Source: a candidate division FCPU426 bacterium
GTDB taxonomy: Bacteria; Oederibacteriota; Muellerivitia; Muellerivitales; Muellerivitaceae
Direction: 5' to 3'
Length of the DNA: 51,236 nt
Assembly: GCA_030041545.1 (NCBI GenBank)
Contig: JASHNQ010000090.1
Span: forward strand, 1 to 51,236
The translations under genes and the position numbers were made by a program. Positions 1 through 51,236 of this stretch are shown one piece after another. Every line of letters starts with the position of its first letter. Position 1 is the first letter of the stretch. The notes beneath the pieces are model-generated. The model ran no database searches and was not told the DNA's origin. It saw nothing but the letters and a program-made list of their open reading frames with translations.

Positions 1-14
1 CCCAGGAGGGTTCC

Positions 15-284
15 ATGCCGATCATTAAATCTATTTCCAGCCTACGAAACCAAACCCGGAAAATTTCCACTCTGTGCCATGAGCAGGATGAACCCGTTTA
101 CCTGACCACGAATGGGGAGGGCGACTTGGTCGTCATGAGCATGGAGCATTACGAGAAGTTGAAGGCCCAACTCGATCTTTTCGAAAAACTTTCGGTCGCC
201 CAAGCCCAGTCCGCCGCGGGCGATAAAGGCATCTCACACTCCCAAATGATCCAAACCCTGAAGCAACGCCTGCATGCCAAATAA
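15..284 (+). CDS. Type II antitoxin, Phd/YefM-like
   Basis: An 89-aa protein that looks like a Phd/YefM-family antitoxin, which in known systems binds and neutralises a RelE/ParE toxin and represses its own operon through an N-terminal DNA-binding fold. The N-terminal half has the expected pattern (PIIKSISSLRNQ, then EPVYLTTNGEGDLVVMSMEHYEKL), and the charged C-terminal half would wrap the toxin. The start is set by AGGAGG at 4-9. It overlaps the toxin gene by 11 bases, so the two are translationally coupled. The promoter lies outside the window. Family assignment is by pattern; the pairing makes it fairly safe. Confidence 0.85.
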   Translation: MPIIKSISSLRNQTRKISTLCHEQDEPVYLTTNGEGDLVVMSMEHYEKLKAQLDLFEKLSVAQAQSAAGDKGISHSQMIQTLKQRLHAK

Positions 285-579
285 ATACAACCTGCGCTAT
301 TTGTCCATAGCCCAGGATGACTTGGTTTCCATACTCGATTGGATTGCCCAGGATAGCGCTTCCCGTGCGAAGGTTTTCGTTGACTCCGTTTCCAACCGCA
401 TTGGCCGGCTGGAACATCACCCCTTGATGGGCCGGATGCCCCGAAATGAAAAACTCAAAAAATTAGGTTATCGTGTTTTAGTGGTGGAAAATTACTTGGT
501 GTTTTATGTTCAACGGGGGCGGGCGGTCGAAATTCACCGCGTGCTTCATGGTTCCCGGAATTTTGACGAAATTTTGTAA
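274..579 (+). CDS. Type II toxin, RelE/ParE family
   Basis: A 101-aa protein of RelE/ParE size and shape. RelE toxins cleave mRNA on the ribosome and ParE toxins poison gyrase; the sequence does not decide between them. Visible family features are an N-terminal strand and two helices (LSIAQDDLVSILDWIAQDSASRAKVFVDSV), a central HHPLMGRMPRN segment, and a C-terminal strand set ending YLVFYVQRGRAVEIHRVLHGSRNF, typical of the ParE/RelE barrel. It begins inside the antitoxin gene and ends 14 bases before pncB, so read-through into pncB is possible. No sign of truncation. Confidence 0.85.
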   Translation: MPNKYNLRYLSIAQDDLVSILDWIAQDSASRAKVFVDSVSNRIGRLEHHPLMGRMPRNEKLKKLGYRVLVVENYLVFYVQRGRAVEIHRVLHGSRNFDEIL

Positions 580-593
580 AAAGGTGTTTTGAT

Positions 594-2006
594 ATGTCCT
601 CCCTGATTCCCCGCCACACCGGGCTTTACACCGATTTTTACGAATTGGCTATGGCCCAGGGATACGTGCTTTCCGGCAAGGCGGAGGCATCCGCCAGTTT
701 CGACTATTTCTTCCGGGAAAACCCCTTCAAGGGCGGCTACGTGGTCTTCGCCGGGCTTTCGGACCTTTTGGAGGTTCTGGAGGAATTTTCCTTCACCGAC
801 GAGGACCTCTCTTACCTGAAGAGCCTGGATTTCCAGAAACCCTTCCTTGACTACCTGAAAAACTTCCGCTTCAAGGGACGCGTCTATTCGGTGCGCGAGG
901 GCGAGGTGGTCTTCCCCCTGGAGCCGGTGGCGCGGGTGGAGGGCACTTTCCTGGAAACCCAGCTCATCGAGACCCTCTTGCTCAACTTCCTCAATTTCGA
1001 GTCCCTGATCGCCACCAAGTCTTCGCGCATGGTTTGGGCGGCCTCGGGCCGGAAGGTGGTGGATTTTGGACTTCGCCGGGCGCAGGGCCTGGCCGGCATC
1101 CAGGCTTCCCGCGCCGCGCTGGTGGGCGGCGTCACGGCCACCTCCAACGTTTACTCCTCGTTCCTTTATTCCCTCTCCCCTTCCGGCACCCAGGCCCATT
1201 CCTGGATCCAGAGTTTTCCCGGTGAACTGGCGGCCTTCCGCAAGTTCGCCGAAATCTACCCCGACCGTTGTACCCTTCTGGTGGATACCTACAACACGCT
1301 CGAAAGCGGCCTGCCCAACGCCATGATCGTGGCCAAGGAAATGGAGGAAAAAGGCCACCGGCTGGCGGGCATAAGGCTGGACTCGGGCGACCTGGCCTAT
1401 TTGAGCAAACGGGCCCGGGCCACGCTGGACCAGGAGGGCCTGCACTACGTGAAGATCGTGGCCTCCAACCAGCTGGACGAGCACCTCATCAAAAGCCTGC
1501 TGGACCAGGGCGCCCCCATCAACATCTTCGGCGTGGGAACCAGCCTTTTAACGGGCCAGGATTCACCGGCCCTCGACGGCGTCTACAAGCTGGGGGCCTA
1601 TGAGGGGAAGCCGACCTTGAAAGTTTCCGAGAACCTGGCCAAGACCTCCCTGCCGGGGGTTAAAAAGATCGTCCGCTATACCGACCCCGATGGTTTCTTT
1701 TACGCCGACGGCATCCTGCTGGAGGAGGAAAAAAGCGTTGAGACCATCTATCACCCCACCTCGCCGGAACAAAAAAGCCGGGTGGCGCGGTATTTCCCGG
1801 AAAGCATCCTTTTCAAGGTCATGGAGGGGGGCAAGAGCCTGGCGCGTTTCACCGTGAAGGAGGCGGCGGCCTACGCCCAGGAACGCCTGGCCAAGCTCTC
1901 CCCCGAGCGCAAGCGCTTCGAGAACCCCCATACCTACAAGGTGGGTATCAGCCAAAAACTGATGGATTTGAGGAACCAGATCATCCGCGAGAACCAAAAA
2001 TCCTAA
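594..2006 (+). CDS. pncB: Nicotinate phosphoribosyltransferase
   Basis: A 470-aa enzyme that condenses nicotinate with PRPP, using ATP, to form nicotinate mononucleotide in the Preiss-Handler NAD salvage pathway. Family motifs are visible in order: TDFYELAMAQGY at the N-terminus, FGLRRAQG, GTQAHSW with the His that is phosphorylated in this family, LVDTYNTLESG, RLDSGDLA and FGVGTSL. Length fits the longer, Gram-positive-type PncB group. AAGGTG lies about 9 bases before the ATG. PncA, which supplies nicotinate from nicotinamide, follows on the same strand after a 215-base gap holding a palindromic repeat, so the two make a functional pair even if transcribed separately. Confidence 0.95.
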   Translation: MSSLIPRHTGLYTDFYELAMAQGYVLSGKAEASASFDYFFRENPFKGGYVVFAGLSDLLEVLEEFSFTDEDLSYLKSLDFQKPFLDYLKNFRFKGRVYSVREGEVVFPLEPVARVEGTFLETQLIETLLLNFLNFESLIATKSSRMVWAASGRKVVDFGLRRAQGLAGIQASRAALVGGVTATSNVYSSFLYSLSPSGTQAHSWIQSFPGELAAFRKFAEIYPDRCTLLVDTYNTLESGLPNAMIVAKEMEEKGHRLAGIRLDSGDLAYLSKRARATLDQEGLHYVKIVASNQLDEHLIKSLLDQGAPINIFGVGTSLLTGQDSPALDGVYKLGAYEGKPTLKVSENLAKTSLPGVKKIVRYTDPDGFFYADGILLEEEKSVETIYHPTSPEQKSRVARYFPESILFKVMEGGKSLARFTVKEAAAYAQERLAKLSPERKRFENPHTYKVGISQKLMDLRNQIIRENQKS

Positions 2007-2009
2007 AAG

Positions 2010-2118
2010 AAGTTCGAAGCGCGAAGTTCGTAGTTCGAAGTTAAGGTGGGTTTTGCTTGGCTTGCCAAACAAAACTTCATTCACTTCGCACCGCGGACTG
2101 CGAACTTCGAACTTAAAA
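2010..2118. repeat. Nested inverted repeat, family B
   Basis: The pncB-pncA gap holds a long imperfect palindrome. The left arm (2011-2043) is built from GTTCGAAG-type units; the right arm (2083-2117) repeats them inverted (GAACTTCGAACTT). The loop contains a second palindrome at about 2050-2075 with arms GTTTTGCTTGGC and GCCAAACAAAAC, one mismatch. It starts 4 bases after the pncB stop. Related arms occur at 30021-30280 and 30790-31085. I see no gene here. Confidence 0.8.
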
Positions 2119-2221
2119 ATGCCGTTAAATCGCCACATTCCCCGCCCAATGGCCGTTATTTCGCCTTGAACCATGGGGCGGTGGCGCCTTATTCATGGAA
2201 TAATACAGCCGAGGTAAACCC

Positions 2222-2770
2222 ATGAAAGCCCTACTCATCGTGGACGTCCAAAATGACTTTTGCCCGGGCGGCGCGCTGGCCGTGCCCGAGGGGGACAAGG
2301 TCGTACCCGTCATCAACCGGATCATGGACCTCTTCCCCCTGGTCATCGCCTCCAAGGACTGGCACCCGAAGGACACGGTGCATTTCAAGAAGTGGCCGTC
2401 CCATTGCGTCCAAGACACGCCGGGGGCGGATTTTCACCCCCTGCTCAACGCCTCCAATCTCAAGAAAATCTTCCTCAAGGGAACCAAGAACAAGGACGAC
2501 GGGTATTCGGCCTTTGAGGCCACCAGCGCGGACCTGGCCGGCTTCCTCAAGAAGGAGAAGGTGGACGAGCTTTACATCGCGGGATTGGCCACCGATTATT
2601 GCGTGAAGGCCACGGCCCTGGACGCGGACAAGGCCGGCTTCGAGACCTTCGTGGTGGAGGACGCGGTGGCCGCCGTGAACGTGAAACCCGGCGACGGGGA
2701 AAAGGCCTTGAAAGCCATGGCCCGCGCCGGCGTCACTTTGATTAATTCCGCGGAAATATCAAAAGAATAA
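2222..2770 (+). CDS. pncA: Nicotinamidase
   Basis: A 182-aa isochorismatase-superfamily enzyme that hydrolyses nicotinamide to nicotinate and ammonia. The catalytic triad is visible: Asp8 in LIVDVQNDFCPGG, a lysine near 86 (FLKGT), and Cys127 in GLATDYCV. The metal-site pattern is DWHPKDTVHF (Asp46, His48, His54, with His61 nearby). Length is slightly short of the E. coli enzyme but complete. The start follows GAGGTAAACCC. A weak promoter candidate lies upstream (TTGAAC, 17 bases, TTATTC, around 2167-2195). It works directly before PncB in NAD salvage. Confidence 0.95.
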   Translation: MKALLIVDVQNDFCPGGALAVPEGDKVVPVINRIMDLFPLVIASKDWHPKDTVHFKKWPSHCVQDTPGADFHPLLNASNLKKIFLKGTKNKDDGYSAFEATSADLAGFLKKEKVDELYIAGLATDYCVKATALDADKAGFETFVVEDAVAAVNVKPGDGEKALKAMARAGVTLINSAEISKE

Positions 2771-2774
2771 AACA

Positions 2775-3039
2775 GCTGTCATTGCGAGCCAGGGCCCGCC
2801 GGAAGGCTCCGGGTGATTTGAGTAAGAAACAATCACCCTCATCCCATCCTTCTCCCCTCAAGGGAGAAGGAGTACTCGTCACCCTCGCCCCTTGGGGGAG
2901 GGGTGAGGGGTGCCTGGGGTTGTTTCATAGGAGGAATGACCCGCGAATAGCGGGTCGGCGATGACAGGCTTGAAGTAGTTGGCCTGTAATTCAGGCCAAC
3001 CATCCTGGGGCTAAAGCCCCAGGACAACCCCAGTTTAAA
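2775..3039. repeat. Composite palindromic element (families G and A)
   Basis: The 342 bases between pncA and the next gene hold repeats and a terminator, no gene. The element starts 5 bases after the pncA stop with GCTGTCATTGCGAG (2775-2788) and ends with CAACCCCAGTTTAAA (3025-3039); both ends recur at 13953-14060 and 31662-31808. Inside are CCCTCATCCC/CTCCCCTCAAGGGAG-type family A palindromes (about 2835-2915). Then comes a multi-branched fold: outer arms 2914-2923 and 3024-3033 (CTGGGGTTGT/ACAACCCCAG) enclose hairpins at 2940-2954, 2978-3000 and 3004-3023. Confidence 0.8.
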
Positions 3040-3053
3040 AAATTCCCGAAACC

Positions 3054-3082
3054 AAAAAGCCCCCCGGCTTGGGCCGGGAGGC
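3054..3082 (-). terminator. Rho-independent terminator
   Basis: Read on the minus strand, a 10-bp stem (GCCTCCCGGC/GCCGGGGGGC, one G-U pair, 4-base loop) is followed at once by TTTTT. It lies about 30 bases after the stop of the 3113-3571 gene. Confidence 0.85.
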
Positions 3083-3112
3083 TTGAAGGCCTTTGAAGCG
3101 TATCTTTTAACT

Positions 3113-3571
3113 TCAGTTGGCGCTGGTGGTATTCGCCGACGCCGCCGGTGCCGGCTCACTCACGATCATGTAGTTCAGCCCGCTCTTGCTGACGGTGGTC
3201 CCCGTCACGGTCACCATCTCCCCGCCTTTGGTGACGAACTGGTCGCGGGCCGAGTGGTAGTCCTTGTCCACGGGGATATACAGCTTCCCGTTGTAAAGCA
3301 GGGCCAGTTCCCCGCCGCCCGAAATGCACTTGGCCGCGCAAGCCTGGTGGGCTTCGCCATGGGCGCCCTTCTGGATATAACAGGCCACGTCGATGACTTC
3401 GCACTTCATGGACTTGCCCGCGGGGCTGGCGCTGTTCATATTCATTCCCTGGTGCATGTCGTTCGAGTTGCTGGCCGCCGGGCTGCTCCCGGCGCTCGAG
3501 TCGTCGGCGAAAACCCGGCCCGCCAGAAGGGCCATCGCCACAACCGCCATCCCCACTAATGCCTTCCTCAT
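3113..3571 (-). CDS. Small secreted Cys/His protein, unknown
   Basis: A 152-aa exported protein of unknown function. The start chosen has GGAGG 8 bases upstream and gives a clean signal peptide (MRKALVGMAVVAMALLAGRVFA, cut near residue 22). A Ser/Asn/Met-rich linker follows (MHQGMNMNS), then a compact domain with CEVIDVACYIQKG, GEAHQACAAKC and a C-terminal beta-rich part (LLYNGKLYIPVDKD, VTVTGTTVSKSGLNYMIV). The four cysteines with His, plus a Met/His-rich linker, would suit metal binding or a periplasmic redox role, but that is inference. It ends in an Ala/Thr tail and has its own terminator, so it is probably monocistronic. Confidence 0.7.
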   Translation of the reverse strand: MRKALVGMAVVAMALLAGRVFADDSSAGSSPAASNSNDMHQGMNMNSASPAGKSMKCEVIDVACYIQKGAHGEAHQACAAKCISGGGELALLYNGKLYIPVDKDYHSARDQFVTKGGEMVTVTGTTVSKSGLNYMIVSEPAPAASANTTSAN

Positions 3572-3733
3572 GGACAACCTCCGGAATCTTAATTTTCGCC
3601 CCCCAAGGGGCTCCCGCAAGTACGGCTTTCAGGAAGTACAGGGTTACATGGAACACGCCCTTTTGCAATAACCCGAAACGGAAATTCCCTGAAACAAACC
3701 TCTTTTCACGATAATCGTTCCGGTGCAACCCAC

Positions 3734-3982
3734 TTATTGGCCTTTCAAATCGATTTCCATATCGCTGTTGCCAGACTGGGTTTTGAGGGTGGCCTCCGTT
3801 GAGGCTTTGGGTTTCTTTTTACCCTTAGTTTTCTTCTTTTTAGCTTTTTTCTTCTTGGATTTCTTCTTGTGGGTATGGCTTTTCGTAACTGAACCGCTGG
3901 AACTTCCGGTTGAGCTTTGGGCCCAAACGGTCGTCCCGGTTAAAAAGGCTAGCGCAAGGACGATGGGCAGTAGTTTTTTCAT
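3734..3982 (-). CDS. Secreted lysine-rich small protein
   Basis: An 82-aa protein with a signal peptide (MKKLLPIVLALAFLTGTTVWA) followed by a Ser-rich stretch and then a strongly basic block of Lys runs (KKKSKKKKAKKKKTKGKKKPK). I do not recognise a family. The basic block could bind polyanions such as LPS, nucleic acid or polyphosphate, which is a guess. The start has GGAGAGGAGAC upstream and overlaps the previous stop by 4 bases (ATGA), so it is coupled to the transposase-fold gene and ABC importer operon. A longer in-frame start exists at 4045 but would destroy the signal peptide. Confidence 0.65.
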   Translation of the reverse strand: MKKLLPIVLALAFLTGTTVWAQSSTGSSSGSVTKSHTHKKKSKKKKAKKKKTKGKKKPKASTEATLKTQSGNSDMEIDLKGQ

Positions 3983-4326
3983 CGATAGTCTCCTCTCCAA
4001 AACGAAGGGTTCAACACTTCCCTTTCCTCGTAAGCCCACTGCCATAACGTATGGAGGGTATGCCCCTCCTTTTGGGCCAGGCCCTTCACTTCGGACTTGA
4101 AGGACTGGAGGATCCGGGCCAAGTCCTCATCCAATCGGTTGAGGTCCAGTACCATTTCCACCCGGTCGGGATGGATGGTGTGCCGCGGGATCTTCAGCCC
4201 CGGATACCGTCCCGGCAGGCTCCTTAAGCCCTGCTCCACCATCCGGCGCAGGTTGCCCTCCAGCAGGGGCTTGCGCTCGGTGGTATAGAGCGTGATTTCG
4301 TAGAGGGAATCGGAAAAGGAATTCAA
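3979..4326 (-). CDS. Degenerate Y1/RAYT transposase-fold protein
   Basis: A 115-aa protein whose pattern follows the Y1 (IS200/REP-associated, RAYT) transposase domain: YEITLYTTERKPLL at the start, HTIHPDRVEMVLDLNRL where the HUH metal motif should be, ILQSFKSEV, and LWQWAYEEREV where the catalytic Tyr helix should be. Transposases of this family have HxH in a MPNHxH context; here the equivalent residues appear to be Arg and Glu, so it cannot be an active nuclease of that type, though a Tyr remains. It overlaps both neighbours by ATGA, showing stable operon residence. I infer a domesticated nucleic-acid-binding protein; homology is by eye. Confidence 0.5.
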   Translation of the reverse strand: MNSFSDSLYEITLYTTERKPLLEGNLRRMVEQGLRSLPGRYPGLKIPRHTIHPDRVEMVLDLNRLDEDLARILQSFKSEVKGLAQKEGHTLHTLWQWAYEEREVLNPSFWRGDYR

Positions 4327-5273
4327 TGGACGCCCGCCTTTTCCAGGTAACTGGAATCGAATAAGTCCTTGATAGGGAAGTCGTTTTTGAGAACGTGGTC
4401 GGAGATCAGGAAATCCTTGATGTCCTTCATTTCCTGAATGTTCTTGTCCGTCACGTGCAGGGACCAGTCAAAACCCTTCAGGCTTTCGGCCAAAACCGCC
4501 TTGGGGAATTGGCTGCCCTGGGCCAAGACCTCCAAGGATTCTTCCGGATGCTTGCGCATGTAATCATTCGTGGCCTTTGTGGCCTTGAGGAAGGCTTCCA
4601 CCAGGACGGGGTTCGCGCTTCCAAGCGCGTTCCTGACCGCGTAAAAGCTCAGGCTTCCCGGCACGTGGGCCGAATCGGCCAAAACCCGCGCTTTCCCGGC
4701 CAGTTCCAATTGGGTGCGGTAAGGCATCCAAAGCACGATGGCGTCCACGGCCCCGCTCTCCAGGGCCGGCCCTTGGTCCGGCCCGGCCAGGTTGACCAAC
4801 TGGAGGTCGTTCATGGAAAGCCCGGCGGGCTTCAGCAGTTGGTAAAGGAAGTAATGCACGCTGGACCCCAATTGGGCCGCGACTTTCCTGCCTTTCAAGT
4901 CCGAAAGGGCCTGGATGGGGGAATCGGGCCGCACCAGGACCGCGTTGGTGGCCGGGTTGAAGGCGGCCTTGGCGATGACCTTCAGGTCGATCCCCCCGGC
5001 CCGGGCCGTGATCACGGGCATGTTGCCCACGCCCAGGAGATCCACCCGGTCGCCCGCCGCGGCTTCGATCATGACCGGCCCGGAAAGGAAGGGGATCCAT
5101 TCCACCTGGGCGCCTTGCTTGGCCAATTCCTTCTCGTAAAAGCCCTTGGCTTTTCCCACCAAGAGCACGCTGGAGGAGGGCTGGTAGCCGATGCGGACCG
5201 TGACCGGAGCGGTTTGGGCCCAGGCCCCGGCCAGGACCGCCCAGGCCAGGAAGGTCAGGGTTATTTTTTTCAT
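4323..5273 (-). CDS. ABC importer substrate-binding protein (NitT/TauT type)
   Basis: A 316-aa periplasmic binding protein of the nitrate/sulfonate/taurine (SsuA/NMT1) family. The start gives a signal peptide (MKKITLTFLAWAVLAGAWA) and sits 1 base after the stop of the ATPase gene. Family features include RIGYQPSSSVLLVGKAKGFYEKELAKQGAQVEW near the mature N-terminus, LGVGNMPVITARAGGIDLKVIA, LKGRKVAAQLGSS, and AVDAIVLWMPYRTQLE in the second lobe. It would capture substrate for the permease and ATPase encoded just upstream. The ligand cannot be read from sequence; aliphatic sulfonate, nitrate, taurine or a thiamine precursor are all possible. Confidence 0.85.
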   Translation of the reverse strand: MKKITLTFLAWAVLAGAWAQTAPVTVRIGYQPSSSVLLVGKAKGFYEKELAKQGAQVEWIPFLSGPVMIEAAAGDRVDLLGVGNMPVITARAGGIDLKVIAKAAFNPATNAVLVRPDSPIQALSDLKGRKVAAQLGSSVHYFLYQLLKPAGLSMNDLQLVNLAGPDQGPALESGAVDAIVLWMPYRTQLELAGKARVLADSAHVPGSLSFYAVRNALGSANPVLVEAFLKATKATNDYMRKHPEESLEVLAQGSQFPKAVLAESLKGFDWSLHVTDKNIQEMKDIKDFLISDHVLKNDFPIKDLFDSSYLEKAGVH

Positions 5274-5274
5274 T

Positions 5275-6051
5275 TCATACGCCCTTGATTTTTCGGGAAG
5301 AGTTGAAAAATTCATTGTAAATTTTCTTTCGGATTTTAACAAAGGAAGCCGAGCTCCGGTCCCGGGGCCGGGAGAGGGGCACGGGAATGATTTTCCGGAG
5401 GGTGCCCGGCCCCTCCGACATCACGGCCACCCGGTCCCCCAGGAAAACCGCCTCGTCGATGTCGTGGGTCACGAGGAGCACCGTTCCCCGGCTTTCCCTC
5501 CAAATCCGCTGGATTTCCAACTGCATCTGGATCCGCGTGAGGGCGTCCAGGGCCCCGAAAGGCTCGTCCAAAAGGAGCACCTCGGGGCGGCTCACCAGGG
5601 CCCGGGCCAGGGCCGCCCTTTGCTGCATGCCCCCGGAGAGCTGGTGGGGATAGGCGTCCCCGAAACCCGCGAGGCCCACCAAGGCCAGGTATTTTTCCAC
5701 GGTTTCCCCCGCTTCCCGTTTCTCCGTGCTGTCTCTCAAGCCGAAGGCGATGTTTTCCCGCGTGGTCATCCAGGGGAACAGACGTGGCTCCTGGAAAACC
5801 ATGCCCCGCTCCAACCCCGGCCCGGTGATCCGTTTTTCCCTCAGGAGGATTTCCCCTTCCGTGGCCGCCTCCAAGCCGCCGATCAGCCGCAGGAGGGTGC
5901 TTTTCCCGCAGCCGCTTTTCCCCACTAGCGCCACGAATTCGCCGGGCCCCACTTCCAGGTCGATCCTTTCCAGGACCCGCAAATCCCCTTGGGGGAGGGC
6001 GAAACTTTTCGCCACGCCCTTGACCTTAAGCGAGCCCCGGCTGGCCTTCAT
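5275..6051 (-). CDS. ABC importer ATPase (SsuB/TauB type)
   Basis: A 258-aa cytoplasmic ATPase of the NitT/TauT importer group. Visible are Walker A GKSGCGKST (44-52), the Q-loop FQEPRLFPWMT typical of this subfamily, signature LSGGMQQR, Walker B VLLLDEP with D-loop FGALDALT, and the switch His in VTHDIDEAV. The reading frame continues upstream, but the start at 6051 overlaps the permease stop by 4 bases (ATGA) and gives the standard length. It energises the adjacent permease. Confidence 0.9.
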   Translation of the reverse strand: MKASRGSLKVKGVAKSFALPQGDLRVLERIDLEVGPGEFVALVGKSGCGKSTLLRLIGGLEAATEGEILLREKRITGPGLERGMVFQEPRLFPWMTTRENIAFGLRDSTEKREAGETVEKYLALVGLAGFGDAYPHQLSGGMQQRAALARALVSRPEVLLLDEPFGALDALTRIQMQLEIQRIWRESRGTVLLVTHDIDEAVFLGDRVAVMSEGPGTLRKIIPVPLSRPRDRSSASFVKIRKKIYNEFFNSSRKIKGV

Positions 6052-6848
6052 GCCTGGCTTTCCTTCCCGGCCTGGTTCCATTTCAGGAGCCGGCGTTCCA
6101 GCTGAACCACCAGGAAATCCATGAGAAGCCCGGTCAAGCCGATGGAAACGATCCCCACCAACATGACGTCCGGCTGGGACACCTCGCGGGCGTACATGAT
6201 CATGTAGCCGATGCCGGAGGAAGCCGCGATGAGCTCCGCGCCCACCACGCTGGCCCAGGCGATGCCCAGTCCCACGCGCAGGCCCGTGAAAAGCGAGGGC
6301 AGGGCCGAGGGCAGCACCACGCGGATGAGCGCCTCCCACCGGCCCTTTTCCAGGATCCGGGCCACTTCCAGGTACTTGGGGTCGGTGCCGCGGACCCCCT
6401 GGAGGGCGCTTAACAGCACGGGCCAAAAGGCCCCCACCGCGATGACCGTCACTTTGGATCCCTCGTCAATGCCCATCCAAAGGATCAGGACCGGAATCCA
6501 GGCGATGGTGGGAATGGGGCGAAGCAGGCCCGTCATGAGGGTCAGGGCCCGGTCCAGGCGGGGGGAAAGGCCCATGGCCAGCCCCAAGAGGGTTCCCAAG
6601 GCCGCCCCGATGCCGAAACCCTCGAACACCCGGATGAGGCTCACCTTCAACTGGCTGAAAAGGTCGCCGGAGGCCGCCATGCCTTGGAACGTCCTGGTCA
6701 CGGCCAAGGGGGACGGAAGGATCGAGGGCCTTAAGAACCCCCTGTCGCTCAAGACTTGCCAAACCAGAAGGATCAGGGCGGGGACGATCAACGGCAGGAC
6801 CAGGCGGTTGAAGAAAGGGAATCTCCGGTTATTTCCTGGCGAGGGCAT
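6048..6848 (-). CDS. ABC importer permease (SsuC/TauC type)
   Basis: A 266-aa inner-membrane permease with about six hydrophobic segments. The binding-protein-dependent transport motif lies in the second half (EVARILEKGRWEALIRVVLPSALPSLFTGLRVGLGIAW, the EAA loop contacting the ATPase). It is the first gene of a minus-strand operon with ATPase, binding protein, the transposase-fold protein and the Lys-rich protein, all spaced by 1 base or ATGA overlaps. The start is the first Met of the frame; no strong ribosome-binding site is visible. The 188-base gap upstream is shared with a divergent gene. Confidence 0.88.
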   Translation of the reverse strand: MPSPGNNRRFPFFNRLVLPLIVPALILLVWQVLSDRGFLRPSILPSPLAVTRTFQGMAASGDLFSQLKVSLIRVFEGFGIGAALGTLLGLAMGLSPRLDRALTLMTGLLRPIPTIAWIPVLILWMGIDEGSKVTVIAVGAFWPVLLSALQGVRGTDPKYLEVARILEKGRWEALIRVVLPSALPSLFTGLRVGLGIAWASVVGAELIAASSGIGYMIMYAREVSQPDVMLVGIVSIGLTGLLMDFLVVQLERRLLKWNQAGKESQA

Positions 6849-6953
6849 GGCCTATTGTTCAATGGCTCCGGCGCAAGGTCAAGGACGGCATGGGGAGCGA
6901 AGCTTCCCCTAATCCCTTCCCCAAGGCCGGATTCAAACGCATTTCCGGTTTCC

Positions 6954-6983
6954 TTGACTCCCTTGCCGGGACCCTGTTACCGT
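6954..6983 (+). promoter_or_regulatory. Possible promoter for 7037 gene
   Basis: TTGACT (6954-6959), 18 bases, TACCGT (6978-6983), about 50 bases before the GTG start. The -10 is poor against TATAAT. The same hexamer follows a perfect TTGACA at 21088. Weak evidence. Confidence 0.25.
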
Positions 6984-7036
6984 AACCGGCGATATGTTCC
7001 GGATTTGATCCTTCAATAACCGTTTCAGGAAACTCC

Positions 7037-9031
7037 GTGTCACCTAAGCCAAAGATTCTGACGGTCCTTCTGGCCTTCCTCGGATCCGCCCTTTTGCCGT
7101 TCCCACCGGCCCTGGCCGTCTCCCCCATGTGGGGATATATCAGCCTGGTGGCGGGTGAGGGGGACGCGGGCTTCCAGGACGGCGATTTTAATTCCGCCCT
7201 CTTCAACGGCCCTTCCGCCCTGGCGGTCAATGAGAACGGGACCCGCCTCTATGTGGCCGATCAGGACAACAACCGTATCCGGATGATCGACCTGGGGGAT
7301 TCCAACCGGGTTTCCACCCTGGCCGGGTCGGGCCAAAAGGGCAGGTCGGACGGGGATTTGGCCGGCGCTTCTTTCGACAAGCCCGACCTCCTGGCCTATA
7401 TCCCGCGGGACCGGCTGGCCGTTTACGATGCCGGCACCAACCGGCTTCGCCTGGTCGACTTGAAGGCCGGAAAGGTGACGACCCTCCTGGCCCTGTCCCC
7501 CCAAAAGAAACCCGAGGGGAAAGAGCGGGTCTTCAGCCTCGCTTACATGGCTTCCGATAACGGCCTTTATTTCTCCCAGCCCGGCCTCCACCGGCTGACC
7601 CGGCTGGATATGGCCTCGGGGAAAACCCAGGTTCTCCAGCCCGACTCCCGGATTCCGGATCCCTGCGCCCTGGCGGTGCAGGACGGAAAACTCTGCCTGG
7701 CGGACCGCCAACTCCCGGGCGTTTACCGCCTGGAGGGAGTTTCGCCGGCGCCCGGCGGAAGCCTGGCCCCCGCCTGGTCCCCAGCGGGCAACGGGCAAAC
7801 CATCGCCTCCCTGGTGGGATCCGAAAGGGGTCTTTACGCGCTCCAGGATGGGGACTATCCCTGGGTGAGAATCGGGCCCCAGCCGACCCCCGTCCCCATC
7901 CTGTCCGAGTGGGGGGACCGGCTGGAAAATGGAAGCTTGGGGCTGGCGCAGCTTTTGGACGCCCAAAACGCCGCGGCCCTGGCGGACCCGGCGCAGCCGG
8001 GAAACTTCTACCTGGCCCTTCCCGGGCTCAACTGCGTTATCGCCTTGAAGGATTACGACTTTGACGCCAACAAGGACGCGGAAAGCGTGAACGACAACGG
8101 CCTCATGGATTTCTCCTATCCCGCGGCCAAGCCTCCCCACACCTTCCGGATCCTGGAAATGGGGGACTCCCGGCTCTTCTACGAATCCGAGGGTGAAAAG
8201 GGCAAGCGCTGGCCCTGGGGCTTCAACCGCATGGAAACCAACCCCAAAAGACTCGAACTTTTCCTCAATACCTGGGCTTCCCTCGCCGGCTCCGCCACCC
8301 ATTACGAAGTCCTTTTTTCCGGGGCCAAGGGTTACGTGCCCGTCCAATTGAGGCCCTATTACCTGGCTCCCGCCCTGGTTCAAAAATTCGGCGCGGACCT
8401 GGTATTGGTCTTCCTCCCCACCGATTTTGAGTTCAAGTTTTACGTCGAACATCCTTACGGCAAGGACCGGATGCCGCTTTTGGCCGACAAACCGGAATTC
8501 CTGTTGAAGCCGGTCGCCCAAAGGATCAAGGAGGACCGCGATCCGGTTCTTTCGGATTTTTACCAACACTGCCTGGGGGACCACTTGGTCAAGCCCGGGC
8601 AGGAACCCACCCAGGACATGCCCGCTTTCATCCCCGACCCGAAAATGCGGGAAGACCTCCTGGAATTAGCCGCCCTGCCCTTGAAAGGGTTGGCCGGGGA
8701 AATTCAGGGAGTGAAAAGGGCGGATGGCGGGTCGGTGGGTTTGGGGGTGGTCTTTTTCCCGGTGGGAAACACCGGCGGGAACGGCGTCTTGGCGACCGAG
8801 CTTTACCGGACTTTCTGGAGGGAGGCCTGCCGCCAGGCCGGCCTGCCCTTTTATGACCTGACCGACGCCCTAGTGGCTACGCGGTTTTCCTATTACCCCA
8901 CCGGTGAATTCTGGGGATACCATCATTTCGACCATAACGGCCATTCTTACTTCGCCTTTTTGGTGGCCCAGATGTTGATGAAGGAAAAATTGATCCCCTT
9001 GGGGCCGCAGGACGACGACGCCACGAAATAA
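7037..9031 (+). CDS. Secreted NHL-propeller plus SGNH-like protein
   Basis: A 664-aa exported protein with a GTG start (AGGA 7 bases upstream) and signal peptide ending PPALA. Residues about 35-340 carry NHL-type beta-propeller repeats: FNGPSALAVNENGTRLYVADQDNNRIRMIDL followed by a second unit with FDKPDLLAYIPRDRLAVYDAGTNRLRLVDL. After about 370 a different domain starts with FRILEMGDSRLFYES, a GDS nucleophile context, and ends with FDHNGHSYFAFLVAQML, where SGNH hydrolases carry the catalytic Asp/His. I infer an envelope sensor or carbohydrate esterase, perhaps acting on surface polysaccharide. Activity and substrate are unknown. It is convergent with the next gene, and no terminator is obvious. 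Confidence 0.65.
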   Translation: MSPKPKILTVLLAFLGSALLPFPPALAVSPMWGYISLVAGEGDAGFQDGDFNSALFNGPSALAVNENGTRLYVADQDNNRIRMIDLGDSNRVSTLAGSGQKGRSDGDLAGASFDKPDLLAYIPRDRLAVYDAGTNRLRLVDLKAGKVTTLLALSPQKKPEGKERVFSLAYMASDNGLYFSQPGLHRLTRLDMASGKTQVLQPDSRIPDPCALAVQDGKLCLADRQLPGVYRLEGVSPAPGGSLAPAWSPAGNGQTIASLVGSERGLYALQDGDYPWVRIGPQPTPVPILSEWGDRLENGSLGLAQLLDAQNAAALADPAQPGNFYLALPGLNCVIALKDYDFDANKDAESVNDNGLMDFSYPAAKPPHTFRILEMGDSRLFYESEGEKGKRWPWGFNRMETNPKRLELFLNTWASLAGSATHYEVLFSGAKGYVPVQLRPYYLAPALVQKFGADLVLVFLPTDFEFKFYVEHPYGKDRMPLLADKPEFLLKPVAQRIKEDRDPVLSDFYQHCLGDHLVKPGQEPTQDMPAFIPDPKMREDLLELAALPLKGLAGEIQGVKRADGGSVGLGVVFFPVGNTGGNGVLATELYRTFWREACRQAGLPFYDLTDALVATRFSYYPTGEFWGYHHFDHNGHSYFAFLVAQMLMKEKLIPLGPQDDDATK

Positions 9032-9090
9032 ATGTGAGGGAAAGCCCGGCGCTTAAACCCTTGCTAAAAATGCGGTTTCTGGGGCTCTTG

Positions 9091-11145
9091 CTATCCTAAA
9101 ACTTGATAAACCACTTGATCCTTCGTGGTAAAGGCCGGTTTCAGGTCGCTTTTAAAAAACCGCTGGAGGATCGCTCTTTCCTTCCCGGTGGGCTTTTCCC
9201 CGGGTGAAAGCCAGGATTCGTCCCCAAGGGGCCCCGTGGCGGGCGCCACCAGGTAATCCACGCCCATTTCCTTGAGGCGCCGGGCGATCCCCGCCGCGTC
9301 GCCCCAACGGTGGGCCCATTCGTAGAGGGGGGGCGGCTCGAAAATCATGTAGGAATAAAAGGGACGGTCCATGTAATAGCCCCTGGGGTCGGAGGTCAGC
9401 AGGACCCCGGCGTCCCGCGCCGTGTGGTCCTTGATCCAAGAGGCCCACTGATAATTTTCCGCGGGGATCATCCGGTCCAAATAGCCTTGCCGGCTTTCAA
9501 ATCCGAACCAAATGCCGCCGCAGGAAAAGTAATGGGAGCTCATGCCGCAGAGGAAAGGGAGGCAAAGGGCCGCTGAGAGGGATGCGGCCAATGCCAGCCC
9601 TTTTCCCCCCAAGGGAATTTCCTCCCCCAGGCAAGCCAGGGACAGGCCCAGCGCCACGAAAAGGGGGATGTGGAACCGGGGGATCTGGGTGACGTAAAAG
9701 CCGACGGGAAAGGCGCAAATCAAGATCCTCAAAAAAAAACGCAAAGCCGGGTTTCCCGACCGCGCCCAAAACAAGCAAGGAAGGGCGGCCAAGTAAAGGG
9801 GCCCGAGGAAGTTGAAGATACTCACCGGCGGCATGGTAAGGTTCCAGGGTGTTTTCCACCAGGGGCCCAGGTCGTAGGGGAAAGAGCGGCTGAACCAGAT
9901 CAATTGCTCCCGGTGAAAATCCGAAAGGTGGCGGGAACCCATCCAGGAATCCAAGTAGGGATAAACAGGGTTTCCGGTCCAGCAGAAGTTGCGGAGAAAC
10001 CATGGGCCCAGGATGCCTAAGGCGGCGGCCGCGCCCAGGAAAACCCCGGATGGTTTTAAACCCGTCCATTGCCGAGTCACGAAACCCTGCCAAAGAAACC
10101 CCAAGAAGGCGGCGGCCAAGACGATGACCCCCGTATATTTAATGGACAGGATCATGCCCCCGAAAATTCCCGCCAGGAGCGCCCAAGGTCCCAGCCGTTC
10201 CCCCTTTCCGGCGGTCCATAGGCGCAGGACAACGTAAATCCAAAGCAAGGTGAAAAAGGCCAATAGGTTCTCCACTTGGGTGGTCCAAGCATTCAGAAGA
10301 AGCGCGGGAAAGCTGGCCGTCAACCCCATGGCCAGCCACGCGGCTTGGGGCCCCTTCCATTCCATGGCCCAGCCGCCGCAAAACAGGACCAAAGCGAGGA
10401 AGGCCCAGGCGTTCAACATCTTGGCAGCCTCGGTGCCTTGGAGGATGACGCCGTTGAGGAAATAAAGTTCCCCGGCGAAAGGAAAGGTGATGAGGGAATG
10501 GGTGGGCATGTCGGCCATGCCGTGCCGGGCCAGCCAATCGGCCAGGAAGCCTAGGTGATAGACCAGGGAATCGGTCCACGTCTCGGGCGCGCAGCCGTGG
10601 GCGAAGCTCAAAAGCAGGTAAAAAACGCCGAAGCAAGCCAGGACGCGGTGGCAAAATCCTTGCGGCATGGGAATTTTCGGCATCCGGTTCGGTGGTTTTT
10701 TTCCCCAATCCTTGGCCGTGTCCCAAAGGGCCCAGAGGGCCAACCCGAGGAGCAAAACGGCCAGGAGGAGCCGGTACCAGAGGTTCATGAATCCCAAGGC
10801 CAGCCATAGCTCCACGACCGCCGTGGCTCCCAAGCCGAATTCGATGGGGATTTTTAAAAGGATGTTGGAGGGTTTTATTCCCAGCCAAGACCCCAGGCGC
10901 CGGCCCAGCCGCCATAGGGCGAGGTCGATCAGGAAAGAAGCCAGGAAAGCGGCCAAGGAGCCCAGCCAAATGGAGAGAGCCGCCGTGGGGGCCCCAGGAC
11001 GGGGGGTCTGGAACGCCGAAAGGATGAGTGGAAGGGGGTTATGGATTTTTTCGCCGTAACGGATGAAAACAAAAAGGGCCCATGCCCCGGAAAATCCCAA
11101 CAACCCCATTTCCCTCAAGGAAGGGATGGACCGGTTCGGGCTCAT
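9091..11145 (-). CDS. Multi-pass glycosyltransferase-like membrane protein (GT-C/PMT type)
   Basis: A 684-aa polytopic membrane protein with roughly 11-12 hydrophobic segments and a soluble C-terminal tail of about 130 residues. The loop with WTDSLVYHLGFLADWLARHGM and the following FAGELYFLNGV resemble GT-C enzymes of the ArnT/PMT kind, which transfer sugars from polyprenyl-phosphate donors on the outer face of the inner membrane. The frame is open upstream to 11457, but the start at 11145 overlaps the lipA stop by 4 bases (ATGA) and begins a plausible N-terminal membrane anchor. Donor and acceptor are unknown; linkage to lipA is probably translational convenience. Confidence 0.65.
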   Translation of the reverse strand: MSPNRSIPSLREMGLLGFSGAWALFVFIRYGEKIHNPLPLILSAFQTPRPGAPTAALSIWLGSLAAFLASFLIDLALWRLGRRLGSWLGIKPSNILLKIPIEFGLGATAVVELWLALGFMNLWYRLLLAVLLLGLALWALWDTAKDWGKKPPNRMPKIPMPQGFCHRVLACFGVFYLLLSFAHGCAPETWTDSLVYHLGFLADWLARHGMADMPTHSLITFPFAGELYFLNGVILQGTEAAKMLNAWAFLALVLFCGGWAMEWKGPQAAWLAMGLTASFPALLLNAWTTQVENLLAFFTLLWIYVVLRLWTAGKGERLGPWALLAGIFGGMILSIKYTGVIVLAAAFLGFLWQGFVTRQWTGLKPSGVFLGAAAALGILGPWFLRNFCWTGNPVYPYLDSWMGSRHLSDFHREQLIWFSRSFPYDLGPWWKTPWNLTMPPVSIFNFLGPLYLAALPCLFWARSGNPALRFFLRILICAFPVGFYVTQIPRFHIPLFVALGLSLACLGEEIPLGGKGLALAASLSAALCLPFLCGMSSHYFSCGGIWFGFESRQGYLDRMIPAENYQWASWIKDHTARDAGVLLTSDPRGYYMDRPFYSYMIFEPPPLYEWAHRWGDAAGIARRLKEMGVDYLVAPATGPLGDESWLSPGEKPTGKERAILQRFFKSDLKPAFTTKDQVVYQVLG

Positions 11146-12035
11146 TCGTGAGCGGGCTGGAGGGCGGCCATCCGGTCGGCCAGGTAGCTGGAGCGGGTGA
11201 GGGGGGAGGCCTGGACCCAAAGCCCCAGCTTCTTGCCTTCCTCGTTCCAGCGGCGGTAACGTTCCAAAGGAACGTATTCCGTGACTTCCAGGGTGGAGCC
11301 GGGCGGCTTGAGGTATTGCCCGATGGTGAAGAACTTCACGCCGGCCTCCGCCGCGTCCGCCAAAACCTCCGCCACTTCCTCCTGGGTCTCGCCGAAACCC
11401 ACCATGAGCCCGGCCTTGAGCATGATTTTTGAGGGGTCGGCGTTTTTGCGGAACCACCGGAAAAGCCCCAGCGACCTTTCGTAAACCGCTCCTGGCCTGA
11501 TGGGTTCGTAGAGCCTGGGAATGGTTTGCAGGTCATGGGCAACAACATCCGGCGGGTTTTGAAGGAGAACTTCGTAGGAGGCTTCCTTACCTTGGAAATC
11601 CGGCACCAGAATTTCGATTTTCAAGGCCGGGTTGAAGGCCCTCAGGGCCGTTATGATTTTCACGAACTGCCCCGCGCCCCCGTCCTCCAACTCGTCCCGG
11701 TTGGGCGAGGTCATGACCAGGTAACGGACGTTCAAGGCCTTGGCGATTTCCACCACTTTGGGGGGTTCCTCGGGGTCCAGGGGCAGGGGTTTGCCGGTCG
11801 TCACCGCGCAAAAAGGGCAGCCCCGCGTGCAGATGGAACCCATGACCATGATGGAAATGGTGCCGTGAAGCGGCAGGCACTCGCCCCGGTTGGGGCACTT
11901 GGCTTCCTCGCAGATGGTGGGCACGCCGTTCATGGGAAGCTTGGCGATGGCTTCCCGGAATACGTGCTTGGGATGCGGGTTGATGAGGAAAGGAGGAGTG
12001 GAAGAAAAGGGGGTCTTTAAAATCGAATTTCCCAT
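11142..12035 (-). CDS. lipA: Lipoyl synthase
   Basis: A 297-aa radical SAM enzyme that inserts two sulfurs into protein-bound octanoyl groups. The auxiliary cluster motif is Cys42-x4-Cys47-x5-Cys53 (CEEAKCPNRGEC), the radical SAM motif Cys69-x3-Cys73-x2-Cys76 (CTRGCPFC), and the C-terminal RSSY serine motif is present (LTRSSYLAD). Family stretches NRDELEDGGA, HDLQT and GLMVGFGET are intact. Full length, so it should work. No lipB or lipoate ligase is in the window, so octanoyl transfer must be encoded elsewhere. Confidence 0.96.
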   Translation of the reverse strand: MGNSILKTPFSSTPPFLINPHPKHVFREAIAKLPMNGVPTICEEAKCPNRGECLPLHGTISIMVMGSICTRGCPFCAVTTGKPLPLDPEEPPKVVEIAKALNVRYLVMTSPNRDELEDGGAGQFVKIITALRAFNPALKIEILVPDFQGKEASYEVLLQNPPDVVAHDLQTIPRLYEPIRPGAVYERSLGLFRWFRKNADPSKIMLKAGLMVGFGETQEEVAEVLADAAEAGVKFFTIGQYLKPPGSTLEVTEYVPLERYRRWNEEGKKLGLWVQASPLTRSSYLADRMAALQPAHE

Positions 12036-12077
12036 GGAGGGCCCCAGGATACACCAAACCGCAAGAAAGCTTGAAGG

Positions 12078-12443
12078 CTATTTCTTGAATGTCCCCGCGA
12101 TCACCAGCGCCCCGCCCATGAGGCCCATGTCCTTGAAAAAATTCATCGTGGACACCATCTTCGTCGCGGGGTTGGTCATTCCCGGCAGGTGGACGGTGAC
12201 GATAAAGGCCAGCAGCATCAGGGCCAGGCCGAAGGAGGCCTTTCGCCCATGCCGGCCCGTGAGGATGGCCAAGGCCGCCAGGACCATGGCCGCGCCGGTG
12301 AAGTAAACCCAAAAAACCCCGCCCGGGATGTACGGCGGCACCAGCCATTCCATGCGGCGTGCGTTCGTCAGGTGGACGAACCCGAGCCCCAGGAAGGGGA
12401 TGGCGTAAATCATGCGCCCCACGAAACCCGCCAGTTTGTCCAT
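12078..12443 (-). CDS. DoxX-like inner-membrane protein
   Basis: A 121-aa protein with four hydrophobic segments in the DoxX arrangement (GRMIYAIPFLGLGFVHLTNA, then VFWVYFTGAAMVLAALAILTG, FGLALMLLAFIVTVHLPG and a C-terminal LMGGALVIAG). DoxX-family proteins are small membrane proteins linked to redox or membrane functions, without one agreed activity. The start has GGGAGGAGCCCG just upstream; a longer frame to 12512 lacks support. It lies 42 bases before lipA on the same strand. Confidence 0.75.
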   Translation of the reverse strand: MDKLAGFVGRMIYAIPFLGLGFVHLTNARRMEWLVPPYIPGGVFWVYFTGAAMVLAALAILTGRHGRKASFGLALMLLAFIVTVHLPGMTNPATKMVSTMNFFKDMGLMGGALVIAGTFKK

Positions 12444-12472
12444 CGGGCTCCTCCCGTCTTGATGAAAAGGTT

Positions 12473-12654
12473 TTAACCGCTCCAGGAAAAACGGAACGCG
12501 GCCAGCTTCCAATCGAACCAGCCGTTTCGCTCGAATAGGAGGGACATCTTATTGCCGGGGGTTTGAACGTTGCTCCAATAGATGTCGATGGCGTAGGCGT
12601 CCGGGGATTCATAGTGCTTGAATTCAATCCCCCCGGCGCCGCCCCAAGGACCCC
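12473..12654 (-). pseudogene. Orphan C-terminal fragment, DUF2939-like
   Basis: Between the DoxX gene and the 12655 gene one minus-strand frame encodes about 55 protein-like residues ending at TAA 12473-12475: FKHYESPDAYAIDIYW, NKMSLLFERNG and WFDWKLAAFRFSWSG. The DAYxIDIYW and FERNGWFDWKL pattern resembles the C-terminus of DUF2939-type proteins. No ATG, GTG or TTG start precedes it in frame, and the frame runs into the 3' end of the upstream gene. I read it as the tail of a gene whose front was deleted. Family match is by eye. Confidence 0.45.
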
Positions 12655-13503
12655 TTAAAAATCCTCGGCGACGATCTTCACGCTGATGGTAGGTTCGCTT
12701 TTTTTGCGGGTGTAGACCACTTCCTCCATGTCCTCCAGGACGGACACGATGGCGTTGCCCGTGCCGATGAGGCTCAGGTGGGCGGACTTGAGGGTGCCCG
12801 GGTAGCTGTGGAGCCCCGCGAAATGCTTGGAGGATTGGTGAATGTAGGTGTAGCCTTGGGGGTCGTAACGGCAGGCGGATTCGATGACGGGCTTCTGGTC
12901 GTCCTTGTTGAGCGCTTTGGTGAGCATCAGCTCCAGGCTGTCCTCGTCGAGCTTGCGGTCGGGAATATCGAAAAAGACCGCGGACACGCAGTAATTCTCG
13001 TCCGGCGCGAACCGCAGCTTCGCCGCGGCCTTTTTGACCGAGTGGAAGAGCTTGTCGGGTTCTTCTTTCAGGGCGATTTCCTTGCCCACGATCTCGTTCA
13101 AGGTGATGGTCTTGGCGGGTTTCTTCAGGAGCTTGTTGGTCTTCTCGAACATCAACTGCCCGTCCTTCTCCGGGCTGCAGGTGTAAAGCTCGTCGATGAG
13201 GCGGTTGGTCTTGGGGTCGTGGATGAGAACGCGGTGGGATTCGGAGAGGATCCAGGAGTATTTCAGCGGTTCGTCGGGCTTGACGTTGCCCAGGCCGGGG
13301 TAAGGCACGAAATCCAGGATATTGAAGTCGTTGGCCAAAAGCGTGTCGTTGCCCAGGTCCAAAAGGGCCAGGCAGCGCTTTTTGGGGTCGGGGGGAAGCT
13401 CGACTTTCTCATAGATGGAGAAAATCCCGGTGCCCCTGGCGTACTTGGAATCGTCAAGGACCTCCGGCACTGGTTTTTGCGGTTCAACCGTAAGCATCTT
13501 CAT
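12655..13503 (-). CDS. Hypothetical protein, 282 aa
   Basis: A soluble 282-aa protein with no signal peptide or membrane segment; I do not recognise the family. It is rich in Lys, Asp and Glu with regular alternation of strands and helices (CLALLDLGNDTLLANDFNILDFVPY, SWILSESHRVLIHDP, HLSLIGTGNAIVSVLEDMEEVVYTR). The C-terminal GTGNAIVSVL segment looks like a conserved core. No Shine-Dalgarno sequence is visible before ATG 13503 (or ATG 13497), and a TATACT box lies only 15-20 bases upstream, so the message may be nearly leaderless. Codon use matches neighbours. Confidence 0.65.
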   Translation of the reverse strand: MKMLTVEPQKPVPEVLDDSKYARGTGIFSIYEKVELPPDPKKRCLALLDLGNDTLLANDFNILDFVPYPGLGNVKPDEPLKYSWILSESHRVLIHDPKTNRLIDELYTCSPEKDGQLMFEKTNKLLKKPAKTITLNEIVGKEIALKEEPDKLFHSVKKAAAKLRFAPDENYCVSAVFFDIPDRKLDEDSLELMLTKALNKDDQKPVIESACRYDPQGYTYIHQSSKHFAGLHSYPGTLKSAHLSLIGTGNAIVSVLEDMEEVVYTRKKSEPTISVKIVAEDF

Positions 13504-13517
13504 TAACTAACATTTTA

Positions 13518-13523
13518 AGTATA
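13518..13523 (-). promoter_or_regulatory. Possible -10 box (TATACT)
   Basis: In an AT-rich divergent gap, TATACT on the minus strand lies 15-20 bases before ATG 13503; the -35 region is only T-rich (TTTTTC). Transcription from here would leave a leader of about 8 bases. Confidence 0.3.
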
Positions 13524-13626
13524 AAGATGAAAAAAGCGTGAAAAATTTGCGCAAAAAAATCTTTTTTTAGAAAATCTTGGGGAACCATCTGTCCAAGTTA
13601 AAATGATCAAAAAATCAGGAGAGCCC

Positions 13627-13947
13627 ATGTCCGAAAAAAACTACATCAAACTCAGCGGGAATTTTTACTTCGACCCCGTCAAGAAGCACATCCTCAAGAA
13701 ACAGGGGTCAAGTTTCGCTTTCGTCCGCCACGACCGTAGGTTCAGCCACCGGCCCGTGGCCAAGGACCGGCGGTATAAGTTCGATGCCATGCCCATCCAC
13801 CTAAAACCCATTGCCCAGGGGCTTTTTTGGGATGCGGAAGGCAAGAACGTTTATAAGAAAATCGGGGGGAATTTCGTGCTTTATTCCAAGGACCGCCGTA
13901 AAAGTCACGGCGCCAGCCCCACGGGCGCCGAACGGCGTCAAATATAA
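13627..13947 (+). CDS. Hypothetical protein with duplicated motif
   Basis: A 106-aa basic protein that I do not recognise. It contains two related units: KLSGNFYFDPVKKHILKKQGSSFAFVRHDRR (residues about 8-40) and AQGLFWDAEGKNVYKKIGGNFVLYSKDRR (about 65-95). Each has a G-x-F/L-aromatic-D start, a KK turn and an aromatic strand ending in DRR. It may be a small DNA- or RNA-binding or self-assembling beta protein; that is inference. The start at 13627 has AGGAGA 6 bases upstream, better than ATG 13603. A family G repeat begins 6 bases after the stop. Confidence 0.6.
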   Translation: MSEKNYIKLSGNFYFDPVKKHILKKQGSSFAFVRHDRRFSHRPVAKDRRYKFDAMPIHLKPIAQGLFWDAEGKNVYKKIGGNFVLYSKDRRKSHGASPTGAERRQI

Positions 13948-13952
13948 AATTC

Positions 13953-14060
13953 GCTGTCGTTTCGATCTGGCTTCGCTAAAGTTACGCCAGACAAGGGAAT
14001 GCGATGACGACTTGTCACCCGAAGCTCGAAGAGCGAAGGGGGAAACAACCCCAGTTTAAA
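13953..14060. repeat. Palindromic element, family G
   Basis: Starts 6 bases after the previous stop with GCTGTCGTTTCGATC, a degenerate copy of the end at 2775 and 31662, and finishes with CAACCCCAGTTTAAA (14046-14060), identical to 3025-3039. The interior holds CTGGCTTCGCTAAAGTTACGCCAG (hairpin, about 13969-13992) and a GCTCGAAGAGC palindrome. Confidence 0.65.
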
Positions 14061-14061
14061 T

Positions 14062-14092
14062 AAGCCTTTTTGATGAACCATAAACAAGGCTT
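14062..14092 (-). terminator. Possible terminator of RNase operon
   Basis: Minus-strand AAGCCTT...AAGGCTT stem (7 bp, 17-base loop) followed by ATTTAAA, 7 bases after the stop of the 58-aa gene. Weak stem. Confidence 0.4.
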
Positions 14093-14098
14093 AAATCA

Positions 14099-14275
14099 CT
14101 ACTTCTTTTTATAAACGTTCAGGCCCACCTTCTCGTCCCGGTCCGGGACGGAGATGTTCCCTTCCGTCGAGGCGATAATTGTCGTCTTTCCCGAGGAGGA
14201 GGGTCCGAACTCCTTGGTTAAATCCACCTTAATGGTCAAAATATTGCCTTCCACCTTCATTTCAACGTTCTTCAC
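14099..14275 (-). CDS. Conserved small protein, 58 aa
   Basis: A 58-residue gene starting at GTG 14275 with GGAGG 5 bases upstream; the first Met in frame is residue 6 and lacks spacing to that site. The protein begins MKNVEMKVEGNIL, continues TIKVDLTKEFGPSSSGKT, and ends GLNVYKKK, with alternating strands, a GPSSSGKT turn and a STEGN turn. I recall similar small conserved hypothetical proteins but know no function. It closes the four-gene operon starting at 16540. Confidence 0.7.
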   Translation of the reverse strand: MKNVEMKVEGNILTIKVDLTKEFGPSSSGKTTIIASTEGNISVPDRDEKVGLNVYKKK

Positions 14276-14305
14276 AAGAGCCTCCTGGTTTTTGGGGATG
14301 GGTTA

Positions 14306-14752
14306 TTATTTTGAACCCTGCGGTTTTTGTTTTTCAATGATGCGGTTCAAGAGTTCCACGTCCGCCTTGTGGGCGGCCAGGATCTTCACTCCGGCGCTGA
14401 AGACCATTTCCTTCATTTCCGCAGCCATTTGGACGGTCACGGCCTTGGCCAGGAACTTCAACTTGCAGTTGTAATGGGAAAGATGCATCTGCACTTCCAG
14501 GTGATGTCCGCGCTGGATGGGGTCCGGCCCACAGACCATGATGACGCCGTTGAAAAGATCGGGAGCGCCGCAGTTAAGCAGCTTGGCCATGACCTGGGCC
14601 ACGGCGCCGTGGCTTAAGCCCGTGTGGGAATAATGGGGGGAGGAGGTTAAGTATTGAAAGTCGTCCCCGCGCAGGATATTGTAATCCACCAGTTGGTGGA
14701 TGGTACCGGCCCCGCTTCGGCGGTTCTCGATCCAACCCTTTTTCCAAAGCAT
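14306..14752 (-). CDS. Hypothetical protein, 148 aa
   Basis: A 148-aa soluble protein, not recognised. The N-terminus is WKKGWIENRRSGAGT, the centre HGAVAQVMAKLLNCGAPDLFNGVIMVCGPDPIQRGHHLEVQMHLSH, and the C-terminus a long amphipathic helix (AEMKEMVFSAGVKILAAHKADVELLNRIIEKQ). The RR near the start and the later RGHHLEVQMHL strand recall PilZ domains slightly, but the PilZ signature is not complete, so I make no call. Start supported by AGGGGG 7 bases upstream; it begins 7 bases after the zinc-ribbon gene in the same operon. Confidence 0.6.
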   Translation of the reverse strand: MLWKKGWIENRRSGAGTIHQLVDYNILRGDDFQYLTSSPHYSHTGLSHGAVAQVMAKLLNCGAPDLFNGVIMVCGPDPIQRGHHLEVQMHLSHYNCKLKFLAKAVTVQMAAEMKEMVFSAGVKILAAHKADVELLNRIIEKQKPQGSK

Positions 14753-14759
14753 AGTCCCC

Positions 14760-15053
14760 CTATTTGAATAGGTCGTTCCATTTTTGATTCATGTCGTCTT
14801 TGGAGGATTTTCCCCCACCGCCACCCGCGCCTATGGGATTAAACTCGAACTCGCCGCAAAAATTCCGTTTTTCCTTGTCCTTGACGTACTCGGTGGTGGA
14901 GCTGCGGCACTCGTGGTGGACGGAGGGATCGTAGAGCCGGCAGTTGAGGCAACAATGTAGGTCCGCCCCGCACTTGGCGCAAGTCTCGTTGCGCCCCGGC
15001 TGGCTTCCCGGCGTCCCTTCCCAGGGTTGCCCACAGGCGCGGCACTTTTTCAC
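14760..15053 (-). CDS. Zinc-ribbon protein, 97 aa
   Basis: A 97-aa Cys-rich protein starting at GTG 15053 (GGAGG 7 bases upstream), overlapping the RNase stop as GTGA. Two CxxC pairs (CRACGQ, CAKCGADLHCCLNC) form a zinc ribbon, followed by the conserved block RLYDPSVHHECRSSTTEYVKDKEKRNFCGEF and a Gly-rich tail. I recall a widespread small family with LHCCxNCxxYD and NFCxxF signatures and no assigned function. Coupling to an exoribonuclease suggests RNA-related work, which is inference. Confidence 0.75.
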   Translation of the reverse strand: MKKCRACGQPWEGTPGSQPGRNETCAKCGADLHCCLNCRLYDPSVHHECRSSTTEYVKDKEKRNFCGEFEFNPIGAGGGGGKSSKDDMNQKWNDLFK

Positions 15054-16540
15054 GCCGGAGCCTCCGAGTGCCGACCCGCATTGGCGAAATCGATCCAGCC
15101 TTGTTCCACGTTCACTTCGATCAGTTTCACCCGAACGCGGTCGCCCACGTCCAGGCCGTGGGCGCCTTGGACGATCTTGCCTTCCACTACGGGCTTCAAA
15201 AGCCTCGCCCAGATTCCCTTGTCCGAGGCGCCGGTGACGATGGCGTCGAAATAATCCCCGACGCGCTTGGAAAGGAAGAGCGCGCTGGCGGATTTCCGCA
15301 CCTGCCGTTCCACTTTGTCCGCCGCGTCTTCCTGGGCCGTGCAATGGACGGCCAGGGAGGATAATTCCTCCCGGCCGTAAGGGGACGGCGCCTTGGCGAG
15401 GGCCGCCTTCAGGAGCCGGTGGGTGATGAGGTCCGGGTAGCGGCGGTTGGGGGCGGTGGAATGGTTGTAGTCCCTCACCGCCAGTCCGAAATGCCCCAAA
15501 GGCGCTTCTCCCGGCGCCTCAAGCACGTATTCCCCCCGGCCAAGCAACTTGACGACGGTCAGGGAGAGGTCGGGAAACCTTAAAGGGTCCTTCTTGCGCT
15601 GTCGCGCCAGGAAGTCGTTCAATGCCTTGGAATCGGGCTCGCCCGGGAGTTTCTCGCCCAGGCCCTCCGCCACGGCGACGATCTTTTCCCACCGCTTGGG
15701 AGTACGCACCACCCGGCGCAGGGTGGGGAACCCGGCCTGGGCCAGGAACCGGGCCGTGACGCCGTTGGCCGCGATCATAAAATCCTCGATCAGTTCGCCC
15801 GCGAGGTTCTTGGATTCCAAGGCCAGGTCCACCACTTCGCCATCTTTCGTGACCGGACGGGGCTGGAGGGTTTCCAGCTCCAGCGCCCCCTGCTCGTGGC
15901 GCAGGTTCCGCAAGCGCTGGGCGGCATTGTCCTGGAGCTTGAGTTGGTCATCCATGCCTTGCACGCGGGCGGCCACCGGGGATAAGGGGCCCTTTCCTTC
16001 CAGCCAGGCCCCGACGCCGTTATAGGTCAATTGAGCCTTGTTCTGGACCCAAGCCCTGTACACCAACGAATCCACCACCCTTCCTTCTCCGTCCACGGTC
16101 ATTTCCACCACCAGGGCGGCCCGCTTCTGGTTTTCGTTGAGGGAGGTCAGGTCCGTGGAGAGCTTTTCCGGCAGCATGGGGAAAGTTTTCACGCCCGTGT
16201 AAACCGAGGTGGTGTTCTTTTTTGCGTGCAGGTCCAGGGGCGTGCCCGGCTTGACCAGGGCGTCCACGTCGGCTACCGCCACGTAGACCTTCACCCGGCC
16301 GTCAGGCAGCTTTTCGCCCACGGAAAGTTGGTCCAGGTCGCGGGAATCGTCGTTGTCGATGGAGCACCAAAGAAGGCCGGTGAGGTCCTTGAGCGCACCT
16401 TCCTCTCCCGCCGGCCCGCGGATATGACCCAATTGCCTCAATGCTTCCTGTGGAAAATCGGGCTCAAAGCCGCGTTCCTTCATGGCCTTTTCGGCGATTT
16501 CCAGGAGAAGGCCGAGCTTGCCGGTGGTTGGAATTTCCAT
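15050..16540 (-). CDS. RNase II/R-family exoribonuclease (RNB domain)
   Basis: A 496-aa 3'-5' exoribonuclease. The RNB catalytic motif is intact (IDNDDSRDLDQL near residue 62, with the metal-binding aspartates), followed by VADVDALV, FPMLPEKLSTDLTSL and the HSTAPNRRYPDLITHR motif typical of the family (YNHSTAPNRRYPDL). A C-terminal S1 domain is visible (GDYFDAIVTGASDKGIWARL to WIDFANAG). N-terminal cold-shock domains of E. coli RNase II/R are absent; only about 55 residues precede the RNB core. It heads a four-gene operon. A TATAGT box lies about 40 bases upstream on the minus strand, with no clear -35. Confidence 0.9.
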   Translation of the reverse strand: MEIPTTGKLGLLLEIAEKAMKERGFEPDFPQEALRQLGHIRGPAGEEGALKDLTGLLWCSIDNDDSRDLDQLSVGEKLPDGRVKVYVAVADVDALVKPGTPLDLHAKKNTTSVYTGVKTFPMLPEKLSTDLTSLNENQKRAALVVEMTVDGEGRVVDSLVYRAWVQNKAQLTYNGVGAWLEGKGPLSPVAARVQGMDDQLKLQDNAAQRLRNLRHEQGALELETLQPRPVTKDGEVVDLALESKNLAGELIEDFMIAANGVTARFLAQAGFPTLRRVVRTPKRWEKIVAVAEGLGEKLPGEPDSKALNDFLARQRKKDPLRFPDLSLTVVKLLGRGEYVLEAPGEAPLGHFGLAVRDYNHSTAPNRRYPDLITHRLLKAALAKAPSPYGREELSSLAVHCTAQEDAADKVERQVRKSASALFLSKRVGDYFDAIVTGASDKGIWARLLKPVVEGKIVQGAHGLDVGDRVRVKLIEVNVEQGWIDFANAGRHSEAPA

Positions 16541-16686
16541 GGATGGTCCAGAAATGTTTTTGAAAAGGTTACACTATAACATTTTCCAGGAACGTGTTAC
16601 GTCTTGGTAAAAAAACCTTATGGATTACCGGATACGGATTTCTTCCTGGATAATAAGCCCCCAACCCGATTCCAAGGAGACCCCCC

Positions 16687-17622
16687 ATGATCCAAAAGAG
16701 CTTCCTGAACAAATTCGTGGTGAAACCCGGCAAACCGGTCTATTTAAAGGACCTGGACCCGGGTTGGGCCTCGCACAAGGATCTCTTGGACAAGTTCGGT
16801 GAGGAACGCGTCATGAAGCTGGCCAAGAAGATCCTCAAGCGCAACCTGGAAAACCTGGCCGAGGCCCAGAACCTGCTGTGGGCCTCCGATACCTACGGCA
16901 TCCTGGTGATCCTTCAGGCCATGGACGCGGCCGGTAAGGACGGCATCATCCGCCACGTCATGTCGGGCCTGAACCCCCAGGCCTGCCAGGTTCACAACTT
17001 CAAAAAACCCACGCCCGACGAACTGGACCACAACTTCCTCTGGCGCTACATGAAAAACATTCCACAGCGCGGCCGTATCGGCATCTTCAACCGCTCCTAT
17101 TACGAGGACGTGCTGGTGGTGAAGGTGCATCCCGAATACTTGGAGAGCCAGAAACTGCCGCCGGGCGTCAAGGGGGAGAACATCTGGAAGCACCGCTACA
17201 GCGATATCAACCACTTCGAGAAACACCTGACGCGCAACGGCATCATCGTGCTGAAGTTCTACCTGCACATGTCCAAGGAAGAGCAGCGCAAAAGACTATT
17301 GGAACGGATCAACAACCCGGCCAAGCACTGGAAGTTCTCCGATTCGGACCTGCCCGAGCGGGCCTATTGGGACGACTACATGAAGGCCTACGAGGACGCC
17401 TTGGCCGCCACTTCCACCGAATGGGCGCCCTGGTACATCATCCCCTCCAACCATAAGTGGGCGTCGCGCACCCTGGTGGCCGACATCCTGACGGGCACCA
17501 TTTGCTCCCTAGGCTTGGAGTTCCCCAAGCTCACGGCCGAGCGCAAAAAAAAATTGGAGACGGCGCGCTTGCAGCTGGAGGCGGAGGTAGAGGAACTGGT
17601 TGAGGGCACAATGACGGCTTAA
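16687..17622 (+). CDS. ppk2: Polyphosphate kinase 2 family phosphotransferase
   Basis: A 311-aa PPK2-family enzyme that moves phosphate between polyphosphate and nucleotides. Walker A-like QAMDAAGKDG (77-86), Walker B IGIFNRSYYED (131-141) and the lid region with RYSDINHFEKHLTRNG and SKEEQRKRLLERI are all present. Length and the SGLNPQACQVHNFKKPT stretch fit the class I polyphosphate:nucleotide phosphotransferases; preference for ADP or AMP cannot be read reliably. AAGGAGA lies about 6 bases before the ATG. It is single-gene, ending at a strong palindrome shared with the convergent gene. Confidence 0.93.
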   Translation: MIQKSFLNKFVVKPGKPVYLKDLDPGWASHKDLLDKFGEERVMKLAKKILKRNLENLAEAQNLLWASDTYGILVILQAMDAAGKDGIIRHVMSGLNPQACQVHNFKKPTPDELDHNFLWRYMKNIPQRGRIGIFNRSYYEDVLVVKVHPEYLESQKLPPGVKGENIWKHRYSDINHFEKHLTRNGIIVLKFYLHMSKEEQRKRLLERINNPAKHWKFSDSDLPERAYWDDYMKAYEDALAATSTEWAPWYIIPSNHKWASRTLVADILTGTICSLGLEFPKLTAERKKKLETARLQLEAEVEELVEGTMTA

Positions 17623-17651
17623 AAACCAATTATAAATTGTGAATTACGGTT

Positions 17652-17680
17652 ATTTCCCGGCCGAAATTCGGCCGGGAAAT
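17652..17680. terminator. Bidirectional terminator palindrome
   Basis: A perfect 29-base palindrome (14-bp arms ATTTCCCGGCCGAA/TTCGGCCGGGAAAT, 1-base centre) lies between convergent genes, 30 bases after the PPK2 stop and 47 bases after the minus-strand stop. The U-tracts are short, built into the A/T ends of the stem. Confidence 0.7.
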
Positions 17681-17726
17681 TTCCTAAACTCAACCCTTGA
17701 AACTTAGGACTCAAAACTTTAAGTTC

Positions 17727-18626
17727 TCATTCCACCCTTTTCATGCGCGGGTTGAAGTCCGCGTTGTCCTTGAGCCAGTTGAAAAACTTGTCCTGTTTCT
17801 CGATGGGCGTGTCGGGCAGGAAAATCTTGGGGTCCTTCCAGGTGGCCATGACCACCGCGTCCTGGGTCCAAACCTTCACCCGCCGCCGCGGGACCAAGTC
17901 CTCCCATTTCTTCCCCACTTCCGGGCTGGTATAGAAAAGCCGGACCGTGATATTGCGGGAAAGCATTTCCATCGGGTATAGGTTGATGCCGTGGTAGTCA
18001 TTCCGGTGGCCATTCGTCGGGATATCCAGCTCCCCGTCGCTCAACATGACCACCGAAATGGGCTTCAAGACCATTTTCCGGTCCTTCACCACCTCCGTGA
18101 CCTGCTCGAAGAAGGCGTTGTAGTCGGTCCAGGGGTCGATCTTGGTCTTGGGAAATATCTCATGGAGCTTGGCCGCGATCTCCGCCACCGATTTGTTCTG
18201 GAAGGTCTCGATGGGGAAAAAGGCCTTGGGCTGGCCCGGCCGGGCGCCGCCGATGGAACCCACGAAGACGGCGTTGGGCACCTCCAGGCCGCCCAGGCCA
18301 TTCAAGTGGGCGTAAAGGTAGTTGGAGAGGAAGTCGATGGCGTCGTCGAAGTATTTACCCTTGAGGAAGGAGCCGCTGATGTCCACCCCCACGAACACCA
18401 CCAGGCGGGGTTGGGGTTTCTCGTTGAAAAAGGAGCAGCCGGAGAGGAAGAAAACCGACAAAACGACAAGGATAAAGCCGCGAAGGCACGAAGACCGCGA
18501 AGGAAAGTCCTGAATTTTTTGGATAAGGATTTCACCGACTTGATGGAACGCTTTCAGGAAATACGTGTCTTTTTTCGCGTCTTTCGCGCCTTCGCGGTGG
18601 AAGTTTTTCGTTTCGGAGGTTCTCAT
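17727..18626 (-). CDS. VWA-domain lipoprotein
   Basis: A 299-aa lipoprotein with lipobox FLSGC (Cys64) and a von Willebrand A domain carrying a MIDAS motif D82-I-S84-G-S86 (VGVDISGSF) and the later VVMLSDGELD loop. VWA domains bind protein partners through a divalent metal. The start at 18626 overlaps the upstream stop as ATGA and has GAGGAGG 7 bases before it. Residues about 9-51 (HREGAKDAKKD to SRSSCLRG) are translated from a family C palindromic repeat, giving an abnormally long stretch before the hydrophobic signal core (FILVVLSVFF). Partner is probably the upstream membrane protein. Confidence 0.8.
   Translation of the reverse strand: MRTSETKNFHREGAKDAKKDTYFLKAFHQVGEILIQKIQDFPSRSSCLRGFILVVLSVFFLSGCSFFNEKPQPRLVVFVGVDISGSFLKGKYFDDAIDFLSNYLYAHLNGLGGLEVPNAVFVGSIGGARPGQPKAFFPIETFQNKSVAEIAAKLHEIFPKTKIDPWTDYNAFFEQVTEVVKDRKMVLKPISVVMLSDGELDIPTNGHRNDYHGINLYPMEMLSRNITVRLFYTSPEVGKKWEDLVPRRRVKVWTQDAVVMATWKDPKIFLPDTPIEKQDKFFNWLKDNADFNPRMKRVE
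18475..18600. repeat. Family C palindrome inside a coding region
   Basis: Inverted arms 18475-18510 (GCCGCGAAGGCACGAAGACC) and 18566-18600 (CGCGTCTTTCGCGCCTTCGCGG) match the intergenic element at 36262-36356. Here the whole element is read in frame within the VWA lipoprotein gene. Confidence 0.8.
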
Positions 18627-19879
18627 GGCCGCACCTCCTCGGCGGCCACGGCCGGTTTGGCTTTTTTCCCTTCCTTTCTGGGCTTCTTGCCGTTGGGGGC
18701 GGCCAGGATGTCCTTGGAATGCATCACGTCGCGGATGCTCTTGAAGGGGATCAGGAACAAGGGGTGCCCGGCCACCAGCAGCGTGAGGAAATTAATGGCC
18801 GCCGACACCACCTGAAGGGGCGGCAGGATAAAGGCGCCCAAAAGGTCGTCCCCCTTTTCCTGGATGAACTTCAGGTCCGTCTTGATGTGGTAGTAAAAAC
18901 CGACGGTGTAGGCGAAAGTGTCCTTCAACTGGGCCCGTTCGCCGGCCTCGGTGGGCTTCAGTCCCCGGCCCTGGATGATGGCGGTGATGACCGGAACTCC
19001 GTGCGCGGCGAAAAGGAACCAGGTCAAGCCACGAACCCCCAGCCAGGCCAAAAGGGCGATGCCCAAGGTGCCCGCGATCCCCAAGTCAAAATTGGCCGAG
19101 GCGTGTTGGGCGAACCAGGGCACCAGCGAATCCACCAGTTCCCGGTAGAGGAACATGACTTCCACCAGGATGGCCACCGCTTCCACCGCCGCGATCTTGA
19201 GGATGGTGCCCCATTGCTTGGACTTGATAGCTTCCACGAAGTTTAAAAGCACCGCGTAACTTCCCAGCACCAGGAACAGGAGGAACAGGAAGAGGGGGAT
19301 GCGAATGATGTTTTCGGTCAAGGCCCCGCCGGTCAGGTTGGACAAGGTATCAAGGACTAGGGGCGTCATGACGTAGGTGAAGATAACCGCCTCCACCAGG
19401 CACCAGACGGTGGTCAGGGTCACGGCGATCCAGGGGAGGCCCGGCGCCGCGATATTCTTAGCCACTGTCTTGATGACGCGGAAGGGCACCAGGAGGATGT
19501 CCTGGATCAAAAGCCAGATTCCCACGACCAGGACCCGGGCCAAGGCGAAAAGGGAGTTCACCAGCACGAAAAGGAAGCGGAAAAACCCGCCCCAAAAGGC
19601 GAAGATGGCCTTGCCCAGGTCCCACCAGGTGACGAGAAAGGCCTTGAAGAAATCCGTCCGCTTCTGCCGGATCACCACCGAAAGCACGCAAAGGATGCTG
19701 GCCCAAAGGCTTAGAATAATGGCGCCCACGGGTAGAAGCAGGAACACCCGCTTGGCGGCCATCAGCCAGAAGGGGTCGCCCGCGCCCCAGGCGAAGGCGA
19801 CCATGGCGTTTTCAAAAAAAGTGGGGAAAAAAAGGACGGAAACGACGGCCTGCGACACACTTGCGGTTTGATCGGTCAT
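18623..19879 (-). CDS. Polytopic membrane protein, unknown
   Basis: A 418-aa inner-membrane protein with about eight hydrophobic segments and a basic, Lys/Ala-rich cytoplasmic tail (GKKPRKEGKKAKPAV). I do not recognise the family. Start at 19879 is set by AAGGAGG 8 bases upstream; the longer frame to 19939 is not supported. It is translationally coupled to the VWA lipoprotein, so the two probably form one envelope complex, with the lipoprotein presenting its VWA domain outside. A TATAAT lies about 65 bases upstream. Confidence 0.65.
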   Translation of the reverse strand: MTDQTASVSQAVVSVLFFPTFFENAMVAFAWGAGDPFWLMAAKRVFLLLPVGAIILSLWASILCVLSVVIRQKRTDFFKAFLVTWWDLGKAIFAFWGGFFRFLFVLVNSLFALARVLVVGIWLLIQDILLVPFRVIKTVAKNIAAPGLPWIAVTLTTVWCLVEAVIFTYVMTPLVLDTLSNLTGGALTENIIRIPLFLFLLFLVLGSYAVLLNFVEAIKSKQWGTILKIAAVEAVAILVEVMFLYRELVDSLVPWFAQHASANFDLGIAGTLGIALLAWLGVRGLTWFLFAAHGVPVITAIIQGRGLKPTEAGERAQLKDTFAYTVGFYYHIKTDLKFIQEKGDDLLGAFILPPLQVVSAAINFLTLLVAGHPLFLIPFKSIRDVMHSKDILAAPNGKKPRKEGKKAKPAVAAEEVRP

Positions 19880-19941
19880 GAAGCGCCTCCTTGGACCATC
19901 AGGTAAAAGAACGCCCCTCAACGAAGCTGACCTTCCCATTT

Positions 19942-19947
19942 ATTATA
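19942..19947 (-). promoter_or_regulatory. Possible -10 box (TATAAT)
   Basis: A perfect TATAAT on the minus strand, 63-68 bases before ATG 19879. The nearest -35-like hexamer, TTGGGG, is 19 bases upstream, so the pair is imperfect. It would drive the membrane protein/VWA operon. I see no gene in 19880-20112. Confidence 0.4.
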
Positions 19948-20112
19948 GGTCTCATCGCGAAGCCACCCCCAAGCGCAAAGAGGCCCTCCGGGGTAACAGC
20001 TTTACCCTTGCGTTTCCCAAAAGGACTTTTGATTTTACGGGCTGGAAACAAGAAGGTGTATGGAAAAAAACCGATTGAAACGGGACGGAAATGCTTCCCT
20101 CGGGTCAAGCTT

Positions 20113-20574
20113 TTATTCGAATCCATAGAAGGAATAGGGAAGGCTTTTGGAGTCCGTCACCGTGCTGTTCACGTAAACTTCACCGACAGTGCTGTCGTAA
20201 AGCCATCCGGTTCCGCTGCCCGTGGGAACGGAGGCTTGGGTCGTCATGGTCACCAGGGAGCCGACGGGGCTTGTGGCCCCGGCCACGAAATAACCCGTTA
20301 CTTTCACCGGAGCCACCACGTCCAGGTATTGGCTGAAGGAATAAGCGGCAATTGTGCTCAAAGTCGAGGGCCAAATACCCCTCTGGTCCCCGTAGTAAAT
20401 GGAAGCCGCCGAATGGATGCTGTTCAAATTGCCCTTAGTGTCGCCTTCCCGTGATTTCTCCAGCATTTGCCCGAACCGGGGCAAGGCGATGGCCATCAAA
20501 ATGCCGATAATGGCGACGACGATCATGAGTTCGATCAACGTAAACCCGGCCGGATTTACGGGAGCTTTCCGCAT
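20113..20574 (-). CDS. Type IV pilin-like (pseudopilin) protein
   Basis: A 153-aa prepilin with a classic class III signal: cleavage after Gly10 (NPAG|FTLIELMIVVAIIGILMAIALP), giving an N-terminal Phe and Glu at mature position 5. The helix continues through RFGQMLEKSREGDTKGNLNSIHSAASIYY, as in major pseudopilins of type II secretion or type IV pili. The C-terminal part is Ser/Thr/Val-rich and ends in YGFE. No processing peptidase or assembly ATPase is in the window, so the machine must be elsewhere. GGAGGTGG lies just upstream of the ATG. Confidence 0.88.
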   Translation of the reverse strand: MRKAPVNPAGFTLIELMIVVAIIGILMAIALPRFGQMLEKSREGDTKGNLNSIHSAASIYYGDQRGIWPSTLSTIAAYSFSQYLDVVAPVKVTGYFVAGATSPVGSLVTMTTQASVPTGSGTGWLYDSTVGEVYVNSTVTDSKSLPYSFYGFE

Positions 20575-20599
20575 AAAACCACCTCCATCAACTTATAAA

Positions 20600-20619
20600 G
20601 CCTTCCTCTCAAGGAAGGC
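20600..20619 (-). terminator. Hairpin between DUF77-type gene and pilin
   Basis: On the minus strand an 8-bp perfect stem GCCTTCCT/AGGAAGGC with loop TGAG is followed by TTTATAA. It could end the 20688-20990 transcript or act as an attenuator in the pilin leader, 26 bases before the pilin ATG. Confidence 0.4.
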
Positions 20620-20687
20620 CGACCCGATAAGATTTTATACTAATTTCCAAGACAAAGACGATTAATTCACCCCAGGAGGAAAAAAAC

Positions 20688-20990
20688 CTATTTCGCCAAC
20701 CGTTTTTCAACGCTTTTGACTTTTTCGTCCAGGGTCTGGTCCCGGTCGGTCCGGGTGCCGAATTTGAGGGTGGTGGAAATGCGGGGTGCCCCCATCCGGT
20801 GGACCACCTCATGGCAGCGTTGGATGGCCGCGAAAACCTGGTCCCATTCCCCCTCGATGTTGGTGCCATAAGCGTGAAGCTGGATTTTCAGCCCGGCTTC
20901 CTTCAATACCTTTTCACAAGCCGCCACGTATTCGGATACGGAAACCCCGACGCCCAAGGGAACAACGCAAAGATCGGCGATGACTTTCAT
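20688..20990 (-). CDS. MTH1187-type thiamine-binding protein
   Basis: A 100-aa protein of the MTH1187/YqgV (former DUF77) family, small ferredoxin-fold proteins that bind thiamine or a related metabolite. Pattern: MKVIADLCVVPLGVGVSVSEYVAACEKVL, LKIQLHAYGTNIEGEWDQVFAAIQRCHEVVHRMG, then STTLKFGTRTD. Start at 20990 has GAGAGG just upstream; the longer frame to 21026 is not needed. Members often sit beside ABC systems; here it stands alone between the pilin and a divergent LysM gene. Confidence 0.85.
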   Translation of the reverse strand: MKVIADLCVVPLGVGVSVSEYVAACEKVLKEAGLKIQLHAYGTNIEGEWDQVFAAIQRCHEVVHRMGAPRISTTLKFGTRTDRDQTLDEKVKSVEKRLAK

Positions 20991-21087
20991 CCGGCACCTC
21001 TCAAGAATTGAATCGGTCTTCAGCATAACACGGGATTAAGAGGCGAAACCTTTACCTCGTTCCCTTGGCAAAGCCTCTCCAACCAAC

Positions 21088-21116
21088 TTGACAACAACCC
21101 GCTAAAGGTCTACCGT
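21088..21116 (+). promoter_or_regulatory. Possible promoter of LysM gene
   Basis: Perfect -35 TTGACA (21088-21093), 17-base spacer, TACCGT (21111-21116), which matches TATAAT at only three positions. It lies about 90 bases before ATG 21207. Confidence 0.4.
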
Positions 21117-21206
21117 TAAATCAAGCCAAGAACAGGACCATGAGCCCAAAACCTTTTTTCACCAACACGGGCGATGGATCCCTCAAGCGGCTTTGGAGGT
21201 GAAACC

Positions 21207-22220
21207 ATGAAGGGAACCTTTTTTAAATTCCTCGCCTTTTCCACCCTTTTTTTTGCCCCGCCGTTGGCCATGGCCGCGGAAACCCAGGATACCACCGGCC
21301 ATACCGCTCCTTACACCGTCCAAAAAGGCGACTGCCTTTGGAATATCTCCAAGCGGTTTTATCAAAACTCCTTCGAATGGCCGCTGGTATACCACCACAA
21401 CCAGCCCCTCATCCAAGATCCGGATAAGATTGATGTGGGCTGGATGTTGGTGATCCCCGAGGAAGTCGGCTCGGGGGAAGTGAACCAAGCCATCCGATTC
21501 GCCTTGGACTATAAGGGGCTGACCCAAACGACGGCCCACCGACGGGCGGCTTCCCCTGAACAAGCGGCGATGCGGCAGGGTGTGGAAAAAAACCAGCCTT
21601 CCGCTGGGGCCTCATCCGCCCAACCGTCCGAAAACCAACAGGTATCTTCCTCGGCCCCTGGCGGGCCCGCCGCTTCGAATGTCCCGGGACAAGCATCTTC
21701 CAATGCCGCGCAGCAGCCCTCGGTCCCAAGCCCACAAGCGGGTGGATCGGCAGGGACTGTCGTAGCGGTTATCGTAGTGGTTGTTTTGGCGGGTGTAGGC
21801 ATTTGGTGGTGGAGAGCCCGTCAAGGCGGTAAACAAACCCAGGAACCCTTTCGGCTTTCCCAGGCTCCACAAGCGGACGAAGCGGCGGCCGCCCCTCCCC
21901 CGGTAGCAGCGGCCCCATCGCCAGGGCCGCAAGCTTCCCAACCCTTGCCTCCCTCCGATCCCCCAGCCCAGCCCCAACAGCCAGGCCTTCGTCCCCCGGG
22001 TGCGCTGGAACAGCCAGGACAAACCGTTTCAACCCAAGAACAACTATTTCAGCCTTCCCCTTCCGGCGAAACACCCGCGCAAGGAATGCCCCAGCCGATG
22101 GAAGCCCCTGCCGCTTCCACCCCAGTCCCACCCGATTCGGCTTCCCCCCAGGGAACCCAACCCCCTCCCCCCGCCCCAGGGGAAAAGCCCAAGGATGAAA
22201 ACCACCGGGATGTGGCTTAG
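21207..22220 (+). CDS. LysM-domain envelope protein with internal membrane segment
   Basis: A 337-aa protein with signal peptide (FLAFSTLFFAPPLAMA), one LysM domain at about 35-85 (PYTVQKGDCLWNISKRFYQN to VGWMLVIPEE), a Ser/Gln/Pro-rich linker, a transmembrane helix near residue 190-215 (AGTVVAVIVVVVLAGVGIWWW) and a long Pro/Gln/Ala-rich tail. LysM binds peptidoglycan, so the domain sits in the periplasm and the tail would be cytoplasmic; that topology is inferred. Start set by GGAGG 7 bases upstream of ATG 21207. FimV and related pole or pilus proteins share LysM-linker-TM-tail architecture, but I cannot call it FimV. It ends 9 bases from the convergent serine hydrolase stop. Confidence 0.75.
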   Translation: MKGTFFKFLAFSTLFFAPPLAMAAETQDTTGHTAPYTVQKGDCLWNISKRFYQNSFEWPLVYHHNQPLIQDPDKIDVGWMLVIPEEVGSGEVNQAIRFALDYKGLTQTTAHRRAASPEQAAMRQGVEKNQPSAGASSAQPSENQQVSSSAPGGPAASNVPGQASSNAAQQPSVPSPQAGGSAGTVVAVIVVVVLAGVGIWWWRARQGGKQTQEPFRLSQAPQADEAAAAPPPVAAAPSPGPQASQPLPPSDPPAQPQQPGLRPPGALEQPGQTVSTQEQLFQPSPSGETPAQGMPQPMEAPAASTPVPPDSASPQGTQPPPPAPGEKPKDENHRDVA

Positions 22221-22229
22221 GGATTAAGT

Positions 22230-24293
22230 TTACTTCGAATGACCGGTATCGATTTTTTTCACCACATAATCCGGATAATCTTCCGAAACAAATCCTGTCA
22301 CTTTCCCCGACTTATCCTTAGTGAAAGTGAGTTCCAAATGTTGGTTCCTCATATAAAAATTACCATTTGCCAACGGATCTATCGGAACATCCGGACATGA
22401 GCATTGGGTATTCACTGCCACAAGCCTTCCTTCCCTCAAAACAATTTTGAAATCCTTCTCCGGTGGTGGGTCTGAAGACCAGCTTGAAGGCATCTTGATC
22501 GGGCGATATTGGCCAATATAAGGCTTCTCTTGGTCCGAAGATAAGTGGGCCAGGACCGGTAAATCAGAATCCGATGGCCAATATCCCTTCAACAAACCCC
22601 GGATCTTTCCGGAGATCTCCACTGGGATATTGCCCTCACAATTCACCAGGATCACCAATGCGATTTTTGGGGCCCGGTCAACCAAAAAAAATGTTTCAAA
22701 TCCATCGAACCTTCCTTCGTGGGTAACTTGGGTTCCCCAATCCAACTTTTGGGCGGTTTCATTGAAAGCGATGTTAGCCAGAGGAGACCCATTCTCCACC
22801 ATGGCGGCGCGAGCCAGTTTCAAAAGATCGTTGACCGTCGAATGAAGGGAAATGGCCGGCATAAACGTCGTTTGATCCCACCTCCACCAAAGTTTCAGTG
22901 GGTTCATTCCCCAGTCGTAGCCTTGCGCCGCCCGTAAAAGTTCCCCGGGGGTCCACACGACGCCGGTATCCCTGAGCCCGATCGGGTCCAAAACCCTTTT
23001 TTGTAAATAATCGGCCCAACTCATCCCGCTTTTTTGAGCTATCAAATCACCTAAAAGGGCCACACCTGTGTTGCTGTATAGGAAAGAGCTGCCTGGTTGT
23101 GTCGTAAGCCCATGCCTGTTCAGATAGTTATAAAGCCTATCCAAACTGTAATCCTGATAAGGATTTATTTTTGCGCCGGACCATTGGATATCGTCCGGAT
23201 CGTGGGGAAGTTGGGAGGTGTGGTTGGAAAGCATCAAAAGTGTAATTTGTTTGCCGCCGAGGGACGGCATTTTCACTCCATTGGGAAGATAATCCTGGGC
23301 CATATCCTCAAGATGCATTCGTCCTTGGAGCACCATGTCGGAAAAAAGAAGTTTCGTGAAAAGTTTGGTGATGGAACCAATTTGAAATTCCGTGTTTCCA
23401 TCGGGTCTTTTTCCTCCGGAAAAAGAAGTCGTTCCGAATCCGCCAACCCAGCTTTGACCCTTGTAAATGACGCCAATCGCCATTCCCGGGCACCAGTGGT
23501 AGTCGATATAAGGCCCGACAACTTCCGTTATTTTCCCCTGTAATTCATCCAAATCCTTAGGTGGTTGAGGAGTATTTAACGAGACGGGCCTGTCAAAAGT
23601 GAGGGTGAAATCAACCGTCTTTGTATCCCCACTTCTCCAATTCCAGCCTTGATGGGGGACGTCGTCGTAGTTGATAAGGACCGCAACACCCGGAGACACT
23701 GGTCGCACGTCCGCAAGATCGAAAGAACGGTGAGAGCTAACCTGAACCCGCAAGCCGCCCTCCAAGCCGGAGCCGATGGAGAGCGGGGACTTTCCGGAGG
23801 CGATGACTCCATCGTCGTCACCCATCTTGGCGCCGCGTAAAATTCCGCGAAGCTTTCCAAAAACATATTGGGATCCCACCCAGGTTTTTAAAGGAAAGTA
23901 AACCGACTCCCGGACGCTTAAAATCCGCGCATCCTTTAAGGGTGTCATGGAGCAGTGGAACTTTAGGCCCCAAGGGCAAGGGGAAACTGAAACTCGATAA
24001 AGCGCCTTGATGCCGCTACCTAGATCCACCTGTCCGGTATCGGGTCGAGGCGGATCCAAATCGGAAACAAAATGAAGGCCGCTTTTTCCCGTGGAAATTT
24101 CGGCGGTGACCGCGATTATTCCACTTTTTCCCTCAAAGATCCGGATCTTTCCCGCTTCTTGAACCTGGGCGGTTAAAATCGCGGACTCCGTACCTTGGGG
24201 GGCAGCCGGCAGATCGCTGGGAAAAGCCGAAAGAAGGCATAAAAAAGAATAAAAAATAAATCTCTTTTTTTCAAAACTATGATTTTTTTCCAC
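22230..24293 (-). CDS. Exported serine hydrolase, class C beta-lactamase family
   Basis: A 687-aa exported protein. The C-terminal half is a beta-lactamase/DD-peptidase-like domain with S307-x-x-K310 (GSITKLF), YSNTG as the Y-x-N motif, and HEGRFDG in place of KTG. The first 240 residues are a beta-rich domain I do not recognise. The start is GTG 24293 with GAAGG 7 bases upstream; the frame also offers TTG 24317, with weaker support. AT content is visibly higher than in flanking genes (many AAA, TTT, AAT codons), suggesting recent acquisition. It begins 24 bases after the nuoN stop. Likely an esterase or peptidase rather than a resistance enzyme. Confidence 0.8.
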   Translation of the reverse strand: MEKNHSFEKKRFIFYSFLCLLSAFPSDLPAAPQGTESAILTAQVQEAGKIRIFEGKSGIIAVTAEISTGKSGLHFVSDLDPPRPDTGQVDLGSGIKALYRVSVSPCPWGLKFHCSMTPLKDARILSVRESVYFPLKTWVGSQYVFGKLRGILRGAKMGDDDGVIASGKSPLSIGSGLEGGLRVQVSSHRSFDLADVRPVSPGVAVLINYDDVPHQGWNWRSGDTKTVDFTLTFDRPVSLNTPQPPKDLDELQGKITEVVGPYIDYHWCPGMAIGVIYKGQSWVGGFGTTSFSGGKRPDGNTEFQIGSITKLFTKLLFSDMVLQGRMHLEDMAQDYLPNGVKMPSLGGKQITLLMLSNHTSQLPHDPDDIQWSGAKINPYQDYSLDRLYNYLNRHGLTTQPGSSFLYSNTGVALLGDLIAQKSGMSWADYLQKRVLDPIGLRDTGVVWTPGELLRAAQGYDWGMNPLKLWWRWDQTTFMPAISLHSTVNDLLKLARAAMVENGSPLANIAFNETAQKLDWGTQVTHEGRFDGFETFFLVDRAPKIALVILVNCEGNIPVEISGKIRGLLKGYWPSDSDLPVLAHLSSDQEKPYIGQYRPIKMPSSWSSDPPPEKDFKIVLREGRLVAVNTQCSCPDVPIDPLANGNFYMRNQHLELTFTKDKSGKVTGFVSEDYPDYVVKKIDTGHSK

Positions 24294-24317
24294 AGCATTA
24301 CCTTCTAATTTTTTCAA

Positions 24318-25748
24318 TTAAAAGGGGAATTTTAAGAACCCCGCGGCTAAAACCCCCAGGCCGCAAAGAAGGAAGGCGACGCGAAGATCCAACGGTGGAG
24401 ATGGCAGGACGGTTTCCTTTCCTTCCGCGGGTTTCATATAAAGGGACACCACCACGCGCAGGTAGTAATAGGCGGAAACAAAGCTGTTCAGGACCGCCAC
24501 CAAAACCAGTCCCAGCAAGCCGTGGTCCAAAGCCAGTTTGAAAAGATAGTATTTACCGAAAAAGCCGGCGGTGGGCGTCATGCCCGCCAGGGAAAACATG
24601 TAAAGCGCCATCATCAGCCCCATCCAAGGGCTCCTCAGGCCCAAGCCCCGGTAGTCCTCGAACGATATTCCCGTTTCACCCTTGCCCGCGGCCCAGGCGA
24701 TCCATCCGAAAGCCCCGGCCGTCATGAGCGTATAGGCCAATAAATAAAAGGCCACGGCCCTTTCCAGGTCATCCGTCGGGGCCAGGGAAGCCGCGGAAAG
24801 GCCCACCATGAGGTAACCGGCGTGGGCCACGCTGGAATAGGCCAGCATGCGTTTTACGCTTTCCTGCCCCAGGGCCCCCAGGTTGCCCAGGGTCATGGTC
24901 AGGACGGCCAGGACCGCGAAAGCGGGAACCCAGTTCCCCGGCAGGCCGAAGGCTTCGGCGAAAAGGCGGGTGAAGGCGCCGAAAGCGGCGGTTTTGACGC
25001 CGGTGGAAAGCAAGGCCGCCACCGGCGCTGGCGCGCCGTCGTAAACATCCGGCGCCCAGCCGTGGAAAGGCACCAGGGCCGCCTTGAACCCCAACCCCAC
25101 CACGAGCAGGGCGGCGGCCGCTTCCACGAGGGGCGAGGAATAGCGGCCCTGTTCCAGGAAATGCCTCAAGTCCGGAAAGCGGAGGACGCCGGAAGCCCCG
25201 TAGAGCAGCGCGATACCGTAAAGGAGGAAACCGGAGGCGAAAACGCCCAGCATGAAGTACTTCAAGGCCGCCTCGGTGGACCGTTCTTGGACCCTCAGGT
25301 AACCCGCCAGCACGTAGGCGGCCAGGGACATGAGCTCCAACCCCACGAAAAAGGTCAGGAAGTCCGAGGCCAAAACCAGGGTGAACATCCCGCTGACGGC
25401 CAAAAGGAGGAGGGCGTAATACTCGCCGGTCACGGCCCTTTCCCGCCGCAGGTAGGAGGCGGAAAAAACGCAGGTTAAAAGGGCCGACAAGAGGCATATC
25501 CCCTCCAGGGTGAGGGAGTACAAATCCACCACCACCGCGCCGTGGAACAGGGGACCCGGCATTCCCTTGAGGGACAACAGGTGGAAGACGCAACCCGCGG
25601 CAAGCACCAGGAGGGTCCCGGCCAAGACCGGGGCGGCCTTGCGCCCTTCCTCGCCCAGGATTGCTTCCAACATCAGGAGCGCGAGCGCGCCGCCCACGAC
25701 GATCCACAGGGGCAGTAGTGCGGTCAATTCAATGGGGAAGGTATTCAA
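24318..25748 (-). CDS. nuoN: NADH-quinone oxidoreductase subunit N
   Basis: A 476-aa antiporter-like membrane subunit of complex I, with about 14 hydrophobic helices, that takes part in proton pumping. The core ALKYFMLGVFASGFLLYGIALLYG, the helix-7/8 region GLGFKAALVPFHGWAPDVYDGAP and the discontinuous helix VKRMLAYSSVAHAGYLMVG are conserved. The start is TTG 25748 with GAGG 6 bases upstream. Last gene of the operon; a family D repeat separates it from nuoM. Confidence 0.95.
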   Translation of the reverse strand: MNTFPIELTALLPLWIVVGGALALLMLEAILGEEGRKAAPVLAGTLLVLAAGCVFHLLSLKGMPGPLFHGAVVVDLYSLTLEGICLLSALLTCVFSASYLRRERAVTGEYYALLLLAVSGMFTLVLASDFLTFFVGLELMSLAAYVLAGYLRVQERSTEAALKYFMLGVFASGFLLYGIALLYGASGVLRFPDLRHFLEQGRYSSPLVEAAAALLVVGLGFKAALVPFHGWAPDVYDGAPAPVAALLSTGVKTAAFGAFTRLFAEAFGLPGNWVPAFAVLAVLTMTLGNLGALGQESVKRMLAYSSVAHAGYLMVGLSAASLAPTDDLERAVAFYLLAYTLMTAGAFGWIAWAAGKGETGISFEDYRGLGLRSPWMGLMMALYMFSLAGMTPTAGFFGKYYLFKLALDHGLLGLVLVAVLNSFVSAYYYLRVVVSLYMKPAEGKETVLPSPPLDLRVAFLLCGLGVLAAGFLKFPF

Positions 25749-25781
25749 ACCAAACCTCGGAATAGATTTTCAAACCAACGT

Positions 25782-25862
25782 TCAACACAAAGCCACGAAG
25801 CCGCAAAGAAAGTCAAAATTTTGATCTTGGTTGTCCTTCGTGCCTTTGAGTCTCGTGTTTTT
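25782..25862. repeat. Inverted repeat, family D (nuoM-nuoN)
   Basis: Left arm CAACACAAAGCCACGAAG... (25782-25812), right arm GTCCTTCGTGCCTTTGAGTC... (about 25828-25862). Related arms at 33145-33237 and 50936-51041. Confidence 0.75.
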
Positions 25863-25915
25863 TACTGCCCTTGGCCAAGGGCCAATGGGTGGTGTTGGAC
25901 ATGGGTTCTTCGTCC

Positions 25916-27529
25916 TTAGTGGTTGTTCTTTTGGCGCGGTTGCCGGTTCGATTCCATCTCATCCTGCAGCCGCCGTTGCTGGGCCGCGAAATCCATCATC
26001 ACCGGCTGGGGTTTCAATTTTTCAATCACCTTCAAATCCAAGCTTTTCTCGATGGGGTCCATGAAAAAATTGGGGGTTAAGCCTATCCAAAGCGCGGCCA
26101 AAACCAGCGGCAGCAGGGCCAGCCCCTCGGCCCAGGAAAGGTCGGGCATCTTGGGGGGGGCTCCTTCTTTTTGAGGATTTGTCTTCCCTTGTGCCCCGCC
26201 CTGGGCTTTGTCGAAGGGCTTCGTGTCTTCGTGGTTCAACCTGGCTTGCCCGAAAAACACCTTGCCGTAAAAGTTAAACAAGTACCAGGCTGAAAGCATG
26301 AACCCCGCGATAGCCACCAAGGCCGGAAGGGCCCAAGCTTTGTAGGCGGAGGTCAGGATGAGGATTTCCCCCACGAAACCGGCGAACCCCGGCAGGCCGG
26401 CCGCCGATAGGACCATCCACAGCATGGCCGCGGCCAAAAGCGGCGCCGCCTTGGCCGCCCCCCCGTAGGTGTCCATCTCATGCGATCCACGCCGCTGGTA
26501 CAACATGCCGATCAAAAGGAAAATTCCCGCCATGTAGACTCCATGGCCGATCATTTGGACCACGCCACCCTGGAGGCCGGGCAGCGAAAAGGTGAAGATA
26601 CCCAAGGTGATGAGCCCCATGTGGGAAAGGGAGGAGTAGGCGGTCAGGCGCTTGAAATCCGTCTGCAGGGTGGCCATCAAGGCCCCATGCACCACCCCGG
26701 CCACGGCCAGCAGCATGATCCAATGCGAGAAGGCCCTGGCCGCGTAGGGGAAAAGCGGGATGCAGAAGCGCAAAAGGCCGTAAGCGCCAAGCTTGACCAG
26801 CACCGCCGAAAGCATCACCGTGCCGCCCGCGGGCGCTTCCGTGTAAGCGTCGGGAAGCCAGGCATGGAAGGGAAAAAGGGGGACCTTGATGAGGAAGGCG
26901 AGGGCGAAGGCCAGGAAGCACCAAAACTGGACGTCCGGGGGAAAGGAATAGTCGAAGATTTTGGAATAGTCGAAGCTCTTCACCTCATGGGTGACGTAGA
27001 TCAGGGCCACCAGCATCAGGAGGGACCCCGCCATGGTGAAAAGCACGAACTTGATGGTCCCCTTGACGCGGTTCGGACCTCCCCAGACGCCGATGAGGAA
27101 AAAGGCGGGGATGAGCATCAATTCCCAGAAAAGGTAGAAAAGGAACAGGTCCGTTGCCGCCAGGGTACCGATGACCGAAGCCTCCAAAAACAGCAGGCAG
27201 GCGTAGTATCCCCGGACGTTCTGGTCGACCATGCTGAAACTTCCCAGGATCACCAGGGGCGTGAGGAAGGTGGTCAAGAGAATGAGCCAAAGGGAAAGGC
27301 CGTCCACACCGAGGCTGTAGTTGATGGCAAAACGCGGCACGAGGGGAAAGAGCTGCTGGAACTGGAACCCCGCGTCCGCCGCGTCGAACCGCGTGTAAAG
27401 CAGCAACGAAAAAATGAAAGTAGTGGCCGAGGCCAAAAGCGAAATGGTTTTGGCGGCCCTTTCCTGGGGAAAAAGCGCCGCCAGCGCCGCGCCCAAGACC
27501 GGCAGGCCGATCAGGATGGATAAGATCAC
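25916..27529 (-). CDS. nuoM: NADH-quinone oxidoreductase subunit M
   Basis: A 537-aa antiporter-like complex I subunit. Conserved stretches include LFYLFWELMLIPAFFLIGVWGG, the FLIKVPLFPFHAWLPDAYTEAP segment with the key Lys and charged residues, and DFKRLTAYSSLSHMG. The start is GTG 27529 with AGGGG upstream. Residues about 429-448 (NHEDTKPFDKAQGG), in the loop after the YLFNFYGKVFFG helix, are translated from repeat sequence of the kind found between genes, an insertion not expected in this family. The C-terminal tail is also long and polar (QQRRLQDEMESNRQP). Confidence 0.95.
   Translation of the reverse strand: MILSILIGLPVLGAALAALFPQERAAKTISLLASATTFIFSLLLYTRFDAADAGFQFQQLFPLVPRFAINYSLGVDGLSLWLILLTTFLTPLVILGSFSMVDQNVRGYYACLLFLEASVIGTLAATDLFLFYLFWELMLIPAFFLIGVWGGPNRVKGTIKFVLFTMAGSLLMLVALIYVTHEVKSFDYSKIFDYSFPPDVQFWCFLAFALAFLIKVPLFPFHAWLPDAYTEAPAGGTVMLSAVLVKLGAYGLLRFCIPLFPYAARAFSHWIMLLAVAGVVHGALMATLQTDFKRLTAYSSLSHMGLITLGIFTFSLPGLQGGVVQMIGHGVYMAGIFLLIGMLYQRRGSHEMDTYGGAAKAAPLLAAAMLWMVLSAAGLPGFAGFVGEILILTSAYKAWALPALVAIAGFMLSAWYLFNFYGKVFFGQARLNHEDTKPFDKAQGGAQGKTNPQKEGAPPKMPDLSWAEGLALLPLVLAALWIGLTPNFFMDPIEKSLDLKVIEKLKPQPVMMDFAAQQRRLQDEMESNRQPRQKNNH
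26188..26240. repeat. Repeat fragment inside nuoM
   Basis: On the minus strand AACCACGAAGACACGAAG (family D unit) runs into CCCTTCGACAAAGCCCAGGGC (family H unit, compare 46441-46531). In frame within nuoM. Confidence 0.75.
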
Positions 27530-27552
27530 TTCAAACCCCTTTGTACCAGGTC

Positions 27553-27601
27553 CCAGGTGTCAGGTTTTAGGTCTCAGCTGATGCCTGAAACCTGACACCT
27601 T
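27553..27601. repeat. Inverted repeat (nuoL-nuoM)
   Basis: Arms AGGTGTCAGGTTTTAGG and CCTGAAACCTGACACCT with one mismatch, centred in the 78-base gap and ending 7 bases after the nuoL stop. A repeat type seen only once here. Confidence 0.8.
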
Positions 27602-27607
27602 TCTTTT

Positions 27608-29587
27608 TTAATGAAGTATGAGATAAATCAACAGCGCGGCGCCGGCCACCACGTAAGCCAGGTAAAAACGAACGAGTCCCACTTGGGCCTTGCGCAACAA
27701 CTGCGCGGCCGCGGCCAGCCCTTGGACGACGGCTTCCAGGATGCGGTTGAGGAGAAGCTGCTCCACCAGCCGGTCGGAGACCCAATGGGCGAACCCCTTG
27801 ACCACGCGCACCACCAGGACGTCGTAAATCTCGTCCACGTAATACTTTTTCTCCACGGCCTTCTTCCCGCCGGGGATGAGCTTCAACAAGACGGGCCAGA
27901 TCTTGTGCTTCAAGCCGTAAATGTACCAGGCCAGGCCCACACCCAGGCCCGCCACCAGGTAGGCCATGAGCATCAAGAGCGGCTCCAGGCTGTGGGGAAG
28001 GTTGGTGGCCTCCAGGGCGGAAAGGTGGAATATCGGGTCCACGAACTTGCCCAGGGAGTTGCCGCCGCCGATGACTTCGGGCACACCCAGCCAGCCCGAT
28101 GCCACCGAACCCACTCCCAACAACAGCATGGGCACGGTCATGATTTTGGGTGAATCGTGCAAGTGCTCGTAGATCTCCCGGTCCCCCCGGTATTCGCCGA
28201 AGAAAACCGTCACGAAGAGGCGGGTCATGTAAAAAGCCGTCAGGAAGGCGGCGGCCAGAGCCGTGAAGTAAAGCGCGTCCGGCAGGAGGGGGACAATGGG
28301 ATTAGGTATGGCCAATGCCCGCCAGAGGATTTCATCCTTGCTGAAAAAACCGCCGCAAAAGGGCAGGATGCCGGTGATGGAGGCCCAGCCCAGGAAGAAG
28401 GAAATGCTGGTCAGGGGAATGTGCTTCAAGAGCCCGCCCATCTTGCGGATGTCCTGTTCCCCCTTCAGGACATGGATGATGGATCCCGCGGCCAGGAATA
28501 GGCAGGCCTTGAAGAACCCGTGGGTGATGAGGTGGAAGAGCCCGGCCCCATAGGCGCTCACCCCCGCGCCCAAAAACATGAAGCCCAGTTGGGAAATGGT
28601 GGAATAGGCCAGCACCTTCTTAATGTCGTTTTGGGCCACCGCCAGGGTCGCCGCGAAAAGGGCGGTCAGGGCGCCGATGACCGCCACCGTCATGGAAGCC
28701 CAAGGCGCCAGCACGAAGAGGAAATTGAGCCGGGCCACCAGGTAAACGCCCGCGGTCACCATCGTGGCCGCGTGGATAAGGGCCGATACCGGCGTGGGTC
28801 CCGCCATGGCGTCCGGCAGCCAGACGTAAAGGGGAATTTGGGCCGATTTGCCCACCGCGCCGAAGAAAAAGCACAGGCAGATCACCGTGGCGGAAAGTTC
28901 GGTGAAGGCGTGCTTGCCCAATTGCAGTTCGTTGAAGTTGAAGGTCCCCGCCAGGGCGTAAAGCAGGAGCAGGCCCGCCAGGAAACCGCTGTCGCCGATG
29001 CGGTTGACGATGATGGCCTTCTTGCCCGCGTTGGCCTTGACGACGTCCTCAAACCAGAAGCCGATCAAGAGGTAAGAGCAAAACCCCACCCCCTCCCATC
29101 CCCAAAAGAGCACCAGCAGGTTCTGCCCCATCACCAAAACCAGCATGGAAAAAAGGAAGAGGTTGAGGTAAGTGAAGTAGCGGCCGAACCCGGGATCGTC
29201 CTTCATGTACCCCACCGAATAAAGGTGGATGAGGCTGGAAACGAAGGTGATGAAGACCACCATGCTCATGGAAAGGGCGTCCAACTCGAAATTCATGCTC
29301 GTGTGGAAGGGCCCGGCCTCGATCCAATTGAACAGTTCCTGGGTCAGGACGCTGCCGTCCGGAAGCGTCCTGAAGTGCTGGAAGGTGAACCAAGCGGCGA
29401 TGAAGGAAAGGATGGCCGCGCCGCAGCCAACCGCGGCGTAAAGCCCTTGGGCGAAGACGGTTTTGCGGCGGGAAGCGATAAGAGCCAATAGGCCGTTGAC
29501 CACCGCCCCGGCAAGGGGCGCGGCCAGGATGATCCAGATCCAGTCAAACTGGATCAGGGACTTATATTGGAAGGATTCCATTCCCAT
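27608..29587 (-). CDS. nuoL: NADH-quinone oxidoreductase subunit L
   Basis: A 659-aa complex I subunit with about 16 helices, including the long lateral helix near the C-terminus. Conserved markers: LFWGWEGVGFCSYLLIGFW, GAVGKSAQIPLYVWLPDAMAGPTPVSALIHAATMVTAGVYL and DIKKVLAYSTISQLGFMFLG. The start ATG 29587 follows GAGG by 5 bases. Full length. Confidence 0.96.
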   Translation of the reverse strand: MGMESFQYKSLIQFDWIWIILAAPLAGAVVNGLLALIASRRKTVFAQGLYAAVGCGAAILSFIAAWFTFQHFRTLPDGSVLTQELFNWIEAGPFHTSMNFELDALSMSMVVFITFVSSLIHLYSVGYMKDDPGFGRYFTYLNLFLFSMLVLVMGQNLLVLFWGWEGVGFCSYLLIGFWFEDVVKANAGKKAIIVNRIGDSGFLAGLLLLYALAGTFNFNELQLGKHAFTELSATVICLCFFFGAVGKSAQIPLYVWLPDAMAGPTPVSALIHAATMVTAGVYLVARLNFLFVLAPWASMTVAVIGALTALFAATLAVAQNDIKKVLAYSTISQLGFMFLGAGVSAYGAGLFHLITHGFFKACLFLAAGSIIHVLKGEQDIRKMGGLLKHIPLTSISFFLGWASITGILPFCGGFFSKDEILWRALAIPNPIVPLLPDALYFTALAAAFLTAFYMTRLFVTVFFGEYRGDREIYEHLHDSPKIMTVPMLLLGVGSVASGWLGVPEVIGGGNSLGKFVDPIFHLSALEATNLPHSLEPLLMLMAYLVAGLGVGLAWYIYGLKHKIWPVLLKLIPGGKKAVEKKYYVDEIYDVLVVRVVKGFAHWVSDRLVEQLLLNRILEAVVQGLAAAAQLLRKAQVGLVRFYLAYVVAGAALLIYLILH

Positions 29588-29604
29588 TCAAACCTCTTAA
29601 AATC

Positions 29605-29697
29605 AGTTAACAGCTCACGGTTGACAGCTCACAGCAACGTCTAAAACAAATGGGCCCAATGCCTCGCTGTGACCTGTGAGCTGTCACCTGCGAACCG
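29605..29697. repeat. Inverted repeat, family E (nuoK-nuoL)
   Basis: Left arm CAGTTAACAGCTCACGG.. (about 29605-29637), right arm GCTGTGACCTGTGAGCTGTC.. (about 29662-29697), ending 5 bases after the nuoK stop. Related single arms at 38885-38925 and 40925-40957. Confidence 0.75.
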
Positions 29698-29702
29698 CCT
29701 TT

Positions 29703-30020
29703 TCAGCCTTTAAGACTTTTAAACAAATCCAAATCCACCGTTTCCTTCAGACGATAAAGGGCGATCACGATGGCCAGTCCCACGCAGGCTTCCGCCGCCG
29801 CGATGGCCACCACGAACAAGACGATCACGTGGCCCGTCACGTCGCCGTTCACCCTGGAAAAGGTGATGAAGGAAAGGTTCACGGCGTTCAGCGCCAGCTC
29901 CAGGGACATCAGGACCACGAACAGGTTCTTGCGCGACAGCACGCCCGCCACCCCGATGCCGAATACCAAGGCCGACAGCACCAGGTAGTGCGCCGGGGTT
30001 ATGGGAAATAATGAATTCAA
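29703..30020 (-). CDS. nuoK: NADH-quinone oxidoreductase subunit K
   Basis: A 105-aa subunit with three helices and the two conserved membrane glutamates (SLELALNAVNLSF and AAAEACVGLAIVIALYR). TTG 30020 is the only start giving the full first helix. The sequence before it is family B repeat (CTGAGAACTGAAAAC) with no proper Shine-Dalgarno, so translation may be weak or coupled. Confidence 0.93.
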   Translation of the reverse strand: MNSLFPITPAHYLVLSALVFGIGVAGVLSRKNLFVVLMSLELALNAVNLSFITFSRVNGDVTGHVIVLFVVAIAAAEACVGLAIVIALYRLKETVDLDLFKSLKG

Positions 30021-30280
30021 GTTTTCAGTTCTCAGTTCTTAGTTTTAAGTTATTGAAGTTTTTAATCTTCGATTAAAAACATTCATCAACTTAGAACTCA
30101 AAATTTAGAGCCGGTAACAAAATTAACCTAAACCCTCGCCCCTTGCGGGAGAGGGTAGGGTGAGGGGTGTTTTCGCCAAGTAAAATCCACCCTCACCCCG
30201 GCCCTCTCCCCTCGAGGGAGAGGGGGATAGGCGTTAAAAACGAATTTTGTTACCGGCTCTTAAAACTCAAAACTGCCTTT
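30021..30280. repeat. Nested composite repeat (nuoJ-nuoK)
   Basis: Outer family B arms (AGTTCTCAGTTCTTAG... and CTTAAAACTCAAAACTGCC) enclose a perfect 18-nt inverted repeat, AGAGCCGGTAACAAAATT (30107-30124) and its complement (30243-30260). This in turn encloses family A sequence (CCCTCGCCCC..., about 30133-30230). Three nested layers in a 260-base gap; no gene seen. Confidence 0.85.
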
Positions 30281-30784
30281 TTAAAGTTTCCTCTTTGACA
30301 AGACAAGCGCGCCCACGATGGCGGTCAAAAGCACCAGGGAAAGCATCTCAAAGGGGAACAGATAATCGGAAAACATCTTTTCGCCCACGGAGAAGATGCC
30401 GCCGAAACCCTCCGCCAAGGGCGCCGGGGGCTGGGAGCCGGCTGGGAAAAAGATCAAGGCCACTGGAGCCAAAACCACCCCCCAAACCCCCGTCAGCGCC
30501 AATACCACAACCCATCCTTTCGCCCGCATGGGTTTCAGGTCGTCCGGATGGAGGTTCAACAGCATGATCACGAAAATCATGAGCACCATGATGCCGCCCG
30601 CGTAAACCAGGATCTGGATGATGGCCACCAAGGAGGCGGACAAAAGGGCGTAAAGGGCGGCCAGGGCCGCGAAGGCCGCCACCATGGCCAGCGCCGAGGC
30701 GATGGGGTTGGTGCGGGTGATGACGAGCAATCCCATGCCCAGGAGAACCGCCGCCAATATGTAGAAAAGAATGGCCTCTAGCAC
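30281..30784 (-). CDS. nuoJ: NADH-quinone oxidoreductase subunit J
   Basis: A 167-aa membrane subunit with five helices; the conserved third-helix region reads LVAIIQILVYAGGIMVLMIFVIMLL, containing the pi-bulge segment of family members. The start is GTG 30784, with GAGGTG about 5 bases upstream. Full length. Confidence 0.94.
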   Translation of the reverse strand: MLEAILFYILAAVLLGMGLLVITRTNPIASALAMVAAFAALAALYALLSASLVAIIQILVYAGGIMVLMIFVIMLLNLHPDDLKPMRAKGWVVVLALTGVWGVVLAPVALIFFPAGSQPPAPLAEGFGGIFSVGEKMFSDYLFPFEMLSLVLLTAIVGALVLSKRKL

Positions 30785-30789
30785 GATTC

Positions 30790-31085
30790 ACCTCTTAAAA
30801 GTTTTAAGTTCGAAGTTCTTAATTCTAAGAGACTCTAACAAAACCGCCGCAGACCCTCGCCCCAAATGGTGAGCCTGTCGAACCATTTGGGGCGAGGGTA
30901 GGGTGAGGGGTGTGGAAAACCCTGCAGTTGCCACCCTCACCCCATCCCTCTCCCCTCAAGGGAGAGGGAGATATTCCTTAAAAACAGGGTTTTGTTAGAG
31001 TCTCTAAGTTATTGTCCATTCCCATCGCCAATGGCGATGAGAATGACCAAAACTCATAACTTAAAACTCAAAACTGCGAACTCCC
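30790..31085. repeat. Nested composite repeat (nuoI-nuoJ)
   Basis: The 317-base gap holds no gene. Outer family B arms (about 30797-30827 and 31053-31085) enclose a perfect 18-nt inverted repeat AGAGACTCTAACAAAACC (30828-30845) and its complement (30988-31005). Inside are family A arms (30853-30917, 30931-30971) and a CAAATGGT...ACCATTTG palindrome (about 30863-30890). Confidence 0.85.
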
Positions 31086-31101
31086 CACGCCAAGCCGTCT
31101 T

Positions 31102-31647
31102 TCAGGGTTTGGCGTGGGGGCCATGCGTCCAAAGCACGGGACGGGGTGGATTATAGTCCGCTACCACGTCCTTGTTGTCGTGGTCCATCAGGAATTCCTT
31201 GTGGTAAACCAGGGAATCGCGCGTGTAACCGGCGACCGTCACCTCGGGGATGTCCATTCGGATGGCGTCCAAGGGACAGGCCTCCACGCAAAAACCGCAA
31301 TACACGCAGCGCAGCATGTCGATGTCGAACTTCTCCGGGAATTTCTCGATATTGGGGTCCGGTGACTCGGCGGCTTGGATATGGATACACTCCGCCGGGC
31401 AGGCCGTGGCGCAGAGCATGCAGGCCGTGCAGCGCGGGCTGTCATCCTCGCGCTTCATGAGGCGGTGCCGGCCGCGGGTGGCGGGCGGCAGGGCCTTTTT
31501 TTCCTCGGGGAAAAAGACCGTCGGCAGCTTTTCCGGGTGGAAAAGGTTGTAAAAGACGTGGCTGAAAGTCAGCCACAGGCCCTTGAGGACCTCCACCACG
31601 TAGATTTTCTCGGGGCCCTTCATCCCGGGCCGTTGAACAACCTTCAT
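31102..31647 (-). CDS. nuoI: NADH-quinone oxidoreductase subunit I
   Basis: A 181-aa peripheral-arm subunit binding two 4Fe-4S clusters (N6a, N6b): CTACMLCATACPAECI and CVYCGFCVEACPLDAI, each CxxCxxCxxxCP. Start ATG 31647 with GGGTG 6 bases upstream; a TTG one codon earlier is in frame. It relays electrons from NuoG to NuoB. Confidence 0.96.
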   Translation of the reverse strand: MKVVQRPGMKGPEKIYVVEVLKGLWLTFSHVFYNLFHPEKLPTVFFPEEKKALPPATRGRHRLMKREDDSPRCTACMLCATACPAECIHIQAAESPDPNIEKFPEKFDIDMLRCVYCGFCVEACPLDAIRMDIPEVTVAGYTRDSLVYHKEFLMDHDNKDVVADYNPPRPVLWTHGPHAKP

Positions 31648-31661
31648 CAAATCACCCTATT

Positions 31662-31808
31662 GCTGTCATTGCGAGGAATGCCCGCCGATCCCCACATTTC
31701 CATAAATTGAATCAAGGAATGTGGGAGTTAATCCCATTTTCCATTAACTCTTTCAAAAGGATAAATGGGGCTAGGCGGGCGTCCATGACGAAGCAATCCC
31801 AGTTTTAA
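31662..31808. repeat. Palindromic element, family G (nuoH-nuoI)
   Basis: Ends GCTGTCATTGCGAG (31662-31675) and CAATCCCAGTTTTAA (31794-31808) match the element at 2775-3039. Interior: CCCGCC/GGCGGG arms, CCCACATTTCC...GGAATGTGGG (31691-31725) and GAGTTAAT...ATTAACTC (31725-31750). On the minus strand it starts 8 bases after the nuoH stop. Confidence 0.8.
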
Positions 31809-31816
31809 TAAAGCCT

Positions 31817-33121
31817 CTATTTCTGCGTCAGTATGATGACGCCGGTCACTAATAGGTTCAAAAGCGCCAGCGGCAGCATGAGCTTCCATCCCATTTTCAT
31901 CAGCTGGTCGTAACGGAATCGCGGCAGGGTCCAGCGCACCCACACGAAAAGCCAGCAGAAAAACAGAACCTTCAAGGACAGGCAAAGGACCTGCAGGAAG
32001 ACCGTCAAAACGCCGTTCATCCAGGCGGGAAGCCCCATCGTGAGCCCCATCGCCAGCAAAGCCAGGGCCGCCAAGGCCACCGCGAAACACAACCCGGAGA
32101 AAAGGAAAGGCTCGGCTCGTTTCACGCCGGCGTAAAGATGTCTCTGGCGGTTCCCGATTTTATAAAAAATGAGCCCGGCGGTTCCCTTCAACAAGGCGAC
32201 GAGAAGGCATAAAAGGCTTAGGGTCAGTTGGGGGTTCTGCCGCAGGGTTTCGGTGGAGGCGAAGGGCACCTGGTAGCCGCCCAGGAACAAGGTGGCAATC
32301 ACGAAGGCCGCCACCACCATGTTGGAATATTCCGCCATGAAAAAGAGGGAAAACTTGACGCTGGAATATTCCACGTGAAATCCCGCCACCAATTCCGATT
32401 CCCCTTCCGCCAAATCAAAGGGGTTGCGGTTGGTCTCGGCGAAGGAGGCCACCAGGAAAAGAAGGAAGCTGAGGGGTTGGAGGAAAATCCCCCAATGGGG
32501 TAGGGGCAGGGTATGGCCCCAGGCCGTCAAAAGCCGGCCCTGGGCTTCCACAATGGAACTCATCCTCACGTCCTGGTAAACCATCAGGATGCCCACCATG
32601 GCTAACCCCATGGAAAGCTCGTAGGAAATCATCTGGGCCGAGGACCGGAGGCCCCCCAAGAGGGAAAACTTGTTGTTGGACGACCAGCCGGCCAGGATGA
32701 TGCCGAAAACGCCCATGCTGGTGATGGAAAGGATGTAAAGAAGTCCCACCCCCAGGTCCGCGGCTTGGAAACGGACGGTACGGCCCGCGAAGTCCAGGGG
32801 GGCGGCGAAGGGGACCACCAAGAGCGGCAGGAGGCTGACCGTCATGGCCCAGAAGGGTGCCAGCATGAAGTAAAAGCGGTTCACGTTGGCGGGCACGATG
32901 TTTTCCTTCATCAGCAGCTTCACCACGTCCGCGAAGTTCTGCACCATCCCGAAAAGCCGGAACCCCAGGATGCCCGTGCGATCGGGCCCGATACGGTCCT
33001 GGATGATGGCGCTTCCCTTGCGTTCCAGCCAGATGAAGACGGGCACGAACTGTAGCGGGACGATCCACGCCACGACCGTCATCACGGTGATGTTGATGAG
33101 AGTGAATGTTTGGCTATCCAA
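31817..33121 (-). CDS. nuoH: NADH-quinone oxidoreductase subunit H
   Basis: A 434-aa membrane subunit forming the quinone-site base. Conserved: IWLERKGSAIIQDRIGPDRTGILGFRLFGMVQNFADVVKLLMKE, ETNRNPFDLAEGESELVAGFHVEYSSVKFSLFFMAEY and FVWVRWTLPRFRYDQLMKMGWK. I place the start at TTG 33121, which has AAGGGG 6 bases upstream. The frame extends to 33169, but those codons (MCLRGFVLD) are family D repeat sequence. Somewhat longer than usual in its C-terminal half. Confidence 0.93.
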   Translation of the reverse strand: MDSQTFTLINITVMTVVAWIVPLQFVPVFIWLERKGSAIIQDRIGPDRTGILGFRLFGMVQNFADVVKLLMKENIVPANVNRFYFMLAPFWAMTVSLLPLLVVPFAAPLDFAGRTVRFQAADLGVGLLYILSITSMGVFGIILAGWSSNNKFSLLGGLRSSAQMISYELSMGLAMVGILMVYQDVRMSSIVEAQGRLLTAWGHTLPLPHWGIFLQPLSFLLFLVASFAETNRNPFDLAEGESELVAGFHVEYSSVKFSLFFMAEYSNMVVAAFVIATLFLGGYQVPFASTETLRQNPQLTLSLLCLLVALLKGTAGLIFYKIGNRQRHLYAGVKRAEPFLFSGLCFAVALAALALLAMGLTMGLPAWMNGVLTVFLQVLCLSLKVLFFCWLFVWVRWTLPRFRYDQLMKMGWKLMLPLALLNLLVTGVIILTQK

Positions 33122-33144
33122 AGATTGCCCCTTCCCATCCAAAT

Positions 33145-33237
33145 CCAACACGAAGCCACGAAGACACAAAGAAAGTCTTTTGAACAGCGAGGATTAAAGT
33201 TCGGGCCTTCCTTAGGGGCTTTGTGGCTTCGTGTTGG
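33145..33237. repeat. Inverted repeat, family D (nuoG-nuoH)
   Basis: Arms CCAACACGAAGCCACGAAGA... (33145-33175) and ...GGCTTTGTGGCTTCGTGTTGG (33207-33237), starting 11 bases after the nuoG stop; the distal arm runs up to the nuoH ribosome-binding site. Confidence 0.8.
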
Positions 33238-33247
33238 CCGTTGGTTT

Positions 33248-34885
33248 TCATGCCTTGGCCTTTCCTAATACATTGGGTTGCGCTTTCACGCCCTGGAACG
33301 GTTCCGGCGCGATCGGGTTCAGATCCAAAACCTTTCCGGTCGGGGGAATGGAATGAAAAGTCAATCCCTTCAAAACCTCCACTTCCTTGGCCATGGCGTT
33401 GAAGATGGAGGGAGTGTCCTCGAACTCGAAACCTTCCACCATTAAAACCTTGGCTAAGCGGCAAAGCCCGAGGGAACTTTCCACGATGTCCGGGTTTTCC
33501 GGTTCGATCGCCTGCCTGAACCGCTGAAGGCGGCTGGTGGCGTTCACGAAGGTGCCGGATTTTTCCGTGAAGGGCCGCGCCGGGAAAACCAGGCTGGCCT
33601 GTTCCACGGTCTTGGTCTTATGCGCCGAAAGAACGACGAGGGTCTTCACCTTCCCGTAGGTTTTCCTCGCTCTTCCCTCATCCTGTCCAAAGGGATTTTG
33701 GCTCATCACGATCACGGCCTTGAACGCGCCTTTTTCCATCTTGTCCCAGAAATCCTTGCTATCGGTGGGGATGCCCAACAGGTTCAGCCCCTGTTCATTG
33801 GGGTATTTTTCCGCCAGCTTCAAAAGATGGTCCGTGTCACCCTTCTTGGCCCAAAGCGGCGCTACCAGGTTTTTGACGTTGAACTTCTTCTCGAAAAGCT
33901 TCTTGAGGATGAAGTTGTCCTCCAGCGAGGCCCAGGGGGAAGCGATGGCCGCCACTTCTTCCTTATCGAGGCCGGAAAGGATTCCGGCCAGTTGCTCCAT
34001 CCCCTCTTTTAGGGTTTTGGGCGAAGAGCCCACCCGAACTTCCTCCACGCGGTTTTCCTGGTAATAGTTGAAGGAGAATCGGCCTTCGTCGCAGATCCAG
34101 GTCTTGTTCAATTCCGCGCTCTCGCGGGGCATGAACCGGTAAACCCTGCCCCGGTTATGCTCCACCGTGATATTGCAGCCCCGGGCGCAGCCGGGACAGA
34201 CGGACTCGGTTTTTTTCAGGAACCAAACGCGCTGCTTGAACCGGAACTCCTTCAAGGTGAGCGCGCCCACGGGGCAGATGTCGGTGACGTTGCCCGAATA
34301 GGCGTTGTCCAGCCGGGCGCCCGGGAAGATGGTGATTTTGGACTCGTGGCCCCGGTTGACGATGCCCAACTCCGAGGTCTTGGGCAGCTCGTCCACGAAT
34401 CGGATGCAGCGCGTGCAAAGCACGCAGCGTTCCTGGTCGAGGATCACGTGCTCGCCGATGTCCTCGTCCTTGCCGCCCTTGAAATAGCGGGGCACCCCGC
34501 GGCGGAAATCGTAAAGGCCGTATTCCATGTACTGGTTCTGCAGCTTGCATTCCCCCGCCTTGTCGCAGATGGGGCAGTCCAAGGGATGGTCCAAAAGCAG
34601 CATCTCCAGGGCGTTTTTTTGCGCGGCCTTGGCCTTTGGCGTATCGGTATGGATCACCATACCCTCGGCCACCTTGGTGTTGCACCCGATGGTGAGCATG
34701 GCCCCCTTAGGCCCCTCGATTTCCACCATGCAGGTGCGGCAGTTGCCGGCCACCGGCAGGTAGCGGTGGTAGCAGAAATGTTCCAGGGGCACGTCGTTGG
34801 ACAGGGCCGCCTCCAGCACGTTGGTGCCGTCGGGCACCTCCATTGATTTTCCATCGATTGTGATTTTTGCCAAGTCAAACTCCAT
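33248..34885 (-). CDS. nuoG: NADH-quinone oxidoreductase subunit G
   Basis: A 545-aa iron-sulfur subunit. N1b ligands Cys38, Cys49, Cys52 and Cys68; N5 motif HPLDCPICDKAGEC; N4 motif CVLCTRCIRF with later CPVGAL; and an N7-type motif CPGCARGC followed after exactly 27 residues by the fourth Cys (WICDEG). N7 occurs only in some bacterial lineages. The molybdopterin-fold C-terminal region is much shorter than in E. coli (about 900 aa), ending after a single domain. Start ATG 34885 has weak ribosome-binding sequence. Confidence 0.94.
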   Translation of the reverse strand: MEFDLAKITIDGKSMEVPDGTNVLEAALSNDVPLEHFCYHRYLPVAGNCRTCMVEIEGPKGAMLTIGCNTKVAEGMVIHTDTPKAKAAQKNALEMLLLDHPLDCPICDKAGECKLQNQYMEYGLYDFRRGVPRYFKGGKDEDIGEHVILDQERCVLCTRCIRFVDELPKTSELGIVNRGHESKITIFPGARLDNAYSGNVTDICPVGALTLKEFRFKQRVWFLKKTESVCPGCARGCNITVEHNRGRVYRFMPRESAELNKTWICDEGRFSFNYYQENRVEEVRVGSSPKTLKEGMEQLAGILSGLDKEEVAAIASPWASLEDNFILKKLFEKKFNVKNLVAPLWAKKGDTDHLLKLAEKYPNEQGLNLLGIPTDSKDFWDKMEKGAFKAVIVMSQNPFGQDEGRARKTYGKVKTLVVLSAHKTKTVEQASLVFPARPFTEKSGTFVNATSRLQRFRQAIEPENPDIVESSLGLCRLAKVLMVEGFEFEDTPSIFNAMAKEVEVLKGLTFHSIPPTGKVLDLNPIAPEPFQGVKAQPNVLGKAKA

Positions 34886-34917
34886 TCATCTTTAAGAAAC
34901 AATTCATCACCGCTCGA

Positions 34918-34970
34918 AGTTAGGAGTTAGGAGTTAAAGTCTTAAAACTCCTAATTCCTCACTCCTAACT
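34918..34970. repeat. Inverted repeat, family F (nuoF-nuoG)
   Basis: Arms AGTTAGGAGTTAGGAGTTAA (34918-34937) and ACTCCTAATTCCTCACTCCT (from 34947). The second arm contains the nuoF stop codon (TAG, 34965-34967 on the minus strand). Confidence 0.85.
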
Positions 34971-36245
34971 GATTTCGGCCGGAACGGCTGAAATCGAAGG
35001 CTTGCAGTATTTCTCGAAATCGGCACGGAACTTCTGGATAAAGCTCCGGACCGGCATGGCCAGGGCCGCTGAAAGCACGCAGATGGTCTTGCCTTCCATG
35101 TTGTCGGCGATCTCCAGCATCATGGAAAGTTCCTGGGTCGTGGCTTCCCCGTCCAGGAGCTTTTTCATCAGGCGGTCCTCCCAAGCCGTGCCTTCCCGGC
35201 ATGGCGTGCACTGGCCGCAGGATTCGTGGGAATAAAAATGAGTCAGGTTTTTAAGGACCTTCACCATGTCCACGTGCTCGTTCATGACGATGGCGCAGCC
35301 CGTGCCGAACATGGTCTTGTGGTCCCGCATGCTCTCATAGGTGAGGGTCAGGTCCTCGCATTCCTTGGCCGTCAATATGGGGCAGGAGGAGCCGCCGGGA
35401 ATGACGGCCTTGAGCGCCCCGCCCTTGACGCCCTTGCCGTAGTGGTTGATGAATTCCATCATGGGGAGCCCGAAAGGCATTTCCCAATAGCCCGTCTGGT
35501 TCACGTGACCCGAGAGGCCGAACACGTGGGTGCCGGTGGATTCCTTGGTGCCGATGGCGGCGTAGGCCGCGGCGCCATTGGCGATGATCCAGGGCACGGA
35601 GGAGAGCGTTTTGACGTTGTTGATGATAGTGGGGCAGCCGAAAAGGCCCACCACCGCCGGGAAGGGCGGTTTGATGCGCGGCTTGCCGGGCTTGCCCTCC
35701 AGGGATTCCAAAAGGCCTGTTTCCTCGCCGCAGATATAGGCTCCCGCGCCCCGGTGGACGTAAACCTCCAGGTCGAAACCCGAGCCCTGGATGTTTTTGC
35801 CCAGGTAACCGGCTTTCCGGGCCTCGTCGATGGCCCCGTTCAACCGCTGGATTTGGGCGTAAAACTCGCCCCGAACGTAGATATAAGCCATGTGGCTGTT
35901 GATGGCGTAGCAGGCACAGATGATCCCTTCCAATAAAAGGTGAGGATCGTTCATCATCATATAATTGTCGGTGAAAGTTCCCGGTTCGCCCTCGTCCGCG
36001 TTGACGGCCAGGTAAATGGGCTTGCCCGTATTCTGGGGCACGAAGGACCATTTCATGCCGCAGGGGAACCCGGCCCCGCCACGGCCCTTCAAGCCCGAGG
36101 CCTTCACTTCCTCGATGACCTCGGCCGGCTTCTTGGCGAAAAGGTTCTTCAAGGACGAATAGCCGCCTGTCGCTAAAAAAACCTTTAGCGTATAGCTATC
36201 CTTCAAACCGAAGCGTTTGGTCAGTTGGGGTTCAACGGTCTGCAT
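34965..36245 (-). CDS. nuoF: NADH-quinone oxidoreductase subunit F
   Basis: A 426-aa subunit holding FMN and the N3 4Fe-4S cluster, where NADH is oxidised. FMN/NADH motifs: LKGRGGAGFPCGMKW, NADEGEPGTFTD and GAGAYICGEETGLLESLEG; N3 ligands in SCGQCTPCREGT plus the later Cys in KTICVLSAALAMPV. The stop TAG is contributed by the adjoining repeat (family F). Start ATG 36245, no strong ribosome-binding site. Confidence 0.96.
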   Translation of the reverse strand: MQTVEPQLTKRFGLKDSYTLKVFLATGGYSSLKNLFAKKPAEVIEEVKASGLKGRGGAGFPCGMKWSFVPQNTGKPIYLAVNADEGEPGTFTDNYMMMNDPHLLLEGIICACYAINSHMAYIYVRGEFYAQIQRLNGAIDEARKAGYLGKNIQGSGFDLEVYVHRGAGAYICGEETGLLESLEGKPGKPRIKPPFPAVVGLFGCPTIINNVKTLSSVPWIIANGAAAYAAIGTKESTGTHVFGLSGHVNQTGYWEMPFGLPMMEFINHYGKGVKGGALKAVIPGGSSCPILTAKECEDLTLTYESMRDHKTMFGTGCAIVMNEHVDMVKVLKNLTHFYSHESCGQCTPCREGTAWEDRLMKKLLDGEATTQELSMMLEIADNMEGKTICVLSAALAMPVRSFIQKFRADFEKYCKPSISAVPAEIS

Positions 36246-36261
36246 TTAAAACCTCAAAATT

Positions 36262-36356
36262 TCACCGCGAAGGCGCGAAGCCCGCGAAAAATATTTTCAA
36301 AATCAGAAATTTCGACTTTATGCCTTCCTTCGCGTTTTTCGCGTCTTCGCGGTTAA
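36262..36356. repeat. Inverted repeat, family C (nuoE-nuoF)
   Basis: Arms CACCGCGAAGGCGCGAAGCC... (36263-36290) and CCTTCGCGTTTTTCGCGTCT... (36327-36356), ending 3 bases after the nuoE stop. A relative lies inside the VWA lipoprotein gene. Confidence 0.85.
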
Positions 36357-36358
36357 GC

Positions 36359-36832
36359 TTATTTTTTTTTTAAATCATCAATCAGTTTGCCGACGCCTTC
36401 GGGCGTCAGGTTTTCGTGGTATTCATCGTTCACCCGCATGCAAGGCCCGTTGTGGCAGGCCGCCAGGCATTCCACCGGCTGGTAGCTGAACTTCCCGTCC
36501 GCCGTCACCTGCCCCGGTTTCAGGCCCAGCTTTTGTTCGATGGTCTTCTTGATCTCTTCCGAGCCGTTCAGGAGGCAAGCAATGGTCTGGCAGACCTGCA
36601 GGTGGTACTTGCCCGGTTTTTCTTTATGGTACATGGTGTAAAAGCTGGCGGTTTCCAGCACCTGGGCCGGGGAGCAGCCCACCATGTCCGCCACGGCCTT
36701 CATGGCGTCCACGGATATGAACCCGAATTCCCGTTGCGCCAGCCAGAGCGCGGGCAGCAACGCCGCGCGTCGGACAGGGTAACGGGAAGCTATCCCTTCA
36801 AACTCATTTATTACTTCAGGTTTAAATTGCAC
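36359..36832 (-). CDS. nuoE: NADH-quinone oxidoreductase subunit E
   Basis: A 157-aa thioredoxin-fold subunit carrying the N1a 2Fe-2S cluster: CQTIAC (C-x4-C) and CLAAC (C-x3-C). The N-terminal helical part (LPALWLAQREFGFISVDAMKAVADMV, ASFYTMYH) is conserved. The start is GTG 36832 with GGGAG only 3-4 bases before it, an unusually short spacing; no alternative exists. Confidence 0.94.
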   Translation of the reverse strand: MQFKPEVINEFEGIASRYPVRRAALLPALWLAQREFGFISVDAMKAVADMVGCSPAQVLETASFYTMYHKEKPGKYHLQVCQTIACLLNGSEEIKKTIEQKLGLKPGQVTADGKFSYQPVECLAACHNGPCMRVNDEYHENLTPEGVGKLIDDLKKK

Positions 36833-36858
36833 TTTCTCCCTTTTCGTCCTCCGCGCCC

Positions 36859-36924
36859 ATTAGGAGTGAGGAATTAGGAGTTTTGAGGCTTTAACTCCTA
36901 ACTTCTAACTCCTAATTCCTAACT
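36859..36924. repeat. Inverted repeat, family F (nuoD-nuoE)
   Basis: Arms ATTAGGAGTGAGGAATTAGG.. (36859-36882) and AACTCCTAACTTCTAACTCC.. (36893-36924), with a 10-base loop. Confidence 0.85.
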
Positions 36925-36942
36925 GCCGGAGAACTTGATCGT

Positions 36943-38199
36943 TCACCGGTCAAGTTCTCCGGCGATGATGTTGATGGAACCCAAATTCGCGATGGCGTCC
37001 GCGATCATGCCGCCCTCAATCATCTCGTGGAAGGCGGCGTAGTTCATGAAGCAGGGCGGTCGGCACTTCACCCGGTAGGGGTTCTTGCCCCCGTCGGCCA
37101 CGATGTAGAAACCCAGCTCTCCGTTGGCGGCTTCGGTATAGTCGTAAACCTCGCCAGGATCGGGGCAGATGCCGTGCATGATGATCTTGAAATGGTTCAT
37201 CAGCCCCTCAATGTTGCCGTAAGTTTGCTGCTTGGGAGGCAAGGCCACCCGCTTGTCGTCGGTCATCACCGGCCCCTTGGGCAGTTTCCGAAGGGCCTGC
37301 TCGATGATGCCGGCCGATTCCTCGATCTCGTAAAGACGAACGAAGATGCGGTCGTAGGTGTCGCCATGGGTGCCAACCGGCACCTCGAATTTGAAGTCCT
37401 CATAGTGGTAATAAGGTTCGGCCTTGCGCAGGTCGTACTCCACGCCGCAGGCGCGGAGCGTCGGCCCGGTCCAGCCGTAGGAGACGGCCTTCTCCTTGGA
37501 GATGACGCAGACGCCCTGGGTGCGGTCCACGAAGATGCGGTTCTTGGAGACCAGCTTAGTGATCTCCGCCACGCTCTTGCGGATGTCCTTGAGAACGGCC
37601 TTCACCTCGTCCGCGAAGGCTGGATAGGTGTCGCGGGAAAGCCCTCCGATGCGGGTGTAGCTGGAGGTCAGCCGAGCGCCGCAGAGCTTTTCCAGGATGT
37701 CGTAGACTTTCTCGCGCGCGTTGAAGGCGTACCAAAAGTTGGTCAAGGCCCCCAAGTCCACCAGGTTGGCGCCCGCGCAGACCAGGTGGTCGATGATGCG
37801 GTTGAGTTCGCAGGTGATCACGCGAAGCACCATGGCGCGGTCCGGGATGGTGATGCCCAGCATTTTCTCCACGGCCTTGCAGTAACCCACGTTGTTCATG
37901 ATGGCCGAGACGTAATTGAGCCGGTCCGTATAGGGAATGACTTGCTGGAAGGTGTGGACCTCCGCGTCCTTCTCGAAACCCCGGTGCAGGTAGCCCATTT
38001 CGGTGACCGCCGCCACGATGGTTTCCCCGTCCAGGGCGCAAAGGGCGCGCAGGCAGCCGTGGGTGGCCGGGTGGCTGGGGCCTAGGTTGACGAAGACCAG
38101 GTCCTTTTTGTCCTTGTGCTTGGCCGCGTCGAGGCCCGAAGCGGAATTATCCTGAACCTGAGCGGGCAAGAGGGTTTTGGGGTCAATCATTGGGGTCAT
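36943..38199 (-). CDS. nuoD: NADH-quinone oxidoreductase subunit D
   Basis: A 418-aa 49-kDa-type subunit lining the quinone cavity. Conserved: NLGPSHPATHGCLRAL near residue 35, GYLHRGFEK, the quinone-site and hydrogenase-like stretches LTSSYTRIGGLSRD and YDRIFVRLYEIEES, and the C-terminal IIAGELDR. Start at ATG 38199 or 38190; neither has a strong ribosome-binding site. NuoC and NuoD are separate genes, not fused as in E. coli. Confidence 0.96.
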   Translation of the reverse strand: MTPMIDPKTLLPAQVQDNSASGLDAAKHKDKKDLVFVNLGPSHPATHGCLRALCALDGETIVAAVTEMGYLHRGFEKDAEVHTFQQVIPYTDRLNYVSAIMNNVGYCKAVEKMLGITIPDRAMVLRVITCELNRIIDHLVCAGANLVDLGALTNFWYAFNAREKVYDILEKLCGARLTSSYTRIGGLSRDTYPAFADEVKAVLKDIRKSVAEITKLVSKNRIFVDRTQGVCVISKEKAVSYGWTGPTLRACGVEYDLRKAEPYYHYEDFKFEVPVGTHGDTYDRIFVRLYEIEESAGIIEQALRKLPKGPVMTDDKRVALPPKQQTYGNIEGLMNHFKIIMHGICPDPGEVYDYTEAANGELGFYIVADGGKNPYRVKCRPPCFMNYAAFHEMIEGGMIADAIANLGSINIIAGELDR

Positions 38200-38219
38200 T
38201 TGGTACTACTCTCGTTTTA

Positions 38220-38325
38220 GTTTAGGAGTGAGGAGTTAGAAGTGAGAAAGGGTTGATGGTTTTTGAACCTTCGGTTCAAAAAATTTCCCAAACTCCTAAT
38301 TCCTAACCGCTAACTCCTAATTTGT
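38220..38325. repeat. Inverted repeat, family F (nuoC-nuoD)
   Basis: Family F arms (TTTAGGAGTGAGGAGTTAGA..., ...CTAACTCCTAATTTG) enclose a second hairpin TTTTTGAACC-TTC-GGTTCAAAAA (about 38261-38283). Confidence 0.8.
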
Positions 38326-38334
38326 TTTCAGGGG

Positions 38335-38874
38335 TTATTCGTATCCCTTTTTTTTAAGGCTTACTTCCATCTCGTCCATCAGCGACTCGTTGGCCGAAAG
38401 CCACTGGCGCTTAGTGATGGGGTAATCCTTGCGCAGGGGGTGCCCCACGAACTCGTGGTGGTTCAAGATCCGCTTGAGGTTGGGGTGATGGGCGAAGCGG
38501 ATGCCCATCTGGTCGTAGGCCTCCCTTTCCAGCCAGTTGGCGTTGGAAAAAAGGCCGGAGAGAGTCGGCACCACGGGTTCGTCCTCTGGCACCGCCACTT
38601 TCAATTGCACGCGATGGCCCAAAGCCAGCGACTTGAAAAGGTAGGCCAAACCGAATCTCTCACCCGCCCATCCTGGATAAGCGGAATAATCGATGGAGAC
38701 CATATCGATGAGCACGTTGAAAGCGAGTTCCGGGTCATCCCAAAGAGTTTTAACGACTTCGGCAATGCCCTCGCGGGCGACTCGGATCTCTAAAAAACCG
38801 AACTTCTCCGCCGAACCCTTGATGGCGCGAGGGTGTTTGTCGGTTATTGTTTTAAGCATCGCTTCGTTGTTCAT
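38335..38874 (-). CDS. nuoC: NADH-quinone oxidoreductase subunit C
   Basis: A 179-aa 30-kDa-type subunit of the connecting arm. The family signature appears as ANWLEREAYDQMGIRFAHHPNLKRILNHHEFVGHPLRKDYP, and the earlier VLIDMVSIDYSAYPG matches the fold core. Start ATG 38874; an inner ATG at 38859 is possible. Ribosome-binding signal weak. Confidence 0.95.
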   Translation of the reverse strand: MNNEAMLKTITDKHPRAIKGSAEKFGFLEIRVAREGIAEVVKTLWDDPELAFNVLIDMVSIDYSAYPGWAGERFGLAYLFKSLALGHRVQLKVAVPEDEPVVPTLSGLFSNANWLEREAYDQMGIRFAHHPNLKRILNHHEFVGHPLRKDYPITKRQWLSANESLMDEMEVSLKKKGYE

Positions 38875-38884
38875 CTTTTCGATT

Positions 38885-38925
38885 TACCTGTGAACCGTGA
38901 GTTGTCAACCGTGAACTGATTCAGT
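38885..38925. repeat. Family E repeat (nuoB-nuoC)
   Basis: CTGTGAACCGTGAGTTGTCA... tandem-like sequence filling the 46-base gap; reduced relative of 29605-29697. Confidence 0.6.
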
Positions 38926-39430
38926 AGTCGAACTGCGGTTCCTTCACCTTGAACTGCGCCGGGGGAACCGCCTGGGGCCGGTCGATCTTGTCTTGGAGTT
39001 TCAACACCGCCTGAAGGATGGCTTCGGGCCGGGGAGGGCAGCCAGAGATATAGACGTCCACGGGAACCACTTGGTCGATGCCCTGCACCGTGCAGTAATT
39101 GTTGTAAAACCCGCCGGCCGAGGCGCAGACGCCCATGGAGATGACCCATTTGGGTTCGCACATCTGCTCGTAGATCTGGCGCAGGATGGGGGCTTGCTTG
39201 AAGGTGACCGTGCCCGCCACGAGAAGCAGGTCCGCCTGGCGCGGGGAGAACCGCACCAGTTCGGCTCCGAAACGCGAGATGTCGAAGACCGAGGCGGCCA
39301 CGCCCATGAACTCGATGGCGCAGCAGGCCGTGCCGAAGGGCATGGGCCAGAGGGAGTTCTTTTGCCCCCAAGCGACCACTGCGTCCCTGCGAGTAGTGAT
39401 GGCCGGAAAACCTTCGCCCGTCATTCCCAT
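38921..39430 (-). CDS. nuoB: NADH-quinone oxidoreductase subunit B
   Basis: A 169-aa subunit carrying cluster N2, the last electron carrier before quinone. Ligands are the tandem Cys pair in [10 protein letters not shown], Cys in [11 protein letters not shown] and Cys in ISGCPPRPE. Start ATG 39430 lies 7 bases after GGGGGG and overlaps the nuoA stop; ATG 39424 (ATGA overlap) is the alternative. The much longer upstream frame is a shadow of nuoA. Confidence 0.95.
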
Positions 39431-39798
39431 TCCAATGCCCCCCTTTTCAAGAGGTAAAACCAGCCGAAAGCCAGTACGCCCAGGAAGGCCAGCATGGAAA
39501 GGAACCCACCCCATGCCATCTTTTGGAACAATACGGCCCAGGGAAAAAGGAAAACAACCTCCACGTCGAAGACCAGGAAGCACATGGCGATCAGGTAAAA
39601 CTTCACGTTGAAATGGTGCCGGGCGTCGCCCGCCACCGCTTTGGACTGGATGCCGCATTCGTAGGAGGACAGCTTGGCTTCGTTATCGCGGCGGGGCCCC
39701 CAAAGCGCGGACAACAAGAACATGGCGGCCGGAACCGCCATGGCCAGCAAAAAGGCCAGGGCTAAGGGTAAAAGCGTTTGAAGGGTTACAAAGTTCAT
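39421..39798 (-). CDS. nuoA: NADH-quinone oxidoreductase subunit A
   Basis: A 125-aa membrane subunit with three helices and the conserved loop [47 protein letters not shown]. The first gene of a complete nuoABCDEFGHIJKLMN operon on the minus strand and the only one joined to its neighbour without a repeat. A promoter with CRP-type boxes lies about 210 bases upstream. Confidence 0.95.
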
Positions 39799-40011
39799 GC
39801 GGGCCCCCCCATGAGTCCCTTACTCGTAAAATCTTCTACAAAGTGATGGAGATTTTCCGAACTAAGGGACCGGATATTATTACCCTGGATTCGCCAGTGA
39901 ACCTTGAGGACCCATCTCTAGTTGGTTCCGGCTCGTCTGGGTTCGGGTTTTACCGCCCTTCCATGGGGTTGGCTGACGGGGGAAGGTTTTGGAAGGTTCG
40001 GAACTTGTTGA
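39799..40011 (-). other. nuo 5' leader
   Basis: About 207 bases between the predicted start site (near 40005) and the nuoA ATG. I see no riboswitch, hairpin series or convincing small gene. Together with the promoter, CRP-type boxes and the next terminator it fills the 448-base gene-free stretch 39799-40246. Confidence 0.4.
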
Positions 40012-40041
40012 ATTATAAGGACTTTTAAGGGGGAGGGTCAA
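40012..40041 (-). promoter_or_regulatory. nuo operon promoter
   Basis: Minus-strand -35 TTGACC (40036-40041), 18-base spacer, perfect -10 TATAAT (40012-40017). A CRP-type palindrome abuts the -35 directly. Predicted start site near 40005. Confidence 0.7.
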
Positions 40042-40057
40042 TGTGAAATATTTCACA
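40042..40057. promoter_or_regulatory. CRP-type operator 1
   Basis: TGTGAAATATTTCACA, a perfect 16-bp palindrome that matches the CRP consensus TGTGA-N6-TCACA. Its centre is about 44 bases upstream of the predicted nuo start site, near a class II activator position. Confidence 0.7.
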
Positions 40058-40124
40058 AACTAGGCTTTTGCTTTACCCAAATCCGTCTATTTTTGCCTCT
40101 GAAAAGCCCTTTGACAAATTAAGA

Positions 40125-40140
40125 TGTGAAAGATTTCACA
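40125..40140. promoter_or_regulatory. CRP-type operator 2
   Basis: TGTGAAAGATTTCACA, again matching TGTGA-N6-TCACA, centred 83 bp (about eight helical turns) upstream of operator 1. Confidence 0.65.
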
Positions 40141-40185
40141 AGCCCTAGGGCCAACTTCCACCCGGAACACCAGGATTGGTCCCAA

Positions 40186-40217
40186 ATAAAAAGGCCCGAG
40201 CTTTAGGCCCGGGCCTT
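40186..40217 (-). terminator. Rho-independent terminator
   Basis: On the minus strand AAGGCCCGGG-CCTAAAG-CTCGGGCCTT forms a GC-rich stem followed by TTTATTT, 29 bases after the stop of the beta-barrel gene. Confidence 0.8.
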
Positions 40218-40246
40218 GGGATGGTTCCACACCGCCAAACTTGCAG

Positions 40247-40819
40247 TTACATGAAGTTGTAACCGATGAGGAAGGTGAAGGTTCCGTTTTGGACGTTCAC
40301 GTTTTGCTCGACATTGTCCAACCCCAATTCGTACCTGCCGGAGATCAGGAACTTGGAAAGATCGATTTCGATGCCGCCCACCAACCCGGTATCCGAACCG
40401 TTGACCCCGCTGAAGGGTTTTCCACCGCTTTGGGCCAAGGTATTCCAGCTAAAGGAAGGCCCTAAAAGAATGGAAGGATTAAAGACCGGGGTCCCCAGGC
40501 CGAATTTTAGAAGTATCGGAACTTCAACGTAATCCAGTGCGGTCGTGATCGAAGTGCCTGAAATGGCCGCTCCCTTTTGCTCATAAAGTACTTCGGGGCG
40601 GATGCCAAAGGAAGTCCCGAAATTGAGGCACAGATACCCGCCTCCCACAAACCCCAATTTGGAATCATTGGCGTTGTTCCCCAATTGGCTGACGGCGCCG
40701 CCGATAAAATTCGAGAAATTCGCGCCTGCTTCCAGGCCCAAATCAAAGCTTTGGGCAAAAACCTGGCTGACTCCCAAGGCCGCCAGGGCCAAAACGAACG
40801 TTAAGGCTTTGATCTTCAT
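40247..40819 (-). CDS. Outer-membrane beta-barrel protein
   Basis: A 190-aa exported protein with signal peptide (MKIKALTFVLALAALGVSQVFA) and alternating amphipathic strands typical of small eight-stranded barrels: FDLGLEAGANFSNF, LGFVGGGYLCLNFGTSFGIRPEVLYEQKGA, YVEVPILLKFGL, PSILLGPSFSW, and a C-terminal FTFLIGYNFM. It matches the porin-like/OmpA-like barrel group by pattern, with no obvious periplasmic domain. AAGGAGG lies 6 bases before ATG 40819. It has its own terminator and is probably transcribed alone. The exact function is not readable. Confidence 0.8.
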   Translation of the reverse strand: MKIKALTFVLALAALGVSQVFAQSFDLGLEAGANFSNFIGGAVSQLGNNANDSKLGFVGGGYLCLNFGTSFGIRPEVLYEQKGAAISGTSITTALDYVEVPILLKFGLGTPVFNPSILLGPSFSWNTLAQSGGKPFSGVNGSDTGLVGGIEIDLSKFLISGRYELGLDNVEQNVNVQNGTFTFLIGYNFM

Positions 40820-40904
40820 GCTTTCCTCCTTAAATGGTGTTTCCCCGCTTTTTTTAGACGGGCAGCCCAATCTTCGGGTTTCGCCTGTTTTCAGCCTCTT
40901 CAGT

Positions 40905-40957
40905 GTTTTAACGGCTTTGCCGTCCCTGCCAACTGTCAACTGTGGACTGTGATCTGC
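40905..40957. repeat. Short repeats downstream of gnd
   Basis: ACGGCTTTGCCGT hairpin (about 40911-40923) followed by family E-like CAACTGTCAACTGTGGACTG. It lies just after the gnd stop on the minus strand. Confidence 0.5.
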
Positions 40958-40958
40958 C

Positions 40959-42401
40959 TTACTTCGTTTTCGACAGCCAATCCGTGTGCAAAAAGCCCCT
41001 TTCGGGGTGGTCCGCCCGCTGGTAGGTATGGGCCCCGAAAAAGTCCCGTTGGGCCTGGGTGAGGTTTTGCGGCAGGTCCGCCGTGCGGTAGGCGTCAAAA
41101 TAGGCCAGGCTGGACGACATGGCTGGCGCCGGGATGCCGTTTTCCACCGCCACGGAGACCACATGGCGCCAGTGGGCCTGGGTGGATTCGATTTGTTTCT
41201 TGAAGGACACATCCAGCAGCAGGGATTGCAACCCGGGGTCGCGGTCGTAAGCCTTCATAATCTCGTCCAGCAGCTTGGCCCGGATGATGCAGCCGCCCTT
41301 CCAAATACGGGCCATTTCCTTCAAGTTCACGTCCCAGTGAAATTCATCCGAGCCGGCCTTGATGAGCCGCATACCCTGCGTGTAGGAGCAGACTTTGGAG
41401 TCGTAAAGGGCGTCCCTTACCGCGTCGATAAGCTGTTGCTTATCCCCTTTATAAGAAGGGATAGGTCCCTTGATTTGCTTGCTCACTTCCACCCGTTCCT
41501 CCTTGATGCTCGACATTCCTCGCCCATCGAGGGCCGCGACGATGGTGGGGATCTGGATGCCCAAGTCCAGGGCGATCTGCGCTGTCCACTTGCCCGTGCC
41601 CTTCTGGCCCGCCTTGTCCAGGATCATGTCCACCAGGGGCTTGCCGGTTTCGTCGTCCTTGACCGTGAAGACCTTGGAGGTCAGTTCGATGAGGAAGGAA
41701 TCCAGGATGCCCTTGTTCCAATCGGCGAACACCTGCGCCAGTTCGGCGGCCTTGAGGCCCAGCACCTTCCGTAGAATGTCGTAGGATTCGGCGATGAGCT
41801 GCATGTCGCCGTACTCGATGCCGTTGTGCACCATCTTCACGAAATGGCCGGCGCCGTCCGGGCCGCAATGGGTCACGCAGGGGCCGGATTCAGTCTTGGC
41901 CGCGATGGCCTCGAAGACGGGCCGGACGAATTCGTAGGCCTTGGGGCTTCCGCCCGGCATGATGGAGGGCCCGAACCGGGCCCCTTCCTCGCCGCCCGAG
42001 ACGCCGGCGCCAAAGAAGTAAAAACCGTCCTTGGTCAGTTCCGCCTCCCGGCGCTGGGTGTCCTTGAACCACGAATTGCCGCCGTCGATGATGATGTCGC
42101 CCTTGGAAAGGAGGGGCTTCAACTGGCGGATAGCGTCGTCCACCGGATCGCCGGCCTTGACCATGAGCATGACGCGGCGGGGGGGCTTCAGGGCCTTCAC
42201 GAAGTCCTGGAGGGTATGGGCGCCGATAAACTTCTTGCCGGCGTTCCTTTGCATGAAGGGGGTCACCCGGTCGCTCCTCAAGTTGCAGACCGCCACGGAA
42301 AAGCCGTGATCCTCCATGTTCATGGCCAGGTTCTCGCCCATCACCGCGATGCCCAGCACCCCGAAATCCGCCTGCTTGAGTTGTTCCGCCGTAACTGGCA
42401 T
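40959..42401 (-). CDS. gnd: 6-phosphogluconate dehydrogenase, decarboxylating
   Basis: A 480-aa NADP-dependent enzyme of the oxidative pentose phosphate pathway converting 6-phosphogluconate to ribulose 5-phosphate and CO2. Nucleotide-binding GIAVMGENLAMN near residue 16, IIIDGGNSWFKDT, the active-site SGGEEGARFGPSIMPGG and KMVHNGIEYGDMQLIAE, and the family C-terminal tail are intact. Length fits the long dimeric type. GGGAGG lies 6 bases before the ATG. TATAAC/TAAAAT boxes lie upstream, and a TTTCACATCTTAAT motif shared with the nuo control region lies at about 42484-42498. Confidence 0.96.
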   Translation of the reverse strand: MPVTAEQLKQADFGVLGIAVMGENLAMNMEDHGFSVAVCNLRSDRVTPFMQRNAGKKFIGAHTLQDFVKALKPPRRVMLMVKAGDPVDDAIRQLKPLLSKGDIIIDGGNSWFKDTQRREAELTKDGFYFFGAGVSGGEEGARFGPSIMPGGSPKAYEFVRPVFEAIAAKTESGPCVTHCGPDGAGHFVKMVHNGIEYGDMQLIAESYDILRKVLGLKAAELAQVFADWNKGILDSFLIELTSKVFTVKDDETGKPLVDMILDKAGQKGTGKWTAQIALDLGIQIPTIVAALDGRGMSSIKEERVEVSKQIKGPIPSYKGDKQQLIDAVRDALYDSKVCSYTQGMRLIKAGSDEFHWDVNLKEMARIWKGGCIIRAKLLDEIMKAYDRDPGLQSLLLDVSFKKQIESTQAHWRHVVSVAVENGIPAPAMSSSLAYFDAYRTADLPQNLTQAQRDFFGAHTYQRADHPERGFLHTDWLSKTK

Positions 42402-42502
42402 GAATGCCTCCCTTGTGTGGTTGACCTTGGAAAGTGCCGTATTTTAACACGGCCACCGGCAAAAACTTACTAGCCACCGTTATAATATTAAGATGTGAAA
42501 CC

Positions 42503-42631
42503 CTAAAAATTATCTGTAACTGCACCCTAACCCTCTCCCCCAAGGGGCGAGGGGAATAGGGGATTCGCTTTGTTTTTCTCCCTCTCCCTTAAGGGGCGAG
42601 GGCCGGGGTGAGGGTGACGTTGAATTTTTAG
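42503..42631. repeat. Family A palindrome with 9-bp ends (gnd upstream)
   Basis: Ends CTAAAAATT (42503-42511) and AATTTTTAG (42623-42631) enclose family A arms (CACCCTAACCCTCTCCCC..., ...GGGGTGAGGGTG; 42522-42617) with two inner CCCTTAAGGGG-like hairpins. Layout parallels the nested elements in nuo. Confidence 0.75.
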
Positions 42632-42672
42632 AAATGTCCAAAATCTCATAACCTTCATGGAAAAAGGTTAAC

Positions 42673-44754
42673 TTGTCCCTCCTTTCCAAAACGCTCACCT
42701 TGCTTTACCTCGCCTTCCTGGGGGCATGGCTTTGGCTTTGGAGGGGCCGGCTTCCCCACCATATCGACGCTTCCCTCTACGCTTATCCCGACCACTGGGT
42801 CAACCGGGAGGCCTTCCGCCGGGGGTTCCTTCCCTTGTGGAATCCCTATATTGCCTGCGGCACGCCCCATGCCGCCAACTGGCAGTCCGCCTGTTTCTAC
42901 CCGCCCTTTTGGCTTTTCCAATGGACCGGCCTGGGGAATTCGTTGATGGTTATGGCGGTGGCCCACTCGGCCCTGGCTTTCGCCGGATGCCGGCTTTGGC
43001 TCCGCCGCCAAAACATTGCGCCCTTCCTCTGCTCCTTGGGTGCCCTCTCCTTCGCGGGTTCCGCCCACTTGACGCTTTGCTGGAACAACCTTCCTTTTAT
43101 CGCCACGGCCGCCTGGATTCCTTGGGTCTTCTGGGCCTTCGACCGCTGCCTGCAAAACCCCCTCCGGGGTAATTGGCTCCTGGCGGGAACCGCCCTCTCC
43201 CTCCAGGTTTTGGCCGGCTATCCCTTTTTCACTTTTTATACGGTGATTTTCCTTGGGGTTTGGTTTTACTTCCAAAAACCCCTCAGGGAAGCCCAAAGAG
43301 GTTTTTGGCTCACCCTGGCCGGGGTGGCTGCGGCCACCTGCCTTCAATGGCTCCCTTTCCTGGAACTGCTCACCTATGCCAAACCCGGCGCCTGGACCGG
43401 CTATCCCTATTTCAACCGGCCGCTGGATGACCTGACCCTGCTCAAGCCCGACGTCCTGGGCACCCTGGGTTCCGCTTCCTACCAAGGCCCCTTCGCCAAC
43501 GGCATCTTCAATTTGTATTTCGGCCTGGTTCCCTTGGCAGTCCTGCTGGTCCATATTCCGTTGATCCCCCGCATGAAAAAGCCCTTTTGGATCCTCGCGG
43601 CCCTGGCCTGGCTGCTGTGGATGGCGGGCCCCCATTTCCCCCTCTGGCGCTTTTTTCCCCTCGGTCTCCTTCAATGGCTGGAGCCCTCCAAGGCCGTGGG
43701 GCTTTTCCTTTTTTGCGCCGTGACCGCGGTGGCTTTCTCCCTGCGGTCCTATTTAAGGGAAAAACCGGCGTCCCTGGCCAAGAGGGTGGCGATCCTTTTG
43801 CTCTCCCTCGTTTGGGTTTTGGATTTGTTCCGCCTTCCCTCCCTGCTGCTGCATCCCATTGAAGACCCCTACCGGCAGACAGGCGTCGGGGAAAAAGCGG
43901 ACAAGATCCGGGCGGTAGCCGGGGATCGCCGCTTGCTGAGCCTGCGAACCTCCGGTGAAATGGATTTCACCGGCGCCTCCCCCGATGCCCTGGGCCACAA
44001 CGCCCTCCTTTCCGTGGATAGTTTCCTGGCCAATTCCAACGCCGTCTGGGGGCTCCGGTCCGCGGACCGTTACCTTTACCTGCAGGTGGACGGTTCGCAA
44101 AACCTGGTCCGCTACTACAACCGGGGGTTTCCCTTTACTGGGGATCTCTTGGCCGTGGCGGGGGTGGGTTTGCTGATGTTGCCCCAAGCGCTGCCGCCTC
44201 CCTATCATTCGGCGGGAAAAATGGGCGACCAATTCTTAATGGCGCGGAAGGATGCTTCCCCCGAACTGTGGGTGGTTCCTGGAGCCGTGGGACGGCCTTC
44301 CCGGGCCGCGATCCTTCAGGAACTTTCCGGCCCCCACAGCGGATGGAGGCAAAAGGCCTACCTGGAGGATACCGGCCGGGAATGGGTCCAATTGGCGCCG
44401 GTGGGGCGGGGCCTCGCCTATACCCCGGTCCGTGACGGGGAACGGCCTTGCGGATCCCGTGCTTCCCTGAACGCGGCCTGTCCCAAACCCTCTTTCGCGG
44501 TTTTCAACGAAACCTACGCCCCCGGCTGGCACGCCTGGGTGGACGGAAAACCCGCGCCCATCCTGAGGGCTTACGGCCTTTTTATGGCCGTGGCCGTGGA
44601 GGCGGGTTCCCACCAGGTGGATTTCCGCTACGAGCCCGCGACCTTCCGGTTGGGGCTGTTTGTTTCCTTGCTGGCCTTGGCCGTATTTTCGATGGGGCTG
44701 TTAAAGGTTATTCCGGTTTTCCGGCGCGACGACGGGAGGATGGGGAAACCATGA
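42673..44754 (+). CDS. YfhO-like multi-pass membrane protein
   Basis: A 693-aa membrane protein with about 11-12 helices. The N-terminal loop (DHWVNREAFRRGFLPLWNPYIACGTPHAANWQSACFYPPFW) has the G-x-LPLWNP and YPP features of the YfhO family, which assists glycosyl transfer to cell-surface polymers in Gram-positive bacteria. The C-terminal soluble part (PSFAVFNETYAPGWHAWVDGKPAPILRAYGLFMAVAVEAGSHQVDFRYEP) is also typical. The start is TTG 42673 with AAAGG 5 bases upstream. Substrate unknown. The stop overlaps the next ATG. Confidence 0.7.
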   Translation: MSLLSKTLTLLYLAFLGAWLWLWRGRLPHHIDASLYAYPDHWVNREAFRRGFLPLWNPYIACGTPHAANWQSACFYPPFWLFQWTGLGNSLMVMAVAHSALAFAGCRLWLRRQNIAPFLCSLGALSFAGSAHLTLCWNNLPFIATAAWIPWVFWAFDRCLQNPLRGNWLLAGTALSLQVLAGYPFFTFYTVIFLGVWFYFQKPLREAQRGFWLTLAGVAAATCLQWLPFLELLTYAKPGAWTGYPYFNRPLDDLTLLKPDVLGTLGSASYQGPFANGIFNLYFGLVPLAVLLVHIPLIPRMKKPFWILAALAWLLWMAGPHFPLWRFFPLGLLQWLEPSKAVGLFLFCAVTAVAFSLRSYLREKPASLAKRVAILLLSLVWVLDLFRLPSLLLHPIEDPYRQTGVGEKADKIRAVAGDRRLLSLRTSGEMDFTGASPDALGHNALLSVDSFLANSNAVWGLRSADRYLYLQVDGSQNLVRYYNRGFPFTGDLLAVAGVGLLMLPQALPPPYHSAGKMGDQFLMARKDASPELWVVPGAVGRPSRAAILQELSGPHSGWRQKAYLEDTGREWVQLAPVGRGLAYTPVRDGERPCGSRASLNAACPKPSFAVFNETYAPGWHAWVDGKPAPILRAYGLFMAVAVEAGSHQVDFRYEPATFRLGLFVSLLALAVFSMGLLKVIPVFRRDDGRMGKP

Positions 44755-45557
44755 GGAAACAGTTATTACTGGGACTGGTCCTTTTCCTCTTAACGGGCTT
44801 TTCCCAAGGACAAGATTCCTACAAAACCGAATACGTGCGGGGCCACCGCTGCCTGGTGGTGGAGCCCCCGGACCTTTCCCCCGGCGCGCCGGTGATCCTC
44901 CTCCTGCATGGTTACGGGACCAACGGGGATGAAATGCTGGCGGTGAGCGCGGAATTCCAGCTTCCCCCTTGTATTCTCGTCCTTCCGGATGGCCCCCTTC
45001 CGGCCGGCCCTTCCTCCTTCACCCACGCCTGGTACGACCGCATTACCCACAGCCGCAGGGACATCGAAAACAGCCGGGCCTATCTTTTCGCCGTCATGGA
45101 TTATTTCTCCAAGGACTACCCGGCTTCCTCCGACGCCGACAGCGATGTTCCCCTCCCAACCCCCGTGCCGGCGAGCCCCGGCAAAGGGGGAAGGCCCGTG
45201 GTCATCATGGGGTTTTCCCAGGGCGCGGTGATGGCCCTGGAGGCGGGGGTGAATTACAGGGGGAATATCGCGGCGGTCGTTTGCATGAATGGTTATATGG
45301 GGGAACCGGCCAAGACACTGGCCCACCCGGCGGCTCCCCGGAATACGCCGATCCTCGTGGTGCACGGGACCCTGGACCCGATCGTGCAGGAGGAAATGGT
45401 CCAGGCCACCCTGGCGGCCTTGAGGAAAGCGGGTTACCGCCCCATTTCGAGGGGGTTCCCGATAGGGCACAAAATGACGGCGGCCACCCTCCAGGCGGTC
45501 TCGGATTTCCTCGGGGAGGTTTTTTACAACCCGCGGGGGAATGGAAACCTTCGCTAG
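44751..45557 (+). CDS. Exported alpha/beta hydrolase (phospholipase/carboxylesterase type)
   Basis: A 268-aa exported esterase-like protein. After a signal peptide (LLLGLVLFLLTGFSQG) come the oxyanion-hole segment VILLLHGYGTNGDE, nucleophile elbow GFSQG, acid residue in VVHGTLDPIV, and catalytic His in GHKMT, the full triad of the carboxylesterase type 2 family. A Pro/Ser-rich loop is inserted before the nucleophile (DVPLPTPVPASPGKGG). Start ATG 44751 overlaps the previous stop (ATGA), GGGAGG upstream. Substrate not predictable. Stops of this gene and the convergent next one overlap by 4 bases (CTAG). Confidence 0.8.
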   Translation: MRKQLLLGLVLFLLTGFSQGQDSYKTEYVRGHRCLVVEPPDLSPGAPVILLLHGYGTNGDEMLAVSAEFQLPPCILVLPDGPLPAGPSSFTHAWYDRITHSRRDIENSRAYLFAVMDYFSKDYPASSDADSDVPLPTPVPASPGKGGRPVVIMGFSQGAVMALEAGVNYRGNIAAVVCMNGYMGEPAKTLAHPAAPRNTPILVVHGTLDPIVQEEMVQATLAALRKAGYRPISRGFPIGHKMTAATLQAVSDFLGEVFYNPRGNGNLR

Positions 45558-46579
45558 GGGTCCGTCAAACCTTCCTGGCTCAAAATTTCTTTTAAGCTCT
45601 CCGCCAGATTCTTCCCATGACCGGCCGCCCAAAAATCAACAAGTTGGACCTGGCTGCCCAAGGCATTTTCCATGGCCATCGCGGTAACGACGAGATGCTG
45701 CCGAAGAAATTCCTCCACCAGGGCTTGCGATTCCCCTCGGGGGACGCTGAATTCACCCAGGACCGCCGTTTCTTTCCCGTCGGTTTGAAAAACGATGCTC
45801 GCCTCCCGGCCATTTCCGCTCCAGTCATATCGGAGGGTCGGTCCCTTTGCTTCCCCGTCGCCCAAAAGATCCTGTAGGTCCTGCCAGGCGTCTTGGCTGG
45901 TGGAAGGAGTGGGGGATACTGTCGGGAAAGGCGCTGGCTTGGGGGAAGGATCCGACATGGGGGTGCCGGTTGCGGCAAGGACCGCTTGGGCCGCCCAGGC
46001 CAGGTTGGACGGGGTTCCTTCCCCTTCCAGGCGCAGGCATTTAAGGGCCGGGGACTCGTCCAGGAAAGGGCTGTATAAGACTGATATTTCAAGTCCGTTC
46101 CGGGCGGCTTGGGCCATGGCCCGGGGGACTTCCGAATCCAAGAGGTAAACCTGGCCCGTCATCCGGGTTTTCTTGCGGCCGGAGAGTAATCCTTCCGGCG
46201 GGCGTTGGAAGACAAACCGGCTTACCAAAACATTGGCCGAGTCCAAGGGAAAACCCTCGACCAGCACGTTCAAATCCGTCCGGGGAAAGAGGACTTGAAA
46301 CCCTTGGGCCGTCTCCACACCCGGCCTTCCCAGGATTTTTTCAACGCTGGTCCATCTTAAATCCGCCTGCGGCCTGCCTGGCGTAGCTTGAGCGAAGCCA
46401 GGTGAGCCATTCGATGAACTCGTGGCTTCATTATTTGGCCCTGAGCTGCCCTGTCGTGAGCTTGTCGAACCCGTCGAATGGGTCAAAGGGCCTGCCTGCC
46501 CTGAGCTTGTCGAAGGGGTCGAACCCGCCCCCAAGCAGGCGACGGGTAAAAGCAAGAGAAACACAAGCTGCTTGTTCAT
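45554..46579 (-). CDS. Exported DUF1259-like protein with repeat-derived linker
   Basis: A 341-aa exported protein. The signal region MNKQLVFLLLLPVACLG may be a lipobox (PVAC) or a normal cleavage site. Residues about 17-68 (STPSTSSGQAGPLTH onward, rich in Ser, Gly, Thr) are translated from family H palindromic repeats. From residue 70 it resembles DUF1259 (LppY/LpqO): WTSVEKILGRPGVE, FQVLFPRTDLNVLVEGF, MTGQVYLLDSEVPRAMAQAARNGLEISVLYSPFLDESP, then a second related half near the C-terminus. The family's role is unknown. Start ATG 46579 follows GGGGTG. Confidence 0.65.
   Translation of the reverse strand: MNKQLVFLLLLPVACLGAGSTPSTSSGQAGPLTHSTGSTSSRQGSSGPNNEATSSSNGSPGFAQATPGRPQADLRWTSVEKILGRPGVETAQGFQVLFPRTDLNVLVEGFPLDSANVLVSRFVFQRPPEGLLSGRKKTRMTGQVYLLDSEVPRAMAQAARNGLEISVLYSPFLDESPALKCLRLEGEGTPSNLAWAAQAVLAATGTPMSDPSPKPAPFPTVSPTPSTSQDAWQDLQDLLGDGEAKGPTLRYDWSGNGREASIVFQTDGKETAVLGEFSVPRGESQALVEEFLRQHLVVTAMAMENALGSQVQLVDFWAAGHGKNLAESLKEILSQEGLTDP
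46377..46531. repeat. Family H repeats inside a coding region
   Basis: CCTGGCGTAGCTTGAGCG/AAGCCAGG hairpin (46377-46402) plus repeated GAGCTTGTCGAA/TTCGACAAGCTC units (46441-46531). They lie in frame just after the signal peptide codons of the DUF1259-like gene. Confidence 0.8.
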
Positions 46580-46736
46580 GGTCACCCCTGTTAACCACCG
46601 GTAAAATTCCAACGGGCCTACACTATTCCTTTTTCTTCCCCCTGCGCCACTTTTTTCTTTCCTCGTCCAACATCCCCGGCTTATGATTTCCCAGCGATTC
46701 CACAAAAAAATTGAACCACCCAGGGCTGGACCTTTT

Positions 46737-48509
46737 ATGGAAATGAAAAACCTCCTCGGCGGCGGGCCCTTGCCCTTCAAGAAAGTGTGGGGCAACGCGA
46801 CCGCCCTCCTGTCCCGCTACCAAAAAGCCTGGTGGATTGATGTGATCCTGCTCTTGGGCTTGGTCGGGCTTATCTTTGGTATGGCCAATGTGGCCCGGGA
46901 ATGGACGGGGGTCCACCGCCCCAAGATCGACATCGACCTTTCCCTTTGGGCGCTCCCCAAGTACACCTTTTTTTCCCTTTGCCGGGGGCTGCTGGCCTAC
47001 CTGATCTCCCTGGTTTTCACCCTGGTCTACGCCTATTGGGCCGCCAAGGACCCGGTCGCGGAAAAAGTGCTCATCCCCCTTTTGGACATCCTCCAGAGCA
47101 TTCCGGTGCTGACCTTCATGCCGCCCCTGGTGCTGGCCCTGGTCTATTTTTTCCCCACCAGCAACGTGGGGCTGGAGCTGGCCGCGGTCATTATGATGTT
47201 CACCGGCCAGGTTTGGAACATGACCTTCAGCCTCTACCAGTCCCTGCGCACGGTCCCCCACCACCTGGAGGAGGCGGCCACGGTCTACCGTTTCAACTGG
47301 TTCCAAAAAGCCACGAAGCTGGAGCTTCCCTTCGCCGCCATCGGGCTGGTATGGAACAGCATGATGAGCATGGCGGGCGGATGGTTTTTCTTGACGGTCA
47401 ACGAGGCCTTCCAGTTGGGGGACAAGGACTTCCGCCTGCCCGGATTGGGGTCCTACATGAGCGTGGCGGTGGCCAACGGGGATTGGAAGGCACAGGTGGG
47501 GGCGGTCGTGGCCATGACGCTCATGATCGTCGCCTTGGACCAATTCCTGTGGCGGCCCCTGGTGGTTTGGGCGCAGAAGTTCCGCGTGGAGGAGGGCAGC
47601 GCCGAGGATTTCATGCATTCCTGGTTTTTGGATTTCCTGCGCCGCTCCCAAATATTCCAACTTTTGGAGAAGCTTTTCCACCGCAAACCCGCCGTGGCGG
47701 CCCCCGCCGCGCCTGCGCCAGCCGCCCCCCGGCCGCTGGGCACCCTTGGCTTTAGGCTGGCCCGGGGGTTGTCCTTGGTTTTTTTCCTGGCGCTGGTGGC
47801 GGGGCTCCTTTACGGCGCCTGGAAGCTTTTGGAGCTCTTCCGCCAGGTGGACCTGCCCCATTTGGGCCTGATCCTGGGGGAGGCTGCGGCCACCCTGGGA
47901 CGGGTCCTCGCCGCCGTGGCCGTGTCGGCGCTTTGGACCATCCCGGTGGGCCTCTGGATCGGGCTTTCCCCCCGCCTTTCGCGCATCGCCCAGCCCATCG
48001 TCCAGATCGTGGCCTCCTTCCCCGCCCCCATGCTTTTCCCTATTGTATTGATGGTGATGAAAGCCACGGGAGTGGCCCTCGCCTGGGGCAGCATCTTCCT
48101 GATGATCCTTGGCACCCAGTGGTATATCCTGTTTAACGTCGTGGCGGGCGCCATGGCCATCCCCTCGGACCTGCGGGAATCGGCGAAAATGTTCCACATC
48201 ACGGGGTGGAGGCTCTTCCGGAAGGTGCTGCTTCCAGGCATCTTCCCCTTCCTGGTCACGGGCATGATCACGGCCGCGGGCAACGCCTGGAATACCAGCA
48301 TCGTTTCCGAATACGTGACCGACAAGGGCGGCCAGGTTTTGATGACCTTCGGCCTGGGGGCCCAGATCACGGACGCCACCAACAAGGCCGATTATCCCAT
48401 GCTGGTGGCCAGCACGGTGGTCATGGCCTTCTTGGTCGTGAGTTTCAACCGGTTGTTCTGGAAGCGGCTTTACCGGCTGGCCGAGGAAAAGTACGCTTTG
48501 GGAAAGTAA
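46737..48509 (+). CDS. ABC transporter dual permease (NitT/TauT type)
   Basis: A 590-aa protein with two fused permease domains. Each half carries an EAA-like loop: HLEEAATVYRFNWFQKATKLELPFAAIGLVWN in the first and DLRESAKMFHITGWRLFRKVLLPGIFPFLVTG in the second. A Pro/Ala-rich hinge separates them (PAVAAPAAPAPAAP). About 12 helices. The frame is open back to ATG 46683, but no ribosome-binding site supports that start; 46737 or 46743 are as likely. The ATPase gene follows after 9 bases; no binding protein is nearby, so ligand capture is encoded elsewhere or unnecessary. Confidence 0.85.
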   Translation: MEMKNLLGGGPLPFKKVWGNATALLSRYQKAWWIDVILLLGLVGLIFGMANVAREWTGVHRPKIDIDLSLWALPKYTFFSLCRGLLAYLISLVFTLVYAYWAAKDPVAEKVLIPLLDILQSIPVLTFMPPLVLALVYFFPTSNVGLELAAVIMMFTGQVWNMTFSLYQSLRTVPHHLEEAATVYRFNWFQKATKLELPFAAIGLVWNSMMSMAGGWFFLTVNEAFQLGDKDFRLPGLGSYMSVAVANGDWKAQVGAVVAMTLMIVALDQFLWRPLVVWAQKFRVEEGSAEDFMHSWFLDFLRRSQIFQLLEKLFHRKPAVAAPAAPAPAAPRPLGTLGFRLARGLSLVFFLALVAGLLYGAWKLLELFRQVDLPHLGLILGEAAATLGRVLAAVAVSALWTIPVGLWIGLSPRLSRIAQPIVQIVASFPAPMLFPIVLMVMKATGVALAWGSIFLMILGTQWYILFNVVAGAMAIPSDLRESAKMFHITGWRLFRKVLLPGIFPFLVTGMITAAGNAWNTSIVSEYVTDKGGQVLMTFGLGAQITDATNKADYPMLVASTVVMAFLVVSFNRLFWKRLYRLAEEKYALGK

Positions 48510-48518
48510 GGGGGTTTT

Positions 48519-50048
48519 ATGGCGCTCGATATTAAGGAAGTAAAGGACCCGGCCCCAACGGTGCCAGCCGCCCCGGCGGCGGGAACCCTGAAGCTTTGCG
48601 AAGCCAGGGATGTCAGCCATTTCTTCACCCCTCCCAACGGCAAGACCGTTCAGGCTTTGGACAACATCAACCTGACCATCCAACCCCGGGAAGTGGTGAC
48701 GCTATTGGGACCCTCGGGTTGCGGCAAATCCACGCTGCTTCGCATCATGGCGGGGCTCATCCAGCCCACGAAGGGCCAGGTCTTCTACCATGACCAACCC
48801 TTGAAAGGCTTGAATACCGGCGTCTCCATCGTCTTCCAGAGTTTCGCGCTCTTCCCCTGGATGACCGTGACCGAAAACATCCAGACCGCCCTCCAAGCCT
48901 ACGGCGTCCCGCCCGCCGAGATCGAGGAAAAGGTCCAAAAGTCCATCCAGATGGTGGGCCTGGCGGGCTTCGAGGAAACCTACCCCCGGGAGCTTTCCGG
49001 CGGAATGCAGCAGCGCGTGGGCATCGCCCGGGCCTTGTCCGTGGACCCGGAGATCCTTTTCATGGACGAGCCTTTCTGCCACGTGGACGCCCTTACGGCG
49101 GAGTCGCTGCGCGCCGAGGTCATTGATATCTGGGCCGCCCACGACAAGAACCCCTCCTCCATCCTCATGGTCAGCCACGACATCGCGGAGGTGGTGTACA
49201 TGTCCGACCGCATCATCGTCTTGGGCGCCAATCCCGGCCACGTGGTGAAAATCGTGGAAAACAAGCTGCCCCGCCCCCGGGACTACCGCTCCCCCGACTT
49301 CACCAAGCTGGTGGAGCTGCTGCATGAAATCATCACCGGCCATGAGATTCCCGACGTGCCCGAGCCCCAACTGGCGCCCAACGAGCTTCCTTCCGCCGAA
49401 GCCCTGCCCGAGGCCTTGCCCAGCGAGATCGTGGGTATTCTGGAATACCTGGACGCCCGGGAGGGAAAAGAGGACGTCTTTCGGATCGCGGCGGAAACCG
49501 ACCGGGAATTCGGCGCCGTCATTCAGGTGGTCAAGGCGGCCGAACTGTTGGACTTCGTGGACACGCCCAAGCGCATGGTGGTGCTGACGCCCGAGGGCCA
49601 GCGCTTCGTCAAGGCCACGTCCCAGGAGCGGCAGAACATCTGGCGCGAGCAGCTTTTGAAACTGCGGCTTTTCAAGCAGGTTTACGAAATGATGCTCAAA
49701 CACCCGAGGAAGAAGCTGGACACCGATTTGGCCCAGGAAATCATCATCTTCAACCTGCCTTCGGAGAATTACGGGAAGATTTTCGAGACTTTCACCCAAT
49801 GGGCCCAGTTCGGGAACCTCTTCGCCTACGATGAGGAAACCCAGAAGCTTTTCTTCCCCCGCAAGCGGGCCTATAAACCACGGCCCAAAACCAACGGAAA
49901 AACCGAGGGCCCGGGGGATAGCGCGGGTTCTGCGGCACTCGGAGAGCCTTCGGTCCCGCCGGCTACTTCCCCGGAGTCCAGCGCCCCCACTCCTCCGGAA
50001 CAATCCGTTGCCGCCCCTCCCAAGCCGGATGAACCGTCTAAAAACTAG
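48519..50048 (+). CDS. ABC ATPase with C-terminal AAA-associated domain
   Basis: A 509-aa ATPase for the dual permease. Walker [10 protein letters not shown] (64-72), Q-loop [11 protein letters not shown], signature LSGGMQQR, Walker B ILFMDEP, switch His in VSHDIAEVV. After about residue 290 follows a winged-helix-like region ([42 protein letters not shown] to the [19 protein letters not shown] segment), matching the AAA-associated C-terminal domain of some nitrate/sulfonate-type ATPases and probably regulatory. The last 50 residues are a Pro/Ser-rich tail. GGGGG lies 5 bases before the ATG. Confidence 0.88.
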
Positions 50049-50216
50049 TCGGTGGCCGACGGTTGGCGGCAAAGATTTTGGATCGGCCGGAGGCTGTCAA
50101 CGGTGACTTGTCGTTTGTGGTAGAGTAGCCGCGCTTCTTCAGCCTTCAGCAAAACTAATAAGAATTTCCGTGAACCGAATCACTGAAATTCATAATTCCG
50201 GATAAAGCGAGGTCCC

Positions 50217-50882
50217 ATGGATTCCCTGCACGGTTTGATCGACCACATCCTTCACCTGAACAAATACCTTCCCGATTTGGTCCAACAATACGGGGTGGAA
50301 ATTTACGGCATCCTGTTCCTGGTCATCTTTTGCGAGACGGGCCTGGTCATCACCCCCGTCCTTCCCGGCGATTCCCTGCTTTTCACCGTGGGCGCCCTCT
50401 GCGCCACCGCTCAATTGAACGTGGTTTTTTCCTGGTGCCTCCTGACCGCGGCGGCCTTGATGGGGGACCACAGCAATTATTGGATCGGCCGACTTTTCGG
50501 GGAGAACGTTTTTGGGAAGTTCATGAACAAGAAGTACCTGGAGAAGACCCATGAGATTTACGAGAAGCACGGGGTGCAGACCCTGGTGCTCTTCCAGTTC
50601 GCCCCCATTTTCCGCACCTTCGCCCCCTTCGTGGCGGGGGTGGGGGAGATGACCTACGCCAAATTCGCCCGCTTTAACCTCATCGGGGTTCTGTCTTGGA
50701 CCCTTCTGTGCATTGGATCGGGATATTTCTTCGGGAACCTGCCCTGGGTGAACCAGCATTTCGAGGTGGTGATCCTGGGGATCGTCTTCGTGTCGCTCAT
50801 TCCCAGCTTCGTGCACATCGCCAAGGCCCTGATGGGCGGCTCCCCAAAGGCAACCCCCAAAAAAGTTAGGAATCAGGAGTGA
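50217..50882 (+). CDS. DedA-family membrane protein
   Basis: A 221-aa DedA/VTT-family inner-membrane protein, a group involved in lipid carrier recycling and membrane homeostasis. Motifs: FCETGLVITPVLPGDSLLFTVGAL, GDHSNYWIGRLFG, and FAPIFRTFAPFVAGVGEMTYAKFARFNLIG (the F/G-R-xxxP-RTF-P region with its Arg). GAGG lies 4 bases before the ATG. The last five residues (VRNQE) and the stop codon are read from the start of a family F repeat. Confidence 0.92.
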   Translation: MDSLHGLIDHILHLNKYLPDLVQQYGVEIYGILFLVIFCETGLVITPVLPGDSLLFTVGALCATAQLNVVFSWCLLTAAALMGDHSNYWIGRLFGENVFGKFMNKKYLEKTHEIYEKHGVQTLVLFQFAPIFRTFAPFVAGVGEMTYAKFARFNLIGVLSWTLLCIGSGYFFGNLPWVNQHFEVVILGIVFVSLIPSFVHIAKALMGGSPKATPKKVRNQE

Positions 50883-51052
50883 TGAGTTAGGAGTTTTAAA
50901 GCCTCAACTCCTCACTTAGAACTTCTAACAAAACCACCAAATTCTTACCACAAGGTTCACAAAGGACACAAAGTAAGGCCTGAAATCGGGATAAAATCAA
51001 AAGATTTAACTTCGTGTACTTTGTGTCCTTCGTGGTGAGAGGGTTTTGTTAG
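50866..51052. repeat. Composite repeat interrupted by an IS element
   Basis: Family F sequence (GTTAGGAATCAGGAGTGATG..., 50866-50924) leads into CTAACAAAACC (50925-50935). Family D arms follow (50936-50978 and about 51008-51041), then the inverted GGTTTTGTTAG (51042-51052). The left outer arm continues inverted-repeat potential beyond 50925, but the right side stops at 51052, where the IS begins. Confidence 0.8.
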
Positions 51053-51064
51053 GTAGTATGCAGG

Positions 51065-51125
51065 CCGTTCCTCCGCCGGGGTAAAGTAAGCCCCGGCGTG
51101 AGTAGCCCACTCACAGGAGGAACGG
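51065..51125 (+). ncRNA. Three-way-junction structure in IS left end
   Basis: A perfect 10-bp outer stem (51065-51074 with 51116-51125, CCGTTCCTCC/GGAGGAACGG) encloses two perfect adjacent hairpins: 51075-51081/51091-51097 (GCCGGGG/CCCCGGC) and 51098-51103/51109-51114 (GTGAGT/ACTCAC). Only one base is unpaired at the junction. The closing strand contains the AGGAGG site of the recombinase. It may be an RNA (regulatory, or part of a bridge RNA) or a DNA end structure. Confidence 0.6.
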
Positions 51126-51126
51126 T

Positions 51127-51236
51127 ATGGAAAAGCGTAGCACGAAAAACAGGAAGGTTGGAATTGGAAAGAAAGACCTTGTGTACGTTGGTTTGGACGT
51201 CCACAAGCGCAGTATTTACGCGGCGGTGAGGGTAAA
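51127..51236 (+). CDS. IS110-family recombinase (partial, 5' end)
   Basis: Only the first 36 codons are present. After a basic start (MEKRSTKNRKVGIGKKD) comes LVYVGLDVHKRSIYAAVRV, the usual opening of the DEDD (RuvC-like) domain of IS110-family recombinases, including the first catalytic Asp (VGLDVHK). GGAGG lies 7 bases before the ATG, inside the outer stem of the left-end structure. IS110 versus IS1111 subgroup cannot be settled without the right end. Confidence 0.88.
   Translation, partial: MEKRSTKNRKVGIGKKDLVYVGLDVHKRSIYAAVRV

What the first reader, a model, noticed from the sequence alone, without database searches (positions are those of the whole stretch)
30107..31005. Nested elements defined by an 18-nt AGAG-N4-TAACAAAA-N2 terminal inverted repeat
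At 30107-30124/30243-30260 and 30828-30845/30988-31005 perfect 18-nt inverted repeats share AGAG....TAACAAAA while the N positions differ between copies yet stay complementary within a copy. That covariation means pairing, not sequence, is kept there. Each sits inside family B arms and encloses family A. A third copy (CTAACAAAACC, 50925-50935/51042-51052) sits next to family F and encloses family D. This looks like a modular, nested palindromic element.
Basis: seen in the sequence. Interest (0 to 1): 0.82.

Follow-up and report, generated by a model that had tools for sequence, protein, structure and literature searches.

The report
Mini-transposons nested in other repeats
The two inverted-repeat pairs are the ends of small hitch-hiking transposons that jumped into older repeats in a candidate-phylum (FCPU426) bacterium; they wrap a hairpin motif (BoxC) known from E. 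coli, which suggests one way that such hairpins could be copied around genomes.

Summary
The inverted repeats are real, but they are terminal inverted repeats (TIRs) of a transposed element, not a structure kept by base pairing. GAGNNNNTAACAAAA occurs 82 times in the 3.8-Mb genome, against 2 for the reversed pattern. Of 48 clean pairs, 39 are flanked by an exact 3-bp duplication, always TTA or TAA. Same-genus genomes have the uninterrupted empty sites at both nuo junctions, so each copy is a precise insertion of 152 or 176 bp into a pre-existing 'family B' repeat. The element ('T1') is a new MITE family, most likely mobilised by an IS5-group transposase; no autonomous partner was found. The N4 'covariation' is mostly a difference between two subfamilies (CCGG, ACTC); copies with D-type cores have mismatched N4 (0 of 11 equal). 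The third copy is a T1 whose right end is interrupted by an IS110-type element, which explains 'family F'. 'Family A' is an inverted pair of the BoxC/TMECO intrastrand-triplex motif. The same core also sits in two unrelated TIR shells, and T1 also wraps other cores. Two IS110-family elements are targeted to these repeats: one has a bridge-RNA-like loop matching BoxC, the other carries TTTGTTAG, which matches the T1 TIR.

The parts
30105..30107 (.). left target-site duplication TTA of copy T1-I
   Evidence: empty site in G001 (L215)
30108..30259 (+). T1-I element, 152 bp, TIR GAGCCGGTAACAAAATT, between nuoJ and nuoK
   Evidence: 96-99% identical full-length copies elsewhere in the genome
30260..30262 (.). 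right target-site duplication TTA
30133..30166 (+). BoxC/TMECO-like triplex unit (loop TA instead of N3) in core A
   Evidence: against the consensus in PMC4666352
30190..30224 (-). second BoxC/TMECO unit (type B, CCG loop), inverted
30826..30828 (.). left target-site duplication TAA of copy T1-II
30829..31004 (+). T1-II element, 176 bp, TIR GAGACTCTAACAAAACC, between nuoI and nuoJ
   Evidence: empty site in G002 (L213)
31005..31007 (.). right target-site duplication TAA
30854..30909 (+). BoxC-like unit in core A whose hairpin loop is expanded by a further palindrome (AAATGGTGAGCCTGTCGAACCATTT)
   Evidence: length difference 176 versus 154 bp in sister copies
30934..30968 (-). BoxC/TMECO unit, inverted
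30027..30104 (+). family B arm (AGTTCTNAGTTCTTAG-type repeat) outside T1-I; present without T1 in G001
30263..30276 (+). short family B arm on the other side of T1-I
30800..30825 (+). family B arm outside T1-II; present without T1 in G002
31008..31082 (+). family B arm and loop palindrome on the other side of T1-II; present in G002 without T1
50916..50918 (.). TTA flank at the left of the third T1 copy
50919..51052 (+). third T1 copy (core D, CACAAAGGACACAAAG type), right TIR interrupted after TTTTGTTAG

Best explanation
T1 is a MITE family: short, non-autonomous TIR transposons of about 80-220 bp. The TIR is GAG-N4-TAACAAAA. Insertion duplicates 3 bp at TTA or TAA. Shown: multi-copy family, TIRs, target duplications, empty sites, and insertion into older family B repeats and into D-type repeats. 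Inferred: mobilisation in trans by a DDE transposase of the IS5 group (IS427/IS1031 type), with GAG as the cleaved tip, TAACAAAA as the transposase-binding part and N4 as a spacer. The equal N4 at both ends within a subfamily then reflects descent from a symmetric founder, possibly helped by template-switch correction of palindromes. The inside is a passenger: mostly an inverted pair of BoxC/TMECO triplex hairpins, otherwise other dispersed palindromes. The nesting is the order of insertion (B, then T1 with its core, then IS110 elements), not one designed structure.
For: 82 TIRs against 2 in the reversed control. 39 of 48 pairs chosen without reference to duplications have exact 3-bp duplications, always TTA/TAA (list). 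Empty sites at both junctions in same-genus genomes. 96-99% identical full-length copies at unrelated loci. T1 copies inside D-type repeats (L086, L146). The family is confined to family f1 and to FCPU426 MAGs. An IS5-group element (NF033580, 222 bits) lies in the same genome, with TIR GAACCTATCTCAAAA (12 of 15 positions as in T1 end GAACCTCTAACAAAA) and TA at both junctions.
Against: No autonomous T1 element was found, either among the own-genome DDE_Tnp_1 hits or in 7 relatives. The IS5 element in the genome has a related but not identical TIR, and TA rather than TWA at its ends. An IS1182-type TIR (GAGCCTGTCGCATAA, L096) is about as similar to T1-I, so the transposase group is inferred, not shown.
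Confidence: 0.9

Rival explanations
1. A nested hairpin with a cis function (RNA processing, attenuation or a DNA cruciform) in which pairing at the N4 positions is selected.
For: T1-I folds strongly as single-stranded DNA (z = -9.6). Both window copies lie between genes of the nuo operon. N4 is equal at both ends in 29 of 36 core-A copies.
Against: Congeners lack the element at the same junctions. Copies with D-type cores have unequal N4 (0 of 11 equal). An orthologous copy carries an uncompensated TIR change (L228). Arms beyond the TIR are no more alike than shuffled sequence in core-A copies.
Confidence: 0.04
2. The element is a REPIN/BIME-type repeat moved by a RAYT (Y1) transposase acting on the hairpins.
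For: The core consists of palindromic units singly or in inverted pairs, as in BIMEs. The genome holds 13 Y1_Tnp hits.
Against: The mobile unit has TIRs and a 3-bp duplication, as expected of DDE transposition and not of Y1 transposition (established knowledge). None of the Y1 loci fetched is flanked by the core pair; two show a single chance-like match.
Confidence: 0.03
3. The element is a MITE, but of another DDE family with GAG-type TIRs (for example IS1182) rather than the IS5 group.
For: The IS1182-type element in the same genome has TIR GAGCCTGTCGCATAA, similar to GAGCCGGTAACAAAA.
Against: Exact TWA duplications fit TNA-type IS5 subgroups and the related PIF/Harbinger elements (PMC4482050; ISfinder subgroup rules from memory). 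No TTA/TAA duplication is visible at the IS1182 copy.
Confidence: 0.2

Closest known systems
Bacterial MITEs in general (RUP, Correia/NEMIS and similar; from memory)
   Same: under 220 bp, TIRs, short target duplication, non-coding, multi-copy, intergenic, trans-mobilised
   Different: New TIR. Several unrelated palindromic cores occur in the same TIR shell, and the commonest core also occurs in two other TIR shells.
IS5 group (IS427/IS1031 type), element at L095 in the same genome
   Same: TIR 12 of 15 identical to one T1 end; A+T-rich target with TA/TWA at the junctions
   Different: TIR not identical; TA instead of TWA in the single copy seen; no T1 copy carries a transposase
BoxC / PIT / TMECO intrastrand triplex motif (Holder et al. 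2015, PMC4666352)
   Same: The core A units fit CCCTCNCCC-N3-6-GGGNGAGGG-N3-GGGNGAGGG (one exactly, one with a 2-nt loop), and occur as inverted pairs as in E. coli
   Different: That paper reports no association with mobile elements; here the pair lies inside MITEs with target duplications
IS621 and IS1111-type IS4321/IS5075 (IS110 family; PMC11208160 and its cited work by Partridge & Hall)
   Same: IS110-family elements targeting repeats or transposon TIRs; guide-like sequences in the left end (L328) or right end (L329)
   Different: The targets here are a BoxC core and a MITE TIR in FCPU426

Membership tests
MITE | terminal inverted repeats in many dispersed copies | tested here: met
MITE | target-site duplication at the insertion | tested here: met
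   39 of 48 exact TTA/TAA
MITE | precise empty site in relatives | tested here: met
   both window copies
MITE | no coding capacity | tested here: met
   paired copies 79-219 bp; no gene-length ORF listed inside either window copy
MITE | autonomous partner with the same TIR | tested here: not met
   none among DDE_Tnp_1 hits in the own genome and 7 relatives; draft assemblies, so absence is weak evidence, and a partner need not persist in the same genome
IS5 group (IS427/IS1031 type) | IS5-type DDE transposase between the TIRs | tested here: not met
   T1 copies are non-autonomous; an IS5 element with a similar TIR exists at L095. Works like, membership not shown
IS5 group (IS427/IS1031 type) | TNA-type 3-bp target duplication | tested here: met
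   subgroup rule from memory
REP/BIME mobilised by RAYT | units flank a RAYT gene and carry the tetranucleotide foot recognised by it | tested here: not met
   no core pair around the Y1_Tnp loci fetched
BoxC/TMECO motif (core A) | consensus CCCTCNCCC-N3-6-GGGNGAGGG-N3-GGGNGAGGG | tested here: met
   one unit exact, its partner has a 2-nt second loop
BoxC/TMECO motif (core A) | forms an intrastrand triplex | not testable with these tools
   shown in vitro for E. coli oligonucleotides in PMC4666352
[quoted passage not shown]
   GAGAGGG..8 nt..CACCCTA in the left end against target GAGAGGGTAGGGTG; 0 of 5000 shuffles

The most novel reading that the evidence does not exclude
Widely dispersed bacterial palindromes such as BoxC/TMECO spread because they sit as interchangeable cores inside TIR shells of lineage-specific MITEs (here three unrelated shells with different target duplications). 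The E. coli BoxC pairs, which are also presence/absence insertions, would arise in a comparable way. IS110 elements then use bridge RNAs to home into the cores and shells.
Probability: 0.35. Interest if true: 0.65.

Novelty: new variant of a known kind. Interest (0 to 1): 0.45.

Why it matters
How the conserved triplex-forming BoxC/TMECO motif spread through many bacterial genomes has been left open: its describers found no mobility genes near it (PMC4666352). Here the motif is caught as a passenger inside three TIR-element families, two of them with clear target duplications, and for T1 with empty sites as well, which gives a testable route. The two IS110-family elements aimed at these repeats are natural examples of recombinases that use multi-copy non-coding repeats as landing sites.

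Tried and rejected
(1) Pairing-selected hairpin: rejected on empty sites, unequal N4 and uncompensated decay. (2) REPIN/RAYT origin of T1: Y1_Tnp loci checked, no flanking core pair. (3) Autonomous T1 copy: DDE_Tnp_1 searched in own genome and family; only an IS5 and an IS1182 element with similar but different TIRs, plus a fragment. (4) Group II intron or known RNA at the contig ends that interrupt core A: no Rfam match; they are IS110 ends. (5) Spread of T1 beyond FCPU426: 17-nt TIR scan of 84,980 genomes gave 32 stretches, about 30 expected by chance; only the four FCPU426 ones are recognisable T1 copies; no phage match, plasmid matches only partial, mainly over the core. (7) Full-text search with core sequences found no relevant paper; the triplex paper came.

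Full report
WHAT IS THERE. The two perfect inverted repeats are at the stated places. Read against all other copies, the element proper runs 30108-30259 (152 bp, ends GAGCCGGTAACAAAATT) and 30829-31004 (176 bp, ends GAGACTCTAACAAAACC). Both start with T and end with A, so they always add one apparent A-T pair. TAACAAAA is enriched in the window (6 against 1.3 expected), and GAGNNNNTAACAAAA occurs 82 times in the genome against 2 for the reversed pattern. I call the family T1.

IT IS A TRANSPOSED ELEMENT. In the listing of paired copies, the flanks of most are identical 3-bp words, only TTA or TAA. Among 48 pairs accepted without looking at the flanks, 39 have the exact duplication. Copies of the first type are 96-99% identical over the whole length at unrelated loci. 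The decisive test is the empty site. In same-genus genome G002 the nuoI-nuoJ spacer reads ..GACAATAACTTAGAACCCAGAACTT.., where the window, read on the minus strand, has ..GACAATAACTTA-[176 bp]-TTAGAATTAAGAACTT.. In G001 the nuoJ-nuoK spacer reads ..GGCAGTTTTGAATTTTAAATTTTGAG.., where the window has ..GGCAGTTTTGAGTTTTAA-[152 bp]-TAAATTTTGAG.. The 'family B' arms are already present in both empty sites, so B is the older target. Its sequence is rich in TTA/TAA, which suits a TWA-targeting element. T1 copies also lie inside D-type repeats (L086, L146).

COVARIATION. Among 36 core-A copies, 16 are CCGG at both ends and 13 ACTC at both ends; the other seven have unequal N4. That is two fixed states, not repeated compensation. 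Copies with D-type cores have GAG and TAACAAAA largely conserved but N4 unequal in all 11. An orthologous copy in an FCPU426 MAG (L228, same site as L010) has an uncompensated TIR change. In core-A copies the outer 17 nt are 95% identical between ends and the next 43 nt 47%, equal to shuffled sequence. This fits TIRs under transposase constraint, with N4 as a spacer (inference). One 99-bp copy (L061) is a near-perfect palindrome made of one T1-I-like arm, which hints that template switching can symmetrise such elements (inference).

WHAT MOVES IT. No autonomous T1 was found. The genome holds an IS5-group element (NF033580, 222 bits) with TIR GAACCTATCTCAAAA and TA at its junctions, and an IS1182 element with TIR GAGCCTGTCGCATAA. 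T1-D ends such as GAACCTCTAACAAAA match the first at 12 of 15 positions. TWA duplications also occur in the related PIF/Harbinger elements (PMC4482050). I therefore favour an IS5-type transposase acting in trans; this step is inferred.

THE CORES. Core A is an inverted pair of the BoxC/PIT/TMECO triplex motif (PMC4666352). The same pair sits in two other TIR shells: T2, GGAACTATGNNCTTGGC (22 of 25 copies with core A; some flanks suggest an A+T-rich duplication of about 8 bp, read by eye), and T3, GGTAGTGNNTCAGTTT (16 of 19 with core A; duplication of 8 bp or more in 9 of the 12 copies listed). T1 in turn encloses other dispersed palindromes: D (CACCACGAAGGACAC type) and an ATCAGCGTTTATC type. 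Bare pairs and single units also exist. The shells and cores are thus separable modules. Whether cores enter shells or shells form around cores is not shown.

IS110 ELEMENTS. Two IS110-family elements (PF01548/PF02371) use these repeats. One (L328, 379 aa) is inserted at GAGAGGGTA/GGGTGAGG of the BoxC unit at ten distinct junctions seen (six left, four right), including in T1 and T3 shells. Its 217-nt left end folds stably (z = -4.4) and contains GAGAGGG-8 nt-CACCCTA, the expected left and right target guides (0 of 5000 shuffles contain both in that order within 30 nt). The other (L329, 356 aa) is the one that cuts the third copy in the window. Four of its five junctions are TTTTGTTAG of a T1 right TIR, and its right end contains TTTGTTAG, as expected for IS1111-type members with the bridge RNA at the right end (PMC11208160).

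TAXON. Only MAGs of candidate division FCPU426 carry recognisable T1-I copies in the named genome collection, and T1 is confined to the window's family among relatives searched, apart from single chance-level matches. The host is therefore probably an FCPU426 bacterium (inference).

LIMITS. Draft assemblies lose multi-copy elements. Some weak pairs were accepted partly because of their duplication, so the unbiased figure (39 of 48) should be used. Core labels are by short regular expressions.

Noticed in passing
L328:1263-2645: IS110-family element inserted in BoxC cores at many loci, with a bridge-RNA-like loop GAGAGGG..CACCCTA that matches the BoxC target on both sides.
   Followed up: partly
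L329:700-2072 and window 51053-51236: IS1111-like element with short inverted repeats near both ends; four of five junctions are in a T1 right TIR, and its right end carries TTTGTTAG.
   Followed up: partly
L319:420-960 against L324, L325 (E. coli fepB-entC): The E. coli BoxC pair lies in a 186-bp insertion absent from about half of the genomes; the boundaries allow a 3-bp TAA duplication. The hrpB-mrcB pair is also absent in some strains.
   Followed up: partly
L048, L035, L118, L082: Core D of several T1 copies holds a further inserted palindrome of about 75-78 bp (TGCCGACCTTCCATAAAG..GAATCGGC), a fourth level of nesting.
   Followed up: no
L213-L219 (nuoI-nuoJ and nuoJ-nuoK spacers of relatives): Several relatives carry a different palindromic repeat at the same two nuo junctions, as if these spacers were hot spots.
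   Followed up: no
L262, L263, L275, L311: T2 and T3 shells with other cores (CCCCCTTTGAAAAAGGGGG type, GTCATTGCGAG type).
   Followed up: no
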